Part shown: one piece after another, positions 1 to 64,000 of the stretch
Layout: every line of letters starts with the position of its first letter
Numbering within the stretch: position 1 is the stretch's first letter
DNA from: Pseudomonas sp. 7SR1
GTDB taxonomy: Bacteria > Pseudomonadota > Gammaproteobacteria > Pseudomonadales > Pseudomonadaceae
Length of the DNA: 64,000 nt
Direction of reading: 5' to 3'
Assembly (NCBI RefSeq): GCF_900156465.1
Contig: NZ_LT707064.1
Span: 3,318,501-3,382,500 of the forward strand
The notes under the pieces: generated by a model
The model's database searches: none
What the model saw: only the letters and a program-made list of their open reading frames with translations
Told to the model about the DNA's origin: nothing
Made by a program: the position numbers and the translations under genes

Positions 1-219
1 GATTTCTTTGAGGGGCAGGAAGCCATGGCGCTCAGAGCCGAAATCGACAAAGGCAGCCTCCAGGCTTGGTTCGATGCGAGTGATCCGGCCTTTGTAGATG
101 TTGGCCTTCTTCTGCTCGCGTGCACCGGATTCGATATCCAGGTCGTAGAGGCGCTGGCCGTCTACCAGTGCAACACGCAACTCTTCGGGTTGAGTTGCGT
201 TAATCAGCATTCTTTTCAT
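1..219 (-). CDS. rne: Ribonuclease E, N-terminal 73 residues (partial)
   Basis: This is the 5' end of the gene for RNase E, the endonuclease that nucleates the RNA degradosome and also processes rRNA and tRNA. Reading leftward from the ATG at 219 gives [20 protein letters not shown], the family start, followed by the YDLDIES and [20 protein letters not shown] stretch that opens the S1 RNA-binding domain. The frame runs off the window edge. The gene is divergent from rluC, the usual Pseudomonas arrangement. The rraB gene for an RNase E inhibitor lies about 44 kb away in the same window. Confidence 0.96.
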
Positions 220-883
220 GTAGTACCGTCGGTTTCCGGGCTGCCGGAAACGGCGTTCGGCACACACGACTTCTCACGGTCGGTGTCAGGTGCGTCATGG
301 AAGTGGCATTGCCACTCCAGTGTCCAGCGAGTTCGGCCCAATAACGGCGAAGTCGCGACGGACGCGTCCTGCTTGCTGGTACTCAAGCACTCAGTCAGGA
401 GGAGGAATCAACCGGCGCCTGTGGACGAGATGAAGCGTCTAAATATAAGCCTAGTGCTACACAGTCCGACGGTTGTACATCTCCACCCTACACGTATCCC
501 TGATAATTCGGGTGCTGCCGCGCGCAGAATCCGCAGCGGGTTGGCATTTACCGTGAGCTCCGGAAGGGGAGGTCACGCATCATGGCTAATTAGGCGTTGT
601 TTCCGAAGCTCTCGCCCGGGGTCGTCCGCAACTGACTGCACTTTGTGAACTGGCCGTGAATGTGGCGCGCAAGGCGAGCCAAAACTCTGCTTTGCGGCGT
701 ATTTCAGGCCTCATGTCACCTGCGCTCGTTACACCTGCAAACTCTGCCGTTACGTAGCAAAAGCCCCGTAGGACGGCCTCTCGTCCTCGTGAATTGCGTT
801 GGTCAGGGCCGGTTTTTGACCGTTAGTCCGCTGTCCAGCCACTTTTGGCGGCGTTCGCGACTATAGCAGCAATGATTAAGTGC
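220..883. other. Long rne leader and rne-rluC divergent spacer
   Basis: No gene is convincing in this stretch. Open frames crossing it are arginine- or serine-rich and resemble no family. By analogy with enterobacteria, where rne has a long structured 5' untranslated region used for autoregulation, the several hundred bases upstream of the rne start probably contain its leader and promoter. I could not assign the promoter or name specific stems with confidence. AT-rich sequence near 440-460 is one possible minus-strand promoter area. Confidence 0.45.
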
Positions 884-918
884 TTCAATTCCATAAAAAA
901 TTGTTATGATCGCCGCCA
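884..918 (+). promoter_or_regulatory. Candidate extended -10 promoter of rluC
   Basis: TGT followed by TATGAT (902-910) is an extended -10 element. A -35 match is poor, which extended -10 promoters tolerate. The first purine at normal distance is A918, the A of the rluC ATG, so the transcript may be leaderless. The upstream ATG at 906 lies inside this -10 and would then not be transcribed. Confidence 0.5.
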
Positions 919-1874
919 TGACGACTACTGCCCCTTCGACCCCTGGCGTTCAACTGCTCGAGGTCTCGCCGGAATATGCCGGCCAACGAATCGATAATTT
1001 CCTGCTAGCCCGGCTCAAGGGTGTGCCCAAGACCTTGATTTATCGCATTTTGCGCAAGGGCGAAGTGCGGGTGAACAAGGGCCGGATCAAGCCTGAGTAC
1101 AAGCTCCAGGCGGGCGATATCGTGCGTGTGCCGCCGGTTCGCGTGCCTGAGCGCGACGAACCGGTGCCCGTCGCCCAGGGACTGCTGCAGCGCCTGGAGG
1201 CTTCGATTGTCTACGAAGACAAGGCGCTGATTGTGATCAACAAACCCGCGGGCATCGCAGTTCACGGCGGCAGCGGCCTGGATTTCGGCGTGATCGAAGC
1301 CTTTCGTCAGTTGCGTCCCGACGCCAAGGAGCTGGAACTGGTCCATCGCCTGGACCGGGACACTTCCGGCCTACTGATGATCGCCAAGAAACGCAGCATG
1401 CTGCGTCATTTGCACGAACAGTTGCGGGGCGATGGTGTCGACAAGCGCTACATGGCCCTGGTCCGCGGCCATTGGGCGACGTCCATCAAGCAGGTCCGCG
1501 CACCGTTGCTCAAGAGCAACCTGCGTTCCGGCGAGCGCATGGTCGAGGTCAACGACGAAGGCAAGGAAGCGCTGACCGTATTCAAGGTCCTGCGCCGTTT
1601 CGGCGAGTTCGCCACCCTGATCGAAGCCAAGCCGATCACGGGGCGCACCCACCAGATTCGTGTCCATACCCTGCACGCCGGGCACTGCATTGCCGGTGAC
1701 CCCAAATACGGGGACGACGACTTCAGTCGGGAGATACGCGATCTTGGCGGAAAGCGATTGTTTCTCCATGCTTATATGCTCACGGTGCCGCTGCCCGATG
1801 GGGGTGAGCTGAAACTGCAGGCCCCCGTGGATGACATGTGGGCCCGAACCGTGGAGCGGTTGAGTGCATCCTGA
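918..1874 (+). CDS. rluC: 23S rRNA pseudouridine synthase RluC
   Basis: RluC isomerises three uridines of 23S rRNA (955, 2504 and 2580 in E. coli numbering). The 318-residue product has an S4 RNA-binding domain at about 20-80 and an RluA-type catalytic domain with HRLDRDTSG at about 143-151, whose first Asp (about 146) is the expected catalytic residue. GRTHQIRVH follows, as in the family. Start: ATG 918 was chosen over the in-frame ATG 906 because 906 sits in a probable -10 element. Neither has a clear Shine-Dalgarno sequence. It overlaps the following HAD gene by 11 bases, implying translational coupling. Confidence 0.95.
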
Positions 1875-2526
1875 ATACAAGCTGCTGATATTCGATTGGG
1901 ACGGCACTCTGGCCGATTCCATCGGTCGGATCGTGGAGTCGATGCATGCCGCATCGGATCGTACGGGTTTTGCCAGGCGTGACGACCTTGCAGTCAAAGG
2001 CATTATCGGTCTCGGCTTGCCCGAGGCGATTCGCAGCCTGTATCCGGAGATCGGCGACCAGGAGTTGGTGGTGTTTCGTCAGCACTACGCCGACCATTAC
2101 ATCGCGCTGGAGGCCGAGCCTTCGCCGTTGTTCGATGGCGTCCTGGATACCCTCCAGGCGTTTCGGGCGGAGGGTTACCACCTGGCCGTTGCCACTGGAA
2201 AGGCTCGTCGGGGATTGGATCGCGTGCTGAAGGCTCATGGCTGGGAGGGCTATTTCGATGTCACTCGTGCTGCCGATGAAACCGCCAGCAAGCCCCATCC
2301 CTTGATGCTCGAGCAGATCCTGGCGCACTGCGAGGTGCGTGCGGAGCAGGCGCTGATGGTGGGGGATTCGTCCTTCGACCTGCAGATGGCGCGCAATGCC
2401 GGCATGGGCTCGGTGGCTGTCAGCTACGGTGCGCAGACCATCGAGGCGCTGCGGGCATTCGAACCGCGATTGACGATTGACCGTTTTACTGAATTACACG
2501 CCTGGCTGAGCCGGCCTACCGATTAG
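1864..2526 (+). CDS. HAD-superfamily hydrolase, phosphoglycolate-phosphatase-like
   Basis: The 220-residue product is a HAD subfamily IA phosphatase acting in the cytoplasm on a small phosphorylated metabolite. The nucleophile motif FDWDGT lies at about residues 10-15, the motif II threonine in [10 protein letters not shown] near 119-128, and motif III in [16 protein letters not shown] near 165-180. It starts with GTG inside the end of rluC (11-base overlap), so it is probably translated by coupling. Its position after rluC is conserved in Pseudomonas. The exact substrate cannot be read from the sequence. Confidence 0.9.
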
Positions 2527-2546
2527 AACCTGTTGGAGATGCATGT

Positions 2547-3536
2547 ATGACCGATGAATGGAAAGCACCGGCCAAGGCAAGCGCTGAAAACGGTGACGAT
2601 AAAAGCTGGAAGTTGCTGGAAAAAACCCTCCTGGCGGGGGTGCAAGAACAGCGTCGCGCTCGCCGCTGGGGAATTTTCTTCAAGTTCCTGGTCTTCATTT
2701 ATCTTTTCGTCGGGCTGGGTGTCATCATCCAGGCGATCGATATGAAGAAGAGTCCCGGCAGTGCTTCGGCCTATACGGCGGTGATCGACGTCGAGGGCAT
2801 GATCGCCGACAAGGAGGCGGCCAGCGCGGACAACATCATTGGCAGTCTGCGGGCTGCGTTCGAGGATGAGAAGGTCAAGGGGGTGGTGCTGCGTATCAAC
2901 AGTCCGGGCGGCAGTCCGGTGCAGTCCGGCTACGTCTATGACGAGATCGTTCGCTTGCGCGCTGCGCATCCGGACACCAAGGTCTATGCGGTGATCGCCG
3001 ACCTCGGCGCTTCCGGTGCCTATTATATCGCCAGTGCGGCGGATCAGATCTATGCCGACAAGGCCAGCCTGGTGGGGTCCATCGGTGTCACCGCTGCCGG
3101 TTATGGCTTTGTCGAGACCCTCGACAAGCTCGGTATCGAGCGCCGGGTCTACACCGCCGGTGAGCATAAGTCGTTCCTCGACCCCTTCCAGCCGCAGAAG
3201 CCGGAAGAGATCGCTTTCTGGCAGGGCGTGCTCGATACGACCCATAAGCAGTTCATCGCCAGCGTCAAGAAAGGTCGGGGCGATCGGCTCAAGGACAAGG
3301 ATCATCCGGAGCTGTTTTCCGGCCTGGTATGGTCTGGAGAGCAGGCGTTGTCGCTGGGCTTGATCGACGGCCTGGGCAGTGCCAGTTCGGTGGCGCGGGA
3401 TGTGATCGGCGAGAAGGAGCTGGTGGACTTCACTGTCGAAGAATCGCCGCTCGACCGTTTCTCGAAGAAGCTGGGGGCGAGCATCGCCGAGCGCCTGGCA
3501 ATGTGGATGGGGTTCCAGGGGCCGGTATTGCGCTGA
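2547..3536 (+). CDS. sppA: Signal peptide peptidase SppA-type serine protease (S49)
   Basis: A membrane-anchored periplasm-facing peptidase that degrades leftover signal peptides and misassembled membrane proteins. There is a basic N-terminus, one transmembrane segment at about 41-62, then a single S49 domain. The serine in GASGAYY (about 156) and the lysine in GEHKSFLDPF (about 208) form the expected Ser/Lys dyad. At 329 residues it is the short single-domain form, unlike the duplicated 618-residue E. coli SppA. It follows the HAD gene by 20 bases and is probably the last gene of the rluC transcript. Confidence 0.9.
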   Translation: MTDEWKAPAKASAENGDDKSWKLLEKTLLAGVQEQRRARRWGIFFKFLVFIYLFVGLGVIIQAIDMKKSPGSASAYTAVIDVEGMIADKEAASADNIIGSLRAAFEDEKVKGVVLRINSPGGSPVQSGYVYDEIVRLRAAHPDTKVYAVIADLGASGAYYIASAADQIYADKASLVGSIGVTAAGYGFVETLDKLGIERRVYTAGEHKSFLDPFQPQKPEEIAFWQGVLDTTHKQFIASVKKGRGDRLKDKDHPELFSGLVWSGEQALSLGLIDGLGSASSVARDVIGEKELVDFTVEESPLDRFSKKLGASIAERLAMWMGFQGPVLR

Positions 3537-3602
3537 CTCGCTGGCAGGGCTCCGGCCGTTCGGTTGCGGGCGGCGGGTGCTCTGCCATGGATGATGCCAG
3601 AT

Positions 3603-4181
3603 TCAGGGTATCTCTACGCCCTCCGCCAGCAACATATCCACAAGGCGAATCAAGGGCAGTCCGATCAGGCTGGTGGCGTCCGGGCCTTCGGTGCTCTGGA
3701 ACAGGCTCACGCCCAGCCCTTCGGCCTTGAAGCTACCGGCGCAGTCATAGGGCTGCTCGGCCCGCAGATAGCGCTCCACTCGCTCCGGGTCGAGCGCGCG
3801 CATATTGACGCTAAAAGCCACGCAATCGACCTGGCAGGCGCCGGTCTGGCTGTTGAGCAGTGCCAGGCCTGTGAGAAACGTGACCTTGGTGCCGCTGGCC
3901 GCCAGCAGTTGCTCGCGGGCCCTTTCGAAGGTGTGGGGTTTGCCCAGGATGCGTTCGCCGAGCACGGCGACCTGGTCCGAGCCGATGATCAGGTGTCCCG
4001 GGTGACTGTCGGCCAGGGCCAGGGCCTTTTCCCGCGCCAGGCGTTCCACCAGTGTTCGGGCAGCCTCGCCGGGGCGTTGGCTTTCGTCGATATCCGGTGA
4101 CTGGCAGACGAATGGTAACCCCAGGCGGGCGAGCAATTCCCGGCGATAGACCGAGCTGGAGGCAAGTAATAAGGGCAGCAT
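3603..4181 (-). CDS. Maf/YceF nucleotide pyrophosphatase (7-methyl-GTP type)
   Basis: Maf proteins hydrolyse non-canonical nucleoside triphosphates to monophosphates. The YceF subfamily, whose gene neighbours yceD-rpmF in E. coli as here, prefers 7-methyl-GTP. The N-terminal LLLASSSVYRRELL and the central IIGSDQVAV with its catalytic Asp are visible. Start: two in-frame ATGs occur at 4187 and 4181. GGAG directly abuts 4187 but sits six bases before 4181, so 4181 is preferred (192 residues). It is transcribed leftward, convergent with sppA and divergent from yceD. Confidence 0.88.
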   Translation of the reverse strand: MLPLLLASSSVYRRELLARLGLPFVCQSPDIDESQRPGEAARTLVERLAREKALALADSHPGHLIIGSDQVAVLGERILGKPHTFERAREQLLAASGTKVTFLTGLALLNSQTGACQVDCVAFSVNMRALDPERVERYLRAEQPYDCAGSFKAEGLGVSLFQSTEGPDATSLIGLPLIRLVDMLLAEGVEIP

Positions 4182-4249
4182 GGGCATCTCCAAAAGGCAG
4201 GGGCGAATTCTAGCGGGGCGTGCAAGTGACGGACAGGGCTGAATTTCCT

Positions 4250-4286
4250 TTGACATGGCTGGGTGCATCCCTATAATGCTGCGCCT
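4250..4286 (+). promoter_or_regulatory. Consensus sigma-70 promoter of the yceD-rpmF operon
   Basis: TTGACA at 4250-4255 and TATAAT at 4272-4277 are both perfect consensus hexamers with a 16-base spacer. Transcription should begin at about 4283-4285, only two to four bases before the yceD ATG at 4287, leaving no room for a ribosome binding site. The message is therefore probably leaderless or nearly so. Confidence 0.9.
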
Positions 4287-4814
4287 ATGTTGAATGACCC
4301 GATTCCACCTCACGTTGACCCGCGCAAATTGGCTGATCGTGGCACCACCCTTCAAGGTGAACTGCCGCTGGCCGATTTGAAGAGACTCTGCGACCCGCTT
4401 TCCGACGATATCGGGACGGTCCAGGCCAAATTCGTTTTTGAACGAGATGAACGTAAATCTGTGGTTATCCACAGCTTTATCGACACTGAAGTCAAAATGG
4501 TTTGCCAGCGTTGTCTTGAGCTGGTCACCCTGCCGATCCACAGCGAATGCAGTTACGCCGTGGTGAAGGAGGGTGCGAATACCCAGTCGTTGCCGAAAGG
4601 CTATGACGTGCTGGAACTGGGCGAAGATCCATTGGATCTGCAGTCACTGATCGAGGATGAGCTCCTGCTCGCCTTGCCCATTGTGCCTGCTCATCATCCG
4701 GAAGAATGCCAGCAGCCGGCGGGAGCAGATGAGCCCGAGCCGAGCGAGGACGAGGTAACGCGGTCCAACCCGTTCAGTGTTTTGGCGCAGTTAAAGCGTG
4801 ACCCAAACGTTTAG
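4287..4814 (+). CDS. yceD: YceD / DUF177 large-subunit rRNA accumulation protein
   Basis: The 175-residue DUF177 protein supports 23S rRNA accumulation and is almost always encoded just before rpmF. The family's cysteine motif is present as MVCQRCLELV followed by a third cysteine, and the acidic C-terminus is typical. Start: the frame is open upstream to a GTG at 4263, but that lies between the -35 and -10 boxes, so ATG 4287 is the only sensible start. There is no Shine-Dalgarno sequence, consistent with the very short predicted leader. Confidence 0.92.
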   Translation: MLNDPIPPHVDPRKLADRGTTLQGELPLADLKRLCDPLSDDIGTVQAKFVFERDERKSVVIHSFIDTEVKMVCQRCLELVTLPIHSECSYAVVKEGANTQSLPKGYDVLELGEDPLDLQSLIEDELLLALPIVPAHHPEECQQPAGADEPEPSEDEVTRSNPFSVLAQLKRDPNV

Positions 4815-4827
4815 GAGTTAATCAATT

Positions 4828-5010
4828 ATGGCTGTTCAGCAGAACAAAAAATCCCGCTCTGCCCGTGACATGCGCCGTTCGCACGACGCTCTCGAGGCTA
4901 GCACCCTGTCTGTAGAAAAAACCACTGGTGAAGTTCACCTGCGTCACCACGTATCGCCAGAAGGCGTATACCGTGGTCGCAAAGTGATCGACAAGGGCGC
5001 TGACGAGTAA
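4828..5010 (+). CDS. rpmF: 50S ribosomal protein L32
   Basis: The 60-residue protein begins [20 protein letters not shown], a signature L32 N-terminus, and ends [19 protein letters not shown]. The zinc-binding cysteines found in some bacterial L32 proteins are absent, as in other Pseudomonas. AGGAG lies well placed upstream. It is cotranscribed with yceD and followed three bases later by plsX, coupling ribosome and membrane lipid synthesis as in E. coli. Confidence 0.97.
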
Positions 5011-5013
5011 TCC

Positions 5014-6024
5014 TTGTCCGCTCAAGTCATCGCGATTGACGCAATGGGCGGGGACTTCGGTCCCCGCAGCATTGTTCAGGCCAGTCTTGCTTGCCTGAAT
5101 GCTACGCCCTCGTTGCACCTGACCCTCGTTGGTCAACCCTCCCTCCTGGAAGAAATGCTCAGCGGCCAGCCTGCTGCGGATCGTGCGCGCCTGACGATTA
5201 CCCCGGCGTCTGAAGTGATCGCCATGGACGAAAAGCCCGCCCAGGCCCTGCGCGGCAAGCCCGATGCGTCGATGCGGGTGGCTTTGGAGCTGTTGCGCGA
5301 TGGCAAGGTCCAGGCGTGTGTCAGCGCCGGGAACACTGGCGCGCTGATGGCGCTGTCGCGCTACGTGCTCAAGACGCTGCCAGGCATCGACCGGCCGGCA
5401 ATGGTCGCGGCGATACCGACCCGGCGCGGTTTCTGCCAGTTGCTGGACCTTGGCGCCAATGTCGATTGCAGTGCCGAGCATTTGCTGCAATTTGCGGTGA
5501 TGGGCTCGGTGGCCGCTGAAACCCTGGGCATCGCACGTCCTCGCGTGGCACTGCTGAACATCGGTACCGAAGACATCAAGGGCAACCAGCAGGTCAAGCT
5601 GGCCGCCACCCTGCTGCAGGGTGCGCGTGGCATCAACTACATCGGCTTTGTCGAGGGCGACGGCTTGTACCGGGGCGAGGCGGATGTGGTCGTGTGCGAC
5701 GGCTTCGTTGGCAATATCCTGCTCAAGTCCAGCGAAGGCCTGGCCACCATGATCAGCGAGCGCATCGAGACCCTGTTCCGGCAGAGCCTGGCCTCGCGCC
5801 TGGTTGGAGCGCTGGCCTTGCCGTTGATGCGTCGCCTGCAGGCAGACCTGGCGCCGGCGCGACATAACGGCGCGAGTTTCCTCGGCTTGCAGGGCATCGT
5901 GATCAAGAGCCACGGGTCGGCGGGGGTGCAGGGCTTTCAAAGTGCGATCAATCGTGCGGTGATCGAGATCCAGGAAAACCTGCCGGAACGCCTGCATGGC
6001 CGCCTCGAAGATTTGTTAACTTAG
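5014..6024 (+). CDS. plsX: Phosphate acyltransferase PlsX
   Basis: PlsX converts acyl-ACP to acyl-phosphate, the donor for PlsY in phosphatidic acid synthesis, as a peripheral membrane enzyme. The family start [11 protein letters not shown] lies at about residues 7-17, with [20 protein letters not shown] and [10 protein letters not shown] following. The 336-residue length fits. The start is TTG, three bases after the rpmF stop with only a weak ribosome binding site inside rpmF, so translation is probably coupled. Confidence 0.94.
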
Positions 6025-6093
6025 GCGTTTTCGTCCGACAATGCTTAAATGTGACCGGCTGGTTCAACCCGCCATCCAACTGTCAGTTTCCTA

Positions 6094-6120
6094 GCGCCCC
6101 CAGGGGCGTCAATTTTTGAC
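6094..6120 (+). terminator. Possible weak terminator or attenuator between plsX and fabD
   Basis: A compact GC inverted repeat (CGCCCC with GGGGCG, 6095-6108) is followed by CAATTTTT. The loop is very short and the T-run is interrupted. A second small inverted repeat, GTCAA with TTGAC, overlaps the T-run. It could partly separate plsX from fabD. Confidence 0.35.
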
Positions 6121-6147
6121 GACAAGATCATTAGGGGCTTTGTTTTC

Positions 6148-7086
6148 ATGTCTGCTTCCCTCGCATTCGTCTTTCCAGGACAGGGCTCGCAGTCCCTCGG
6201 CATGCTGGCCGAGCTGGGCGCGCAATACCCGCTGGTCCTCGAAACATTCAAAGAAGCATCCGATGCGCTCGGCTACGACTTGTGGGCATTGACCCAGCAA
6301 GGGCCGGAAGAGCTGCTCAATCAAACCGACAAGACCCAACCGGCCATCCTCACCGCCTCGGTCGCGCTGTGGCGCCTGTGGCTGGCTGAAGGTGGCGCGC
6401 GTCCGGCTTTCGTCGCCGGCCATAGCCTGGGTGAATACAGTGCTCTCGTGGCCGCTGGCAGTCTCAGCCTGGGCGATGCCGTGAAACTGGTGGAGCGTCG
6501 CGGCCAGTTGATGCAGGAGGCCGTTCCGGCCGGGCAGGGCGGCATGGCCGCTATCCTCGGCCTGGAAGATGCAGATGTGCTGGCTGCCTGTGCCGAAGCG
6601 GCGCAAGGCGATGTGGTCAGTGCCGTGAACTTCAACTCGCCTGGCCAGGTGGTGATTGCCGGCGCCAAGGCCGCGGTCGACCGGGCCATCGAGGGCTGCA
6701 AGGCGCGTGGAGCCAAGCGCGCCATGCCGCTGCCGGTCAGCGTGCCGTCGCACTGTGAACTGATGCGGCCTGCCGCCGAACGCTTTGCCGAATCCATTGC
6801 CGCCATCGATTGGCAGGCTCCGCAGATACCTGTGGTGCAGAACGTCAGCGCCGATGTGGCGCCGGACCTCGAAACCCTCAAGCGCGATCTGCTGGAACAA
6901 CTCTACAAGCCGGTTCGCTGGGTCGAAACGGTGCAGACCCTGGCGGCCAAGGGTGCGACCGAGCTGGTCGAATGTGGCCCGGGCAAGGTGCTGGCCGGTC
7001 TGAACAAACGCTGCGCCGAAGGCGTGTCGACTTCCAACCTCAATACCCCAGACGCTTTCGCTGCCGCTCGTGCAGCGCAGGCCTGA
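6148..7086 (+). CDS. fabD: Malonyl-CoA:ACP transacylase FabD
   Basis: FabD loads malonate onto ACP for type II fatty acid synthesis in the cytosol. FPGQGSQ is at about residues 9-15, the nucleophile GHSLGEYSA at about 91-99 (Ser93), and the catalytic histidine in VPSHCELM near 200. At 312 residues it is full length. It is followed 15 bases later by fabG and belongs to the fabD-fabG-acpP-fabF cluster. Confidence 0.96.
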   Translation: MSASLAFVFPGQGSQSLGMLAELGAQYPLVLETFKEASDALGYDLWALTQQGPEELLNQTDKTQPAILTASVALWRLWLAEGGARPAFVAGHSLGEYSALVAAGSLSLGDAVKLVERRGQLMQEAVPAGQGGMAAILGLEDADVLAACAEAAQGDVVSAVNFNSPGQVVIAGAKAAVDRAIEGCKARGAKRAMPLPVSVPSHCELMRPAAERFAESIAAIDWQAPQIPVVQNVSADVAPDLETLKRDLLEQLYKPVRWVETVQTLAAKGATELVECGPGKVLAGLNKRCAEGVSTSNLNTPDAFAAARAAQA

Positions 7087-7101
7087 ACAGGAGAAGCTTG
7101 C

Positions 7102-7845
7102 ATGAGTCTGCAAGGTAAAGTTGCACTGGTGACCGGTGCGAGCCGTGGCATCGGCCAGGCTATTGCCCTGGAATTGGGTCGCCAAGGCGCCATCGTCGTC
7201 GGCACCGCGACTTCCGCTTCGGGCGCCGAGCGCATCGCCGCGACCCTGAAGGAAAACGGTATCCAAGGCACCGGCCTTGAACTGAACGTCACCAGCGACG
7301 AATCCGTCACGGCGGTGCTGGCAACTATCCAGGAGCAGTTCGGTGTCCCGGCGATCCTGGTCAATAACGCCGGTATCACTCGTGATAATCTGATGATGCG
7401 CATGAAAGATGACGAATGGTTCGATGTGATCGATACCAACCTGAACAGTCTGTACCGGCTGTCCAAGGGCGTCCTGCGCGGCATGACCAAGGCTCGCTGG
7501 GGTCGTATCATCAATATTGGCTCGGTTGTGGGTGCCATGGGCAACGCAGGCCAAGTAAACTATGCTGCGGCCAAGGCCGGTCTGGAAGGTTTCAGCCGTG
7601 CGCTGGCGCGGGAAGTGGGTTCGCGTTCGATTACGGTAAACTCGGTGGCCCCGGGTTTCATCGACACCGACATGACCCGCGAACTGCCAGAGGCGCAGCG
7701 TGAGGCCTTGTTGACGCAAATTCCGCTGGGGCGTCTGGGGCAGGCTGAAGAAATCGCATCCGTGGTGGCTTTTCTTGCATCCGACGCTGCGGCATACGTC
7801 ACGGGGGCTACAATCCCGGTGAACGGCGGGATGTACATGAGTTAA
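7102..7845 (+). CDS. fabG: 3-oxoacyl-ACP reductase FabG
   Basis: FabG reduces 3-ketoacyl-ACP to 3-hydroxyacyl-ACP with NADPH. The Rossmann motif TGASRGIG lies at about 11-18, NNAG in ILVNNAGIT near 85-93, and the catalytic Ser and YAAAK in the middle of the protein. The C-terminus VNGGMYMS is typical of gammaproteobacterial FabG, and 247 residues is the usual size. AGGAGAAGC precedes the ATG. Confidence 0.96.
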   Translation: MSLQGKVALVTGASRGIGQAIALELGRQGAIVVGTATSASGAERIAATLKENGIQGTGLELNVTSDESVTAVLATIQEQFGVPAILVNNAGITRDNLMMRMKDDEWFDVIDTNLNSLYRLSKGVLRGMTKARWGRIINIGSVVGAMGNAGQVNYAAAKAGLEGFSRALAREVGSRSITVNSVAPGFIDTDMTRELPEAQREALLTQIPLGRLGQAEEIASVVAFLASDAAAYVTGATIPVNGGMYMS

Positions 7846-7948
7846 ATGTGACGGATTGCTTCAAAAAAATGTCATACGAGCTGTCTAAAATCCGTTATAA
7901 AGCTGCAATCTATTTATAGGGGCGGGCCCGAGGGGTTTGAGGAGTGAA

Positions 7949-7973
7949 GCTTTCGGTTGAAAAACCGAAAAGC
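7949..7973 (+). promoter_or_regulatory. Stem-loop with GAAA tetraloop in the acpP leader
   Basis: TTTCGGTT (7951-7958) pairs with AACCGAAA (7963-7970) around a GAAA loop, with two more GC pairs across a bulged A. It lies 64 bases before acpP in an AT-rich 190-base gap that probably also holds an acpP promoter, which I could not fix. There is no T-run, so it looks like a leader structure rather than a strong terminator. Confidence 0.5.
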
Positions 7974-8036
7974 CTTTCTATACACTTACCCACCGGCCAG
8001 CTGCCTGAATTTGTCCATTAGGAGTGAAAACAAGGT

Positions 8037-8273
8037 ATGAGCACCATCGAAGAGCGCGTCAAGAAAATCGTTGCCGAGCAACTGGGCGTCAAGGAAGAAG
8101 AAGTTGTGAACACTGCTTCCTTCGTTGAAGACCTGGGTGCCGACTCCCTTGACACCGTTGAGCTGGTGATGGCTCTGGAAGAGGAATTCGAGACCGAGAT
8201 TCCTGACGAAGAAGCTGAGAAGATCACTACTGTACAAGCTGCCATCGACTACGTTACTGCCCACCAGGCGTAA
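8037..8273 (+). CDS. acpP: Acyl carrier protein
   Basis: The small acidic carrier holds growing acyl chains on a 4'-phosphopantetheine attached to the Ser of GADSLD (about residue 37). The 78-residue sequence [18 protein letters not shown] and onward is nearly the canonical gammaproteobacterial ACP. AGGAG precedes the ATG. Codon use is biased toward common codons, as expected for a very abundant protein. A strong terminator follows, so acpP can be expressed above its neighbours. Confidence 0.98.
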
Positions 8274-8302
8274 TCGTTTTTAGTCGTCGCTAGCTGTCAT
8301 GG

Positions 8303-8340
8303 AAAAACCGCACTGCCGTTACGGCGTGCGGTTTTTTCTT
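8303..8340 (+). terminator. Rho-independent terminator after acpP
   Basis: AAAAACCGCAC (8303-8313) pairs with GTGCGGTTTTT (8326-8336), with a further GCCG/CGGC stem inside, followed by TTCTT. The A-run on the left makes it potentially bidirectional. Confidence 0.9.
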
Positions 8341-8381
8341 TAGGCCTGATGCAAAGTCGTCATTAGAAAAAGGAGAGTGCT

Positions 8382-9626
8382 GTGTCGCGTAGACGCGTCG
8401 TAGTCACCGGTATGGGTATGTTGTCGCCACTGGGCACGGATGTGCCGAGCAGCTGGCAGGGCATTCTGGCTGGCCGTAGTGGCATTGGTCTGATCGAACA
8501 CACCGACCTTTCTGCCTATTCCACCCGTTTTGGCGGCTCGGTAAAGGGCTTCAATGTCGAGGAATACCTGTCGGTCAAGGAAGCCCGCAAGCTAGACCTG
8601 TTCATCCAGTATGGTCTGGCAGCCGGATTCCAGGCAGTGCGTAACGCCGGCCTGGAAGTCACCGACGCCAACCGTGAGCGCATCGGCGTTGCCATGGGCT
8701 CGGGTATCGGCGGCTTGACCAATATCGAAGAGACCAGCCGTACATTGCACGATTCGGGGCCGCGACGGATTTCCCCATTCTTCGTGCCGGGCTCGATCAT
8801 CAACATGATTTCCGGTTTCCTGTCCATCCACCTGGGTGTGCAGGGGCCCAACTACGCCATTGCCACGGCGTGCACCACGGGTACCCACTGCATAGGCATG
8901 GCTGCCCGCAACATCATGTACGACGAAGCCGACGTCATGATTGCCGGCGGTGCCGAGATGGCCGCGTGTGGCCTGGGCATGGGTGGCTTCGGTGCCTCCC
9001 GTGCGCTGTCGACCCGCAACGATGAACCGACCCGCGCCAGCCGTCCATGGGACAAGGGCCGTGATGGCTTCGTGCTGTCCGATGGTTCCGGTGCGCTGGT
9101 ACTCGAGGAACTGGAGCATGCCAAGGCCCGCGGCGCTACCATTTATGCCGAGCTCATCGGCTTCGGTACCAGCGGCGATGCCTACCACATGACATCGCCT
9201 CCGGCCGATGGCGCCGGTGCGGCCCGTTGCATCGCCAATGCTCTGCGGGATGCGAAGGTCAATGCCGACCAGGTCCAGTACATCAACGCCCATGGCACCT
9301 CGACCCCTGCGGGCGACCTGGCCGAAGCCCAGGCGATCAAGACCGTATTCGGTGATCATGCCTACAAGCTGGCCGTCAGCTCCACCAAGTCCATGACCGG
9401 TCACCTGCTGGGGGCCGCCGGTGCGGTAGAGGCGATCTTCAGCGTACTGGCGATCAACAGCCAGGTCGCGCCGCCGACCATCAACCTCGACGAGCCGGAT
9501 GAAGGCTGCGACCTGGACTTCGTTCCGCATACCGCCCGTGGCATGGATATCGATGTAGTGATATCCAACTCCTTCGGCTTTGGCGGGACCAACGGCTCGC
9601 TGGTGTTCCGCCGGTTCGCTGGTTGA
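8382..9626 (+). CDS. fabF: 3-oxoacyl-ACP synthase II FabF
   Basis: FabF elongates acyl-ACP by decarboxylative condensation with malonyl-ACP. Catalytic Cys is in ATACTTGTH (about residue 164), with the active-site histidines in [11 protein letters not shown] (near 304) and [12 protein letters not shown] (near 341). At 414 residues it is full length. Start is GTG at 8382 after AGGAGAG. The stop overlaps the pabC start by one base (TGATG). Confidence 0.96.
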
Positions 9627-10441
9627 TGGATAGCTGGGTCGACGGTCAGCCGGCCGACGTTCTGTCGCTGAAGGATCGCGGCCTGGCTTATGGCGATGGG
9701 TTGTTTGAAACCATCGCCGTGCGTGCCGGCGTACCCGTGCTGCTGGAGCGTCATCTGCAACGTCTTGAACAGGGTTGCCAACGGCTGGCGCTCCATGTCG
9801 ACTGGGTTGCGTTGAGCGCCGAGCTGGACGCCTACGCGCAAGGCCTGGGGCAGGGGGTGCTGAAACTGATCGTGACCCGAGGCGACGGCCTGCGGGGTTA
9901 TGCCGCCGTCCCGTCGGCCCCGGCCCGGCGCATCCTGCAAGGCAGTCCGCCGGTCGCGTATCCCGCTGCGCATGCCGAGCAGGGAATTTCCCTCTTTCCT
10001 TGTGCCACGCGCCTGTCCGAGCAGCCTTTGCTCGCGGGCCTCAAGCACCTCAATCGCCTTGAGCAGGTGTTGGCCCGCGCCGAATGGGGCGGTGCGGAAC
10101 ATGCCGAAGGCCTGATGCGGGATACCTCCGGGCGAGTGATCGAAGGGGTGTTCAGCAATCTGTTTCTGGTGTGCGATGGTGTGCTGATGACGCCTGACCT
10201 GAGCCGTTGCGGTGTGGCCGGGGTGATGCGCGCCGAATTATTGTTTCAAGCCGAGTCCCAGGGCATCGTCACGCAGATTGCCGATATTGGCCTGGAGCAA
10301 CTGCACCTGGCCGACGAAGTCTTTGTCTGCAACAGCGTATATGGCGTGTGGCCGGTACGCGCATGCGGTTCGGCACGCTGGTCGGCCGGGCCGCTCACCC
10401 GTAAACTGCAGACCCTTGCCCGCGCGTTATTGGATGTTTGA
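9626..10441 (+). CDS. pabC: Aminodeoxychorismate lyase PabC
   Basis: PabC is a PLP fold-type IV enzyme that releases pyruvate from 4-amino-4-deoxychorismate to give p-aminobenzoate for folate. The 271-residue product shows DRGLAYGDGLFET near 18-30, a lysine in GLKHLNRLEQV that fits the Schiff-base position, and EGVFSNLFL further on. ATG 9626 is chosen over TTG 9623 because it overlaps the fabF stop by one base. A conserved neighbour of fabF and mltG. Confidence 0.93.
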   Translation: MDSWVDGQPADVLSLKDRGLAYGDGLFETIAVRAGVPVLLERHLQRLEQGCQRLALHVDWVALSAELDAYAQGLGQGVLKLIVTRGDGLRGYAAVPSAPARRILQGSPPVAYPAAHAEQGISLFPCATRLSEQPLLAGLKHLNRLEQVLARAEWGGAEHAEGLMRDTSGRVIEGVFSNLFLVCDGVLMTPDLSRCGVAGVMRAELLFQAESQGIVTQIADIGLEQLHLADEVFVCNSVYGVWPVRACGSARWSAGPLTRKLQTLARALLDV

Positions 10442-10444
10442 TTC

Positions 10445-11605
10445 GTGAGACGTAAATTCTTGCTGTTGCTGGAAACCGGACTGGTTCTGGCAGGGCTGTT
10501 GTGGGGCGCTTCGGCCTGGAAGATTCATTCGGCGCTGCAGCAGCCGTTGAACATTACCCAGGAAGAACTGCTGGATATTCCCAGCGGGACCAACCCGACC
10601 GGGACCCTCAAGCGTCTCGAGGCCGAAGGTCTGATCAAGGACGCTTTCTGGCTGCGGGTGTATTGGCGTTTCAACCTTGCCGGCCAACCCCTGCACGCCG
10701 GCGAGTACCGCATGGTGCCGGGCATGACGATGCAGGACCTGATCGCCGTGTGGAAGCGTGGGGAAGTGGTGCAGTACAGCGTGACGCTGGTGGAGGGCTG
10801 GAATTTCCGTCAGGTCCGTGCCGCGCTGGCCAAGGATGAAAAACTCCAGCAGACCCTGACCGGCCTGAGCGACAGCGAGGTCATGGATCGGCTCGGCCAC
10901 TCCGGCGTCTTTCCCGAGGGGCGGTTTTTCCCCGACACCTATCGTTTCGTACGCGGGACCTCGGACGCCGACGTGCTGAACCAGGCCTACAACCGGCTCG
11001 AGGAAGTGCTCGCCAGGGAGTGGGCCGAACGCTCCCCCGATGCCCCTTACACCCAGCCTTATCAGGCGCTGATCATGGCGTCGCTGGTGGAGAAGGAAAC
11101 CGGCGTGCCACAGGAGCGCGGGCAGATCGCCGGTGTGTTCGTGCGTCGGCTGCGCATGGGCATGTTGCTGCAGACCGACCCTACGGTTATCTACGGCCTG
11201 GGCGAGCGCTACACCGGCAAGCTCACCCGAGCCCATTTGAAAGAAGAAAACCCATACAACACCTACATGGTCCCGGGCCTGCCGCCGACGCCAATCGCGA
11301 TGGTGGGACGAGAGGCGATTCATGCGGCCCTGAATCCGGCGCCGGGAAGCAGCCTTTACTTTGTCGCTCGCGGTGATGGCAGCCATGTCTTCTCCGACAG
11401 CCTGGAATCGCACAACAATGCGGTGCGCGAGTACCAGCTCAAGCGACGTGCCGATTATCGTTCCAGTCCTGCGCCAGCTACGCTGGACGACACCGCGCCG
11501 ATTCCCGCCGCATCGCCTGATACGGCGCCCGAAGCCGTGCCCCAGGTCCCGGCACAGCAGCCGGCTCCCGAACCGAATGCCAGCGAGCCGTCGGGCTCGC
11601 AATGA
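10445..11605 (+). CDS. mltG: Endolytic transglycosylase MltG
   Basis: MltG cleaves nascent peptidoglycan strands at the inner membrane and is thought to terminate glycan chain growth. One N-terminal membrane segment (about 5-22) is followed by a LysM-like region and the YceG domain, with the catalytic Glu in SLVEKETG and the family sequences TDPTVIYGLG and NTYMVPGLPPTPI. The GTG start lies three bases after pabC. The last 40 residues are Pro/Ala-rich and probably disordered. Confidence 0.93.
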   Translation: MRRKFLLLLETGLVLAGLLWGASAWKIHSALQQPLNITQEELLDIPSGTNPTGTLKRLEAEGLIKDAFWLRVYWRFNLAGQPLHAGEYRMVPGMTMQDLIAVWKRGEVVQYSVTLVEGWNFRQVRAALAKDEKLQQTLTGLSDSEVMDRLGHSGVFPEGRFFPDTYRFVRGTSDADVLNQAYNRLEEVLAREWAERSPDAPYTQPYQALIMASLVEKETGVPQERGQIAGVFVRRLRMGMLLQTDPTVIYGLGERYTGKLTRAHLKEENPYNTYMVPGLPPTPIAMVGREAIHAALNPAPGSSLYFVARGDGSHVFSDSLESHNNAVREYQLKRRADYRSSPAPATLDDTAPIPAASPDTAPEAVPQVPAQQPAPEPNASEPSGSQ

Positions 11606-11615
11606 CTCTGATTAA

Positions 11616-13236
<1,621 letters not shown>

Positions 13237-13275
13237 CAGGCTGCAACTGAAGGAAAACCGGTGAGAATGTTCCTT

Positions 13276-13366
13276 GCTCTGTACGAAAAGCCTTGATACT
13301 CGTTCAGGCAGCGTTGAAAGCTGCCTCGCCTTGCCTGGCCTTCGTCTCAAGACTTTCATACAGAGC
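13276..13366. repeat. MITE-like intergenic element, copy 1 (91 bp)
   Basis: The ends form imperfect inverted repeats: GCTCTGTACGAAAAG on the left and the complement GCTCTGTATGAAAG on the right, both continuing into CTTGA-rich sequence. The reverse complement matches the element at 24684-24824 in both ends and in an internal TTTCAACGCTGC block. There is no coding capacity. It lies between holB and pilZ. Confidence 0.7.
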
Positions 13367-13398
13367 CTAGACTCAGCTCAATCGCAGCGGAGGTCAGC

Positions 13399-13755
13399 AT
13401 GAACGAACCTGTCAGTCCCGGTCCACGCAATGGCATCCTGTCCCTGACCATCAAGGACAAATCGGTGCTTTACGCCGCCTACATGCCTTTTATCAAGAAT
13501 GGTGGCCTGTTCATTCCCACCAACAAGAATTATCGCCTGGGCGATGAAGTGTTCATGCTGTTGAGCCTGATGGAGGAGCCGGAGAAGATCCCGGTCGCCG
13601 GCAAGGTGATCTGGCTGACTCCCAAGGGCGCCCAGGGCAATCGCGCCGCCGGCGTCGGCGTGCAGTTCAACGAGGGCGACAACTCCGCCCGCAACCAGAT
13701 CGAAACCCACTTGGCCGGAACCCTGAAATCCGACCGTCCCACCCATACGATGTAA
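13399..13755 (+). CDS. pilZ: Type IV pilus assembly protein PilZ
   Basis: The founding PilZ protein is needed for type IV pilus biogenesis and binds the PilB/FimX machinery. The 118 residues include NGILSLTIKDKSVLYAAYMP and GGLFIPTNKNYRLGDEVFML, near identical to the P. aeruginosa protein as I recall it. The c-di-GMP-binding RxxxR and DxSxxG motifs of other PilZ domains are absent, as expected for this orthologue. A good ribosome binding site (GGAGG) precedes the ATG. tatD follows after 11 bases. Confidence 0.93.
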   Translation: MNEPVSPGPRNGILSLTIKDKSVLYAAYMPFIKNGGLFIPTNKNYRLGDEVFMLLSLMEEPEKIPVAGKVIWLTPKGAQGNRAAGVGVQFNEGDNSARNQIETHLAGTLKSDRPTHTM

Positions 13756-13766
13756 CCTGGTTCCCT

Positions 13767-14561
13767 ATGCTTGTAGATTCCCATTGCCACCTTGACCGCC
13801 TCGATCTTGCCGCCCATGGCGGCTCCCTGGATGCTGCGCTGGACGCGGCTCGTCAGCGGGGCGTCGGGCACTTCCTGTGCATCGGCGTCAGCGCCGACAA
13901 TGCCGCCGACGTCAAGGTCCTGGCCGAACGCTACGAAGATGTCGATTGTTCGGTCGGCATCCATCCCCTCGATGTCCAGCCCGACGCCGCGCCGGCTCTG
14001 GACTGGCTGTTGCGCGAACTCGATCATCCGCGGGTGGTGGCGATTGGTGAAACCGGTCTGGACTATCACTATGAGCCCGAAGCCGCCGAAGTCCAGCAGG
14101 CGTCGTTCCGACTGCACCTGGAAGCGGCTCGACAAACCGCAAAGCCGGTGATCATCCATACCCGGGGCGCCCGAGCCGATACCCTGGCCTTGTTGCGCGA
14201 GGCCGCGTTGCCCCAGGCTGGCGTGCTGCACTGCTTCACCGAGGACTGGGACATGGCCAGGGCTGCGTTGGACATGGGCTATTACATTTCCCTGTCGGGC
14301 ATTGTCACGTTCCGCAACGCCGATGCCTTGCGCGATGTGGCCAGCAAAGTGCCGGCCGACCGCTTGCTGGTGGAAACCGATTCGCCTTACCTGGCGCCGA
14401 TTCCGTACCGCGGCAAACCGAACCTGCCGCAATACGTACGGGAAGTGGCGGAGTTTCTGGCGATGTTGCGGGGCGAATCCTACGAGCGTTTTGCAGCCCA
14501 GACGACAGAGAACTTCCAACGGCTGTTCCCGCTGGCCCACGTCCGTTCGGCACGGGCTTGA
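13767..14561 (+). CDS. TatD-family metal-dependent deoxyribonuclease
   Basis: A TIM-barrel metallohydrolase of the TatD/YcfH family, cytoplasmic, acting on DNA 3' ends or related substrates. VDSHCHLDRLD at about residues 3-13 supplies the metal-binding histidines, IGETGLDYHY near 94-103 the glutamate, and VETDSPYLAPIPYRGKPN near 200-217 the C-terminal metal ligand and family signature. At 264 residues it is full length. It is the last gene of the holB-pilZ run. No plus-strand terminator is obvious: the hairpin just beyond it works for the opposite strand. Confidence 0.92.
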   Translation: MLVDSHCHLDRLDLAAHGGSLDAALDAARQRGVGHFLCIGVSADNAADVKVLAERYEDVDCSVGIHPLDVQPDAAPALDWLLRELDHPRVVAIGETGLDYHYEPEAAEVQQASFRLHLEAARQTAKPVIIHTRGARADTLALLREAALPQAGVLHCFTEDWDMARAALDMGYYISLSGIVTFRNADALRDVASKVPADRLLVETDSPYLAPIPYRGKPNLPQYVREVAEFLAMLRGESYERFAAQTTENFQRLFPLAHVRSARA

Positions 14562-14570
14562 ATTTCAAGC

Positions 14571-14690
14571 AAAAAAAACCCGGGTTCTGGGGGGTGAATC
14601 CGGGTTAAGACCATTAGGAGTAAAACAAAGGCACGCGGTCCTTTGGTACCTTTATCGGCGCGTCACTTGGGGGAGATGTCGCACCGACAG
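14571..14690 (-). ncRNA. rgsA: Candidate RgsA (P16) small regulatory RNA
   Basis: On the minus strand a stem (arms 14577-14583 and 14600-14606, CCGGGTT with AACCCGG) is followed by eight T residues, a clear intrinsic terminator for an RNA coming from the right. Two candidate -10 boxes, AATACT at about 14700-14695 and CATACT at about 14710-14705, would start a transcript of roughly 120-130 bases. Single-stranded TTTTACTCCTAATGG lies in its body. In P. aeruginosa the RpoS-dependent sRNA RgsA sits beside tatD, so position, size and strand fit. Exact ends are inferred. Confidence 0.7.
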
Positions 14691-14945
14691 TTCAAGTATT
14701 GATCAGTATGCGGACGCGTCCAGTTTGCCCGGGGCGGTTTTTAAACAAATTTGGAATACGCTCGCTTCGGATAAGTTCTCATTGTCGCCTATGCCTGCCT
14801 CCGGGGCGTGGTGGGGCAAGGGAAGAAGAGCCAGATCTATACGATTTTGTGAAGAACTGAGGCCGGGAACGGATGATCCGTGCATTTTTGCGTAAGTTAG
14901 GCATAATACCCGGCTTCGAATTTTGACCCTTCAGACCTTTCTCTT

Positions 14946-15584
14946 ATGCACAAAGAACCTCGTAAGGTCCGTGAGTTTCGTCGCCGCGAGCAGGAAATTC
15001 TCGACACCGCGCTCAAGTTGTTCCTCGATCAGGGTGAAGACAGCGTCACCGTCGAGATGATTGCGGATGCCGTGGGTATCGGCAAAGGCACGATTTATAA
15101 ACATTTCAAATCCAAGGCGGAGATCTACCTGCGCCTGATGCTCGATTACGAGCGTGATTTGAACGAACTGCTGCATTCGGCCGATGTGGACAAGGACAAG
15201 GAAGCCCTGTCCCGGGCCTACTTCGAATTCCGCATGCGCGATCCGCAACGTTATCGCTTGTTCGATCGCCTGGAAGAGAAGGTGGTCAAGGGCAACCAGG
15301 TACCGGAGATGGTCGAGGAGCTGCACAAGATCCGCGCCTCGAATTTCGATCGCCTGACCTTGTTGATCAAGGGCCGGATCAGCGAAGGCAAGCTTGAAGA
15401 CGTGCCACCCTATTTCCATTACTGCGCTGCCTGGGCGTTGGTGCATGGCGCGGTGGCGCTGTATCACTCGCCGTTCTGGAGCAACGTGCTGGAAGATCAG
15501 GAAGGCTTCTTCCAGTTCCTGATGGACATCGGCGTACGCATGGGCAACAAGCGCAAGCGCGATACCGACGTCCCGAGCAGCTGA
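14946..15584 (+). CDS. TetR/AcrR-family transcriptional regulator
   Basis: A 212-residue repressor-type protein. The helix-turn-helix is at about 12-58 (ILDTALKLFLDQGEDSVTVE then GIGKGTIYKHFKSKAEIYLR). The C-terminal ligand domain is not diagnostic. It lies beside the rgsA locus, as in P. aeruginosa. ATG 14946 is the only reasonable start. No palindromic operator stands out upstream, and its targets are unknown. Confidence 0.85.
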   Translation: MHKEPRKVREFRRREQEILDTALKLFLDQGEDSVTVEMIADAVGIGKGTIYKHFKSKAEIYLRLMLDYERDLNELLHSADVDKDKEALSRAYFEFRMRDPQRYRLFDRLEEKVVKGNQVPEMVEELHKIRASNFDRLTLLIKGRISEGKLEDVPPYFHYCAAWALVHGAVALYHSPFWSNVLEDQEGFFQFLMDIGVRMGNKRKRDTDVPSS

Positions 15585-15600
15585 CATTCACCTGTCTGAT

Positions 15601-15626
15601 TGCGCCATGGCTGCTTACATGGCGCA
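15601..15626. repeat. Perfect 9-bp inverted repeat downstream of the TetR gene
   Basis: TGCGCCATG (15601-15609) and CATGGCGCA (15618-15626) can form a hairpin with an eight-base loop 16 bases after the stop codon. There is no T-run, so it is at best a weak terminator or mRNA-stabilising stem. Confidence 0.5.
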
Positions 15627-15720
15627 GTGCCCCAGTAATATACTCAGGCATGAGGCTTGCGAAAACTTGAATTCTGAGTCAAGTTTTGCCAGTCCGATTC
15701 TTCTTCCGCCGGAGTGATCC

Positions 15721-16689
15721 ATGATCGTTGATCGTCAGGGCAGGCGTTTTCGCAATTTGCGAGTCAGCCTGACTTCCGCCTGCAACTACGCCTGTACCTA
15801 CTGCGTACCTGATGGCAAGCGTCTGGTCGCCGCACAGGATGAGCTGTCGGCCGAGGCGATGGCCCGAGGCGTGGCTTACCTGATCGAGGCCGCCGGTATC
15901 GAGCGTTTGCGCATCACCGGTGGCGAGCCGCTGGTGAGCCCAAAACTCGAGCGTTTCATGACGGCGGTGGGGCAGATGGGGCTGGAAGACATCAGCCTGA
16001 CCACCAACGGCCAATTGTTGGCGAAGAAACTGCCTTTGCTGGTGGACGCCGGAATCCGTCGCATCAACGTTTCCCTCGACACCCTGGATCCTTCTGCGTT
16101 TCGCGGGATCGCACGAGGGGGCGACCTGGCGACCGTGCTAGACGGCATGGACCAGGCCCGGGCGGCGGGCATGAAGATCAAGGTCAACATGGTGCCGTTG
16201 CGCGGACAGAACCTGGACCAGGTCATGCCGCTGCTCGAATACTGCCTGGAGCGGGGTTACGAGCTGCGTTTCATCGAGTTGATGCGCATGGGCCACCTGG
16301 CCAGCGACTCCAATGCATTCCTGCAGCAGTTCGTCAGCCTCGAACAGCTGTTGAGCCTGATTGGCGACCGGTACGAATACCTCCAGGCCAACGCGCCGGT
16401 GGATGCCACGGCGGTACGTTACGAGATTCCGGGCATGGGGCACTTCGGGGTGATCGCCAACGAAAGCGTGCCGTTCTGCCGTACCTGCTCGCGGCTGCGG
16501 TTGTCCTCGACGGGCTGGTTGCACGGCTGCCTGTCGTCGAGCAATCGTCACTTCATTGGCGACCTGCTGGATAAACCTCGTCACCAGGCCTTGCCGGCTA
16601 TCCAGCGGTTGCTGGTCAAGGCCCTGGGAGACAAGCAGGAAGTAGCGTTTTCCGGTGGCGCCACCATCATGAAGATCATCGGCGGCTGA
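15721..16689 (+). CDS. moaA: GTP 3',8-cyclase MoaA
   Basis: Radical SAM enzyme that starts molybdenum cofactor synthesis from GTP. The N-terminal cluster motif CNYACTYC (CxxxCxxC) lies at about residues 21-28, the GGEPLV SAM-binding motif near 66-71, and the second 4Fe-4S ligands in CRTCSRLRLSSTGWLHGC near 252-270. The protein ends in GG, which is needed for activity in this family. At 322 residues it is complete. No other moa gene is adjacent, so this is a stand-alone copy. Confidence 0.93.
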   Translation: MIVDRQGRRFRNLRVSLTSACNYACTYCVPDGKRLVAAQDELSAEAMARGVAYLIEAAGIERLRITGGEPLVSPKLERFMTAVGQMGLEDISLTTNGQLLAKKLPLLVDAGIRRINVSLDTLDPSAFRGIARGGDLATVLDGMDQARAAGMKIKVNMVPLRGQNLDQVMPLLEYCLERGYELRFIELMRMGHLASDSNAFLQQFVSLEQLLSLIGDRYEYLQANAPVDATAVRYEIPGMGHFGVIANESVPFCRTCSRLRLSSTGWLHGCLSSSNRHFIGDLLDKPRHQALPAIQRLLVKALGDKQEVAFSGGATIMKIIGG

Positions 16690-16696
16690 TCCGCCT

Positions 16697-16821
16697 TTGT
16701 GGCGAGGGGATCTATCCCCGTCGGGGGCGAAACAGCCCTCGGCCCTGTCACCCCTGGGAATCGGACTGACTGCATTACAAGGGGCGCCTCGCACCCCATC
16801 GGGGATGAATCCCCTTGCAAC
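16697..16821. repeat. REPIN-like pair of inverted REP sequences
   Basis: GTGGCGAGGGGATCTATCCCCG begins near 16699, and the complementary-orientation copy CGGGGATGAATCCCC sits near 16799-16814. Each unit is itself an inverted repeat (GGGGAT/ATCCCC). Two REP units facing each other about 70 bases apart is the Pseudomonas REPIN layout. There is no coding sequence here. Confidence 0.7.
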
Positions 16822-16916
16822 AGGAATATGACGGCCCCCTCATCTATCGAACTGGCGCAAAAGCTGCATCCAACGGCCATTCGCCGGTTTTCCGACACCG
16901 GTCTCTGGAGGGTAGG

Positions 16917-17522
16917 ATGCGTAGCCTGGTTTTGCTGCTGGCCGTCTTGGTGCTTGGCGGCTGCATGAATGTCAGCGACATGGGGGAGGGCGTGCGTTAT
17001 CACATGAGCGACGCCGGCCTGCTGGATCACAGCGATAGCCGTCGTGTGAATAACCTGCGTATCCAGCCCGATTCCTTTATCTATATTGCCCAAGGGGCCT
17101 TCGCTCCGCCGGGCAGCGCCTATCCGCGACCCAATGTCGTGGCCGAGGAAGCCTTCAACGGTTTCATCGAATATTTCCCCATGGTTCGGCGCGCCCGGGT
17201 TCCTGAGGGCCTCGACCAGGCCATGGGCGAAGCCCGTGCCGCCGGTGCCCATTACCTGCTGTATACCCGGTTCGCCAAGGCCGACAACCGCATCGGCAAC
17301 ACCGACGAATGGTTGGACGAGGAAGCCGTGGACCGCCTGGGCGTCGACACCAGCGTGATCCAGATCATGTTGATCGAGACCAGTACCCAGTATTTGATCG
17401 ATACTGCACGTATCAAGAGTCGTGGCGGTTTGCTGACACTGCACGACAAACAACCACAAGACCTCATCGCCCCACCCTTGCGTGAATATGCCCGCAGCCT
17501 GCTGGGGATGAGTGATCAGTAA
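16917..17522 (+). CDS. DUF4823-family lipoprotein
   Basis: The 201-residue product has a lipoprotein signal: MRSLVLLLAVLVLGGC with the lipobox cysteine at about residue 16. The rest matches the DUF4823 pattern, with a mixed alpha/beta region AHYLLYTRFAKADNR and a DTARIKSRGGLLT segment. Start: ATG 16917 follows GGAGGGTAGG at proper spacing. The longer open frame starting at 16815 runs through the REPIN and lacks a signal. Function unknown. It is followed 15 bases later by a DUF1285 gene. Confidence 0.85.
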   Translation: MRSLVLLLAVLVLGGCMNVSDMGEGVRYHMSDAGLLDHSDSRRVNNLRIQPDSFIYIAQGAFAPPGSAYPRPNVVAEEAFNGFIEYFPMVRRARVPEGLDQAMGEARAAGAHYLLYTRFAKADNRIGNTDEWLDEEAVDRLGVDTSVIQIMLIETSTQYLIDTARIKSRGGLLTLHDKQPQDLIAPPLREYARSLLGMSDQ

Positions 17523-17537
17523 ACACAAGGAGTCGAC

Positions 17538-18098
17538 ATGAGCGGACCGCAAAAAGCCAATGACTTGCTGGGGCAGATCCCCAAGACCAGAGGCCTGCCA
17601 CCGGTCCACCTGTGGAACCCCGACTTCTGCGGCGACATCGACATGCGCATCGCCCGGGACGGTACCTGGTATTACCTGGGGACGCCCATCGGGCGAAAGC
17701 CGATGGTCAAGCTGTTTTCCACCATCATCCGCCGTGACGGCGATGACTACTTCCTGATCACCCCCGTGGAAAAAGTCGGCATCCAGGTCGACGATGCGCC
17801 GTTCGTGGCCGTGACCCTCGAGGTCGAAGGCGAGGGGGAAGGGCAGTTGCTACGCTTCACGACCCATGTCGACGAAACCACCGAGGCCGGCCTCGAACAT
17901 CCGATACGGGTGGTGCTCGATCCCCACACCCAGGAGCCCGCGCCTTACGTTCATGTGCGCAGCAACCTGGAAGCGCTGATCCATCGCAATGTCTTCTACC
18001 AACTGGTCGAGCTGGGGGTGAGCCGCGAAATCGACGGCCAGCGATGGCTGGGCGTCTGGAGCGGCGGTGAGTTCTTTCCCATCGGCCTGGAACCGTAG
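17538..18098 (+). CDS. DUF1285 protein
   Basis: A 186-residue cytoplasmic protein of the DUF1285 family, unknown in function. Family features are PPVHLWNPDFCGDIDMRIARDG near 22-43, GTPIGRKPMVKLFSTIIRRD, and a C-terminal WLGVWSGGEFFPIG. AAGGAG precedes the ATG. It is probably cotranscribed with the upstream lipoprotein. Confidence 0.85.
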   Translation: MSGPQKANDLLGQIPKTRGLPPVHLWNPDFCGDIDMRIARDGTWYYLGTPIGRKPMVKLFSTIIRRDGDDYFLITPVEKVGIQVDDAPFVAVTLEVEGEGEGQLLRFTTHVDETTEAGLEHPIRVVLDPHTQEPAPYVHVRSNLEALIHRNVFYQLVELGVSREIDGQRWLGVWSGGEFFPIGLEP

Positions 18099-18155
18099 AT
18101 CCGGTAGGAAGCTCCGGCCCCCGCTGTGAGACCAACCGAAATTCAAATTGACACC

Positions 18156-18171
18156 CAATCATATGATGATT
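18156..18171. promoter_or_regulatory. Putative GntR operator upstream of the gntR-lactonase operon
   Basis: CCAATCATATGATGATT contains the perfect palindrome ATCATATGAT (18158-18167) and the looser pair AATCAT/ATGATT. A near copy, ATCATACGAT in CCAATCATCATACGATATG, lies upstream of the ABC importer at about 20919-20937. The shared sequence suggests one regulator, most likely the adjacent GntR protein. Confidence 0.55.
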
Positions 18172-18208
18172 AGCGTGAGCCTCCATCGAGAGTGCTCATG
18201 GGGTGTTC

Positions 18209-18955
18209 ATGTCCAGCAGTTATCATGCATCGACCGTCGATTGGCTGGGGGGCTGGATCGCCGCCGGCCAGGTCAAGCCTGGGCAGACCATCAAGGTCGA
18301 GGCGGACCTGGGCGAGCAATTGGGTGTCAGCCGTACGGTCATTCGTGAGGCGATCAAGACCCTGGTGGCCAAGGGCATGCTGGAGGTCGGGCCGAAAGTC
18401 GGTACGCGGGTATTGCCGGTGCGGCGCTGGAACCTCTTCGATCCACAGGTGGTCGGCTGGCTGTCGCGCAGCGGCCTGCCGGAGAACTTTGTGGACGACT
18501 TGCTGGACCTGCGCCGGACCATCGAGCCCATGGCGGTGCGGTGGGCCTGCGAGCGGGCGACCGCCGAACAGGTAGAGGCCATCCGTCTGGCCTACCATGC
18601 ACTGGAGCGGGCCGTGGACAGCGGCGCGGACTACAATCTGGCCGACCAGTTTTTCCATGAGTGCATCCTCGCCGCCAGTCATAATCAATTCATCGAACAA
18701 ATGATCCCGGCCCTGGGTGCGTTGCTGGCGGTGTCGTTCGAGGTGTCGGCTGCCGACCCGGACGAACTGCGCCGCACCTTGCCTATCCACAAGGACATCG
18801 CTGAAGCCATCGCCGCTCGTGATGCGGCGCGTGGCGTCTGGGCCTGCATGACCTTGATCGACAATGCCGACCTGGCCATCAAGCGGTTTTACCCTGATGT
18901 GATGGCCGGTCGTACCGACACCGCCGGGCAAGCCGGAAACAGGAGGATTCAGTGA
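18209..18955 (+). CDS. FadR/GntR-family transcriptional regulator
   Basis: A 248-residue GntR regulator. The winged helix is at about 1-75, with LGEQLGVSRTVIREAIKTLV as the recognition region, and an FCD-type ligand domain follows with conserved D and H residues (LADQFFHE, HKDIAEAI). Such proteins often bind sugar acids or lactones. ATG 18209 is preferred to GTG 18203, though the ribosome binding site is weak. The stop overlaps the lactonase start by one base. It probably controls the sugar dehydrogenation and import genes here. Confidence 0.85.
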   Translation: MSSSYHASTVDWLGGWIAAGQVKPGQTIKVEADLGEQLGVSRTVIREAIKTLVAKGMLEVGPKVGTRVLPVRRWNLFDPQVVGWLSRSGLPENFVDDLLDLRRTIEPMAVRWACERATAEQVEAIRLAYHALERAVDSGADYNLADQFFHECILAASHNQFIEQMIPALGALLAVSFEVSAADPDELRRTLPIHKDIAEAIAARDAARGVWACMTLIDNADLAIKRFYPDVMAGRTDTAGQAGNRRIQ

Positions 18956-19827
18956 TGTGGAAGGCTGTGACGGAACATAGGGCGAAACTGGGCGAGGGCC
19001 CTTTCTGGGACGAGCCGACCCAGGCGCTCTACTGGGTCGATATCGCGGGCAGGCAGGCCTTGCGCTTGATCGGCGCCAATGTGCAGATCTGGCAGATGCC
19101 CGAGCACGTATCCGCCTTCATCCCGACCCAGAGAGGTGATGCCCTGGTGACGCTGAGCAGCGGCGTCTACCGTCTCGACCTGGAGTCGCCAGGGCTGGAA
19201 CCTCGGCTGACGTTGCTGTGCATGGCCGATCCCCAGCCGGGCAACCGGGCCAACGAAGCTCGTTGTGACGCGCTGGGCCGGCTCTGGCTCGGCACGATGC
19301 AGAACAACATCGGTGAAGACGGCGAAGACCTGCCCATCGAGCGCCGCTCGGGTGGCCTGTTCCGGGTGGGGGGCGATGGCCGGGTCATGCCGTTGCTGCG
19401 GGGGCTGGGCATTCCCAACACCCTGCTATGGAGCCCCGACGGTACCACGGTGTATTTCGGCGAAAGCCTCGATGGCACGCTGTACCGACATTTCATCTAC
19501 CCCGATGGCAGCCTGGCGCCGGCCGAGGTCTGGTTCGGTCCTCACTCGCGGGGCGGTCCCGACGGTTCGGCGATGGACGCCCGCGGCTATATCTGGAACG
19601 CGCGCTGGGACGGCAGTTGCCTGTTGCGGTTGAGTCCGCAGGGACATATCGACCGGGTCATCGAGCTGCCGGTCAGCCGCCCGACCAGTTGCGTATTTGG
19701 CGGGGAAGACCTCAAGACCCTGTACATCACCAGTGCGGCAAGCCCGCTGGGTCATCCGCTGGACGGTGCAGTGCTGTCCATGCGGGTGGATGTGCCGGGT
19801 ATACCGTGTACACGGTTTGCGGGTTAA
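18955..19827 (+). CDS. SMP-30/gluconolaconase-family aldonolactonase
   Basis: A six-bladed propeller metal enzyme that hydrolyses sugar lactones to aldonates. LGEGPFWDEP at about 12-21 supplies the metal-binding Glu, NEARCDALGRLWLGTM near 100-115 the Asn and Asp region, and SPDGTTVYFGES near 160-171 further family sequence, with GGPDGSAMDARG following. The 290-residue product starts at ATG 18955, one base into the gntR stop, after AGGAGG. Substrate is inferred from context (galactono- or arabinono-lactone). The gene end contains the palindrome ACCGTGTACACGGT. Confidence 0.88.
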   Translation: MWKAVTEHRAKLGEGPFWDEPTQALYWVDIAGRQALRLIGANVQIWQMPEHVSAFIPTQRGDALVTLSSGVYRLDLESPGLEPRLTLLCMADPQPGNRANEARCDALGRLWLGTMQNNIGEDGEDLPIERRSGGLFRVGGDGRVMPLLRGLGIPNTLLWSPDGTTVYFGESLDGTLYRHFIYPDGSLAPAEVWFGPHSRGGPDGSAMDARGYIWNARWDGSCLLRLSPQGHIDRVIELPVSRPTSCVFGGEDLKTLYITSAASPLGHPLDGAVLSMRVDVPGIPCTRFAG

Positions 19828-19887
19828 ATCCCAAAATATGGGATGTAAATATATATATTGAGATTGTTCGGCGGTCGGGTTTATAGT
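19828..19887 (+). promoter_or_regulatory. Operator-promoter module A (ATCCC-N7-GGGAT, TTGAGA-N18-TATAGT)
   Basis: ATCCC (19828-19832) and GGGAT (19840-19844) form an inverted repeat with a seven-base AT spacer. Thirteen bases later comes TTGAGA (19858-19863), then 18 bases, then TATAGT (19882-19887). The same elements with the same spacings occur before dgoK at 27034-27093. The operator sits just upstream of the -35. An IclR-type regulator encoded at 31493 is a candidate binder. Confidence 0.75.
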
Positions 19888-19939
19888 CGGTTCCATCAGC
19901 AACATGCACTCACACTAAAAAAACAACACAGGTGAAGTG

Positions 19940-20059
19940 ATGCAACGATCTGCCCTCGCGTGCCTCGGTGGCACAAGCGACTCTCCGTTCCAGCAATGCC
20001 AAAGGCCGGTCATCCCTGGATGCCCGGCCTTTGGCACGCCTTCGAACCGGGGGGCCTGA
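19940..20059 (+). CDS. Possible 39-residue leader ORF upstream of the SDR gene
   Basis: ATG 19940 follows CAGGTGAAGTG, the same ribosome binding context that precedes dgoK, and opens a short frame beginning MQRSALACLGGTSDSPFQQC and ending at TGA 20057-20059. It is in the same frame as the SDR gene and stops three bases before that gene's ATG. A strong stem (19997-20036) lies inside it. It could be a regulatory leader peptide or the remnant of an earlier start region. No family match is recognised. Confidence 0.4.
   Translation: MQRSALACLGGTSDSPFQQCQRPVIPGCPAFGTPSNRGA
19997..20036. repeat. Perfect 13-bp inverted repeat in the SDR leader
   Basis: TGCCAAAGGCCGG (19997-20009) is exactly complementary to CCGGCCTTTGGCA (20024-20036), with a 14-base loop. 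It lies 27 bases before the SDR start codon and inside the short leader ORF. No T-run follows, so it is not a simple terminator. It could modulate translation or be an inserted repeat. Confidence 0.65.
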
Positions 20060-20062
20060 GCG

Positions 20063-20881
20063 ATGGCCCAACCGCTTTGCTTGCCACCGGTGCCCGAGCC
20101 ACCCAAGGGCGAGCGATTGAAGAACAAGGTGGTGCTGTTGACCGGTGCCGCCCAAGGGATCGGCGAGGCGATCGTCGCCGCGTTCGCTTCGCAGCAGGCG
20201 CGGTTGGTGATCAGCGATATCCAGGGCGAAAAGGTCGAGCAGGTCGCCGCTCAGTGGCGGGAGCGCGGGGCGGATGTGCAAGCATTGAAAGTCGATGTGG
20301 CGAAACAGCATGACCTGCACGCCATGGCACGCCGCGCCGTGGAACTGCACGGACGCATCGATGTGCTGGTGAATTGCGCTGGCGTCAATGTGTTCCGCGA
20401 TCCACTGCAGATGAGCGAAGAAGACTGGCGTCGCTGTTTCGCCATCGACCTGGACGGCGCCTGGTATGGCTGCAAGGCGGTGTTGCCGCAGATGCTGGAA
20501 CAGGGCGTGGGCAGCATCATCAACATCGCTTCGACCCACTCGTCCCACATCATTCCCGGCTGTTTTCCTTACCCGGTGGCCAAGCACGGCTTGCTCGGCC
20601 TGACCCGCGCCCTGGGCATCGAATATGCGCCCAAGGGCATACGTGTCAATGCCATCGCACCAGGTTATATCGAGACCCAACTGAACGTCGATTACTGGAA
20701 CGGCTTTGCCGACCCCCATGCCGAACGCCAGCGGGCGATGGACTTGCATCCGCCCCGGCGCATCGGCCAGCCGATCGAAGTGGCAATGACAGCCGTGTTC
20801 CTGGCCAGCGACGAAGCACCTTTCATCAACGCTTCATGCATCACCCTCGATGGTGGACGTTCGGTCATGTATCACGACTGA
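20063..20881 (+). CDS. SDR-family sugar dehydrogenase (galactose/arabinose type)
   Basis: A 272-residue short-chain dehydrogenase. TGAAQGIGEAI near residues 28-38 is the nucleotide-binding loop, VNCAGVN near 105-111 and the catalytic S-Y-K set (INIASTHSSH, YPVAKHG) follow, then LDGGRSVMYHD at the end. Between an aldonolactonase gene and a sugar ABC importer, it most likely oxidises an aldose such as galactose or L-arabinose to the lactone. ATG 20063 follows a G-rich stretch. It is driven by module A, which matches the dgoK control region. Confidence 0.82.
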   Translation: MAQPLCLPPVPEPPKGERLKNKVVLLTGAAQGIGEAIVAAFASQQARLVISDIQGEKVEQVAAQWRERGADVQALKVDVAKQHDLHAMARRAVELHGRIDVLVNCAGVNVFRDPLQMSEEDWRRCFAIDLDGAWYGCKAVLPQMLEQGVGSIINIASTHSSHIIPGCFPYPVAKHGLLGLTRALGIEYAPKGIRVNAIAPGYIETQLNVDYWNGFADPHAERQRAMDLHPPRRIGQPIEVAMTAVFLASDEAPFINASCITLDGGRSVMYHD

Positions 20882-20918
20882 ATGTCCGGGTTGGCAGGTG
20901 GTTATGCTGTCTGTCATC

Positions 20919-20938
20919 CAATCATCATACGATATGAC
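20919..20938. promoter_or_regulatory. Putative GntR operator upstream of the sugar ABC importer
   Basis: CCAATCATCATACGATATGA contains ATCATACGAT (20924-20933), nine of ten matching the palindrome ATCATATGAT before gntR, with the same CCAATCAT flank. It is 115 bases upstream of the binding-protein start. The promoter itself could not be fixed. Confidence 0.5.
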
Positions 20939-21052
20939 TATTTGGATCTATGCTGTAGCAACACGATTTGACGGCCCGGCCTGCGCAGCACCACCCCGTA
21001 GGGGAGCAGAACCGAGGCCTTGGCTTTCAATAAAAAAAACAAGGAGTCAGCT

Positions 21053-22057
21053 ATGAATCATCGTCGTGGGATTCGTTCCCTGTGTCGCGCCGCCCTGGCC
21101 GTTACCGCGTTCACTTTCGGCAGCAACCTGCTGGCCGCTGAAGAAGTGAAAATCGGCTTCCTGGTCAAGCAGGCCGAGGAGCCCTGGTTCCAGACCGAAT
21201 GGGCGTTCGCCGAGAAGGCCGGTAAGGACCGAGGCTTCAAAGTGATCAAGATCGCCGTGCCTGACGGCGAGAAGACCCTCTCGGCCATCGACAGTCTTGC
21301 CGCCAATGGTGCCAAGGGCTTCGTCATCTGCCCGCCGGACGTGTCCCTGGGTCCGGCGATCATGGCCAAGGCCAAGCTCAACGATCTGAAAGTCATCGCG
21401 GTGGATGACCGTTTCGTCGATGCCAACGGCAAGTTCATGGAGGATGTGCCGTACCTGGGCATGGCCGCATTCGAAGTGGGCCAGAAGCAGGGCGCCGCCA
21501 TGGCCGCCGAAGCGAAGAAACGCGGGTGGGACTGGAAAGACACCTACGCGGTGATCAACACCTACAACGAACTGGACACTGGCAAGAAACGCACCGACGG
21601 TTCGGTCGATGCCCTGAAGAAAGCCGGCATGCCCGAGGACCACATCCTCTTCTCGGCCCTCAAGACCCTCGACGTACCCGGCAGCATGGACTCCACCAAC
21701 TCCGCGCTGGTGAAACTGCCCAGCGCCGCGAAGAACCTGATCATCGGTGGCATGAACGACAACACGGTGCTGGGTGGCGTACGCGCTACCGAAGCCGCCG
21801 GATTCAAGGCCGCCAACGTGATCGGGATCGGCATCAACGGTACCGACGCCATCGGCGAATTGAAGAAACCGGAGAGCGGCTTCTTCGGCTCGATGCTGCC
21901 AAGCCCGCACATCGAAGGCTACAAGACCGCCGAGATGATGTTCGAGTGGGTCACCACCGGCAAGGAGCCACCGAAGTACACCGCCATGGATGAGGTGACG
22001 CTGATCACTCGGGAGAACTTCAAGCAGGAGCTGGAAAAGATCGGCCTGTGGAATTGA
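21053..22057 (+). CDS. araF: Sugar ABC transporter periplasmic binding protein (AraF-like)
   Basis: A 334-residue periplasmic protein that captures L-arabinose or a related aldose such as galactose. The signal peptide ends near LLAA/EEVKIGFLVK (about 29). The mature part carries EPWFQTEW near 43-50, AVDDRFVD and NTYNELDTGKKRTDG, which are AraF-like ligand-pocket regions. AAGGAGTCAGCT precedes ATG 21053. First gene of an importer operon; a large hairpin separates it from araG, which would keep its mRNA more abundant. Confidence 0.88.
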   Translation: MNHRRGIRSLCRAALAVTAFTFGSNLLAAEEVKIGFLVKQAEEPWFQTEWAFAEKAGKDRGFKVIKIAVPDGEKTLSAIDSLAANGAKGFVICPPDVSLGPAIMAKAKLNDLKVIAVDDRFVDANGKFMEDVPYLGMAAFEVGQKQGAAMAAEAKKRGWDWKDTYAVINTYNELDTGKKRTDGSVDALKKAGMPEDHILFSALKTLDVPGSMDSTNSALVKLPSAAKNLIIGGMNDNTVLGGVRATEAAGFKAANVIGIGINGTDAIGELKKPESGFFGSMLPSPHIEGYKTAEMMFEWVTTGKEPPKYTAMDEVTLITRENFKQELEKIGLWN

Positions 22058-22073
22058 TGGCCGGTTGATTCAA

Positions 22074-22128
22074 AAGCGGCGCAGGTGTCCTGTCCCCAGC
22101 TTCGGACAGGACCTCGACGGCGCCGCTT
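22074..22128 (+). promoter_or_regulatory. Large intercistronic hairpin between araF and araG
   Basis: AAGCGGCGC (22074-22082) pairs with GCGCCGCTT (22120-22128), and inside it AGGT(GT)CCTGTCC (22083-22095) pairs with GGACAGGACCT (22104-22114). No T-run follows. This fits a 3' stabilising or partial-terminating structure that raises binding-protein expression over the ATPase and permease. Confidence 0.75.
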
Positions 22129-22152
22129 GATCTCTGTGAGTTCGAGGTGGTT

Positions 22153-23697
22153 ATGCAAGCGCAGACAGCGACACAACAACACAACACCGGCGCCAGCCTG
22201 CGGTTCAATGGGATCGGCAAGGCCTTTCCTGGCGTGCAGGCGCTGGCCAATATCAGTTTCGTTGCCCATCCGGGGCAGGTCCATGCCTTGATGGGCGAGA
22301 ACGGCGCGGGCAAGTCCACGTTATTGAAGATTCTCGGTGGCGCCTACATTCCCAGCAGTGGCGAGTTGCAGATCGGCGAGCAGACGATGGCGTTCAAATG
22401 CACCGCCGACAGCATCGCCAGCGGTGTGGCGGTGATCCACCAGGAATTGCACCTGGTGCCGGAAATGACCGTGGCGGAAAACCTGTTCCTGGGGCACCTG
22501 CCGGCCCGTTTCGGCCTGGTCAATCGCAGCGTGCTGCGCCAGCAGGCGCTATCGTTGCTCAAGGGCCTGGCCGATGAAATCGATCCGCTGGAGAAAGTCG
22601 GTCGCCTGTCTCTCGGCCAGCGGCAACTGGTGGAGATCGCCAAGGCCTTGTCCCGGGGCGCCCATGTCATTGCGTTCGACGAGCCCACCAGCAGCCTTTC
22701 GGCTCGGGAAATCGATCGTTTGATGACGATCATAGGGCGCCTGCGGGACGAGGGCAAAGTGGTGCTGTACGTCAGCCACCGCATGGAAGAAGTGTTCCGT
22801 ATCTGTGACGCGGTGACGGTGTTCAAGGACGGTCGCTACGTGCGTACCTTCGAGGACATGAGCGAGTTGACCCATGACCAGTTGGTGACTTGCATGGTCG
22901 GTCGCGATATCCAGGACATCTATGACTACCGCCCGCGGGAGCGGGGTGACGTGGCGCTGCAAGTGAAAGAGCTGCTGGGGCCGGGCCTGCGCGAGCCGGT
23001 GAGTTTCCAGGTGCACCAGGGCGAGATCCTCGGCCTGTTCGGGTTGGTCGGCGCCGGTCGTACCGAGTTGCTGCGTTTGCTCAGCGGCCTCGAACGCCAG
23101 AGCGAGGGGAGCCTCGTCCTGCACGGCCACGACTTGAAATTGCGTTCTCCAAGGGATGCCATCGCCGCCGGCGTGCTGCTCTGTCCGGAAGACCGCAAGA
23201 AGGAAGGCATCATTCCGTTGGGCAGCGTGGGCGAGAACATCAACATCAGCGCCCGTGCGTCCCATTCCACCCTCGGCTGCCTGCTGCGGGGCGATTGGGA
23301 ACGAGGCAATGCCGACAAGCAGATCAAGGCGCTGAAAGTGAAGACGCCGACAGCCGGGCAGAAAATCATGTACCTGTCCGGTGGCAATCAGCAGAAGGCG
23401 ATCCTCGGTCGCTGGCTGTCGATGCCGATGAAGGTGCTACTGCTGGACGAGCCGACACGTGGCATCGATATCGGGGCCAAGGCCGAGATCTACCAGATCA
23501 TCCACAACCTGGCGGCCGATGGCATCGCCGTGATCGTGGTGTCCAGCGACCTGATGGAAGTGATGGGTATTTCCGACCGAATCCTGGTGCTCTGCGAAGG
23601 GACCTTGCGTGGCGAACTGCCCCGTGACCAGGCCAATGAATCCAACCTGCTGCAACTGGCGCTGCCACGCCAACGCGTTGCCGACGCGGCGAACTGA
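22153..23697 (+). CDS. araG: Sugar ABC transporter ATP-binding protein (AraG-like)
   Basis: A 514-residue double ATPase of the CUT2 sugar importer class. The first domain has GENGAGKST (near 51-59) and signature LSLGQRQLVE. The second has the degenerate P-loop GLVGAGRTE and signature LSGGNQQKA, with DEPTRGIDIG after it. ATG 22153 is preferred over GTG 22147. It energises uptake through the AraH-like permease 9 bases downstream. Confidence 0.93.
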   Translation: MQAQTATQQHNTGASLRFNGIGKAFPGVQALANISFVAHPGQVHALMGENGAGKSTLLKILGGAYIPSSGELQIGEQTMAFKCTADSIASGVAVIHQELHLVPEMTVAENLFLGHLPARFGLVNRSVLRQQALSLLKGLADEIDPLEKVGRLSLGQRQLVEIAKALSRGAHVIAFDEPTSSLSAREIDRLMTIIGRLRDEGKVVLYVSHRMEEVFRICDAVTVFKDGRYVRTFEDMSELTHDQLVTCMVGRDIQDIYDYRPRERGDVALQVKELLGPGLREPVSFQVHQGEILGLFGLVGAGRTELLRLLSGLERQSEGSLVLHGHDLKLRSPRDAIAAGVLLCPEDRKKEGIIPLGSVGENINISARASHSTLGCLLRGDWERGNADKQIKALKVKTPTAGQKIMYLSGGNQQKAILGRWLSMPMKVLLLDEPTRGIDIGAKAEIYQIIHNLAADGIAVIVVSSDLMEVMGISDRILVLCEGTLRGELPRDQANESNLLQLALPRQRVADAAN

Positions 23698-23706
23698 GAG
23701 GTAATC

Positions 23707-24675
23707 ATGACCATTCAAAACAATGCACTGCCGACGGCGCGCAAACCCCTGGACCTGCGGCGTTTCCTGGACGACTGGGTCATGCTGCTGGCGGCCATCG
23801 GGATCTTCGTGCTCTGCACCCTGATGATCGACAACTTCCTGTCTCCGCTGAACATGCGGGGCTTGGGCCTGGCGATTTCCACCACGGGCATCGCCGCGTG
23901 CACCATGCTGTATTGCCTGGCGTCCGGGCACTTCGACCTGTCGGTCGGCTCGGTGATCGCCTGCGCCGGCGTGGTGGCGGCGGTGGTGATGCGTGACACC
24001 AACAGCGTTTTCCTGGGCATCGGCGCGGCGTTGGTGATGGGGCTGATCGTCGGCCTCATCAACGGTATCGTCATCGCCAAGCTGCGGGTCAATGCGTTGA
24101 TCACTACCTTGGCGACCATGCAGATCGTCCGGGGCCTGGCCTACATCTTTGCCAATGGCAAGGCGGTGGGTGTGTCCCAGGAAGCGTTCTTCGTGTACGG
24201 CAACGGCCAACTGTTCGGCGTTCCGGTACCGATCCTGATCACCATCGTCTGCTTCCTGTTCTTCGGCTGGCTGCTGAACTACACCACCTATGGGCGCAAC
24301 ACCATGGCCATCGGTGGCAACCAGGAGGCGGCCTTGCTGGCGGGGGTCAATGTCGACCGCACCAAGATCATCATCTTCGCCGTGCATGGCGTGATCGGTG
24401 CGCTGGCGGGAGTGATCCTGGCGTCGCGCATGACTTCCGGCCAACCGATGATCGGCCAGGGGTTCGAGCTCACGGTGATCTCCGCCTGCGTCCTGGGTGG
24501 GGTGTCGTTGAGCGGTGGCATCGGCATGATTCGCCACGTCATCGCCGGGGTACTGATCCTGGCGATCATCGAGAACGCGATGAACCTGAAGAACATCGAC
24601 ACGTTCTACCAGTACGTCATCCGTGGCTCGATCCTGCTGTTGGCGGTGGTCATCGACCGGATGAAGCAACGCTGA
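23707..24675 (+). CDS. araH: Sugar ABC transporter permease (AraH-like)
   Basis: A 322-residue inner-membrane permease of the BPD_transp_2/RbsC type with about nine or ten hydrophobic segments. LRVNALITTLATMQIVRGLA near 123-142 and AIGGNQEAALLAGVNVDRTK near 201-220 are the conserved cytoplasmic coupling region. It forms the channel dimer with the AraG ATPase. Last gene of the operon. A MITE-like repeat begins nine bases after its stop. Confidence 0.92.
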   Translation: MTIQNNALPTARKPLDLRRFLDDWVMLLAAIGIFVLCTLMIDNFLSPLNMRGLGLAISTTGIAACTMLYCLASGHFDLSVGSVIACAGVVAAVVMRDTNSVFLGIGAALVMGLIVGLINGIVIAKLRVNALITTLATMQIVRGLAYIFANGKAVGVSQEAFFVYGNGQLFGVPVPILITIVCFLFFGWLLNYTTYGRNTMAIGGNQEAALLAGVNVDRTKIIIFAVHGVIGALAGVILASRMTSGQPMIGQGFELTVISACVLGGVSLSGGIGMIRHVIAGVLILAIIENAMNLKNIDTFYQYVIRGSILLLAVVIDRMKQR

Positions 24676-24683
24676 GGTTTGCC

Positions 24684-24824
24684 AGGCTCCGTACGAAGAG
24701 TCTTGAGACAAAGGTCAGGCAACGGGAGAACAGCCGAGCAAGCGCAGAGTGCTGGAGTACATGAGCATGGCGAGGCCGTTTTCAACGCTGCATGGATGAG
24801 TATCAAAGGCTTTTCGTAGAGCCT
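24684..24824. repeat. MITE-like intergenic element, copy 2 (141 bp)
   Basis: Left end AGGCTCCGTACGAAGAGTC and right end GGCTTTTCGTAGAGCCT are imperfect terminal inverted repeats. The two ends and the internal TTTCAACGCTGC segment match, in reverse orientation, the element at 13276-13366. The middle, about 50 bases longer, is unique to this copy. No open frame of note. Confidence 0.7.
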
Positions 24825-24862
24825 GGGAAAAGGGTGGCTCGACCTCATCGTCAGTTGACCCA

Positions 24863-24892
24863 ACGCCATCGCGAGCCGGCTCGCGATGGCGT
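24863..24892. terminator. Perfect 30-bp palindrome, REP-like, between convergent genes
   Basis: ACGCCATCGCGAGCC is followed immediately by its complement up to 24892. The core CATCGCGAGC is the arm sequence seen in the REP units at 29959 and 34441. It lies between araH and the convergent Rho_N gene, where it may end or protect both transcripts. No T-run on either side. Confidence 0.6.
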
Positions 24893-24903
24893 GTTGCCGC
24901 TTA

Positions 24904-25284
24904 CTAGCCGGCCTTGCGCAGCGCTTGGATCAGCTCCTCCTTGCGCATCTTCGATCGGCCGGGAATGTTCTTCGCCCGGGCCTCCTTCATCAGGCTATCC
25001 ACGGTCTGCGCCTCATGGGAGGCCTTGCTGGTACGCGGATGTCCTTCGCGGGTCTTGGCGGCGCGTCGGGCCGATTCCTTGCGGTCGGTTTTCTTCTGCT
25101 CGGCGGGTTTTTTCTTGCCCGACCCGCCGGAGCGTTCGCCGCCGCCGGACTGCTTGTTCACCGTTGCCCAGGCCCGCGCCTCGGCCTGGCCTTCGGACAC
25201 ACCTTTTTGCTCATAGCTCTCTTCGATGTGTTCGGCCTTGCGTTTCTGCTTGTCGGTGTACTTGTCTTTGCTTCCACGAGGCAT
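24904..25284 (-). CDS. Rho_N-domain basic protein (often labelled plasmid stabilization protein)
   Basis: A 126-residue, highly charged Lys/Arg/Glu-rich protein. The first part (KDKYTDKQKRKAEHIEESYE) resembles ChaB/stress-type helical proteins, the middle is a lysine- and serine-rich linker, and the last 35 residues (LMKEARAKNIPGRSKMRKEE) form a Rho N-terminal-like helical motif that may bind nucleic acid. The plasmid stabilization label used for this family is historical; function is unknown. AGGAGGAATTGGC precedes the ATG. Confidence 0.75.
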   Translation of the reverse strand: MPRGSKDKYTDKQKRKAEHIEESYEQKGVSEGQAEARAWATVNKQSGGGERSGGSGKKKPAEQKKTDRKESARRAAKTREGHPRTSKASHEAQTVDSLMKEARAKNIPGRSKMRKEELIQALRKAG

Positions 25285-25314
25285 GCCAATTCCTCCTCAT
25301 CTGTCGCTCAGCGG

Positions 25315-25659
25315 TTATTGGCTGGCGGCGCCACCTTCCGAGCCCGATCCCCCGGTGGTGGTCTTGGAACCCACGCCGGTCTCGGCGTTGTCGGGGGTGT
25401 TGGTGTCGGGGGTGTTCAAGCCACCCTGGCGCCCGGTGTCGTTGCCCTGCACGCGTGGATCGGTCCCGGTGGCCGGAGGCTGGCCGTTGTTCAAGGTGCC
25501 GCCTGTGCCGTCGGTGTTCAACTTGGGCAGGCCCTGGGTCGCCGGTGAGTTGGGTGCTTGTACCGGGTCGGTGGGGCCGGTTCCGGAGGTGGAAGCCGCC
25601 AGGGCCACCGAGGAAAGCAATGCGGCAAATGTGAATGCAGTCAGCCTTGCAGTGATCAT
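25315..25659 (-). CDS. Small secreted Gly/Thr/Pro/Asn-rich protein
   Basis: A 114-residue product with a clean signal peptide (MITARLTAFTFAALLSSVALA, 21 residues, cut before AST). The mature part is low-complexity, rich in Gly, Thr, Pro, Asn and Asp, with no cysteine and no recognised domain. Start: ATG 25659 follows GGAGG, while the longer frame to 25761 has no ribosome binding site and would bury the signal. It lies 30 bases downstream of the Rho_N gene's start, same strand. Unknown function. Confidence 0.7.
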   Translation of the reverse strand: MITARLTAFTFAALLSSVALAASTSGTGPTDPVQAPNSPATQGLPKLNTDGTGGTLNNGQPPATGTDPRVQGNDTGRQGGLNTPDTNTPDNAETGVGSKTTTGGSGSEGGAASQ

Positions 25660-25826
25660 GGTGTCGCCTCCATTTTTCGGATACTTGCCTGATCTTGGGC
25701 TGCCCGGGATAGGCGTTGGTGCCGTATGGGCGACGAATGGCGTTTTGAAGGGCGGGATCATTGAGGTGTGACGAGCGCTGCGTAGCGGCTTAGTATGGCG
25801 CTTTCCATTGGCTACAAGGGCCGTTC

Positions 25827-26309
25827 ATGTCGATCGAGATCCGTCCCGCGCAACCCAGCGATGCGCCTCAAATCCTTGCCTTCATCACCGAGTTGGCCGA
25901 CTACGAAAAAGCCCGCCACGAAGTCATCGCCAGCGTCGCCGACATCGAGCGCAGCCTGTTCAGCGAAGGCGCGACCGCCCACGGGCTGATCTGCCTGCGC
26001 GACGGTGTGCCGATCGGTTTCGCGGTGTTTTTCTTCAGCTATTCGACCTGGCTGGGCAGCAATTGCCTGTACCTGGAAGACTTGTACATCACGCCTGAAC
26101 AGCGCGGCGGCGGTGCGGGCAAGACCTTGCTGCGCCACCTGGCAAAGATCGCCTGCGACAACGACTGCGGTCGCTTCGAGTGGAGCGTGCTGGAATGGAA
26201 CACGCCGGCCATCGAGTTCTACAAGTCCCTCGGCGCGCAACCCCAGGAGGAATGGGTGCGCTACCGAATGGACGGCAAGGTGCTGCGGGACTTCGCCCAA
26301 GGCAATTGA
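25827..26309 (+). CDS. GNAT-family N-acetyltransferase (diamine acetyltransferase-like)
   Basis: A 160-residue acetyl-CoA-dependent enzyme. LYLEDLYITPEQRGGGAGKTLL near 82-103 contains the acetyl-CoA pyrophosphate loop (RGGGAG), and WSVLEWNTPAIEFYKSLGAQ near 121-141 is the motif B region typical of spermidine/diamine-type GNATs. The substrate, probably a small amine or amino acid, is inferred. Convergent with the glutathione transferase gene six bases away. Confidence 0.85.
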   Translation: MSIEIRPAQPSDAPQILAFITELADYEKARHEVIASVADIERSLFSEGATAHGLICLRDGVPIGFAVFFFSYSTWLGSNCLYLEDLYITPEQRGGGAGKTLLRHLAKIACDNDCGRFEWSVLEWNTPAIEFYKSLGAQPQEEWVRYRMDGKVLRDFAQGN

Positions 26310-26314
26310 ACGCC

Positions 26315-26947
26315 TCAGCAATAGGTGTCGCCTGCGTATTCGGCAAACCCCGGTCGCTGTTCCAGTCGCTTGCAATAGGCGGCCACTGCCGGGTAGTCCG
26401 GGCGTTCCATGGGCGTCTGGCGCCAGCGGTGCACCGACAGCCCGATGAGCACGTCCGCGAGGGAAAAGTCCTTGCCGGCCACGTAGGCGCCGGTGCGGTT
26501 CAACTGCTGTTCAAGCAGCCCCATCTTCTCGTTCCACCCTTTGATACCGGCAGCGATGCGCTGCGGGTCCTGGAAATCCGGGTTCTTGCGTACCAGGGCG
26601 TGGAATGCATAACCCCATGACGGGTTGAGTTCCGTCGCCTGCCAATCCATCCATTGCTCGATTCGTGACCGGGCTGCAGGTTCGGCAGGCAGCAAATCAT
26701 CGCGCCCTTGCTTGCCTGCCAGGTAGCGGCAGATGGTGTTCGATTCCCAGAGCACGCCGTTCTCGTCGATGATCACCGGCACCTGGGCGTTGGGGTTCAG
26801 GGCCAGGAATGCAGGGTCGTGGGTGGAATTGAAACCGATGCCCCAATCTTCACGGTCGTAGGGGATCTCAAGTTCCTGACAGGTCCACAGCACTTTTCTG
26901 ACATTGATCGAGGAGGTGCGACCAAGGATTTTCAGCAGTTGGCCCAT
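26315..26947 (-). CDS. Glutathione S-transferase family protein
   Basis: A 210-residue cytosolic GST. The N-terminal thioredoxin-like domain begins [20 protein letters not shown], with the glutathione-contact cis-proline in NAQVPVI and ESNTICRYL (about 54-73), followed by an all-helical C-terminal domain with [13 protein letters not shown]. Start: ATG 26947 follows AGGGA; the longer frame to 27028 lacks similarity. It is divergent from dgoK, whose control region lies between them. Confidence 0.88.
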
Positions 26948-27033
26948 AAACGTTTTCCCTGAGTGGCTAAGGCATCCGATCAGGAAACTTAGCAGGGTCG
27001 TTGGCGGATAGCGATGGGCTTTAATCAAAGCTT

Positions 27034-27093
27034 ATCCCTATATATGGGATCAATATTTATATATTGAGATTTTGCTGCGCCCAGGTTTATAGT
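27034..27093 (+). promoter_or_regulatory. Operator-promoter module B of the dgo operon
   Basis: ATCCC (27034-27038), N7, GGGAT (27046-27050), 13 bases, TTGAGA (27064-27069), 18 bases, TATAGT (27088-27093). Arms, spacings and promoter hexamers equal module A at 19828-19887, and similarity continues to the ribosome binding site (AACAGGTGAAG). The likely regulator is the IclR protein encoded at the end of this cluster. Confidence 0.78.
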
Positions 27094-27132
27094 CCGTTCA
27101 CTCACTGCCAAAAAACAGAACAGGTGAAGCGG

Positions 27133-28104
27133 ATGCAGGCGCAATTGATCGCGCTCGATTGGGGGACCACCTCATTACGGGCATACAAACTCGCCGACGG
27201 AGGCGAGGTGCTCGAACAGCGCTCGTTATCCTCGGGAATCATGCAATTGCCTGCCGGGCCGCGAACGGTGGCCGGGCAGGCCTGCACGGACGGTTTCGAA
27301 CTGGCGTTCGACGAGGCCTGCGGCGACTGGCTCGACGCGCAACCAGGCCTGCCCGTGATCGCCTGCGGCATGGTCGGCAGCGCCCAGGGCTGGCGCGAGG
27401 CACCTTACTGCGACACGCCAGCCGATGTCGCCCAGCTCGGGCACTCCCTGCAAACCATCCGCAGCCTGCGTGGTGTCGATGTACACATCGTGCCGGGGGT
27501 GATCCAGCGTTCGCGGCTGCCCAATGTCATGCGCGGCGAAGAGACCCAGGTGCTGGGCGCCTTGCACAGCCTGCCGAACGAAGCCGTGCTGATCGGCCTG
27601 CCTGGCAGCCACTCCAAATGGGTGGAAGTGGCTGACAGCTGCATCGTGCACTTCGACACCTTCATGACCGGCGAGATCTTCGCCGTGCTCAGCGACCACA
27701 GCATTCTCGGCCGTACCCAGCAACGAGGCGTGGCTTTCGACGCTCAGGCCTTTGACCGGGGCGTGCACGTGGCCTTGTCGACGGATGGCCAGGCCGGCCC
27801 GTTATCCACCGTGTTCAGTGCCCGCAGCCTGGGCCTGACCGGCGAACTTGCCGCCGGTGCCCAGGCGGACTACCTGTCCGGCCTGTTGATCGGCCACGAA
27901 CTGACGGCACTGGCCGCCGTGCAGCGCCAACGCCGCAACAGCGTCCATCTGCCGACGGTGGTGCTGATTGGCAATTCCCAACTCTGTGCCCGTTACCAAC
28001 GGGCCCTCGACGCCTGCGGTTTCGCCCGGGTGACCCTGGCCGAACAGGCCACCGAACGTGGTTTGTGGCAGTTGGCCGTGGCGGCCGGGCTGCTTGGCCG
28101 CTGA
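27133..28104 (+). CDS. dgoK: 2-dehydro-3-deoxygalactonokinase DgoK
   Basis: Phosphorylates 2-keto-3-deoxygalactonate at C6. The 323-residue product starts IALDWGTTSLRAY (about 5-17), the phosphate-binding loop of this acetate/sugar kinase fold, and carries GLPGSHSKWVEV and FMTGEIFAVLSDHSILG, DgoK family sequences. ATG 27133 follows AGGTGAAG. The operon continues with dgoA 20 bases later. Confidence 0.92.
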   Translation: MQAQLIALDWGTTSLRAYKLADGGEVLEQRSLSSGIMQLPAGPRTVAGQACTDGFELAFDEACGDWLDAQPGLPVIACGMVGSAQGWREAPYCDTPADVAQLGHSLQTIRSLRGVDVHIVPGVIQRSRLPNVMRGEETQVLGALHSLPNEAVLIGLPGSHSKWVEVADSCIVHFDTFMTGEIFAVLSDHSILGRTQQRGVAFDAQAFDRGVHVALSTDGQAGPLSTVFSARSLGLTGELAAGAQADYLSGLLIGHELTALAAVQRQRRNSVHLPTVVLIGNSQLCARYQRALDACGFARVTLAEQATERGLWQLAVAAGLLGR

Positions 28105-28124
28105 ACCTGACTGGAGGTCTGACA

Positions 28125-28745
28125 ATGCTCACACAAGCCCTGGCGCAAAACGGGTTGATCGCGATTCTGCGCGGTCTGCGTCCCCAGGAAGCGACAGCCA
28201 TCGGCCACGTCCTGTACGAGGCCGGATTCCGAGTCATCGAAGTGCCGCTCAACTCCCCCGAACCGTACGAAAGTATTCGCATCCTGCGCAGTACCTTGCC
28301 CGCCGATTGCCTGATCGGTGCCGGTACGGTGCTCACACCGGAGCAGGTTGCCCGGGTGAAAGCCGCTGGCGGCCAGGTGATCGTCATGCCTCACAGCGAT
28401 CCGAAGGTGCTGCGGGCGGCGAAAGCGGCGGGGCTGTACCTGTCGCCCGGGGTCGCCACCCCGACCGAGGCGTTTGCCGCGTTGGCCGAAGGCGCCCATG
28501 TATTGAAGATGTTTCCCGCCGAGCAAATGGGCCCGGCGGTGGTCAAGGCCTGGCTCGCGGTATTGCCGGCCGGGACCGTGCTGGTGCCAGTGGGGGGAAT
28601 CACACCCGACAACATGACGCCGTTCGTCGAGGCGGGCGTGAAGGGCTTCGGCCTCGGCTCCGGTCTGTTCAAACCAGGCCTGACGGCCGATGAGGTGGCG
28701 GTGCGCGCCAAGGCATACGTGGCCGCGTGGAAAGCCTTGAACTGA
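28125..28745 (+). CDS. dgoA: 2-dehydro-3-deoxy-6-phosphogalactonate aldolase DgoA
   Basis: Class I aldolase that splits KDPGal into pyruvate and glyceraldehyde 3-phosphate. 206 residues, the size of E. coli DgoA. GLIAILRG near 10-17, VIEVPLNSP near 38-46 with the catalytic Glu, [11 protein letters not shown] near 67-77, and the Schiff-base lysine in [10 protein letters not shown] (about 129). GGAGG precedes ATG 28125. Because it also resembles Eda, the kinase and dehydratase neighbours decide the assignment. Confidence 0.92.
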
Positions 28746-28794
28746 AGATTTTTCCGGCGCTCCGTGCGCTGCATCCGACAAGAGAGACAACACG

Positions 28795-29943
28795 ATGAAA
28801 ATCACCAAATTGTCCACGTTTATCGTTCCGCCGCGCTGGTGCTTCCTCAAGGTCGAAACCGACGAAGGCGTCACTGGTTGGGGCGAGCCCGTGGTCGAGG
28901 GGCGCGCCCACACGGTGGCGGCTGCCGTCGAGGAATTGTCCGACTACCTGATCGGCAAGGACCCACGCAATATCGAAGACATCTGGACCGTGCTCTATCG
29001 CGGCGGCTTCTACCGGGGCGGAGCGGTGCACATGAGTGCCCTGGCCGGTATCGACCAGGCGTTGTGGGATATCAAGGGCAAGGCCCTGGGCGTGTCGGTC
29101 AGCGATCTGCTGGGCGGCCAGGTGCGCGACAAGATCCGCGTCTATTCATGGATCGGCGGCGACCGGCCGGCGGACACCGCACGCGCCGCCAAGGAGGCCG
29201 TGGGGCGGGGGTTCACCGCAGTGAAGATGAATGGCACCGAAGAACTGCAGTTTCTCGACACGTTCGAAAAGGTCGACCTGGCCCTTGCCAACGTCGCGGC
29301 GGTGCGGGACGCGGTGGGGCCGAACGTCGGCATCGGCGTGGATTTCCACGGGCGGGTCCACAAGCCCATGGCCAAGGTGCTGATGAAGGAACTCGACCCC
29401 TACAAGCTGATGTTCATCGAGGAGCCGGTGCTCAGCGAAAACTACGAAGCGTTGAAGGAACTGGCGCCGCTGACCAGCACGCCGATCGCCTTGGGCGAGC
29501 GGCTGTTTTCCCGCTGGGATTTCAAGAGGGTACTCAGCGAAGGCTACGTGGACATCATCCAGCCGGATGCCTCCCATGCCGGCGGCATCACCGAAACCCG
29601 CAAGATCGCCAACATGGCCGAAGCCTACGACGTGGCGCTGGCGCTGCACTGCCCGCTGGGCCCCATCGCCCTGGCGGCGTGCCTGCAACTGGATGCGGCC
29701 TGCTACAACGCGTTCATCCAGGAACAGAGCCTGGGTATCCACTACAACGAGAGCAACGACCTGCTGGACTACATCAAGGATCCGCGGGTGTTCGACTACG
29801 AGAAAGGCTTCGTGAAAATCCCCAATGGCCCGGGCCTGGGTATCGAGATCAACGAGGAATACGTAATCGAGCGTGCGGCCGTCGGCCATCGCTGGCGCAA
29901 TCCGATCTGGCGTCATGCCGACGGCAGTTTCGCCGAATGGTAA
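28795..29943 (+). CDS. dgoD: D-galactonate dehydratase DgoD
   Basis: Enolase-superfamily enzyme that dehydrates D-galactonate to 2-keto-3-deoxygalactonate. At 382 residues it equals E. coli DgoD in length, and the Mg ligands and acid/base residues fall at the same numbers: VDFHGRVH gives Asp183 and His185, FIEEPV gives Glu209, and [11 protein letters not shown] gives Glu235. [10 protein letters not shown] carries the second catalytic histidine. It is the third gene of the dgo operon. Confidence 0.95.
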
Positions 29944-29958
29944 GTCAGGCCTGACCCT

Positions 29959-30045
29959 GTGGGAGCGAGCTTGCTCGCGATGGCGATGTATCAGTTACAC
30001 ATGCACCAACTGACACGCCCTCATCGCGAGCAGGCTCGCTCCCAC
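29959..30045. repeat. REPIN (two inverted REP units)
   Basis: GTGGGAGCGAGCTTGCTCGC starts at 29959 and its inverted counterpart GCGAGCAGGCTCGCTCCCAC ends at 30045. Each unit is a hairpin (GCGAGC/GCTCGC) and the pair folds back on itself. It lies between dgoD and dgoT and may separate expression of enzyme and transporter genes. Confidence 0.9.
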
Positions 30046-30122
30046 AATTTGATCTTCGCAAGCAGGGAGATCTTCTTCGATACGCCCGTTTCCTCAATAA
30101 ACATAAAAAAGAGGCACCTCAC

Positions 30123-31433
30123 ATGCAAGCGCACACCCTGAGCGCGCAAGCGTCGTTGGTGACGCCCAGCCGCAAGCGTTTTTTCATCATGGTCCTGCTG
30201 TTCATCACGGTGGTGATCAACTATCTGGACCGCAGCAACCTGTCCATTGCCGCCCCCGCACTGACCAGTGACCTGGGCATCGACCCGATCCATGTCGGGC
30301 TGATCTTCTCGGCGTTCGGCTGGACCTACGCCGCCATGCAGATCCCGGGTGGCTGGCTGGTGGACCGGGTGCCGCCGCGCATTCTCTACAGCGTCGCGCT
30401 GCTGCTATGGTCGGTGGCCACGGTCATGCTGGGGTTCGCCGCCAGCTTCATCGCCTTGTTCGTGCTGCGCATGGCCGTCGGCGCCCTGGAAGCGCCGGCC
30501 TATCCGATCAACAGTCGTGTCGTCACTACCTGGTTCCCTGAGCGCGAGCGGGCCACGGCCATCGGTTTCTATACCTCCGGACAGTTCGTCGGCCTGGCAT
30601 TCCTGACGCCGGTGCTGGCCTGGCTGCAGCACACGTTCGGCTGGCACATGGTGTTCGTGGTGACCGGCGCGGTGGGGATTCTCTGGGCGGTGATCTGGTA
30701 CGCGGTGTATCGCGAACCACGTGACTTCAAAGGCGCCAACGCCGCAGAGATCGAGCTGATTCGCGAAGGCGGCGGGTTGGTGGATATCCAGGCCGAGACT
30801 GCCCGAGTGAAGGCGAAATTCAGCTGGGCCGACCTGGGGATCGTGCTGACCCAACGCAAGTTGTGGGGCATTTACCTGGGGCAGTTCTGCCTCAACTCCA
30901 CGCTGTGGTTTTTCCTCACCTGGTTCCCCACTTACCTGGTGAAATACCGTGGCATGGATTTCATCAAGTCCGGCCTACTGGCGTCGTTGCCGTTCCTTGC
31001 GGCATTTGTCGGCGTGCTGTGCTCCGGTTTCTTCTCCGACTGGCTGATTCGTCGCGGCGCCACGGTAGGATTCGCACGCAAGTTGCCGATCATCGGTGGG
31101 TTGCTGATTTCCACTTCGATCATCGGCGCCAACTTTGTCGAGTCGACGCCGCTGGTGATCGCGTTCCTGGCCCTGGCATTCTTCGGCAATGGCCTGGCGT
31201 CGATCACCTGGTCGCTGGTTTCCACCCTGGCGCCGGCGCGATTGCTCGGGTTGACCGCAGGGGTGTTCAACTTCATCGGTAACCTGGCGGCCATCGCGAC
31301 GCCGATCGTCATTGGCTTCCTCGCCAGCGGCGATTCGTTTGCCCCGGCCATCACCTATATCTCTGTCCTGGCCCTGGCTGGCGCGCTGTCCTACATCCTG
31401 CTGGTGGGGAAGGTCGAGCGCATCGAGTTGTAG
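30123..31433 (+). CDS. dgoT: MFS transporter, D-galactonate type (ACS family)
   Basis: A 436-residue proton symporter with twelve predicted membrane segments. LFITVVINYLDRSNLSIAAP near 27-46 is the first helix with the ACS-family NYLDR motif; GGWLVDRVPPR near 78-88 is the loop 2-3 motif. Placed after dgoKAD, it most likely imports galactonate. The assignment within sugar-acid transporters (galactonate versus glucarate) rests on the neighbours. Confidence 0.85.
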   Translation: MQAHTLSAQASLVTPSRKRFFIMVLLFITVVINYLDRSNLSIAAPALTSDLGIDPIHVGLIFSAFGWTYAAMQIPGGWLVDRVPPRILYSVALLLWSVATVMLGFAASFIALFVLRMAVGALEAPAYPINSRVVTTWFPERERATAIGFYTSGQFVGLAFLTPVLAWLQHTFGWHMVFVVTGAVGILWAVIWYAVYREPRDFKGANAAEIELIREGGGLVDIQAETARVKAKFSWADLGIVLTQRKLWGIYLGQFCLNSTLWFFLTWFPTYLVKYRGMDFIKSGLLASLPFLAAFVGVLCSGFFSDWLIRRGATVGFARKLPIIGGLLISTSIIGANFVESTPLVIAFLALAFFGNGLASITWSLVSTLAPARLLGLTAGVFNFIGNLAAIATPIVIGFLASGDSFAPAITYISVLALAGALSYILLVGKVERIEL

Positions 31434-31492
31434 TCCGACGGGGCGGGCGACCATAATGCCGCCCGTTCCCCGCTCACAGTCGAAGGCCGGAT

Positions 31493-32296
31493 ATGCAGCA
31501 AGACGATCCAAAAATCACCAAGGACGCCGCGCCTACTGGCACGCAAACCCTGCTGCGCGGCCTGGGTGTGGTCCATGCGGTTGCCAGTGGCGCCCGGGAT
31601 CTGAAGGAAATCGCCCGGCTGATCGGTACCACCCGCAGCACGACCCATCGCCTGGCCAGTTGCCTGGTGGACGAGCGGTACCTGCGAGTGGTGCCGCAGG
31701 TGGGTTATCTGCTGGGACCGAAACTGATCGAGCTGGGTTTCCAGGCCCGGGAGGAATTGCCCCTGGTGAGCCTGGCGGGACCGTATCTGGACGAGCTGTC
31801 GGCGTTGACCGGTGACACCGTGCACCTGGCGATTCGCGAGGGCGACGAGGTCTTGTACCTGCTGAAGAATCCGGGACGCAATGGTCCGGAGATGCGCTCG
31901 CGGGTGGGGCATCGCATGCCGTTGGCGCGTACGGGGATCGGCAAGGCGCTGATGCTGGACGACACTGAGGAGCAATGGCAGCGCTTGTATGAAATCAGCT
32001 TGCCGGCAGTAGGAAAAAATCAGTTCTGGCCGCAGCATCAGGAGCAATCCTGGGAGCAGTTCCAGCAGCGGATGCGGGAGTACGTGGCGGGGGGCTACGC
32101 GTTCGACCTGGAGGACAACGAACCGTCGATTCGTTGTGTGGCGGCACCGATTCGCGACGCCGGCAAGCGTATTGTCGCCGGTATCAGCATCGCCAGCACC
32201 GTGCCGTACATGCCATTGGAAAAAATGGCCGAGCTGATTCCCCTGGTCAAAGGGGTCACAGCCCGGCTGTCGGCGGAGCTGGGCGCCAAGGTCTGA
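31493..32296 (+). CDS. IclR-family transcriptional regulator
   Basis: A 267-residue regulator with the N-terminal winged helix (TLLRGLGVVHAVASGARDLK, then LIGTTRSTTHRLASCLVDE) and a C-terminal GAF-like effector domain (RVGHRMPLARTGIGKALML, APIRDAGKRIVAGISI). It ends the galactonate cluster and is the best candidate to bind ATCCC-N7-GGGAT upstream of dgoK and the SDR gene, although IclR proteins may activate or repress. Confidence 0.87.
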   Translation: MQQDDPKITKDAAPTGTQTLLRGLGVVHAVASGARDLKEIARLIGTTRSTTHRLASCLVDERYLRVVPQVGYLLGPKLIELGFQAREELPLVSLAGPYLDELSALTGDTVHLAIREGDEVLYLLKNPGRNGPEMRSRVGHRMPLARTGIGKALMLDDTEEQWQRLYEISLPAVGKNQFWPQHQEQSWEQFQQRMREYVAGGYAFDLEDNEPSIRCVAAPIRDAGKRIVAGISIASTVPYMPLEKMAELIPLVKGVTARLSAELGAKV

Positions 32297-32302
32297 GGAA
32301 AA

Positions 32303-33355
32303 TCAGGCCTTGAGCGTCGCCATGTCGATGACGAAGCGGTACTTCACGTCACCGGCGATCATGCGGCTGTAGGCCTCGTTGATCTGGCGGATGTCGAGCA
32401 TTTCGATGTCGCAGCTGATGTTGTGTTCGGCGCAGAAGTCCAGCACTTCCTGGGTCTCTGCGATGCCGCCGATCAACGAGCCGGCCAGGACGCGACGACC
32501 CATGATCAGTTTCGCGGCATGGACCGGCGGATCGATCGGTTCCACCAGGCCTACCAGGATGTGCACGCCGTCGAAACGCAACGTGTCGAGGTAGGGGTTG
32601 AGGTCGTGCTGTACCGGAATGGTGTCCAGCAGGAAGTTGAAGCGTCCGGCGGCAGCGGCCATCTGCGCAGGGTCGGTGGATACGATCACATGGTCGGCGC
32701 CCTGGCGACGGGCCTCTTCAGCCTTGCCGGCCGAGCGGGTGAACAAGGTCACTTCCGCACCCATGGCCTTGGCGAACTTGATGCCCATATGGCCCAGCCC
32801 ACCCATGCCCAGCACGCCGACCTTGTCGCCGGCCTTCACACCGTGGTGCTTGAGGGGCGAGTAGGTGGTGATGCCGGCGCAGAGGATCGGCGCGGCAGCG
32901 GCCGGGTCGAGTGTCTGCGGTATGCGCAGCACGAAATGCTCGCTGACCACGATGCTGTTGGAGTATCCCCCCATGGTGTGGCCGCCGCTGATGCGATCCG
33001 GGCTGGCGTAGGTCTGCGTCATGCCCTGGTAGCAGTATTGTTCCAGGTCGGCGCGACAGGCCTCGCATTCGCGGCAGGAGTCGACCATGCAGCCAACGCC
33101 CACCAGGTCACCGACCTTATAGCGGGTCACATTCGCACCGACCGCGGTAACTTTGCCTACGATCTCATGACCGGGCATCAGTGGGTAGACGGCGATGCCC
33201 CATTCATTGCGGGCCTGGTGGATATCGGAGTGGCAGACGCCACAGTAGAGGATGTCGATGGCCACGTCGTCAGCCTGCGGGCTACGGCGCTGGAATTTCA
33301 TCGGGGCGAGGGGAGTGGTGGGCGATTGGGCGGCATATCCGATGGCGGTATACAT
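32303..33355 (-). CDS. Zinc-dependent NAD(P) alcohol dehydrogenase (YahK/cinnamyl-alcohol type)
   Basis: A 350-residue medium-chain dehydrogenase that interconverts aldehydes and alcohols. Catalytic zinc ligands: Cys in LYCGVCHSD (about 38) and His in GHEIVGKV (about 63). Structural zinc cysteines: GCMVDSCRECEAC and the following YC. Cofactor loop GMGGLGHMG near 178-186. It is divergent from an AraC-type gene, an arrangement like the E. coli aldehyde reductase yqhD and its activator yqhC. Confidence 0.92.
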   Translation of the reverse strand: MYTAIGYAAQSPTTPLAPMKFQRRSPQADDVAIDILYCGVCHSDIHQARNEWGIAVYPLMPGHEIVGKVTAVGANVTRYKVGDLVGVGCMVDSCRECEACRADLEQYCYQGMTQTYASPDRISGGHTMGGYSNSIVVSEHFVLRIPQTLDPAAAAPILCAGITTYSPLKHHGVKAGDKVGVLGMGGLGHMGIKFAKAMGAEVTLFTRSAGKAEEARRQGADHVIVSTDPAQMAAAAGRFNFLLDTIPVQHDLNPYLDTLRFDGVHILVGLVEPIDPPVHAAKLIMGRRVLAGSLIGGIAETQEVLDFCAEHNISCDIEMLDIRQINEAYSRMIAGDVKYRFVIDMATLKA

Positions 33356-33532
33356 AATGAACCTCGCTAGGCTGTGAACAGAGGCGATCTATTCTGGGTG
33401 CCGTGGCGGCATGGGGCGATGGCGATTCCTACGGGTGTCATGCCTAATCCTCCGACCTTGGCCGTGGATCAGTCTTATGTGACGCCAGACCTGCGATGAT
33501 GTTCCCATCCCTTTTTGCGTGAAGTTCCTACC

Positions 33533-34423
33533 ATGTTGTTGACCCGCCATCTCGATGCCAATGCGGCGCTGGTTTCACTGATCGAACCCCTGGCGACCCG
33601 TGACGGTTTCATCCCTACATCGCTGCCGGGTGTGCAAGTGCTGCGGTGCAGCCAGGACATCGCCCGGGGGCCGCAGCTCTATGAGCCAAGCCTTGTGATC
33701 ATTGCCCAAGGCAGCAAACTGGCTTACCTGGGACCTCGCACAATGGAGTATGGCGCCGGGCACTACCTGATCCAGGCGTTGCCGGTGCCGTTCGAGTGCG
33801 AAACCTATGCCATGCCCGATGCTCCGTTGCTCGGGGTTTCCGTGGCGATCGATCGGGCGATGCTGGGGGAACTGGTGCTGGCCATGGGGTTGACGCCGGG
33901 GCGAAGCCTGGCGGCGCAGACACCGGAATCCATGACCAGCGCCGCGCTCGATGGTGCGATGCGAGGGTGTGTCGAACGGCTGTTGCACTGTTTGCACGAT
34001 CCGCTGGAGTGCCAGGTCATGGGCCAGGCGCGACTGCGGGAATTGCTGTTCGTCGCCTTGCGCGGGCCTCAGGCCGACGTATTGCGAGCGCTGGTGGAGC
34101 AGCATGGGCAATTCGCTCGGATTGCCGCGGCCCTGAGTCATCTGCATGCGCATTTCACCGAACCGCTGAACGTCGAGACACTGGCCAGTTGCGCCAACAT
34201 GAGCGCTTCGACGTTTCATGAACATTTCAAGCGCAGCACCTTGCTCTCACCCGTGCAGTACCTCAAGCGTTTGCGTTTGCTGAAGGCGCAGCGGTTGCTA
34301 CTGGTCGAGGGCATGGGCGTGGCGCAGGTCGCGCATCAGGTGGGCTATCAGAGCTCTTCGCAGTTCAGCCGGGAGTACAAGCGCTACTTCGAACACAGTC
34401 CCGCAGATGAGCGCGCCGCCTGA
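33533..34423 (+). CDS. AraC-family regulator with AraC_N domain
   Basis: A 296-residue regulator. The N-terminal half is an AraC_N-type sensor (GLPGVQVLRCSQDIARGPQL and PSLVIIAQGSKLAYLGP resemble the YqhC group as I recall it). The C-terminal 100 residues hold two helix-turn-helix motifs (LNVETLASCANMSASTFHEH and GVAQVAHQVGYQSSSQFSRE). The ATG at 33533 is chosen over a TTG 18 bases upstream. It probably activates the divergent alcohol dehydrogenase gene. Confidence 0.88.
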   Translation: MLLTRHLDANAALVSLIEPLATRDGFIPTSLPGVQVLRCSQDIARGPQLYEPSLVIIAQGSKLAYLGPRTMEYGAGHYLIQALPVPFECETYAMPDAPLLGVSVAIDRAMLGELVLAMGLTPGRSLAAQTPESMTSAALDGAMRGCVERLLHCLHDPLECQVMGQARLRELLFVALRGPQADVLRALVEQHGQFARIAAALSHLHAHFTEPLNVETLASCANMSASTFHEHFKRSTLLSPVQYLKRLRLLKAQRLLLVEGMGVAQVAHQVGYQSSSQFSREYKRYFEHSPADERAA

Positions 34424-34440
34424 GCCAGTGATGTTCCCCT

Positions 34441-34528
34441 GTGGGAGCGAGCTTGCTCGCGATAGCGGCGGTTCAGTTTGCATCAAGGTTGAATGGGCTG
34501 CCGTCATCGCGAGCAAGCCCGCTCCCAC
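34441..34528. repeat. REPIN (two inverted REP units)
   Basis: GTGGGAGCGAGCTTGCTCGC begins at 34441 and GCGAGCAAGCCCGCTCCCAC ends at 34528. It is the same class as the pair at 29959-30045, with an unrelated centre. It lies between the AraC gene and the end of ETF-QO, on the two convergent genes' 3' side. Confidence 0.9.
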
Positions 34529-34562
34529 ATTGGGTTGTGGTGTTCCTTGGATGGCAGGCAAC

Positions 34563-34587
34563 AAAAAGGCCCCCATTGCGGGAGCCT
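34563..34587 (-). terminator. Rho-independent terminator of the ETF-QO gene
   Basis: On the minus strand AGGCTCCC and GGGGGCCT form a stem with one mismatch around GCAAT, followed by TTTTTG. It lies 20 bases after the ETF-QO stop codon. Confidence 0.8.
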
Positions 34588-34606
34588 CGATGTCTTGCGT
34601 GCCAGC

Positions 34607-36271
34607 TTACATGTTCGGGTAAGTCGGACCGCCGGCGCCTTCCGGCGAGACCCAGGTGATGTTCTGCGCAGGATCCTTGATGTCACAGGTCTTGCAGTGC
34701 ACGCAGTTCTGGGCGTTGATCTGGAAGCGCTTCTCGCCGTCCTCCTTGGTCACCACTTCGTACACACCAGCCGGGCAGTAACGCTGCGCCGGTTCGTCGT
34801 ACAGCGGCAGGTTCTTGCTGATCGGGATGCTCGGGTCGGTCAGCTTGAGGTGGCAGGGTTGTTCTTCCTCATGGTTGGTACCGGAGATGAACACCGAGCT
34901 GAGTTTATCGAAGCTGATCTTGCCGTCCGGTTTCGGATAGTCGATCTTCTTGCACTCTGCCGCCAGTTTCAGGCAGGCGTAGTCGGGCTTGTTGTCATGC
35001 AGGGTGAACGGCAGCTTGCCGCCGAAGATGTTCTGGTCGAGCCAGTTGAAGCCGCCGCCGATGATGGCGCCGTACTTGTGGATCGCCGCGCCGAAATTGC
35101 GGCTGGCGAACAGTTCTTCGTACAGCCAGCTGTTCTTGAAGCTGTCGACGTAGGCGGTCAGTTCATCACCGCCTTCGGACTCGGCGAACAGGCGATCGGC
35201 CACCGCCTCGGCAGCGAGCATGCCGGATTTCATGGCGGTATGGCTGCCCTTGATCTTGGCGAAGTTCAGGGTGCCGAGGTCGCAACCGATCAAAGCGCCG
35301 CCCTTGAAGACCATTTTCGGCAGCGAATTCAGGCCGCCCTTGCAGATGGCACGGGCACCGTAGCTGACACGCTTGCCGCCTTCCAGGTATTGCTTGAGCA
35401 CGGGATGGTGCTTGAGGCGCTGGAACTCGTCGAACGGCGAGAGGAACGTGTTGCTGTAGGACAGGTCGACGATCAGGCCCACCACCACCTGGTTGTTTTC
35501 CAGGTGATAAAGGAATGAACCACCGGTGTTTTCGGTACCCATGATGTCCAGCGGCCAGCCGGCGGTGTGTACCACCAGGCCGGGTTGATGCTTGGCCGGG
35601 TCGATTTCCCAGATTTCCTTCAAGCCGATGCCGTAGTGCTGCGCATCGGCGTCGCTGTCCAGGTTGAAGCGCTTGATCAGTTGCTTGCCGATATGACCAC
35701 GGCAGCCCTCGGCGAACAGCGTGTACTTGCCGCGCAGTTCCATGCCGGGCGTGTAGAGGCCTTCCTTCGGATGGCCTTCGCGGTCGACGCCCAGGTCACC
35801 GGTGATGATCCCGCGCACCACGCCGTTCTCGTCGAACAATGCTTCCTGGGCGGCGAAGCCTGGATAGATTTCCACGCCCAGGTTCTCGGCCTGCTGGGCC
35901 AGCCAGCGGCACAGGTTGCCCAGGGAAATAATATAGTTGCCTTCGTTGTGCATGGTCTTGGGCACAAAGAAGTCAGGGATTTTGCTCGCGGTGTCGGCGT
36001 TTCTCAGGACATAAATGTCATCGCGCTTGACGGGCGTGTTCAATGGCGCGCCCAGCTCTTTCCAATCCGGGAACAGCTCGTTCAGGGCGCGGGGCTCGAA
36101 CACCGCACCGGAGAGGATGTGCGCGCCAACTTCAGAGCCTTTTTCCACCACGCAGACGCTGATTTCCTTACCGGCTTCGGTGGCCTTCTGTTTCAGTCGG
36201 CAAGCGGCAGACAGGCCAGCGGGGCCGGCACCGACGATGACCACGTCGAATTCCATGTATTCGCGTTCCAC
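34607..36271 (-). CDS. Electron transfer flavoprotein-ubiquinone oxidoreductase
   Basis: A 554-residue membrane-associated flavoprotein that passes electrons from reduced ETF to ubiquinone, linking acyl-CoA dehydrogenases to respiration. The FAD motif VVIVGAGPAGLSAAC lies near residues 9-23; the C-terminal 4Fe-4S ligands are in YCPAGVYE and NCVHCKTCDIKDP. Length equals the family norm. It is divergent from etfBA, its electron donor, across a 546-base control region. Confidence 0.95.
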   Translation of the reverse strand: MEREYMEFDVVIVGAGPAGLSAACRLKQKATEAGKEISVCVVEKGSEVGAHILSGAVFEPRALNELFPDWKELGAPLNTPVKRDDIYVLRNADTASKIPDFFVPKTMHNEGNYIISLGNLCRWLAQQAENLGVEIYPGFAAQEALFDENGVVRGIITGDLGVDREGHPKEGLYTPGMELRGKYTLFAEGCRGHIGKQLIKRFNLDSDADAQHYGIGLKEIWEIDPAKHQPGLVVHTAGWPLDIMGTENTGGSFLYHLENNQVVVGLIVDLSYSNTFLSPFDEFQRLKHHPVLKQYLEGGKRVSYGARAICKGGLNSLPKMVFKGGALIGCDLGTLNFAKIKGSHTAMKSGMLAAEAVADRLFAESEGGDELTAYVDSFKNSWLYEELFASRNFGAAIHKYGAIIGGGFNWLDQNIFGGKLPFTLHDNKPDYACLKLAAECKKIDYPKPDGKISFDKLSSVFISGTNHEEEQPCHLKLTDPSIPISKNLPLYDEPAQRYCPAGVYEVVTKEDGEKRFQINAQNCVHCKTCDIKDPAQNITWVSPEGAGGPTYPNM

Positions 36272-36817
36272 AGGCTATCTCCTACTCAAGGCTCAGCGGT
36301 TTTTTCTAATTGGAGGTTGGCGTTGCATCCATTGTTTCCTTCATCGGTATGACGAAAGCGACAATGGATGAATCGCGGCGCTCTCTTTGAGCGGCGCATT
36401 ATATCTACACCACTCTCAGCGTCCAATACAAACGTTTGTTTGAAATCGCTGGAAGCCAGATAAATCACTGACGTGCGGCTTATGGCTGGACATTTTGCCG
36501 TATTGACCGGAATAGGCGTTCCGGTCAAGATACGGTCGGTTTTGCGCTCGCCGTAGGCTGACTGTTGGTTTCAAGAGCACCTCTAAAGACAGGGCGAAGG
36601 CAGCACAAAGTGACTGGATTGCGTGTTCGGATGCGCAGTTTACACGCCGCGATAATGAATGACTCATCGGTCACCACTGACGAACGGTCATCACTCCCGT
36701 GAGCAAGGTCATGTGTGGTTCATGCCGGCGTTTTTAGAGGTGCCCTTGCGCCCATGAGCATCAACCGCCAGGTTCGCCTAGGCGACTTTCTTTTCACCGG
36801 AGAGTAACGAGGAATCC
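36272..36817. promoter_or_regulatory. Divergent control region between ETF-QO and etfBA
   Basis: No gene is supported here. The stretch holds the promoters of two divergent electron-transfer units and one strong operator match (36429-36442). Open frames on the minus strand are short and show no family features. I could not fix the -10 and -35 boxes. Confidence 0.5.
36429..36442. promoter_or_regulatory. PsrA-like operator CAAAC-N4-GTTTG
   Basis: CAAACGTTTGTTTG fits the published PsrA consensus of G/CAAAC, two to four bases, GTTTG/C, with four bases between arms. PsrA is the TetR-type fatty-acid-responsive regulator of beta-oxidation and rpoS in Pseudomonas, and ETF genes are logical targets. 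Confidence 0.6.
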
Positions 36818-37567
36818 ATGAAGGTTCTTGTAGCTGTCAAACGAGTGGTCGACTATAACGTCAAGGTTCGCGTCAAGGCGGACAACTCCGGCGTCGACCT
36901 CGCCAACGTCAAGATGTCGATGAACCCTTTCTGCGAAATCGCCGTAGAAGAAGCCGTGCGCCTGAAAGAAAAAGGCGTGGCGACTGAGATCGTCGTTGTC
37001 TCCATCGGTCCGACCACTGCCCAGGAGCAACTGCGCACCGCGCTGGCGCTGGGTGCCGATCGCGCCATCCTCGTCGAATCCGCCGAAGACCTGACCTCCC
37101 TGGCCGTGGCCAAGCTGCTCAAGGCCGTCGTCGATAAGGAACAGCCACAGCTGGTGATCCTCGGCAAGCAGGCCATCGACAGCGACAACAACCAGACCGG
37201 CCAGATGCTTGCTGCACTGAGCGGCTACGGTCAGGGCACCTTCGCGTCGAAAGTCGAAGTGTCCGGCGACAGCGTTGCCGTGACCCGTGAAATCGATGGC
37301 GGTGCGCAGACCGTTTCCCTGAAGCTGCCGGCCATCGTCACCACCGACCTGCGTTTGAACGAGCCGCGTTATGCGTCCCTGCCAAACATCATGAAAGCCA
37401 AGAAGAAGCCTCTCGAGACGCTGACTCCGGACGCTTTGGGCGTTTCCACCGCCTCCACCAACAAGACCCTGAAAGTCGAAGCGCCGGCTGCACGCAGCGC
37501 GGGCATCAAGGTCAAGTCGGTGGCTGAACTGGTCGAGAAACTGAAAAACGAAGCGAAGGTAATCTAA
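36818..37567 (+). CDS. etfB: Electron transfer flavoprotein beta subunit
   Basis: The 249-residue subunit binds AMP and docks on dehydrogenases. [20 protein letters not shown] is the typical N-terminus, and [20 protein letters not shown] near 127-146 belongs to the nucleotide site. GGAGAGTAACGAGG precedes the ATG. etfA starts two bases after its stop. Confidence 0.96.
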
Positions 37568-37569
37568 CG

Positions 37570-38499
37570 ATGACTATCTTGGTAATCGCCGAACACGACA
37601 ACAAAGCGCTGGCTCCTGCCACGCTGAACACCGTTGCTGCCGCTGCCAAAATCGGTGGCGATGTGCACGTCCTGGTGGCCGGTCAGGGCGCAGGCGCCGT
37701 TGCCGAAGCCGCTGCGAAAATCGCTGGCGTGAGCAAGGTCCTGAACGCTGACAATGCCGCTTACGCGCACCAGCTGCCGGAAAACGTCGCTCCGCTGGTG
37801 ACCGAGTTGGGCAAGGGCTACAGCCACATCCTGGCAGCCGCGACCTCCAACGGTAAAAACATCTTGCCGCGCGTCGCCGCTGCCCTGGATGTCGACCAGA
37901 TCTCCGAGATCATCTCGGTAGAAAGCGCCGATACCTTCAAGCGTCCGATCTACGCCGGTAACGCCATTGCCACCGTGCAATCGAACGCCTCGGTCAAGGT
38001 CATTACCGTTCGCGCCACCGGTTTCGACCCGGTTGCCGCCGAAGGTGGCTCGGCTGCCATCGAAGCCGTGGGCGCCGCCCATGACGCCGGTATCTCCAGC
38101 TTCGTCAACGAAGAGCTGGCCAAGTCCGATCGTCCGGAACTGACCGCTGCCAAGATCGTCGTTTCCGGCGGCCGTGGCATGCAGAACGGCGACAACTTCA
38201 AGCACCTGTACGCCCTGGCCGACAAGCTGGGCGCTGCCGTCGGCGCTTCCCGCGCGGCGGTCGACGCAGGTTTCGTACCCAACGACATGCAGGTCGGCCA
38301 GACCGGCAAGATCGTTGCGCCACAGCTGTACATCGCCGTCGGTATTTCCGGCGCGATCCAGCACCTGGCCGGCATGAAGGACTCCAAGGTGATCGTTGCG
38401 ATCAACAAGGACGAAGAGGCGCCGATCTTCCAGGTGGCCGATTATGGCCTGGTGGCGGACCTGTTCGAGGCCGTTCCAGAGTTGGAGAAGCTGGTCTGA
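37570..38499 (+). CDS. etfA: Electron transfer flavoprotein alpha subunit
   Basis: The 309-residue FAD-binding subunit of [17 protein letters not shown] near 197-210, then [20 protein letters not shown] and [20 protein letters not shown], form the C-terminal FAD-binding domain. With EtfB it accepts electrons from acyl-CoA and amino-acid dehydrogenases and passes them to the divergent ETF-QO. A strong terminator follows. Confidence 0.96.
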
Positions 38500-38521
38500 T
38501 CCGGCATCTTCACTTATAAAG

Positions 38522-38548
38522 AACCCGGCCGGTTGGCCGGGTTTTTTA
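38522..38548 (+). terminator. Rho-independent terminator after etfA
   Basis: AACCCGGCC and GGCCGGGTT around GGTT form a nine-pair stem, followed by a T-run. Its left A-rich side is short, so it mainly stops the plus-strand etfBA transcript. Confidence 0.92.
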
Positions 38549-38585
38549 TTTCTGCATCGTGTGTTTGCAAGGGGAGCGTATCGTC

Positions 38586-39410
38586 ATGGAGCTTCATCGT
38601 CTGGCTGGCTGGTCGCTGGCGTGGTTGCTGACAGGTGCACCGGCCCTGTCCGTTGCGGCCGGCAAGTGTGAGCGACTGATCGCCACCGGCAGCCCGGATG
38701 CGCCACCCTACCTCTGGCAGGACCCTCAGGACCCCAAGCACCTCATCGGTGCCGGCGCCGACCTGCTGACGAAAGTGGCGGGTGAGTTGGGTATCAAGGT
38801 CGAACTGCTCTACGCCGGCAAGCGGGCCCAGGCGCTGGAGGAAGTGCGCAGCGGCCGCATGGACCTGCTCACCGATGCCCCGCTGACCACCGCCGGGCTC
38901 GATTCGCTCGATTACATCCACCCGCCGTTGCTGGAGAACGATTACCTGGTCTGGACCCGCAAGGATTCGCCCCTCATCGCCGAGCGCCCCGAAGACCTCC
39001 ACGGCCACACCGGGGCGTTGTCGGAAAAGGCGCGCATGACCCAGGCATTCGGTATGTTCGCAGAGCAGCAATTGTCCCTGGTACGCACCTCCAACTTGAC
39101 CCAGGCCTTTCAGAAATTGCTGCTTGGAGAGGTCGAGTATGTCCTGGCGGGGCGCTATTCGGGCCTGGCGATGGCGCAGACGTTGGGCATGGCGCAAGAC
39201 CTCCAGGCCATGCCGCAACCGGTGGATAAACCGGGGCTGTTCCTGGCGGTTTCCCATGACTCGGCCTGCAATGACCCATGGCTACGCGGACAGCTGGCGC
39301 AAAAGATGACAGAATTGGCCGCGTCCGGCCTGGCGGAGTCTGTATTGCAACGCAATCTCGAGCGCTGGAACACACAGTTGCAGTCATCTGCCAGCGCCTC
39401 AAAACAGTAG
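38586..39410 (+). CDS. Periplasmic substrate-binding-type protein
   Basis: A 274-residue exported protein of the extracellular solute-binding family 3 fold. The signal peptide is MELHRLAGWSLAWLLTGAPA and a few more residues. The mature part has ATGSPDAPPYLWQDPQDPKH and GRMDLLTDAPLTTAGLDSLD, typical of amino-acid-type binding proteins, but no transporter genes are nearby, so it may feed a distant permease or act as a sensor. ATG 38586 follows GGGGAG. It is nine bases upstream of a lipoprotein gene. Confidence 0.8.
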   Translation: MELHRLAGWSLAWLLTGAPALSVAAGKCERLIATGSPDAPPYLWQDPQDPKHLIGAGADLLTKVAGELGIKVELLYAGKRAQALEEVRSGRMDLLTDAPLTTAGLDSLDYIHPPLLENDYLVWTRKDSPLIAERPEDLHGHTGALSEKARMTQAFGMFAEQQLSLVRTSNLTQAFQKLLLGEVEYVLAGRYSGLAMAQTLGMAQDLQAMPQPVDKPGLFLAVSHDSACNDPWLRGQLAQKMTELAASGLAESVLQRNLERWNTQLQSSASASKQ

Positions 39411-39419
39411 GGAACATTA

Positions 39420-39779
39420 GTGACTATTCGACCTCTTTTCGCTGCCCTGGCCGTTCTGGCTCTGGCGGGCTGCGCAGCCGATCCGGCGCCGAATGAACAG
39501 ATCCGCCTGACCGAACAGGCGTTGGAGCAAGCCCGGGCAGTGGGTGCCACCGCCGACGAAGTGCCGGAGCTGAAACTTGCCGAAGAAAAGTTCGCCCGGG
39601 CCAAGAGCAACATGGCTGACGAATCGTACAAGAAGGCGCGCATGCGCGCCGAGCAGGCCGAGCTGGATGCGCGCCTGGCGGAAGCGAAGGTGCTGACGCT
39701 CAAGAGCCAGGAGCAATTGAACGTGCTCAACACCCGCATTGCACGCCTGCGCAAGCAATTGAGGGAGGATGCCCAATGA
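39420..39779 (+). CDS. DUF4398-family lipoprotein
   Basis: A 119-residue lipoprotein: signal MTIRPLFAALAVLALAGC with the lipobox cysteine at about residue 18. The remainder is a charged, probably long alpha-helical DUF4398 domain (LKLAEEKFARAKSNMADESY). Start is GTG 39420. It overlaps the OmpA-family gene by four bases (ATGA), so the two are translationally coupled and probably work together in the envelope. Confidence 0.85.
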   Translation: MTIRPLFAALAVLALAGCAADPAPNEQIRLTEQALEQARAVGATADEVPELKLAEEKFARAKSNMADESYKKARMRAEQAELDARLAEAKVLTLKSQEQLNVLNTRIARLRKQLREDAQ

Positions 39780-40585
39780 AACTCTCCCATGTGATGGGCA
39801 GCCTGGTCCTGCTGGGGCTGGCCAGTCTGTATGGCTGCGCGGGGCAGCGCAGCGAGGCAGCACTGGAAAAAGCCAGCGACGACTTCCAGAAGGTCAAGGA
39901 AGACTCCAACGTGTTGCGTGCCGCGCCCAAGGACGTGATACGCGCCGGTGAATCACTGGCCCGTGCCGATCGGCTTTCCACATACTGGGGCAGTGGCGAG
40001 GACGTCTTGCATTACGCCTACCTCAGCCAGCGCTACAGCGAAATTGCCCGGGAACACACCAACCAGGTGCTCAACGAAGAGCGCGCGGCGAAACTCGAAC
40101 TGGAGCGCCAGCGCCTGCAGTTGGCCTTGCGAGAGTCCAAGTTGCTCAGCGTCCAGCAGCAAGGCAAATGGCTCGAAGAGCAGATCAAGGAAATGGCGAC
40201 CACCCAGACCGATCGCGGCCTGGTGATGACCCTCGGTGATGTCTTGTTCGACACCGGCGAAGCTGAACTCAAGAGCTCGGCCAACCGGGTAGTGCTCAAG
40301 ATCGTGCAGTTCCTGCAGCTCAATCCCAAGCGCGTGGTGCGCATCGAAGGGTATACCGACAGCACCGGAGGCAAGCAGGAGAACCTCAAGCTCTCCCGCG
40401 ACCGCGCGCAGTCGGTGGCGGACGTGCTGGTGGATCTGGGTATCGATGAAAAACGCATCCAGGTCGAGGGCTACGGCGATCAGTTTCCGGTGGATGTGAA
40501 CGCTACCGAACGAGGGCGGGCGCAGAACCGTCGTGTTGAAATCGTCTTTTCCGACGAAAAGGGCCAGCTCGGCGCCGCCCGCTGA
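39776..40585 (+). CDS. OmpA-family lipoprotein with DUF4398-like N-terminus
   Basis: A 269-residue protein with a lipoprotein signal (cysteine in SLYGCAGQ near residue 21), a coiled-coil region at about 25-140, and a C-terminal OmpA domain (LGDVLFDTGEAELKSS, then RIEGYTDSTGGKQENLKLSR, GYGDQFPVDVNATERGRAQN, RRVEIVF) that binds peptidoglycan. It probably tethers the outer membrane to the cell wall. The N-terminal DUF4398-like part suggests duplication with the preceding gene. Confidence 0.88.
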   Translation: MKLSHVMGSLVLLGLASLYGCAGQRSEAALEKASDDFQKVKEDSNVLRAAPKDVIRAGESLARADRLSTYWGSGEDVLHYAYLSQRYSEIAREHTNQVLNEERAAKLELERQRLQLALRESKLLSVQQQGKWLEEQIKEMATTQTDRGLVMTLGDVLFDTGEAELKSSANRVVLKIVQFLQLNPKRVVRIEGYTDSTGGKQENLKLSRDRAQSVADVLVDLGIDEKRIQVEGYGDQFPVDVNATERGRAQNRRVEIVFSDEKGQLGAAR

Positions 40586-40599
40586 AACTTGCCTGATCC

Positions 40600-40634
40600 A
40601 AAAACCCGGCCCCCTGCAAAGGCGCCGGGTTTTT
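40600..40634 (+). terminator. Rho-independent terminator of the OmpA-family gene
   Basis: AAAACCCGGC (40601-40610) pairs with GCCGGGTTTT (40624-40633). The A- and T-runs on both sides allow bidirectional action. Confidence 0.85.
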
Positions 40635-40703
40635 GCTTTCTGAACCAGCCATCATGAGTACAGTTGGGGCTATCAACCCACTGTACTGTCGAGTAATCTG
40701 GCA

Positions 40704-40737
40704 ACTGTCCCAGTACACTTCTAAACTGTTCCGGTAT
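40704..40737 (+). promoter_or_regulatory. Direct-repeat operator of the MocR-type regulator
   Basis: ACTGTCCCAGTAC (40704-40716) and ACTGTTCCGGTAT (40725-40737) share an ACTGT-N4-GTA core with a 21-bp period, so they face the same side of the helix. A weaker ACTGT-N3-GTA copy lies at 40685. Direct repeats are usual for MocR regulators, which commonly control their own genes. Confidence 0.6.
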
Positions 40738-40782
40738 CGTTTCCGACAAGAATAAAATGCCCGTGAAATCGAGTGCTGCGCC

Positions 40783-42225
40783 ATGACCAATCTCTTGCTC
40801 TATCAACGTATTGCACAGCAACTGGCTGAAGACATCCGGCGTGGTGTGTATCAGCCCGGTGAACGCGTGCCTTCGGTGCGCAAGATGAGCTCACAGCTCA
40901 ACGTCAGCCACGCGACGGTGTTGCAGGCCTACGCGAACCTCGAGGACCAGGGGCTGATTCGGGCGCGGCCGCAATCGGGCTATTACGTGCACCAGACCCC
41001 TGCGCTCACGGCGTCGACCCCGGATATCGCCCGGGTGGAGCGCCCGGGCCTGGTGACCCGCAGCAGCATCATCCAGCAGGTGCTGGTGGAGTCGCGACGC
41101 GAAGGAGTGTTTCCCCTGGGGGCGGCGGTGCCGAGCGTCGATTACCTGCCAGTCCGAGCGCTGCATCAGCAGTTGGCCAAGGTCACGCGCTTCCACAGTC
41201 CGCGGGCGTTCAGCTACATGTTCAGCCCGGGTTTCGAGCCGTTGCGGCGTCAGGTGGCGATCCGCATGCGCGATGCCGGCGTGGTGGTGGATCCCTCCGA
41301 AGTCGTGATCACCCACGGCTGTGTCGATGCGCTGCAGATGTCCTTGCGAGTACTGACCCGCCCGGGAGACCTGATTGCCGCCGAGTCACCCACCTACTAT
41401 GGCTTGTTGCAACTGGCGGATCTGTTGGGGCTCAAGGTCATCGAGATTCCCAGCGATCCGGTGACCGGCATGAGCCTGGAAGCCCTTCAACTGGCGGCCA
41501 ACCAATGGTCGATCAAGGCATTGGTACTGACCACGCGCTTGAGCAACCCTCTTGGCGGGACCATGCCGGAAGAGCGGCAGAAACAGCTGTTGCGCCTGGC
41601 ATCGGACTTCGACATCCAGATCGTCGAGGACGATATTTATGGCGAGTTGATGTTCGAGCAGGGCCGTACCAAGGCGCTCAAGGCCTATGATCGGCTGGAC
41701 CGAGTCATCTACTGTTCGAGCTTCTCCAAGACATTGTCACCGGGCGTGCGCATTGGCTGGATGATCGCCGGTAAATTCCAGCAGGAAATCCAGCGGCTCC
41801 AGACCTTCAGTACCCACTCGGCCTGCAGCGTCACCCAGATGGGCATTGCGGCCTATCTGGAAAATGGCGGCTATGACCGGCACCTGCGCTATATCCGCCA
41901 GGAATACCGCAAGAATCTCAGCGCCTTCCAATTGGCGGTGCAGCAGCATTTCCCCGAGGGTACGCAGATGAGCCGCCCCACCGGGGGCTTCATCCTGTGG
42001 GTCAGCCTTCCGGGGCGGGTCAATACCCAGGAACTGCATGTCCGTGCGCTGCAACAGGGCATCAGCATCGCACCGGGGTTGATCTTCAGTAATACCGAGC
42101 AGTTCAACCACTGCATCCGCCTGAACTGTGGCATCCCCTGGAATCGCGAGGCGGAACGGGCCTTGATGACGCTGGGGCTGCTGGCCACTCAGTTGTGCCA
42201 GGAGACGGCCGGCGGGTTCTTTTAG
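40783..42225 (+). CDS. MocR-type regulator (GntR helix-turn-helix fused to aminotransferase-like domain)
   Basis: A 480-residue fusion. The winged helix occupies about 1-75 (GERVPSVRKMSSQLNVSHAT, QGLIRARPQSGYYV). The rest is a fold-type I aminotransferase domain with the PLP lysine in SSFSKTLSPGVRIGW near 315. SNPLGGTMPEERQ replaces the usual NPTG-like motif. MocR proteins sense PLP-amine adducts and activate amine or vitamin B6 genes. The gene regulated here, other than itself, is unknown. Confidence 0.9.
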   Translation: MTNLLLYQRIAQQLAEDIRRGVYQPGERVPSVRKMSSQLNVSHATVLQAYANLEDQGLIRARPQSGYYVHQTPALTASTPDIARVERPGLVTRSSIIQQVLVESRREGVFPLGAAVPSVDYLPVRALHQQLAKVTRFHSPRAFSYMFSPGFEPLRRQVAIRMRDAGVVVDPSEVVITHGCVDALQMSLRVLTRPGDLIAAESPTYYGLLQLADLLGLKVIEIPSDPVTGMSLEALQLAANQWSIKALVLTTRLSNPLGGTMPEERQKQLLRLASDFDIQIVEDDIYGELMFEQGRTKALKAYDRLDRVIYCSSFSKTLSPGVRIGWMIAGKFQQEIQRLQTFSTHSACSVTQMGIAAYLENGGYDRHLRYIRQEYRKNLSAFQLAVQQHFPEGTQMSRPTGGFILWVSLPGRVNTQELHVRALQQGISIAPGLIFSNTEQFNHCIRLNCGIPWNREAERALMTLGLLATQLCQETAGGFF

Positions 42226-42290
42226 AAAATCCGCTTGAAGATCAGCACCTTGGATTGATGTGCTTGTCAGCGCCCCATTATCGGGCGAGC

Positions 42291-42797
42291 ATGGGTACCT
42301 CTGTCGTAGCTGCCATTGTATTTATGAAAGTCATTGCTCCTGCCGCCTGGGTTCTGATCGGCCTGCTGACCGCCTTCCATGCCGAAGGCGTTCTGGCTGC
42401 GCCAGCGCAGGAGAAACCGGCCGCCAGCGCCACGAACAACGTGTCCAAAAAAACAGTGGCGGCGAAAAAGGCTCCTGCCAAAAAAGCGGTCTCCCCGAAG
42501 AAGAAACGACCGCCCATTGCCTCCAAGACCAAGTCGGCCCGGGAAATCGCCAAGACTCCCCTGCCTGCGGCCAGACTGGACCTGAGCCTGCCTCATGAAA
42601 TGGTCGAGGAGCTGGAGCCGCCGGGAAAAGCCCCTTTGCCCAAACGTGAGCCGCTGCTGCCGTCGATGTTTGGAGAGAAGCCTGGTCCGTTCCAGCTCAA
42701 CGGTCGTCTGCTGAGCAACGAAATGCAGCTTCCGCTGCGTAATCAGGAACGCAACGAGGTTGAAGGGGCCGCGTTGGACTTCGAATTCAAACAGTGA
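42291..42797 (+). CDS. Small exported Lys/Ala/Pro-rich protein
   Basis: A product of about 168 residues with a hydrophobic N-terminal export segment (APAAWVLIGLLTAFHAEGVLA), a lysine- and alanine-rich stretch (VSKKTVAAKKAPAKKAVSPK), and a C-terminal part with PLPKREPLLPSMFGEKPGPF. The Pseudomonas database name translation initiation factor 2 for similar proteins appears to be spurious. Start: ATG 42291 has an upstream GGGCGAG; ATG 42324 is the alternative, giving 157 residues. No known function. Confidence 0.6.
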   Translation: MGTSVVAAIVFMKVIAPAAWVLIGLLTAFHAEGVLAAPAQEKPAASATNNVSKKTVAAKKAPAKKAVSPKKKRPPIASKTKSAREIAKTPLPAARLDLSLPHEMVEELEPPGKAPLPKREPLLPSMFGEKPGPFQLNGRLLSNEMQLPLRNQERNEVEGAALDFEFKQ

Positions 42798-42871
42798 AAC
42801 CTGATGGCCATCGAGCCGTCGCTGACTGTCCGGTCGTCTGCATTGAGCGAAAAAACGCGTTCACGGCAATT

Positions 42872-42887
42872 TAAAACGAGCGTTTTA
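42872..42887. repeat. Small palindrome upstream of the YkgJ gene
   Basis: TAAAACG and CGTTTTA flank AG in an AT-rich region about 60 bases before the YkgJ start. It could be an operator or a weak structure. No regulator is assigned. Confidence 0.3.
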
Positions 42888-42943
42888 GCCGTTACTCTGT
42901 GTTGCGTTATGAATCCGTTACCTGTCGTGAGGATGTCGACGTC

Positions 42944-43198
42944 ATGAAATGCCGTGAAGGCTGTGGCGCCTGTTGCATTGCCCCTTCCATCAGTTCGTCG
43001 ATCCCTGGCATGCCCCATGGCAAGCCTGCCGGCGAACGTTGCGTGCAGCTGTCAGTCGATAACCTGTGCCAGATCTTCGGGCAGCCGGAACGTCCGGCGG
43101 TCTGCTCGGGATTCGCGGCCGACATCGAGGTTTGCGGCAGCAGTCGTGAAGAAGCCATTCGATTGCTCGGATGGTGGGAACAAGTCACCGCAGCGTAA
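42944..43198 (+). CDS. YkgJ-family cysteine cluster protein
   Basis: An 84-residue protein with clustered cysteines (CREGCGACCIAP near residues 3-14, then CVQLS, LCQIFG, VCSGF, VCG), the pattern of the YkgJ/UPF0153 family, which probably binds a metal or an iron-sulfur cluster. The motif PGMPHGKPAGERCVQL is conserved in the family. Function is unknown. The next gene is not obviously linked. Confidence 0.85.
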   Translation: MKCREGCGACCIAPSISSSIPGMPHGKPAGERCVQLSVDNLCQIFGQPERPAVCSGFAADIEVCGSSREEAIRLLGWWEQVTAA

Positions 43199-43276
43199 CG
43201 GGTCGACGGACGGGTCCTGGCGATTCGTTCCGATGACAAAACTCAATGAACGGACTTCGACAATAAGGAAAACACT

Positions 43277-43888
43277 ATGGGTTCGCTGCATCGTATGGCT
43301 GTGTCGTGTGGTCTGGTCGTTCTGTTGGCGACGGCAAGCGCCCAGGCCGAAGACTGGAAAGTCGCCAAGGAGCAGGACGGCATCAAGGTTTCCCTCAGTG
43401 AAGTGGCCGGCTCCAAATACAAGGCCTACCGTGGCGTCACCGTCATGAACACCACGGTGGACAAACTACGCGCCCTGCAGGAAGACGTTCCCGGGGCCTG
43501 TGCCTGGATCCACGAGTGCAAGAAGCAGGAACTGATCAAGCACGAAGGCGACAAGAGCTGGACCTACACCCAGTTCAACACGCCGTGGCCTGTCACGTCA
43601 CGGGACTCGGTGCTGGAAGTCACCACTGTAAACGGTGCCGATGGAAGCCTGACCCGTAACCTCAAGGGTGTGCCAACCTATCGGCCAGAAGAAAAGGGGT
43701 TCGTGCGGGTGACCCAGGTCGACGGGTTCTGGAAGTTGACGCCCAAGGGCCCGGGCCAGGTCGAAGTGGTCTATCAGGTCCATACTGAGCCAGGTGGGGA
43801 TGTACCGTCCTGGCTGGCCAACAAGTTCGTGGTGGATGCGCCATTCAATACGCTGAAAGCCCTGAAAAAGCTTGCCGAAGAGAAGTAA
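43277..43888 (+). CDS. START-domain periplasmic protein
   Basis: A 203-residue protein with a signal peptide (MGSLHRMAVSCGLVVLLATA, cut near AQA/ED) followed by one START-type lipid-binding domain: DWKVAKEQDGIKV, WIHECKKQELIKH, PWPVTSRDSVLE, VYQVHTEPGGDVPSWLANKF. Such proteins in Pseudomonas are predicted to bind a hydrophobic ligand in the periplasm. A terminator follows 31 bases after the stop. Confidence 0.85.
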   Translation: MGSLHRMAVSCGLVVLLATASAQAEDWKVAKEQDGIKVSLSEVAGSKYKAYRGVTVMNTTVDKLRALQEDVPGACAWIHECKKQELIKHEGDKSWTYTQFNTPWPVTSRDSVLEVTTVNGADGSLTRNLKGVPTYRPEEKGFVRVTQVDGFWKLTPKGPGQVEVVYQVHTEPGGDVPSWLANKFVVDAPFNTLKALKKLAEEK

Positions 43889-43919
43889 TCGGCGAGATTG
43901 TCTGCAAACAGCATCGACA

Positions 43920-43941
43920 GACCGCCGCGAGGCGGTCTTTT
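43920..43941 (+). terminator. Rho-independent terminator of the START-domain gene
   Basis: GACCGCC, loop GCGA, GGCGGTC, then TTTT. The stem is seven pairs, ending 49 bases after the stop codon. Confidence 0.85.
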
Positions 43942-44035
43942 CATCTGTACCGCCCAGTACCCGGCGGAACGATCGTTCAGCCTTCAAGGTCGAGATAGAG
44001 GTAAGCCCGACGATGAATTGATCGAGGAGACACCA

Positions 44036-44272
44036 ATGCGCAAGTGGGAGATCACTTTCGTTGATGATCACGGCGAAGCCATCGCCGAGCAGTTCGACCA
44101 TGACCAGGAACCCACTATGGAGCAGGCAGCTCAGCTGATTCGTGAAAGATTGCTCCCGGTGTCCGCCAAGCTGGATCTCAATGACCTGGAAGGAAGGACA
44201 GAAGATCCCACGGTGAAGAATCTCAAGTCCCAGCACAGCATCGAAATCATCAGTATTAAACCGATTTCATGA
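44036..44272 (+). CDS. Small conserved hypothetical protein
   Basis: A 78-residue acidic cytoplasmic protein, MRKWEITFVDDHGEAIAEQF and onward, with a probable beta-strand start and helical middle (EQAAQLIRERLLPVSAKLDL). GAGGAG precedes the ATG at good distance. I do not recognise a characterised family. It stands alone between two terminator-like regions. Confidence 0.65.
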   Translation: MRKWEITFVDDHGEAIAEQFDHDQEPTMEQAAQLIRERLLPVSAKLDLNDLEGRTEDPTVKNLKSQHSIEIISIKPIS

Positions 44273-44474
44273 AATCGTGGCCTGGCCCCGCTTGGCAGTG
44301 GCCATGACTTGCGACTACTCTGCAAACGAGATCAGCGAAGAGATCGCTAAGGTCTGGTCTTGTCAGCTACATGCTTGTGTCCCGACGGTCAGTTGATGCC
44401 GTGTTGCACGCAATCCCCGGATTGCCTGCGCGGGAAGACGGAAAGTCTATCCATCGATTTGAGGAGGACGTTTC

Positions 44475-44816
44475 ATGAGCACAGCCTATCAAGAAGACAT
44501 CAGCACCCGTGTGTTGCGCCGCATGAAAGAAGGCGGGTTCGATTTTTCACAATTCCATCCCATCGAGTTCTACGCCATCTTCCCGGATGAGGAGCGGGCG
44601 CGCAGGGCGGCGGGTCAATTTCGGGGTGAGTCCCTGAATGCACAGATCAGTCCACGGGATGACGGTGGCTGGTCACTGGAACTGAGTCGGGTGATGTACG
44701 CCACCTACGATGACATCGGGGACTTCGAGCAAGACTTCGAAGCGGTTGTGGAGCCCTTGGGCGGTGTCATCGAGGGTTGGGGCGTCAAGCAGGAAATCCG
44801 GCGCTTCCAGGCCTGA
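44475..44816 (+). CDS. rraB: Ribonuclease E inhibitor RraB family protein
   Basis: The 113-residue product carries the RraB/PF06877 domain: VLRRMKEGGFDFSQFHPIEF near 13-32 and VMYATYDDIGDFEQDFEAVV near 77-96. RraB binds the RNase E C-terminal half and dampens its activity in enterobacteria. Whether it does so in Pseudomonas is not shown by sequence. GAGGAGG precedes the ATG. A terminator follows. Confidence 0.8.
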   Translation: MSTAYQEDISTRVLRRMKEGGFDFSQFHPIEFYAIFPDEERARRAAGQFRGESLNAQISPRDDGGWSLELSRVMYATYDDIGDFEQDFEAVVEPLGGVIEGWGVKQEIRRFQA

Positions 44817-44840
44817 GGATTCATCCGCGACAACTGACAA

Positions 44841-44867
44841 CGGCTGGCCTTTGGGCCGGCCGTTTTT
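44841..44867 (+). terminator. Rho-independent terminator after rraB
   Basis: CGGCTGGCC (44841-44849) pairs with GGCCGGCCG (44854-44862), with one G-T pair, followed by a T-run. It ends rraB before the ATP-grasp operon. Confidence 0.9.
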
Positions 44868-45010
44868 CGTTTTGTACCCAACTGTATCCGGGACGGGCCG
44901 GGTTCTTTTTCCATGTCTATGCTCAGGGGAGCGAAGCTCCTGCGCCGCAACGAACCAGCGGCGCAGGAGAGGGCCGCGATGCCTTGATGTCGGATGACAG
45001 GGAGAACGGC

Positions 45011-46420
45011 ATGAGCCGCGCCGGTTTTGATGAAATGTACGATGCCGAGGGTCAGGTTCGCCCGCATTACCGGGCGTTTGCCCATTGGCTGGCGTCAGCG
45101 CCGGAGGAGCTCCTGGCCCAGCGGCGGCGCGAAGCCGATCTGTTGTTTCATCGTGCGGGAATTACCTTCACGCTCTACGGCGATGAGCAGGGAACGGAGC
45201 GCCTGATTCCCTTCGACACGATCCCGCGCAGCATTCCCGCCAGCGAATGGCGAGTCGTCGAGCGTGGCTGCGTCCAACGGGTCCGGGCGCTGAACATGTT
45301 CCTGGCCGACCTCTACCATGAGCAACGGATCATCCGTGCCGGCATCATCCCGGCCGAACAGGTGTTGGCCAACGAACAATATCAGCTGGCGATGCAAGGC
45401 CTGGATCTGCATCGTGACGTCTATGCCCACATCTGCGGTATCGATCTCGTACGCGATGGGGATGGCACGTACTACGTACTCGAGGACAATCTTCGTACGC
45501 CCAGTGGCGTGAGCTATATGCTGGAAGACCGCAAGATGATGATGCGGCTGTTCCCCGAACTGTTCGCGGCCCAGCGCATCGCCCCCATCGACCATTATCC
45601 CAACCTGCTGCTCGATACCCTGAGAAGCGCCAGCGCGCTGGAAGATCCCAGCGTCGTGGTGCTCACGCCGGGGCGTTTCAACAGTGCATTCTTCGAGCAT
45701 GCATTCCTGGCCCGGGAAATGGGCGTGGAGCTGGTGGAAGGCGCGGACCTGTTCGTACGCGATGACAAGGTGTTCATGCGTACCACCGACGGGCCGAAAG
45801 CGGTGGATGTGATCTACCGGCGCCTTGACGATGCGTACCTCGATCCGCTGGCCTTCAATCCGGAATCGATGCTCGGCGTGCCGGGGATCCTGTCCTCCTA
45901 CCGCTCCGGCAACGTGGTGCTGGCCAATGCCATCGGTACCGGCGTGGCGGACGACAAGTCGGTGTACCCGTTCGTCACCGATATGATCCGTTTCTACCTG
46001 GATGAAGAACCGGTCCTGAAGAACGTTCCCACCTGGCAGTGTCGTGATCCTGTCCATCTGTCCCATGTACTGGCGCACCTTCCAGACCTGGTGGTCAAGG
46101 AAACCCAAGGTTCCGGTGGGTATGGAATGCTGGTGGGGCCTACTTCGACGAAGGCCCAGATCGACGCATTCCGGGAGCGGATCAAGGCCAGGCCGCATGC
46201 GTATATCGCCCAGCCGACGCTATCGCTTTCCACCTGCCCGACTTTCGTCGAGAACGGTATCGCACCGCGCCACATCGATTTGCGACCGTTCGTGTTGTCC
46301 GGCCAAGAAACCCGGGTAGTGCCCGGTGGCCTGACCCGCGTAGCGCTTCGCGAAGGATCGCTGGTGGTCAATTCGTCCCAGGGTGGTGGCACCAAGGACA
46401 CCTGGGTGGTCGAGCAATGA
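45011..46420 (+). CDS. Circularly permuted ATP-grasp type 2 protein
   Basis: A 469-residue protein of the circularly permuted ATP-grasp class 2. YYVLEDNLRTPSGVSYMLED near 157-176 holds metal- and ATP-binding acidic and Asn residues, VVKETQGSGGYGMLVGP near 361-377 is the ATP-grasp glycine-rich loop, and RHIDLRPFV near 420 follows. ATP-grasp enzymes ligate carboxylates to amines; here the substrate is unknown. ATG 45011 follows AGGGAG; an in-frame ATG at 44985 is an alternative. First gene of a three-gene operon with alpha-E and transglutaminase genes. Confidence 0.85.
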   Translation: MSRAGFDEMYDAEGQVRPHYRAFAHWLASAPEELLAQRRREADLLFHRAGITFTLYGDEQGTERLIPFDTIPRSIPASEWRVVERGCVQRVRALNMFLADLYHEQRIIRAGIIPAEQVLANEQYQLAMQGLDLHRDVYAHICGIDLVRDGDGTYYVLEDNLRTPSGVSYMLEDRKMMMRLFPELFAAQRIAPIDHYPNLLLDTLRSASALEDPSVVVLTPGRFNSAFFEHAFLAREMGVELVEGADLFVRDDKVFMRTTDGPKAVDVIYRRLDDAYLDPLAFNPESMLGVPGILSSYRSGNVVLANAIGTGVADDKSVYPFVTDMIRFYLDEEPVLKNVPTWQCRDPVHLSHVLAHLPDLVVKETQGSGGYGMLVGPTSTKAQIDAFRERIKARPHAYIAQPTLSLSTCPTFVENGIAPRHIDLRPFVLSGQETRVVPGGLTRVALREGSLVVNSSQGGGTKDTWVVEQ

Positions 46421-46447
46421 GGGAGCTACGATGCCAGGAAGCCTGCC

Positions 46448-47398
46448 ATGTTGAGTAGAACCGCCTCGGACCTTTACTGGATGTCACGTTACCTGGAGCG
46501 GGCGGAAAATCTCGCCCGGATGCTCGACGTCAGTTATTCGCTGTCCTTGATGCCCCAGGACGGTCATGGCGATGGCCTGCACGAGTTGGCCATGCCCTTG
46601 CTGATCACCGGTACGCTGGATGACTACCGGGAGCGACACGGCGATCTGCATGCCGAGCGATTGCTGCATTTCTTCGCCCTGGAGGCCGCCAACCCCGCCA
46701 GTATCTACAGTTGCCTCGGGGCGGCTCGGGCCAGCGCCCATGCGGTGCGTGGGCGAATTACCGCCGACATGTGGGAAAACATCAATGCCACCTGGCTGGA
46801 TATCCGCGATATTGCCGGGCAGGGCCTGGGGCGTTACGGGCTGAGCCGTTTCTGTGAATGGATCAAGGAGAGGTCCCACCTGTTTCGGGGGGCAACCTAT
46901 GGCACCGTCATGCGCAACGATGCGTTCAGGTTCATCCGCCTGGGAACGTTTATCGAAAGGGCCGACAACACCCTGCGTCTGCTCGATGCCCGCTATGAGA
47001 TGGCCGGCGACCAGGCTGACGCCGTCAGCGACGGCACGGCCCATGCGTATTATCAGTGGAGCGCGGTGTTGCGTGCCCTGTCTTCCTTCGAAGCCTATAC
47101 CGAGATCTACCGCGATGCCCCCGGAGCCCGCCATGTGGCCGAGTTGCTGTTGTTGCGTGCCGATGTGCCGCGCTCGCTGCGCGCCTGCACCGAGGAAATC
47201 GACCAGATCCTGGCCAGCCTGCCAGGGACCAATGGGCGGCCGGCGCAACGCCTGGCGGCGCAGATGGATGCACGCCTGCGCTATACCGGTATCCATGAAA
47301 TCCTTGATGGAGGTCTGCATGCCTGGCTCACGGAGTTCATCCCGAGGGTCCGCGAGCTGGGCGACGCGATCCACCGTTCCTACCTGGAGGTCATATGA
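46448..47398 (+). CDS. Alpha-E domain protein
   Basis: A 316-residue all-helical alpha-E protein. LSRTASDLYWMSRYLERAEN at the start and RLGTFIERADNTLRLLDARY near 165-184 contain the conserved ExxE-type acidic helices. The role is unknown, but it is nearly always coded with a permuted ATP-grasp and a transglutaminase gene, and it overlaps the latter by four bases. Confidence 0.85.
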   Translation: MLSRTASDLYWMSRYLERAENLARMLDVSYSLSLMPQDGHGDGLHELAMPLLITGTLDDYRERHGDLHAERLLHFFALEAANPASIYSCLGAARASAHAVRGRITADMWENINATWLDIRDIAGQGLGRYGLSRFCEWIKERSHLFRGATYGTVMRNDAFRFIRLGTFIERADNTLRLLDARYEMAGDQADAVSDGTAHAYYQWSAVLRALSSFEAYTEIYRDAPGARHVAELLLLRADVPRSLRACTEEIDQILASLPGTNGRPAQRLAAQMDARLRYTGIHEILDGGLHAWLTEFIPRVRELGDAIHRSYLEVI

Positions 47399-48198
47399 GA
47401 CTCTCGATCAGCCACGAAACGGCCTACCACTATGAACATCAGGTTCGCGCCAGCATCCAGTACCTGCGCCTCACACCCCAAGACAGCGAACGCCAGCACG
47501 TGCTGAGCTGGAAGCTCGACTTGCCTCGACCGGTGCGTTCCCAGCTGGATCCGTTCGGCAATATTCTCCATGTGCTCACCCTGGACGAGCCCCACGAAAC
47601 CATCATCATTGGTGCACGCGGCCAGGTCGATATCGATCCCTCGCATGAGGCCGAGCATGAGCAACGCTCGGCGCTACCGTTCCTGCGGTTCACCCGGCTG
47701 ACCGAAGCGGACGAGGCCTTGCGTGACTTCGCCCATGAGCAGTGCGGGCAACGGCGTGACCGCGTGGCACTGATCGACCTGATGCACGGGCTGAACCGGC
47801 ACATCGCGTATACCCCGGGCTCGACCCAGGTCGAGACCCGCGCGGCACAGGCGTTCGCCGGCCGCAGCGGGGTGTGCCAGGATCATACCCACGCCTTCCT
47901 GGCCTGCGCCCGCAGTCTGGGCGTGCCGGCGCGCTATGTGTCTGGCTATGTGTACAGCGACGGCTGCGAGCACCTGGCCAGTCATGCCTGGGCCGAAGCC
48001 TGGCTCGACGACGCCTGGTACAGCTTCGATGTCACGCACCAACTGGCCCGCCCGGAGCGACACTTGAAACTGGCCGTAGGCCTGGATTACCTCGACGCCT
48101 GCCCGGTACGGGGCATGCGTCGCGATGGCGGTTGCGAGCAGATGCGGGCCCGGGTGGTCGTGACGCCGGCTACGGTGGTTGCCTGGCAGGAACAATGA
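47395..48198 (+). CDS. Transglutaminase-like cysteine peptidase
   Basis: A 267-residue protein: an N-terminal beta-rich domain (MRLSISHETAYHYEHQVRAS) then a transglutaminase core with the catalytic Cys in GRSGVCQDHTHAFLACARSL (about 161), His in SHAWAEAWL (about 199) and Asp in FDVTH. Probably cytoplasmic, with no signal peptide. Coupled to the alpha-E gene by a four-base overlap. It likely cleaves or transfers an amide bond made by the ATP-grasp partner. Confidence 0.88.
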   Translation: MRLSISHETAYHYEHQVRASIQYLRLTPQDSERQHVLSWKLDLPRPVRSQLDPFGNILHVLTLDEPHETIIIGARGQVDIDPSHEAEHEQRSALPFLRFTRLTEADEALRDFAHEQCGQRRDRVALIDLMHGLNRHIAYTPGSTQVETRAAQAFAGRSGVCQDHTHAFLACARSLGVPARYVSGYVYSDGCEHLASHAWAEAWLDDAWYSFDVTHQLARPERHLKLAVGLDYLDACPVRGMRRDGGCEQMRARVVVTPATVVAWQEQ

Positions 48199-48202
48199 TG
48201 CC

Positions 48203-49015
48203 TCATGGACTCGGCAGCTGTTTGCGTCCGGCCATGTGCTTCAGATAACCCACCAACAGGTCCAGTTCCGAATCCGGCAACACCGCTGCGGAGAACCCTG
48301 GCATCTTCCCTTGGGGCCAGCGGCGCAGGCTCTGGGGGTCGCGGATGTAGCGTTTGAGGAAGTCCCCCGAGAAGTATTCGGTGGGATTGAAGGGAATATT
48401 CAGGTCCGGACCGAACTGTGCGTCGCCCGCGCCATTGAGGCGGTGACACGCCAGGCAGTTTTTCTGGAACAGCTCGAAGCCTTTGTTGACCGGATCGTCC
48501 TTGGCCAGGGTAGGCGCCGGCAGCAGGGCAGGGAAGCGTTCGGCTACCGCTGGCAGGCGCTTGATGCTCGCCACCGCGTAGGGCCATTGCTCGGGGCTGA
48601 TATGGCCCGCCTGCGGATCGGTCCAGACCAGGTAGAAAGGCCCGGCGCTGTGCTTGCCTTCACCCAGTGGAGGCCATGGCGCGGCCGGATCCTCTATCGC
48701 CAGCCAGGCGCGTGCGCCGCTCTTGTTCAACAAGGGCGCAGCGGGCAATTCGGCGGCGAAGCCATCCAGTGCCACGGCTTGCAGATGATCGTCCGGCTGG
48801 ATGCCGGTCAACAACTCCGTCAGCGGCACGGCGCGGTAGGTCATCGGTTTCTTGTAGGAGACGTCCTCGGCGATTTGTACGGTCCGGGCTTGCGGATGCT
48901 TGAGCAGTTCTTCTGTTTGCCAGGTGCGTGTATTCGCGCCCAGTTCCAGCGTCAGCTGGGCGGCGTACAGGGGCGTGCCGAGCAGCAACGCCCCGAGCAT
49001 GATGAGAGCCTTCAA
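48203..49015 (-). CDS. Periplasmic cytochrome c
   Basis: A protein of about 270 residues with a signal peptide (KALIMLGALLLGTPLYA) and one heme-binding motif, CLACH, in FQKNCLACHRLNGAGDAQFG; the axial Met is probably in GKMPGF. The N-terminal domain before the heme part is of unknown type. Start: TTG 49015 gives a normal positively charged signal after GGAAGG; ATG 49030 would add MEGDP with acidic charge. It converges with the transglutaminase gene, ending four bases from it. Confidence 0.75.
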   Translation of the reverse strand: MKALIMLGALLLGTPLYAAQLTLELGANTRTWQTEELLKHPQARTVQIAEDVSYKKPMTYRAVPLTELLTGIQPDDHLQAVALDGFAAELPAAPLLNKSGARAWLAIEDPAAPWPPLGEGKHSAGPFYLVWTDPQAGHISPEQWPYAVASIKRLPAVAERFPALLPAPTLAKDDPVNKGFELFQKNCLACHRLNGAGDAQFGPDLNIPFNPTEYFSGDFLKRYIRDPQSLRRWPQGKMPGFSAAVLPDSELDLLVGYLKHMAGRKQLPSP

Positions 49016-49139
49016 TGGATCGCCTTCCATGTCGAGTGGGGTGCCGCAAAGGTTGGCACAGCCACTGCGGCCCGAACAACGAGCCTGTCGCTTTTTTTAG
49101 CGAGAAACACAGTATCGAGGCAACTGCCCGCGTACGGAT

Positions 49140-49235
49140 TCAGCCGATCATCTTGGGGATATTCGGCAGAATCAACAGCAGCGTCGTGGCGAAGAGAATG
49201 AGTCCGGCTTGACGAACTTTCGTATGTTTGAACAT
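49140..49235 (-). CDS. 31-residue single-pass membrane protein
   Basis: ATG 49235 opens a 31-codon frame: a basic N-terminus (MFKHTKVRQ) then an uninterrupted hydrophobic stretch AGLILFATTLLLILPNIP, ending in KMIG. AAGGCGGG lies seven bases upstream as a usable ribosome binding site. The charge pattern and hydrophobicity resemble a real small inner-membrane protein. The longer frame to 49328 adds a non-hydrophobic extension without its own ribosome binding site. Confidence 0.5.
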   Translation of the reverse strand: MFKHTKVRQAGLILFATTLLLILPNIPKMIG

Positions 49236-49620
49236 GGCTGACCCGCCTTTTTTGTTATTTCCTGAGCCAGCCTGCATAACTCCATGACGGCTGGCGTTGC
49301 ACTTCCTGTCTGACAAGCGCCTCGGCAAAACCCGACGACTCTCTTGTACAAGGATTACATTAGGGGCCGCAGCCGGCTTGGCTTAGATCCAATTAGTATC
49401 AGTTTTTAACCAGCAGTTATCAAAACGCTATGAGGCCTATTGCCATCTACCTGAAGGACCTTTTGCTAGACAGTTCGCTCTCCTGAAACGGTTAACCCGA
49501 TAGCTCGCTACCGTTCGTCTGACCGTGGTCGTCAACGCTGTTGAGCGCTGTGGTCATTGAATCCCCTGCCGCTGGGCTTATGGTTGGAGGCCTTGCATAC
49601 AACTGCGGTTCGAGGGTGTC
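49236..49620. other. Gap between the 31-residue ORF and the thiolase gene
   Basis: Holds an inverted repeat, GCCAGCC (49266-49272) with GGCTGGC (49289-49295), and AT-rich sequence around 49390-49435 that may contain promoters for either side. No gene is convincing here. Confidence 0.4.
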
Positions 49621-50826
49621 ATGACCGAGGCTTTGATTTTCGACGCGTTGCGCACGCCCCGTGGCAAGGGCAAGGCTGACGGTGCCTTGTACAGCGTCAA
49701 GCCGGTGAGTTTGGTGAGTGGGCTGCTCAATGCCCTGCAGCAGCGCATGGACCTGGATACCGGCCAGGTGGATGACATCGTGCTCGGGTGTGTGACACCG
49801 GTGGGCGACCAGGGCGCCGACATCGCCAAGACCGCCGCCGTGGTGGCAGGCTGGGATATCAGTGTCGCGGGCATGCAGCTCAACCGGTTCTGTGCCTCGG
49901 GCCTGGAAGCGGTGAACCTGGCGGCGATGAAAGTGCGCTCCGGGTTCGAAGACCTGGTGGTGGCCGGTGGCGTCGAATCCATGTCCCGGGTGCCCATGGG
50001 CAGCGACGGCGGGGCCTGGGCGCTGGATCCGCAGTCCAACCTGTCGGGGCATTTCATACCCCAGGGCATTGGCGCCGACCTGATTGCCACCCTGGAAGGT
50101 TTCAGCCGGGAGGATGTCGACCGCTATGCACTGCATTCCCAGCACAAGGCTGCGCGAGCCAGGGCGGACGGTTCGTTCGATCGATCCCTGGTGACGGTGC
50201 GGGACCAGAACGGCCTGGCGCTGCTGGATCAGGATGAATTCATTCGCGCCGACTCGACCCTTGAGGGTCTTGGCAAGCTCAAGCCGAGTTTCGAGGCCAT
50301 GGGCCAGATGGGATTCGATGCCACCGCACTCAGGGTCTACAGCCATGTCGAGCGGATCGATCATGTGCATACGCCGGGCAACAGCTCCGGGATCGTCGAT
50401 GGCGCGGCGCTGATGCTGGTCGGCTCCGAAGCCAAGGGGCGGGCCCTGGGCTTGCAACCCCGTGCACGGATCGTCGCCACGGCCATCACCAGCACCGACC
50501 CGACCATCATGCTCACCGGTCCCGCGCCAGCTACCCGCAAGGCCTTGGCCAAGGCCGGCTTGCGGGTGCAGGACATCGACCTTTTCGAGGTCAACGAAGC
50601 GTTTGCCTCGGTGGTGCTCAAATTCATCAAGGACATGGCCATCGATCCGACGAAGGTCAACGTCAACGGCGGTTCCATTGCCCTGGGCCATCCCTTGGGG
50701 GCGACGGGGTGCGCGATCCTCGGCACCTTGCTCGACGAACTGGAGGCGCGTCGCCTGCGTTATGGCCTGGCGACCCTGTGCGTCGGTGGTGGCATGGGCA
50801 TCGCCACGGTGATCGAGCGTCTCTGA
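49621..50826 (+). CDS. Acetyl-CoA acyltransferase (thiolase)
   Basis: A 401-residue thiolase for the last step of beta-oxidation. The acylated Cys is in [15 protein letters not shown] near 86-100, the catalytic His in [17 protein letters not shown] near 348-364, and the second Cys in [13 protein letters not shown] near 383-395. VNEAFASV carries a conserved Glu. It precedes the multifunctional dehydrogenase by 42 bases and they probably act as a complex. It is a FadI/FadA-type enzyme. Confidence 0.92.
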
Positions 50827-50867
50827 GCCCGTCTTCAAGGAACCGTATTTTTTTAGGAACGCTATCG

Positions 50868-53012
50868 ATGACCGATGCCATACGTTACGAAACAGGCCCC
50901 GACCGGATTGTCGTCCTGACCCTGGATATGCCGGGCCAGAGTGCCAACACCATGAATGCGGTGTACCGCGAGGCCATGGCCGCCTGCATCGCCCGACTGA
51001 GTGCTGAAAAGGACCGCATAGCCGGGGTGGTCATCACGTCCGCCAAGAAAACCTTCTTCGCTGGCGGCGATCTCAACGAACTGGTCAAGGTCGGCAAGGA
51101 CCAGGCCAAGGCGTTCTACGACATGATCCTGGCTCTCAAGGCGCAACTGCGCGCCCTGGAAACGTTGGGCAGGCCGGTGGTGGCCGCTATCAACGGCGCG
51201 GCCCTGGGCGGTGGCTGGGAGCTCTGCCTGGCCTGTCATCACCGTGTGGCGCTGGACGATCCATCCGTGCAGATCGGTCTGCCGGAGGTCACCCTCGGCC
51301 TGCTGCCGGGCGGTGGCGGGGTGGTGCGGATGGTGCGTCTGCTTGGCTTGGAGAAAGCCTTGCCGTATCTGTTGGAGGGTAAGAGGGTCACCGCTCGGCA
51401 AGCCTTGCAGGTTGGGTTGATCGATGAGCTGGCAGGCGACCGTGACGAGTTGCTGGCCAAGGCTCGCGCCTGGATACTCGCCAATCCGAATGTGCTCCAG
51501 CCCTGGGATTTGAAGGGGTATCGGATTCCGGGGGGCACGCCATCCGACCCGGGCATGGCGCAGATGCTGGCGATTGCACCTTCGATTCTGCGCAACAAGA
51601 CCCAGGGTTGCCTGCCGGCGCCGGAGAAAATCCTTTGTGCAGCGGTGGAGGGCGCACAGGTGAGCTTCGACGCTGCGCACTTGATCGAAACCCGCTATTT
51701 CACCGAACTGACCACCGGCCAGGTGGCAAAGAACCTGATCGGTACCTTCTGGTTCCAGCTCAACGAGATCAAGGCCGGACGCTCCCGTCCGCAAGGCTTT
51801 GCGCCGTTCTCGACAAAAAAAGTCGGCGTGCTGGGAGCCGGTATGATGGGCGCCGGTATTGCCGGTGTCTGCGCCCAGGCCAACATCGAGGTGGTCCTCA
51901 AGGACATCGACCTGACCGCGGCAGAGAAGGGCAAGGCTCGTCTGGCGGCTTTGCTCGACAGCAAGGTCGACCGCGGGCAGATCAGCGCGCAACAACACGA
52001 AGCCACGCTGGCGCGGATTCATGCCACTGACCGCGATGCCGACCTCGCCGGCTGCGACCTGATCATTGAAGCGGTGTTCGAAGATCGCGCCCTGAAGGCC
52101 AGGGTCTCGGCCGCCGCCCAGGCTCTGGCAGGGCACGACGCCGTGATTGCCTCCAACACTTCGACATTGCCTATCACCGGCCTGGCGACGGCGGTACCGG
52201 ACCCGACGAAGTTCATCGGCCTGCACTTTTTCAGCCCGGTGGAAAAAATGCCCCTGGTGGAAATCATCAAGGGCGCCGGTACCAGTGATGAAACCCTGGC
52301 GCGCAGTTTCGATTTCGTCCTGCAGATACACAAGACGCCGATTGTGGTCAACGACAGTCGCGGCTTCTTCACATCACGGGTCTTCGGTACCTTCGCCCAG
52401 GAAGGCATCGCCATGCTCGGCGAGGGCGTGAGTGCGCCCATGATCGAGACCGAAGCACGCAAGGCCGGCATGCCGGTCGGCCCCTTGGCGGTTTCTGATG
52501 AAGTTTCCCTCAGCCTGATGAGTCATATTCGCGCCCAGACCCTTCAGGATCTGGAGGCGGAAGGGAAAGCCCCCATCGAGCATCCCGCGTTCGCGGTAAT
52601 CGATTGGCTGCTCAATGAATGCAAGCGCCCAGGCAAGGCCGCTGGAGCGGGTTTCTACGAATACCCGGCCAGCGGGCCGAAGCACTTGTGGCCGGGACTC
52701 AAGATGCATTTCGAGGAGGCGGGCAGGCGGATTTCAGCGCAGGATATCCGTGACCGCTTGCTGTTCATCCAGGCCCTGGAGACGGTGCGTTGTGTGGAAG
52801 AGGGCGTGCTCAATTCGACGGCCGATGCCAACGTCGGCTCGATTTTTGGCATCGGCTTCGCGCCATGGACCGGCGGCGCGTTGCAGTTCATCAACCAGTA
52901 CGGCCTGAAGGATTTCATTGCTCGCGCCCAGTATCTGTCCGAGCAATATGGCGAGCGTTTCGCTCCGCCGGCCCTGTTGCTGGAAAAGGCCGCGAAGCAG
53001 GAGCTGTTCTGA
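50868..53012 (+). CDS. Multifunctional enoyl-CoA hydratase / 3-hydroxyacyl-CoA dehydrogenase
   Basis: A 714-residue FadB/FadJ-like protein. The crotonase domain is at about 1-190, with FAGGDLNEL near 65-73 and a glycine-rich oxyanion-hole region (GAALGGGWE). The dehydrogenase part has the NAD loop GVLGAGMMGAGIAGVCAQAN near 322-341 and the His in GLHFFSPVEKMPLVE. GGAAC lies before ATG 50868. It pairs with the upstream thiolase for fatty-acid degradation. Confidence 0.92.
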   Translation: MTDAIRYETGPDRIVVLTLDMPGQSANTMNAVYREAMAACIARLSAEKDRIAGVVITSAKKTFFAGGDLNELVKVGKDQAKAFYDMILALKAQLRALETLGRPVVAAINGAALGGGWELCLACHHRVALDDPSVQIGLPEVTLGLLPGGGGVVRMVRLLGLEKALPYLLEGKRVTARQALQVGLIDELAGDRDELLAKARAWILANPNVLQPWDLKGYRIPGGTPSDPGMAQMLAIAPSILRNKTQGCLPAPEKILCAAVEGAQVSFDAAHLIETRYFTELTTGQVAKNLIGTFWFQLNEIKAGRSRPQGFAPFSTKKVGVLGAGMMGAGIAGVCAQANIEVVLKDIDLTAAEKGKARLAALLDSKVDRGQISAQQHEATLARIHATDRDADLAGCDLIIEAVFEDRALKARVSAAAQALAGHDAVIASNTSTLPITGLATAVPDPTKFIGLHFFSPVEKMPLVEIIKGAGTSDETLARSFDFVLQIHKTPIVVNDSRGFFTSRVFGTFAQEGIAMLGEGVSAPMIETEARKAGMPVGPLAVSDEVSLSLMSHIRAQTLQDLEAEGKAPIEHPAFAVIDWLLNECKRPGKAAGAGFYEYPASGPKHLWPGLKMHFEEAGRRISAQDIRDRLLFIQALETVRCVEEGVLNSTADANVGSIFGIGFAPWTGGALQFINQYGLKDFIARAQYLSEQYGERFAPPALLLEKAAKQELF

Positions 53013-53098
53013 CGACGAGGAAGGGCTTGCCTTGGAACAGTGTTTCGAGGCAGGCTCTTGGGTGTGCAATATTCCCATCACCGTGTCAGGTATTTTTT

Positions 53099-53818
53099 AT
53101 GTCGCTACGCATCTGCATCTTGGAGACCGATATCCTGCGTCCGGAATTGGCCGATCAATATCAGGGCTACGGGCAGATGTTCCAGCGCCTGTTCTCGCAG
53201 CAGCCCATCGAGGCGCAATTCGTCGTCTACAACGTGATGCAAGGCCATTACCCCAGCGATGACGAGCGTTTCGATGCCTATCTCGTGACGGGCAGCAAGG
53301 CTGACTCCTTTGGCACCGATCCGTGGATTCAAACCCTCAAGGCCTTCCTGCTGGATCGCTACAAGCGGGGCGATAAATTGCTGGGCGTCTGTTTCGGGCA
53401 TCAGTTGCTGGCGCTGTTGCTTGGCGGCAAGACCGAGCGCGCGACCCAGGGCTGGGGCGTAGGCACCCATCGCTACAAATTGGCAGCCAAGGCGCCATGG
53501 ATGAGCCCGGTGATGGAAGAGCTGACCTTGCTGATCAGCCACCAGGACCAGGTCACCCAGCTTCCGGAAAACGCCACGGTCATTGCCTCCAGCGATTTCT
53601 GCCCGTTCGCCGCCTACCACATCGACGATCAGGTGTTGTGTTTCCAGGGCCATCCTGAATTCATCCACGACTATTCCCGGGCGTTGTTGGATATTCGCCA
53701 GGAACACCTGGGCGAAAAGGTCTACAGCCAGGGTGTGGCAAGCCTCGAACAGGAGCACCACGGCACGACCGTGGCGGAATGGATGATGCGTTTTGTCGCC
53801 CATAAGCCCCAGGGGTAA
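53099..53818 (+). CDS. Type 1 glutamine amidotransferase
   Basis: A 239-residue class I GATase domain protein. GVCFGHQLLALLLGG near 98-112 carries the nucleophilic Cys and oxyanion region, and FQGHPEF with later Glu is the His-Glu pair. No synthetase domain is present, so it may hydrolyse glutamine for an unknown partner, or a gamma-glutamyl compound. ATG 53099 lacks a strong ribosome binding site; an upstream extension overlapping the previous gene is not family-like. Confidence 0.85.
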   Translation: MSLRICILETDILRPELADQYQGYGQMFQRLFSQQPIEAQFVVYNVMQGHYPSDDERFDAYLVTGSKADSFGTDPWIQTLKAFLLDRYKRGDKLLGVCFGHQLLALLLGGKTERATQGWGVGTHRYKLAAKAPWMSPVMEELTLLISHQDQVTQLPENATVIASSDFCPFAAYHIDDQVLCFQGHPEFIHDYSRALLDIRQEHLGEKVYSQGVASLEQEHHGTTVAEWMMRFVAHKPQG

Positions 53819-53965
53819 GCGTCGCAGGAAGGGTAGTCGGAGGGCGGGCTTGTCTGGAGAAGGGGCGGCCTGTCCGTTATCGATGCCGACTGACCGGGCA
53901 GCATTGCGCAACGCCCTGCACCATGGCTTCGGGCGTCATCCAGGAAATCCTGCCTTTGGACCGCT

Positions 53966-54937
53966 CTACAACCACCCCGATCGCTTGAAGCTCGCCCAGA
54001 GCCCGGTGCACCCCACCGCGATCACTCCCAGCACCATGAAGTAGCCGTAATGCCAGGTCAGCTCTGGCATGTTCTCGAAGTTCATCCCGTAGATACCGGC
54101 CACCGCCGTGGGAAATGCGAGGATCGCGGCCCACGCTGCGAATTTGCGCTGCACCACGCTCTGGCGCGACGCTTCGAGCAATACCCCGACCTCGATGGTC
54201 TGGCTGGCGATATCCGCCAGGGTGGTCAGGTCTTCCATCTGCCGCGTGACATGGATCTGCACATCGCGGAAGTAAGGACGCATGTTCTTGTCGATGAAAG
54301 GAAAGCTCAGTCTCTGCAGTTCTTCACTGATTTCCACCATCGGCGCCGCGTAGCGACGCAGCCGTAAGACGTCCCGTCGCAAGCCATGGAGTTTCTGGAT
54401 GTCCCGTTCGTTCAGGGCGCTGCACAGGACATGTTGTTCCAGCTCATCGATCTCGGCATGAATGGCTTCGCCCACTGGCTGGTAGTTCTCGATCACGAAG
54501 TCGAGGATGGCATAAAGAACGAAGTCTTCCCCATGCTCCAGCAGCAGGGGACGGGCCTCGCAGCGTTGTCGCACGTAGGCGTAGGACGCCGAGTGGCCGT
54601 TACGGGCGGTGATGATGTATCCATTGCCAGCGAAGATATGGGTCTCGATGAACTGCAGCTTGCCGTCCTTGCGTACCGGTGAATACGTCACAATGAACAG
54701 CGCATCGCCGAAGGTCTCCAGCTTCGGGCGGCTGTGCTTCTCCATGGCGTCTTCGATCGCCAGTTCATGCAGGTTGAACTGGCGCTGCAGGTTGGTCAGT
54801 TCCTCGTTATTGGGCTCCTCGAGGCCGATCCATACGAAATGATCGGGTTTGGCGGCCCAGGTGCTGCCTTCATCGAGGGTGATATTGGTGACTTTCTTAC
54901 CGGCGCTGTAGACCGCAGCGGCAACGACTCTACCCAT
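53966..54937 (-). CDS. corA: Magnesium/cobalt transporter CorA
   Basis: A 323-residue pentameric ion channel. A large acidic N-terminal cytoplasmic domain (about 1-260) precedes two C-terminal transmembrane helices, with the GMN signature in GIYGMNFENMP near 283-293, and a basic C-terminus. FQRQFNLHELAIEDAMEKHS near 50-68 is the conserved helix. It converges with the amidotransferase gene across a 147-base gap in which I see nothing definite. Confidence 0.95.
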   Translation of the reverse strand: MGRVVAAAVYSAGKKVTNITLDEGSTWAAKPDHFVWIGLEEPNNEELTNLQRQFNLHELAIEDAMEKHSRPKLETFGDALFIVTYSPVRKDGKLQFIETHIFAGNGYIITARNGHSASYAYVRQRCEARPLLLEHGEDFVLYAILDFVIENYQPVGEAIHAEIDELEQHVLCSALNERDIQKLHGLRRDVLRLRRYAAPMVEISEELQRLSFPFIDKNMRPYFRDVQIHVTRQMEDLTTLADIASQTIEVGVLLEASRQSVVQRKFAAWAAILAFPTAVAGIYGMNFENMPELTWHYGYFMVLGVIAVGCTGLWASFKRSGWL

Positions 54938-55042
54938 GGTGGTGGTTCACTTTTCTTGGAAATGGCAGTGACAGGCTATGCGATGCGCAGCTTAGCGCGC
55001 CCTGATGCTTGAGAGTCAGCAAAATCCGCCAAGTTCGCCGGC

Positions 55043-55069
55043 AAAAGAAAACCCGCCGTGGGGCGGGTT
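55043..55069 (-). terminator. Rho-independent terminator of plsC
   Basis: On the minus strand AACCCGCC and GGCGGGTT around CCAC form an eight-pair stem, followed by TTCTTTT. It is five bases past the plsC stop codon. Confidence 0.88.
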
Positions 55070-55073
55070 TCGT

Positions 55074-55796
55074 TCAGGATTTGCGGATCTGTCGATCCAT
55101 CGACTCGATGCATTCATGCATCTGCTCACGGCATTGGTTCATGAGCCGGGGCATGTCTTCCATGCTCAGCCCGGCTGTAGGAATTGCTGGCAATGAGCGT
55201 ATGAGAATGTCACCGCTGCGCCAGCGATTGAGGCGCATGTGGTTGACGTAGTTGCTGACGCACACCGGGACAATCGGTACCCCGGCGGCGATCGCCATCT
55301 GGAAGGCGCCTTTCTTGAATGGCAGCAACTCATGGCCAAGATTGCGCGTACCCTCCGGGAATACCCAGATGGACGTATCTTCATGCTGCAACGTGTGGGT
55401 GGTGGTCAGCATCGCCCGGCGTGCCTTGATCGCGTTGCCCCGGTCGATCAGCACGTTACCCGCCAGCCAGAACAGTTGCCCGAACAACGGCACCCATTTC
55501 AGACTCTTCTTGCCGATGCACACGGTGCGCCGCGGCACCACGCTGCCGAAGACGAACAGGTCATAGTTGGACTGATGATTGGCAATGATCACGCAGCTCC
55601 GAGGCTTGTTCGCCAGCGTATCCACCCCGGCCTTGAGCCGCAGGCCCAGGATCCACATCGCGGGCCAGGCATACAGCCGGGCGCATAAACGGCTGTTGTC
55701 CGGATTGAACGGTCGGCAGACGCCAAGGATCAGGCCGAGCACACCCGCGAGGATAAAGTGCAGGCCCAGCAACAACATACGCAGTACGAACAACAT
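55074..55796 (-). CDS. plsC: 1-acyl-sn-glycerol-3-phosphate acyltransferase
   Basis: A 240-residue membrane enzyme that makes phosphatidic acid. After a hydrophobic N-terminus (MLFVLRMLLLGLHFILAGVL) come the acyltransferase motif NHQSNYD (His-x4-Asp, near 73-79) and EGTRNLGH near 148-155, the family motifs I and III. C-terminal part is basic. It is monocistronic with its own terminator. Other genomes often have two such genes. Confidence 0.93.
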   Translation of the reverse strand: MLFVLRMLLLGLHFILAGVLGLILGVCRPFNPDNSRLCARLYAWPAMWILGLRLKAGVDTLANKPRSCVIIANHQSNYDLFVFGSVVPRRTVCIGKKSLKWVPLFGQLFWLAGNVLIDRGNAIKARRAMLTTTHTLQHEDTSIWVFPEGTRNLGHELLPFKKGAFQMAIAAGVPIVPVCVSNYVNHMRLNRWRSGDILIRSLPAIPTAGLSMEDMPRLMNQCREQMHECIESMDRQIRKS

Positions 55797-55955
55797 CTAC
55801 AGGCCCATCGGGACAAAGGTGGCGCAGTGTACGGATGTGCACTGTTTTCGGCAATTACTGCCCTGCAGGAAGGAGATGGGCGATGTTCGACGGCGTGCCC
55901 ACGGATGGACGCGTCAGAAGCAGGCTAGAGCGGCCGGGGATTTTTAAACGCAACA

Positions 55956-55984
55956 TGAAAAAGCCCGACACGTGGGCCGGGCTT
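55956..55984 (-). terminator. Rho-independent terminator of the crotonase gene
   Basis: On the minus strand AAGCCCG (55984-55978) and CGGGCTT (55967-55961) flank a ten-base loop, followed by TTTTTC. It is 20 bases beyond the crotonase stop. Confidence 0.85.
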
Positions 55985-56003
55985 CGATTCGCGGGTGTAG
56001 ATG

Positions 56004-56693
56004 TCAAACCTGGAAATCCTGGTCCAGCAGAATGGCACCGTCCAACGTGTCCAGCAGAGCCTTGCGTACTTTCAACTTGGTCTGCTTGTGGGCGTTCATG
56101 TTGATTTTCTTCAACTGACGTGCCGCTTCCAGCGCAGCCCCTTGCAGCTCTTCGGCCGATACCACCTTGTCGAGGAAGCCGGCATCCACCGCTGTCTGTG
56201 GATTGAACATCTCGCCGTTGATCACCGAGCGATGGAAGGCAGACTTGCGCAGGCGATCACGGGCCAGTTCGATTCCGGCGTGGTGCATGGTCATGCCGAT
56301 CTGCACCTCGTTCAGGCCGATGCTGAAAGGCCCGTCCACGCCGATGCGGTAGTCCACCGAAAGCAGCAGGAAAGCGCCCTTGGCCACTGCATGGCCCGGG
56401 CACGCGACGATGACGGGGAAGGGGTGTGACAACAGGCGACGGGCAAGGGTCGAGCCCGCCGTGACCAGGCTCACCGCTTCCTTGGGGCCGGCAGTCATCA
56501 CCTTCAAGTCGTAGCCGCCCGACAGAATGCCCGGTTGGCCGGTAATGATCACCACCGCCCGATCCGCCACTGCCCGATCCAGCGCAACGTTGAACGCGGT
56601 AATCACATCCGGCGAAATGGCGTTGACCTTGCCGTTGTTCAAGGTCAGGGTCGCGATACCGTCTTCGAGATGGTAGGCAATCAGATCGCTCAT
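56004..56693 (-). CDS. Enoyl-CoA hydratase/isomerase-family protein
   Basis: A 229-residue crotonase. LSGGYDLKVMTAG near 57-69 and PGHAVAKGAFLLLSVDYRIG near 100-119 carry the two oxyanion-hole segments. It lacks one of the usual catalytic glutamates of hydratases (GLNEVQIGM keeps one at about 128), so it may be an isomerase or hydrolase. Start: ATG 56693 is chosen as the crotonase match begins there; the longer frame to 56738 adds no homologous sequence. Confidence 0.82.
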   Translation of the reverse strand: MSDLIAYHLEDGIATLTLNNGKVNAISPDVITAFNVALDRAVADRAVVIITGQPGILSGGYDLKVMTAGPKEAVSLVTAGSTLARRLLSHPFPVIVACPGHAVAKGAFLLLSVDYRIGVDGPFSIGLNEVQIGMTMHHAGIELARDRLRKSAFHRSVINGEMFNPQTAVDAGFLDKVVSAEELQGAALEAARQLKKINMNAHKQTKLKVRKALLDTLDGAILLDQDFQV

Positions 56694-56761
56694 GACGCTA
56701 TTCCTTGTAAGAGAAGTGATGCAGACGTTACCCACCACCGCAGGTCAGGTAAAGCGCCGTG

Positions 56762-56779
56762 ACTGACTCACCGGTCAGT
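56762..56779. promoter_or_regulatory. Inverted repeat near the crotonase gene
   Basis: ACTGAC and GTCAGT form perfect arms around TCACCG, 69 bases upstream of the crotonase start on the minus strand. It resembles operators of TetR-type fatty-acid regulators in form, but no regulator is adjacent. The rest of the 306-base gap up to the tRNA shows no gene. Confidence 0.4.
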
Positions 56780-56999
56780 GCCGGACCTCCTAAACAGCCT
56801 GCTCCACCCAATCGGCCGCGCTGGGGGCCATCACATCGCGTACAGACCGACCCAAAGATTGTCCGGTTTGCCATGTCCGCTGGATTTCAAATCGTCGTCC
56901 ATCTTAAGCGCATGAAAATTCTCAAAAAAACCTTTGCCATCAGGAAAGCTTTCGACTACATTAGCGCGCCTCGACAGACTGAACAGTTTGCCGAGACAC

Positions 57000-57089
57000 G
57001 GTGAAGTGTCCGAGTGGCTTAAGGAGCACGCCTGGAAAGTGTGTATACAGGAAACTGTATCGAGAGTTCGAATCTCTCCTTCACCGCCA
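57000..57089 (+). tRNA. tRNA-Ser (anticodon GGA)
   Basis: A 90-base class II tRNA. The acceptor arm pairs GGTGAAG (57000-57006) with CTTCACC (57079-57085), a CCA end is encoded (57087-57089), and there is a long variable arm (ATACAGG through CTGTAT). The anticodon loop reads CTGGAAA with GGA at 57034-57036, which reads UCC/UCU serine codons. The T-arm is GAGAGTTCGAATCTCTC. Confidence 0.96.
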
Positions 57090-57098
57090 AATTCGTTG

Positions 57099-57142
57099 AA
57101 CACAAACCCCCGATTTTCAAGAGAAAATCGGGGGTTTGTGTT
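57099..57142 (+). terminator. Rho-independent terminator of tRNA-Ser
   Basis: Twenty consecutive bases ending at 57118 pair perfectly with 57123-57142, around the loop AAGA, and further T residues follow. The arms read CACAAACCCCCG at the left and CGGGGGTTTGTG at the right. Confidence 0.92.
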
Positions 57143-57415
57143 TTCTGGTGCCTGCAAAAAAGTAGCGATAGGGGCCCCGATCGATGCCGACGGTCCGCAG
57201 TTGCGTCGAGTTGGCCGGCTGGGGTGGGTATGGAGGTCGGATGCTGGCGTGCCGATGATGGTTGAATGGCCCGTCGCCGTCATTGGATAGTCGTTTTTGA
57301 TTTGCTACTGTCCAGGCGTGGAATGGATTTGCTAACCAGACGGTACATTTTCGGTGGCAGCCCCTTCACGCTCGAACTACGCTCAAAACATCGTTTGTCG
57401 ATTGGAAATGGAAAA
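57143..57415. other. Gap downstream of the tRNA-Ser terminator
   Basis: Nothing convincing is seen apart from the upstream region of the next gene. The open frame running in from 57266 has a basic non-family extension before ATG 57416. No direct repeat of the tRNA 3' end is found in the window, so there is no evidence of an integrated element. Confidence 0.4.
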
Positions 57416-57898
57416 ATGAAAAGGATGTCGCCTGCTGTCATTGCGCTGACAATGTTCGTCGCATGCTCGAATACCGTGCTGGCCGATGCCGCTTCGCTCA
57501 ATGACGCTCGTACCCTCGTTGCCCGGTCCGGAATGGGCAATAAACTCTCCTCCCTGGCGCTTTTGACGGCCAAGAGCAGTACGACCTACGCGGTTATCGC
57601 CGACAAGCTGGGAAACGCGAGTGCGAACAGCGCACTGTCCGATGAGATCAATGCACTGTTGCCGCAATACCAGCCCAAGTGGGATGAAAACCTGGCGGCT
57701 GCCTATGAACAGTCGTTTACCGGAGAAGAGTTGGCGTCCCTTGCCACCGAAGGCCGCGCCTCGAAGTACGCGCCGAAGGTCAGGGAGCGGCAAGACGGGA
57801 TTGGTCGCTACATGGCGGTGAATGCCGAGCCTATCCTGGCGGCCCTGGCCTCCGATGCACTCAAGGCGACCTTGTCCAAATACGTTTCTCCACAGTAG
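57416..57898 (+). CDS. Exported hypothetical protein, DUF2059-like
   Basis: A 160-residue protein with a signal peptide or lipoprotein signal (MKRMSPAVIALTMFVACSNT; the cysteine at about 16 could be lipidated, but the context VACS fits only loosely). The mature helical part has ENLAAAYEQSFTGEELASLA near 104-123, resembling DUF2059, and RQDGIGRYMAVNAEPILAAL. GGAAATGGAAAA lies before ATG 57416. Function unknown. Confidence 0.6.
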   Translation: MKRMSPAVIALTMFVACSNTVLADAASLNDARTLVARSGMGNKLSSLALLTAKSSTTYAVIADKLGNASANSALSDEINALLPQYQPKWDENLAAAYEQSFTGEELASLATEGRASKYAPKVRERQDGIGRYMAVNAEPILAALASDALKATLSKYVSPQ

Positions 57899-58060
57899 GA
57901 AGCAGGTTTCGTCTGAAGAGCGCCAGGTTCAATTGCGTTTCGCCAGTCAGTGCCCTTTCCCAGCATCAGGCAACTTCGCAGCAGTATCGGGCAAAAGTTT
58001 TTGAGTGCGTGCCGTTAAGGTTTTCCCGGAGAGAAAATTCATCAACCGGGAGAAACCGCC

Positions 58061-58558
58061 ATGACTCTATGGACAAGTTCGATCGTGCGTCTTCAGTTCT
58101 TTTTGCTGTGCCTGATACTGCCGGGAGCCGTTTGGGCTTCGCAAGCCTACGGCCAGGATGCCAACGCGCATCGGGTCCACCAGTCCTTCGTGAATTGGCA
58201 GCAGGGCAAAGGCAGTGTGTTCGATCTGCTGGCGCCCAATGCCAGATGGACAGTCGCCGGCTCCAGTCCCGTCTCCGGAGTGTACGAGAGCAAGGCAGAT
58301 TTGATGGACCGGGCCGTACGCCCCATTACAGCCCGGCTGGCAACGCCTATTTTCCCTACGGTCCAGAGCATTGTTGCCGAAAATGACATCGTGGTCGTTC
58401 TCTGGAGCGGCAAGGCAACGGCGCTGGACCAGCAGCCCTATAACAATACTTACCTGTGGCACATGAAGTTCAAGGACGGGAAAGTGATCGAGGTAACCGC
58501 CTTACTCGACACTTATGTGCTGAACGACCTCCTGCACCGCGTGAAGCCAGCCGGTTGA
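58061..58558 (+). CDS. Exported NTF2/SnoaL-like protein
   Basis: A 165-residue protein with a signal peptide (LQFFLLCLILPGAVWAS, cleaved near 27) followed by an NTF2-like fold: HRVHQSFVNWQQGKGSVFDL, LAPNARWTVAGSSPVSGVYE and NTYLWHMKFKDGKVIEVTAL are the conserved SnoaL-type strands and cavity region. The ligand is unknown. It is monocistronic, with nothing definite in the flanking gaps. Confidence 0.75.
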   Translation: MTLWTSSIVRLQFFLLCLILPGAVWASQAYGQDANAHRVHQSFVNWQQGKGSVFDLLAPNARWTVAGSSPVSGVYESKADLMDRAVRPITARLATPIFPTVQSIVAENDIVVVLWSGKATALDQQPYNNTYLWHMKFKDGKVIEVTALLDTYVLNDLLHRVKPAG

Positions 58559-58643
58559 GTCGGCCTTGACGCATTGGCGCTCCAGAACAAAAGCAGCTAT
58601 GCATGGTCTTTGAGAACCGAAACTCAACGCCTGAGGTTGCATA

Positions 58644-58871
58644 ATGAGTCTGATCGATTGTCCTGAATGCGCTTCCCGAATTTCCGACAAGGCTTACGCT
58701 TGCCCGCATTGCGGCAACCCGTTCAGGGAGCCAAGTTTCCGATTGACGGAAAAAAACGTCGGCCAGATCGCCGGAGTGACCGGCGTCTGGCTTACCGCGC
58801 CCTGGATCGCCCGCATGGTATTCGGTGTGACGGCCGTGATCGCGGTTGCTGCCGTGCTGATCCTGCGTTGA
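58644..58871 (+). CDS. Small zinc-ribbon membrane protein
   Basis: A 75-residue protein with an N-terminal zinc ribbon (CPECASRISDKAYACPHCG, CxxC-x12-CxxC) and a C-terminal membrane helix (IARMVFGVTAVIAVAAVLIL). Such proteins resemble the zinc-ribbon-domain family of unknown function. Confidence 0.78.
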   Translation: MSLIDCPECASRISDKAYACPHCGNPFREPSFRLTEKNVGQIAGVTGVWLTAPWIARMVFGVTAVIAVAAVLILR

Positions 58872-58905
58872 GGCAAGCGGGGGGACGCGACGCTGGGGCT
58901 GGTGA

Positions 58906-59140
58906 CTACCGCGAGGTTGCGGCTGAACTCGAATACTCCACAACGCCGGTGTGTCTTGCCGTGAACGAGATGGTATCGCCTGTCTTCATCTCCAATCGCT
59001 CGCCGGTGTCGAGGGAAATGGCGATATGGCCTTCGATCAGCACGAAGGCTTCGTCGTTATCGAAGCACCAGCGAATTCAGACGGATGTGAAGTCAAAACA
59101 CCCTGGAGGAAGGCAGGCCTGATGGCGGCTGCCTTGTTTG
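58906..59140 (-). pseudogene. Cupin-domain gene remnant with internal stop
   Basis: Reading leftward from about 59140 gives a cupin-like frame: GCFDFTSV, then TGA at 59079-59077, then IRWCFDNDEAFVLIEGHIAI, SLDTGERLEMKTGDTISFTA and on to the TAG at 58908-58906. The FDNDEAFVLIEG and KTGDTISFTA blocks match small cupins. The TGA breaks the frame at a conserved aromatic or basic position, and the 5' end is missing, cut off near the end of the TetR gene at 59151. It has no start codon or ribosome binding site. Confidence 0.6.
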
Positions 59141-59150
59141 CACCACGCTC

Positions 59151-59729
59151 TCAGCCGGACGGGCTGCTGGCAGGTTCCAGCTGACGCATGCCGCGTTCGA
59201 TCACGGCATCGATGTAACTTGAGTCGTCGTAGATGCGCGCCAACAGAATCGCACCTTCGAAATCGGCCACCAATTGTCGCGCCAGGCCATGCGCCTCAGC
59301 CTGGCCGTGGGCGGCGCGATAAAGCTCGGCGAAGGCCTGGGCCCAGTCATCCAGAAAGCGCCGGATCGGCGCCATGAGTTCCACCTTTCCATAAGTGGCA
59401 TCGACTGCCACGACGCCCATCAGGCAACCGATCGAATCGTCCTGGAAAAGTCGCTTGGCCTTGCGTCCCATGCTGGCGAGGCGTTCGTGCACCGGCAGGT
59501 TTTCATCGAAGGCAATGGCGAACAACGATTGCTTCAATCGCTCGTGCGTCCAGTCCAGCACATCCCGCAGCAGCGCTTCCTTGTTGGGGTAATGGTGATA
59601 GAAGGAGGCCTTGGTCAGGCCGCAGGCCGATGACAGTTCATCCATGGTCGTGCCGTGGTAGCCGAGACGCTTGAAGGTATTGGCACAGCGTTGCAGAAGC
59701 ACATCGCGTGGGATTTTCGGTGGACGCAC
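59151..59729 (-). CDS. TetR-family transcriptional regulator
   Basis: A 192-residue repressor. The helix-turn-helix is GTTMDELSSACGLTKASFYHHYPNK (about 28-52). Start: GTG 59729 follows CAGGAGTTACCC at ideal spacing, whereas TTG 59756 has no ribosome binding site. It is divergent from a crotonase gene, with a perfect palindrome between them that is probably its operator. It likely responds to an acyl-CoA or a related ligand. Confidence 0.85.
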   Translation of the reverse strand: MRPPKIPRDVLLQRCANTFKRLGYHGTTMDELSSACGLTKASFYHHYPNKEALLRDVLDWTHERLKQSLFAIAFDENLPVHERLASMGRKAKRLFQDDSIGCLMGVVAVDATYGKVELMAPIRRFLDDWAQAFAELYRAAHGQAEAHGLARQLVADFEGAILLARIYDDSSYIDAVIERGMRQLEPASSPSG

Positions 59730-59825
59730 GGGTAACTCCTGCGAACGATCATGCAAATTGATTCTACGGCATAAGCCTGACCGTCACAATTTGACGGTTA
59801 CCGAATGTTTGTTTAGTTTTCTTGA

Positions 59826-59839
59826 ACCGAACGTTCGGT
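59826..59839. promoter_or_regulatory. Palindromic TetR operator ACCGAACGTTCGGT
   Basis: A 14-bp perfect palindrome in the 167-base gap between the TetR gene and the crotonase gene, with a second half-site like ACCGAATG at 59799. Its position and form match operators of autoregulating TetR repressors. Confidence 0.75.
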
Positions 59840-59896
59840 AAGTAATGGGTTGGTACGGACCCTTACGTTCCTCCATGAAGCCAGGAGACTTTTTCC

Positions 59897-60694
59897 ATGA
59901 GCGAAGCAAACAGTGGACCGGGTCGAGTGACCCGGGAGCAGCGCGGTCATCTGATCCTGATCGGCCTCGATCGGGCCGGTAAGCGCAATGCATTCGATAG
60001 TGCCATGCTGAACGACCTTGCCCTGGCCCTGGGCGAGTACGAGCGCAATGACGAGCTGCGTTGCGCCGTCGTATTCGCCCATGGCGAGCACTTCACCGCG
60101 GGTCTCGATCTGATGGAGTTGACCCCCAAACTGGCTTCGGGAGGCTTCAGGTACCCGGATGAAGGCATCGACCCGTGGGGTGTGTCGAAACCGCGCCGCA
60201 GCAAACCGGTGGTGGTGGCCATCCAAGGCACTTGCTGGACCGCCGGTATCGAACTGATGCTCAACGCCGACATCGCGATTGCCGCCAGCAATGCCCGCTT
60301 CGCGCACTTGGAAGTGCTGCGTGGCATCTCGCCGTCCGGCGGGTCCACCGTGCGTTTCACCCAGGCTGCCGGCTGGACTGACGCCATGCGCTACATGCTG
60401 ACCGGCGAGCCATTCAATGCCGCCGATGCGCTGCGCATGCGCCTGTTGACCGAGGTCGTTGAGCCCGGGCAGGAGCTGGCGCGTGCCATCGAGTACGCCG
60501 AACGCATCGCCAAGGCTGCGCCCCTGGCGATCAAGGCCACCCTGCAATCAGCCTTCCAGGCTCGCGACGAAGGCGCCGATGCGGCCCTCGGCAAGCTCAA
60601 CGATCTGCTGTTCACCCTGATCAAGAGCGAAGACGTGCGCGAAGGCGTCATGGCGATGATGCAAAAGCGCGAACCGGTGTTCAGAGGTCGTTGA
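59897..60694 (+). CDS. Enoyl-CoA hydratase-family protein
   Basis: A 265-residue crotonase. FAHGEHFTAGLDLMELTPKL near 59-78 and QGTCWTAGIELMLNADIAIA near 111-130 are the oxyanion-hole regions, with EVLRGISPSGGSTVRF covering the catalytic area. Its substrate is unknown. It follows the TetR operator, with a putative cotranscribed hydrolase 22 bases downstream. Confidence 0.88.
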   Translation: MSEANSGPGRVTREQRGHLILIGLDRAGKRNAFDSAMLNDLALALGEYERNDELRCAVVFAHGEHFTAGLDLMELTPKLASGGFRYPDEGIDPWGVSKPRRSKPVVVAIQGTCWTAGIELMLNADIAIAASNARFAHLEVLRGISPSGGSTVRFTQAAGWTDAMRYMLTGEPFNAADALRMRLLTEVVEPGQELARAIEYAERIAKAAPLAIKATLQSAFQARDEGADAALGKLNDLLFTLIKSEDVREGVMAMMQKREPVFRGR

Positions 60695-60716
60695 TTCCTC
60701 AGGGCAGGGGTAAGCG

Positions 60717-61682
60717 ATGCAGCAGCACCAGACACCGATGGCAGCGCGCGGTATAGCGCGTCTGTCTGAAGCCCAGCGGCCTGTTAAGGCGGATTCTTTG
60801 ATGATCGAACAACTGACGCTGGTGGCGGACGATGGCTACCGCCTGGCCGCCAACCGATACTCGGCCCAAGGGCCATTGAAAGGCAATCTCATCATGGCGG
60901 GCGCGACGGGTGTGCAACAACGCTTCTACCGCCGCTTCGCCGAACATGCCAGCAGACAGGGCTTCAATGTCCTGACGATGGATTACCGGGGTGTCGGTGC
61001 GTCCGCCCCCGACTCCTTGAAAGGCTTCGAGATGTCCTACCTCGATTGGGGGCTGCGCGACCTGGCGGCGGCCGTCGAGTACATGGATGACGCAGAGACG
61101 GGGTTGTACTGGGTCGGTCACTCTTTCGGAGGGCATGCATTGGGATTGCTGCCCAACCACCGCAAGATCGCGGCGGCCTATTGTTTTGGCACAGGGGCCG
61201 GATGGGCCGGGTGGATGCCCAGGCTGGAGGCCATCAAGGTGCGTCTGTTGTGGCGATGCGTCCTGCCACTGATCGTGACGTACAAGGGCTACATGGCCTG
61301 GAGCCTGCTGGGAATGGGCGACGACCTGCCGCTGGGGGTCTACAAGGATTGGCGGCGCTGGTGTGTCTATCCCCATTACTTCTTCGATGACCCATCGATG
61401 GCGGCTGTCGCCGACCGCTACGCGCAGGTCCGTTCGCCTTGTGTGTTCGCCAACGCGGTGGATGATCCATGGGCGCCGCCTCGGTCGAGAGACGCCTTCA
61501 TCAAGGGCTATCGCAATGTGCCGTTACGGGTCCGGGACCTGCATCCTGAAACGAAAAAGCAACCCATCGGCCATATGGGCTATTTCCGTCCAGACGCCGC
61601 GCCCCTCTGGGATGAGGTTCTCGGCTGGTTCATTGACCAAAAAGCCTGGCAGACGAGCCAACGGCCAATGAGCGATGCCTGA
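60717..61682 (+). CDS. Alpha/beta hydrolase
   Basis: A 321-residue serine hydrolase. The nucleophile elbow is GHSFGGHALGL near 139-149, the oxyanion-hole region is AGATGVQQRFYRRFAEHASR, and HMGYFRPD near 282 may supply the catalytic histidine. No signal peptide. AGGGGTAAGCG precedes ATG 60717; an in-frame ATG at 60801 (MIEQLTLVADD) is a second option. The position after a crotonase gene suggests acyl-ester or acyl-CoA metabolism. Confidence 0.85.
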   Translation: MQQHQTPMAARGIARLSEAQRPVKADSLMIEQLTLVADDGYRLAANRYSAQGPLKGNLIMAGATGVQQRFYRRFAEHASRQGFNVLTMDYRGVGASAPDSLKGFEMSYLDWGLRDLAAAVEYMDDAETGLYWVGHSFGGHALGLLPNHRKIAAAYCFGTGAGWAGWMPRLEAIKVRLLWRCVLPLIVTYKGYMAWSLLGMGDDLPLGVYKDWRRWCVYPHYFFDDPSMAAVADRYAQVRSPCVFANAVDDPWAPPRSRDAFIKGYRNVPLRVRDLHPETKKQPIGHMGYFRPDAAPLWDEVLGWFIDQKAWQTSQRPMSDA

Positions 61683-61711
61683 ACGTCAATCCGCAATCTA
61701 TCCCATGGGGA

Positions 61712-62086
61712 TCATCGTCCGATGGGATAGTGCTTGATACGGCACGGGTGGCTATTGCCATCGCCTTTGCAGATGCCGTCCAGATAGCGATAGTCGACCT
61801 GCATGGATTGCCCTTTTCGAGGCCATTGCCGGCGAGGAAGCGTGGCCTGGTAATCGGCGGTTTCCGGCGTGAAGGTCAATGTTGACCCTTGCTCCGGACA
61901 TTCCACCGAGGCTGACGCGGGGTTTGCCTTCAGGATCTTGGCTTGTAGTTGGGGGAATGGACGTTTCAATACGTCAGTAATCTCCAGGTCCATCTTGCAA
62001 ATCTGCCAGGTTCCTGCCTGTGCGTGGCCACAGCACACCAGCAGTGCAAGAACCGATAACCCGTAGCGTGTTGCGTGAGATTTCAT
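61712..62086 (-). CDS. Exported hypothetical protein
   Basis: A 124-residue product with a signal peptide (MKSHATRYGLSVLALLVCCG, cut near AQA/GTW). The mature part has conserved-looking cysteines (WQICKMDLEI, VECPEQ, DGICKGDGNSHPC) that may form disulfides in the periplasm. Start: ATG 62086; the longer frame to 62311 lacks a signal and reads through the opposite gene's promoter. No recognised family. Confidence 0.65.
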   Translation of the reverse strand: MKSHATRYGLSVLALLVCCGHAQAGTWQICKMDLEITDVLKRPFPQLQAKILKANPASASVECPEQGSTLTFTPETADYQATLPRRQWPRKGQSMQVDYRYLDGICKGDGNSHPCRIKHYPIGR

Positions 62087-62237
62087 GATGGCTTGCCTGG
62101 GTTTCAGGTGTGTCGATGATGAAGCGATCAGACCTAGGATGCCCTGCGCGTTGAAATGCATCAAATCGTCGATCAGCGTAGAGACAGCGAAATGTCGGGC
62201 TATTATCGAGCCGACAACAGGAAGAAGGACCTTCACC

Positions 62238-62819
62238 GTGCAAATCTTCCCTGAGCTGCAGACCCGACGCCTTTTACTCTCGCCCCTGCAACTGAGCGAC
62301 GCAGCGGCCATCCAGCAGCTGTTCCCTCATTGGGACGTGGTGCGTTATCTCGACAGTCGCGTGCCATGGCCATATCCCGATGACGGCGCGCTGGCGTACG
62401 TTCGCGACCAGGCACTTCCCGCCATGGCGGCGGGGCACGAATGGCACTGGATGATTCGCCTGCGCGAGGAGCCGTCCCCTTGCATCGGCAGCATCAGTCT
62501 GTATGACCAGCCCGGCAATAACCGAGGTTTCTGGCTGGCACCCCAATGGCAGGGGAAAGGCTATATGCGCGAAGCCTGCGAAGTCATCAATGTCTTTTGG
62601 TTCGAAACCCTGGGACGTCCCACGATGCGAGTCCCCAAGGCCGTCGGCAATCACGCCTCGCGCCGGATTTCGGAGCACGAGGGCATGCGTCTGGTGGCAA
62701 CGGCTCAAGGGGATTTCGTTTGCGGGACTTTGCCCAAGGACATCTGGGAAATGACGCGGGAGAACTGGCTGGCAAGCACTGCTTCGCCCGACCCACAGCG
62801 CCCAGGGGGGCTGCAATAA
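62238..62819 (+). CDS. GNAT-family N-acetyltransferase (RimJ/RimL-like)
   Basis: A 193-residue protein of the RimJ/RimL-type GNAT fold: ELQTRRLLLSPLQLSDAAAI at the start, WLAPQWQGKGYMREACEVIN near 95-114 with the acetyl-CoA binding loop (QGKGYM), and VGNHASRRISEHEGMRLV near 137-154. GTG start at 62238 follows GAAGAAGGAC. The substrate (ribosomal protein N-terminus or a small molecule) is unknown. Confidence 0.85.
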   Translation: MQIFPELQTRRLLLSPLQLSDAAAIQQLFPHWDVVRYLDSRVPWPYPDDGALAYVRDQALPAMAAGHEWHWMIRLREEPSPCIGSISLYDQPGNNRGFWLAPQWQGKGYMREACEVINVFWFETLGRPTMRVPKAVGNHASRRISEHEGMRLVATAQGDFVCGTLPKDIWEMTRENWLASTASPDPQRPGGLQ

Positions 62820-62878
62820 ATCCTTGAGGTTTCAGGACAATCAGAAACGCGAGCTCCCCCCAGCCGGACTGATCTACA

Positions 62879-63937
62879 ATGCCGCACCTTCGCAGAGGCT
62901 GGCATTTCGTGGATGCTTTTTCCCTTGTCTATCAACAACTGATCGAGTGGGTCGTCGAGCCCGTCTGCGAACAGTTCTTCAGCCTCTTCAACCTGAACGG
63001 TCGTCTCGGGGCCTTGTTCCTCTGCGCTTCCTACGGGGTTGCCTATGGTCTTTATCGTTCGCGCAAGCACCGCGGCCTGACCCAGGCCCGTTCGTTCTGG
63101 CAATTCATCGGCGGCAGTCGGGTGTATTGGCATCCCTCGGCATTGCTCGATTACCGGTATTACTTCGTGCGGGCGATTCTCAAGGTTGCCCTGGTATTGC
63201 CCATCGTCCATCTGGTGGATCCTTACATCCTGCGTTCAGGAGACTACCTGGCTTTCTTCATCAATCTCTGGGGCGCGCGACCGCGCCTGGGGGAGAGTCT
63301 ATCGCTGGCCTTGCTCTATGGGCTTGGGGTGTTCCTGGTGAAGGACTTTATCCACTACTGGGCGCACCGGGCGTTCCACTCGCGCTGGCTCTGGGCATTC
63401 CATAAGGTTCATCACTCGGCCCCGGTACTGGTGCCGGCCACGGCGAGTCGGGTGCATTTTTTGGAAAAGATTGTCGAGAAGCTCGCCGTCGGCGCTGGTC
63501 TTGGGCTGTACGTCGGAGGGTTCTGGTATGTCTGCGGCGACGAGGTCAGTCGCTACACATTGTTTGGGGTGACCTATCTGGTGTTCATCTTCAATGGTCT
63601 TGCGGCGAACCTGCGCCACACCCATGTCTGGCTGTCATTCGGCCCGGTGATGGAGCATCTGCTCAATAGCCCCGCCCAGCATCAGATCCACCACAGTGAC
63701 GCGCCGCGCCATTTCAACCGGAATTTCGGTACTAATCTGTCACTCTGGGACTGGATGTTCGGCACGCTCCATGTCACCCGTTCTCAACCCGAAAGCCTGC
63801 GCTTCGGCACCGGCGAGCCGGAGCATGACCGTTACCAGACGGTCTATGGCTTGATTGTCACGCCGTTTGTCGAAACCGTGCGCAAAATCAGGGGAAGGCG
63901 AGGGCAGCGGATCGAGCCGCAAGCGCCAAGTCCATGA
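62879..63937 (+). CDS. Sterol desaturase / fatty acid hydroxylase family protein
   Basis: A 352-residue integral membrane di-iron oxygenase. The histidine boxes are HYWAHRAFH near 161-169, HKVHHS near 177-182, HTHVW and HQIHHSDAPRH in the C-terminal half. Four or more hydrophobic segments flank them. The start is uncertain: ATG 62879 lacks a ribosome binding site, and a GTG 30 bases downstream is an alternative. The substrate is unknown; sterols are not made by Pseudomonas, so a lipid or hopanoid-like substrate is more likely. Confidence 0.85.
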   Translation: MPHLRRGWHFVDAFSLVYQQLIEWVVEPVCEQFFSLFNLNGRLGALFLCASYGVAYGLYRSRKHRGLTQARSFWQFIGGSRVYWHPSALLDYRYYFVRAILKVALVLPIVHLVDPYILRSGDYLAFFINLWGARPRLGESLSLALLYGLGVFLVKDFIHYWAHRAFHSRWLWAFHKVHHSAPVLVPATASRVHFLEKIVEKLAVGAGLGLYVGGFWYVCGDEVSRYTLFGVTYLVFIFNGLAANLRHTHVWLSFGPVMEHLLNSPAQHQIHHSDAPRHFNRNFGTNLSLWDWMFGTLHVTRSQPESLRFGTGEPEHDRYQTVYGLIVTPFVETVRKIRGRRGQRIEPQAPSP

Positions 63938-64000
63938 GAGCGCCACTGATCCTTTGGAACTGATTGGCAGGCAAATTCCTTATTACGTGTAGGACGCGTC

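Follow-up and report, generated by a model that had tools for sequence, protein, structure and literature searches.

KdgR, a member of the IclR family of regulators, answers to a 2-keto-3-deoxy sugar acid, and activators also exist in this family. The regulator that we propose for the locus described here, encoded at position 31493, shares its family with KdgR (NCBIfam PRK15090) but is not itself a KdgR, because its score of 103.9 bits falls below the cut-off of 275 bits. In IclR-family regulons with tandem sites, site centers 18–22 nt apart are common, with distances of mainly 19–21 nt (Suvorova and Gelfand 2021, PMC8222616). The present locus resembles the regulons in that study in having an IclR protein, few operons, autoregulation, sugar-acid genes, and two sites approximately two helical turns apart. 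It differs in its half-sites, ATCCC/GGGAT and TGAGAT, which match the published group consensus only in part, and the terms "galacton-" and "dgo" are absent from the main text of the study. The sites of PcaU, PobR, and HmgR likewise join a palindrome to a further box; however, these regulators serve aromatic pathways and their third box is a direct half-site, whereas the third box here resembles a weak palindrome (PMC8222616).

The E. coli dgo operon offers a second comparison (PMC7674646). Both loci hold a dgoKAD-type galactonate operon with a dedicated regulator, but in E. coli this is DgoR, a GntR/FadR-family repressor, whereas here we propose an IclR protein, and a DgoR relative encoded in the cluster has other sites. 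Among the matches listed in searches of the open-access literature, titles and abstract openings linked neither an IclR protein nor this motif to Pseudomonas galactose or galactonate genes.

The probable galactose and galactonate cluster and its two modules

The window, a 64,000-nt stretch of Pseudomonas sp. 7SR1 DNA, encodes the following genes.

18952–19827, plus strand: SMP-30/gluconolactonase-family lactonase (domain scan)
20063–20881, plus strand: SDR-family sugar dehydrogenase, substrate presumed (domain scan)
21053–24675, plus strand: sugar ABC transporter AraF (substrate-binding, named by position), AraG, and AraH (scans; AraG and AraH above the NCBIfam cut-offs, AraF below)
27133–28104, plus strand: dgoK, 2-keto-3-deoxygalactonate kinase (domain scan)
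28122–28745, plus strand: dgoA, KDPGal aldolase (domain and NCBIfam scans)
28795–29943, plus strand: dgoD-type dehydratase (name based on gene position and conservation)
30123–31433, plus strand: MFS transporter, D-galactonate transporter subfamily (domain and NCBIfam scans)
31493–32296, plus strand: iclR, regulator of the IclR family, proposed to read both modules (domain scan, genome comparison)

The genes behind module A, upstream of the dehydrogenase, probably start galactose breakdown, and those behind module B, upstream of dgoK, finish it. The modules and their ribosome binding sites are composed as follows.

19828–19844, plus strand: module A site 1, palindrome ATCCC-N7-GGGAT, center 19836 (sequence, pattern search)
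19850–19864, plus strand: module A site 2, proposed weaker IclR-type site ending in TGAGAT, over the -35 box (suggested by a conserved block; palindrome clear only in distant relatives)
19858–19863, plus strand: module A -35 box TTGAGA (sequence; predicted function)
19882–19887, plus strand: module A -10 box TATAGT (sequence; predicted function)
19930–19937, plus strand: AGGTGAAG, ribosome binding site before a leader reading frame (sequence)
27034–27050, plus strand: module B site 1, palindrome ATCCC-N7-GGGAT (sequence, pattern search)
27056–27070, plus strand: module B site 2, proposed, over the -35 box (basis as for module A)
27064–27069, plus strand: module B -35 box TTGAGA (sequence; predicted function)
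27088–27093, plus strand: module B -10 box TATAGT (sequence; predicted function)
27122–27129, plus strand: AGGTGAAG, dgoK ribosome binding site (sequence)

Reading of the sequences confirmed the arrangement given in the preliminary description, with 13 bases from palindrome to TTGAGA and 18 bases from TTGAGA to TATAGT in both modules, together with the likeness at the ribosome binding sites. In an ungapped comparison, 48 of 60 bases are identical between A and B; the second-best place for module A on either strand of the window reaches 29 of 60, and the 20 bases directly upstream of the two modules agree at only four positions.

The same description had called this likeness far beyond chance, a judgment that holds for the composite of palindrome and promoter and not for the palindrome by itself. 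Allowing up to one mismatch, the palindrome occurs twice in the window against an expectation of 2.37; the 6.09-Mb genome holds eight exact copies (one for a reversed-pattern control), six of which lack TTGAGA behind them. We therefore reject the palindrome alone as evidence. Requiring TTGAGA 11–15 bases after the palindrome, the genome-wide search that had been suggested returned two matches, A and B themselves, against none for the reversed control. The composite is not a product of chance. Neither the strict nor a looser composite pattern found a third copy anywhere in the genome.

This configuration extends well beyond a single strain. In a sample of 149 Pseudomonas genomes, one per species, the strict composite pattern matched 59, and every listed match had a spacing of 13 although 11–15 was permitted; the reversed control matched none of the 149. 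The union of the strict pattern and a slightly looser one placed the module in 89 genomes, again without a match for the reversed control. No genome had more than two matches with either pattern, which rejects a wider regulon, and in the loci read the module stood before dgoK, ahead of the genes for sugar dehydrogenase and uptake, or in both places. At the family level, the strict pattern matched 18 of 148 genomes and 3 of 19 genera (five genomes of Pseudomonas and 13 of two other genera); at the class level, our genome was the sole match among 369, of which just one other belonged to the same family.

The identical geometry had been attributed to duplication or strong selection. Conservation of the module across relatives stands, but a recent duplication does not. 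In 11 genomes carrying both modules, the identity of the 14-base spacer was 0.63 between A modules, 0.49 between B modules, 0.47 between A and B of the same genome, and 0.41 between A and B of different genomes. Because the last two values are so close, we reject recent copying or conversion; duplication, if it was one, appears to be old.

These spacer identities also bear on whether the likeness reflects nothing beyond a strong sigma-70 promoter and an AT-rich element upstream of it, maintained by selection or recent duplication without a specific regulator. An AT-rich stretch does precede the -35 box, both boxes are near consensus, and one palindrome arm is weakened at some loci. A promoter of this kind would not, however, account for conserved GC arms beside near-random flanks, nor for matches limited to two per genome that always precede these genes in the loci mapped. 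With recent copying also disfavored, we regard this explanation as very improbable.

The candidate reader of the modules

The protein encoded at 31493 scored 42.7 bits for HTH_IclR and 103.9 bits for IclR_C (cut-offs 22 and 24), placing it in the IclR family, and its gene is the last behind module B in the window. It had been named earlier as the obvious candidate regulator, and genome comparison favors that proposal. A relative of at least 49% identity is present in 94 of the 149 Pseudomonas genomes (the G080 copy is split) and in all 89 module genomes; no genome has the module without it. The five remaining IclR genomes, which lie outside the pattern matches, carry a weaker module before dgoK (L116, L131, L138) or before iclR (L324 and L325, by eye). 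The Fisher value for this co-occurrence is 2e-35, uncorrected for the shared descent of the genomes.

We also assembled a locus set chosen by IclR, independently of the motif. It comprised 80 named loci, 75 of which included the region upstream of dgoK; when these regions were scored for the module, 74 exceeded 50 and the remaining one reached 32.7, against at most -35.7 for shuffled sequences.

In 21 genomes dgoK and iclR are unlinked, lying more than 1 Mb apart on the same contig in eight and on different contigs in 13. This set leaves out G035 and G056, with probable contig breaks, and G001 and G147, with a distant DgoK. The module is kept at all 19 of the 21 unlinked dgo loci that were read. 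Of the 13 unlinked iclR loci read, eight contain the dehydrogenase with a module before each, three end at a contig edge, and two have neither operon nearby. The left palindrome arm is weakened in all eight of these dehydrogenase-side modules, and the right arm is weakened in L116, L127, and L131.

In the two other genera, the module lies directly before iclR in all 13 matching loci, as expected of an IclR-family tandem operator, which would stand in front of the gene or operon of its own regulator. In these loci iclR is the first gene of an iclR-dgoKAD arrangement and encodes a protein 50%–54% identical to ours.

IclR and DgoK differ in presence in just one of the 149 genomes, so co-occurrence alone cannot separate an IclR site from that of another factor tied to dgo. 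For this reason we weighed a different, unlinked or global protein as the reader. The position of the module before iclR in other genera speaks against such a protein, as does the unlinked dgo operon of G017, where the sole regulator seen (one locus, frames of at least 180 amino acids, by eye) is a LysR-type gene beside choline-sulfate-like genes. We consider an outside reader quite unlikely.

The cluster encodes a second regulator with its own conserved sites.

18203–18955, plus strand: gntR, regulator of the GntR/FadR family with E. coli DgoR (7C7E) as best PDB match; evidence speaks against it as module reader (domain scan, PDB match)
18157–18173, plus strand: AATCATATGATGATTAG, candidate operator of GntR, conserved in the gntR promoter region (comparison)
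20918–20934, minus strand: further GntR-like site, in the gap that separates the dehydrogenase from araF (comparison)

As the regulator gene nearest module A, just upstream of it, and as the relative of the E. coli galactonate repressor, gntR would be a natural choice, and 48 of 50 GntR genomes have a module pattern match, with a weak module in the other two (G023, G085). Yet 41 of the 89 module genomes have no close GntR relative (among them G021, whose contig ends before the place of gntR), and at the scan cut-off none of the eight GntR-lactonase-araFGH loci that lack the dehydrogenase gene shows a module. Thus, the module does not keep company with the GntR protein as an operator of a DgoR-like repressor would. 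AATCATATGATGATTAG or a close form occurs at the gntR promoter in all 37 rows compared (36 of the 50 GntR genomes). The araF-side site occurs in 15 of 15 GntR loci and in none of 15 loci that lack GntR, most of which have a short gap ahead of araF; it is also present in L142, which ends before gntR. Given its absence from 41 module genomes and its own conserved sites, we reject GntR as the module reader, a role we judge extremely improbable. The GntR protein would instead be a second regulator with different sites, one in the gntR promoter region and one beside araF.

Taken together, the company of module and IclR, the unlinked loci, and the other genera support the earlier proposal that one protein co-regulates early and late steps of the route. 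We consider it likely, on this comparative evidence, that the IclR protein reads both modules.

Proposed tandem sites and mode of control

What had been described as an operator-promoter module does appear to join an operator to a promoter, but the single palindrome requires amendment: two sites in tandem seem a better description of the operator part than one palindrome ahead of a promoter. Site centers at module positions 9 and 30 are 21 bp apart, within the 18–22 nt of IclR-family tandem operators. Among 76 distinct modules from the 80 IclR-chosen loci, positions 22–37 hardly vary, a constraint beyond that expected of a -35 box; the upstream flank mostly carries less than 1 bit and the outermost palindrome bases vary. 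GAGAT follows GGGAT at a distance of 20 bp throughout this set, but in distant relatives the sequence there forms a palindrome. Within Pseudomonas the symmetry of site 2 is poor, whereas in L324 and the g6 loci it is clear; in L324, the most distant relative, it is perfect. Compared by eye with the published IclR consensus GKTYCRYW3-4RYGRAMC, the module shares the inverted symmetry but differs at several bases, so that the overall match is not close.

We propose that strong site 1 would be centered near -58 and weaker site 2 near -37, on the -35 box. Because the centers lie two helical turns apart, a tetramer of two IclR dimers could bind the two sites together from the same side of the helix. 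If IclR is the reader, it probably acts as a repressor. In the absence of sugar it would cover the -35 box, repressing the dehydrogenase and, through it, the sugar uptake genes at module A, and dgoKAD, the transporter, and its own gene at module B. Galactonate or 2-keto-3-deoxygalactonate, as a metabolite of the route, would release it. We infer the transcript starts, the effector, and galactose as the sugar. The predicted starts, placed seven bases past the -10 boxes, lie near 19894 and 27100.

Alternatively, IclR could read the modules as an activator of the PobR/PcaU type, through a palindrome and an external direct half-site. Site 1 does sit upstream of the -35 box, GAGAT follows 20 bp further on as a direct repeat of GGGAT, and third boxes of this kind occur in PcaU, PobR, and HmgR (PMC8222616). 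Against this, both promoter boxes fit the sigma-70 consensus at five of six positions; site 2 covers the -35 box; and in L324 it forms a perfect palindrome rather than a lone half-site. Moreover, P. putida KT2440 given dgoKAD of P. fluorescens SBW25 with its native promoter grew on galactose, slowly and after a 52-h lag (PMC6927180). We count the function of this promoter in KT2440, which presumably lacks this IclR, toward repression. Activation by IclR is thus doubtful, and repression remains our preferred reading.

Promoter A is followed by a leader with features of its own.

19940–20059, plus strand: leader reading frame of 39 codons, lying after promoter A and ahead of the dehydrogenase gene (reading frame, comparison)
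19998–20035, plus strand: hairpin within the leader frame (followed by a T run in many relatives, not here)

In most relatives read, the frame is 30–56 codons long. Its ribosome site is good, and an A-rich stretch resembling an Hfq/Crc target precedes it. Many relatives have such a frame with a terminator-like hairpin behind module A, and the frame runs through the hairpin to the dehydrogenase start. We speculate that promoter A has a second layer of control, in which leader translation melts the hairpin and lets polymerase pass, while an Hfq/Crc block on a preferred carbon source leads to termination. This is unlikely; if true, IclR would respond to the pathway, and the carbon status would be read through translation of the leader.

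For the galactose and galactonate route across much of Pseudomonas (89 of 149 genomes), the analysis proposes both a regulator and an exactly placed operator with two sites. It also sets this proposed IclR operator apart from the GntR protein of the cluster, whose likeness to DgoR could easily lead similarity-based annotation to label it the dgo regulator. Finally, a promoter of about 60 bp that answers to sugar may be of use in Pseudomonas engineering.

Two matched modules and their genes

Reading both sequences confirmed that modules A (19828-19887) and B (27034-27093) share one geometry, and over the stretch running from the palindrome (ATCCC-N7-GGGAT) through the -10 box 48 of their 60 bases are identical; the next-best match to A within the window reaches 29 of 60. 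The likeness starts at the palindrome, with 4 of 20 bases matching directly upstream, and extends toward the ribosome binding site as the preliminary description proposed: the leaders transcribed from the two modules have in common, by eye, CACTCAC, an A-rich stretch, ACAGGTGAAG and ATGCA. On its own, the palindrome shows no excess over expectation in the window. The genome holds eight copies (one for the reversed control), and a genome-wide search for palindrome plus downstream promoter found TTGAGA behind A and B, only these two of the eight.

Module A is flanked by a GntR-lactonase gene pair and, on the other side, a short-chain dehydrogenase, downstream of which lie genes for a substrate-binding protein and then AraG- and AraH-like transporter components. 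Behind module B are dgoK, dgoA, a dgoD-type gene, a galactonate-type MFS transporter gene and iclR. Together, the two operons look like the De Ley-Doudoroff route, and we infer galactose as its sugar; among the best 60 of 665 PDB matches to the dehydrogenase, none was named galactose or arabinose dehydrogenase. Module B sits between dgoK and a divergent glutathione-S-transferase-like gene (26315-27028, minus strand; identified by eye), which it could also affect.

Association of the module with IclR

The strict module pattern matched in 59 of 149 Pseudomonas genomes, with 13 bases between palindrome and TTGAGA in all strict matches listed from a search permitting 11 to 15. A relaxed pattern (up to three mismatches) matched in 87, at most twice per genome, and its reversed control in none of the 149; the union of both searches is 89 genomes. 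Across the family, the strict form occurs in 18 of 148 genomes (3 of 19 genera); across the class, this genome was the sole match among 369.

IclR relatives (at least 49% identity) occur in 94 of the 149 genomes, GntR relatives (about 70% or more) in 50 and DgoK in 95, three of them weak. IclR, the candidate regulator put forward earlier, accompanies the module in 89 genomes, and no genome has the module without it; five have IclR and no pattern match. The module occurs without GntR in 41 genomes, and GntR without the module in two. All five carry a weaker module: it precedes dgoK in G023, G085 and G146 (loci L116, L131 and L138) and, by eye, iclR in G147 and G001. The latter two (L324 and L325) carry the most distant IclR relatives (53%), with a two-site module before iclR and a DgoA relative as the only dgo-type gene beside it. 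In both genomes the DgoK relative (about 40%) is encoded on another contig. The co-occurrence table alone is no proof of an IclR-module link, because IclR and DgoK presence differs in one genome only.

Gene arrangements help to support this link. By coordinates, 21 genomes have unlinked dgoK and iclR genes: eight with both on one contig, more than 1 Mb apart, and 13 with the genes on separate contigs (G035 and G056, probable contig breaks, and G001 and G147, with distant DgoK, were left out). The module is kept in all 19 of the 21 unlinked dgo loci read (L140, L144, L148, L295-L310), and neither iclR nor gntR is present in the stretches fetched around them. At 13 of the 21 unlinked iclR loci, also read, the dehydrogenase is visible in eight (L120, L126, L130, L134, L135, L153, L154, L155), each with the module before it, its left arm weakened, and iclR downstream. 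Three iclR loci are truncated by a contig end (L119, L121, L124), and two have neither operon beside iclR (L122 and L128, from G032 and G052). Outside the genus, the module directly precedes iclR, there the first gene of the dgo operon, in all 13 matching loci, every one of which was read. We consider it likely that IclR reads both modules, a claim that includes an activator variant of IclR.

Since the module stands at the iclR-dgo operon in other genera, the dehydrogenase-side copy is suggested to have arisen later. The duplication raised in the preliminary description does not appear recent, as the promoter spacers of A and B bear no sign of recent copying. At L107 (genome G107), and also at L066, the dehydrogenase behind module A is reduced to a 3' remnant, with both modules, gntR and iclR still there.

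Module anatomy and leader

Module anatomy was derived from 76 distinct modules scoring above a cut-off in 80 loci chosen by IclR rather than by motif. Positions 9-10, 12-16 and 22-37 are nearly invariant, the palindrome's outermost bases vary, and information content in the upstream flank and promoter spacer mostly stays around 1 bit or lower. Because the conserved block 22-37 is far longer than a -35 box and is palindromic in distant relatives (ATCACA-TAT-TGAGAT in several loci outside the genus; TTCTCA-TAT-TGAGAA in L324), we read the module, from its sequence, as two putative sites with centres 21 bp apart, matching the two-turn spacing that PMC8222616 describes as common among IclR-family sites. 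The second site lies on the -35 box, which, with promoter boxes near consensus, favours repression as the mode of action. According to PMC6927180, dgoKAD of P. fluorescens SBW25 under its native promoter confers on P. putida KT2440 growth on galactose that is slow and starts after a 52-h lag. KT2440's lack of growth on galactonate suggests that it is without this IclR; if so, the SBW25 promoter works without IclR.

The leaders contain the following features:

19940-20062, 39-codon leader reading frame with a strong 38-base hairpin, in the gap separating promoter A from the dehydrogenase
19917-19929, A-rich stretch directly before the ribosome site of A
27110-27121, A-rich stretch directly before the ribosome site of B

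In 29 of 37 rows (34 genomes) the hairpin is followed by at least four T, as in an intrinsic terminator; the T run is absent after the hairpin of the window's own copy, and L040 lacks a leader. The hairpin core occurs in the genome as one exact copy and one with three mismatches, and so does not belong to a common repeat. The leader of A may be an attenuator. The A-rich stretches resemble targets of Hfq/Crc, whose motif is AANAANAA: the match at A is exact (AAAAACAA), and that at B in the window is inexact.

GntR-type sites and probable control of the transporter

All 37 rows compared (36 genomes) have a separate site, AATC(A/G)TATGATNATTAG or a close form, at the gntR promoter. In this genome its sole zero-mismatch copy is at the gntR promoter; the interval from the dehydrogenase to araF has a copy with two mismatches, and a further two copies, with one and two mismatches, lie elsewhere. 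The cluster holds two such sites:

18157-18173, GntR-type site
20918-20934, GntR-type site

A GntR-like site precedes araF in all 15 loci that have gntR and in none of the 15 that do not; in the latter the gap upstream of araF is mostly short. L142 carries the site, and its contig ends before gntR. At the scan's cut-off, the module is absent from all eight GntR-lactonase-araFGH loci lacking the dehydrogenase (L112, L114, L115, L118, L291-L294). As this cluster contains both GntR-type sites, two regulators probably control its sugar transporter genes. Because the best PDB match of the GntR protein is E. coli DgoR (7C7E), similarity-based annotation would invite the choice of the GntR protein, the wrong regulator.
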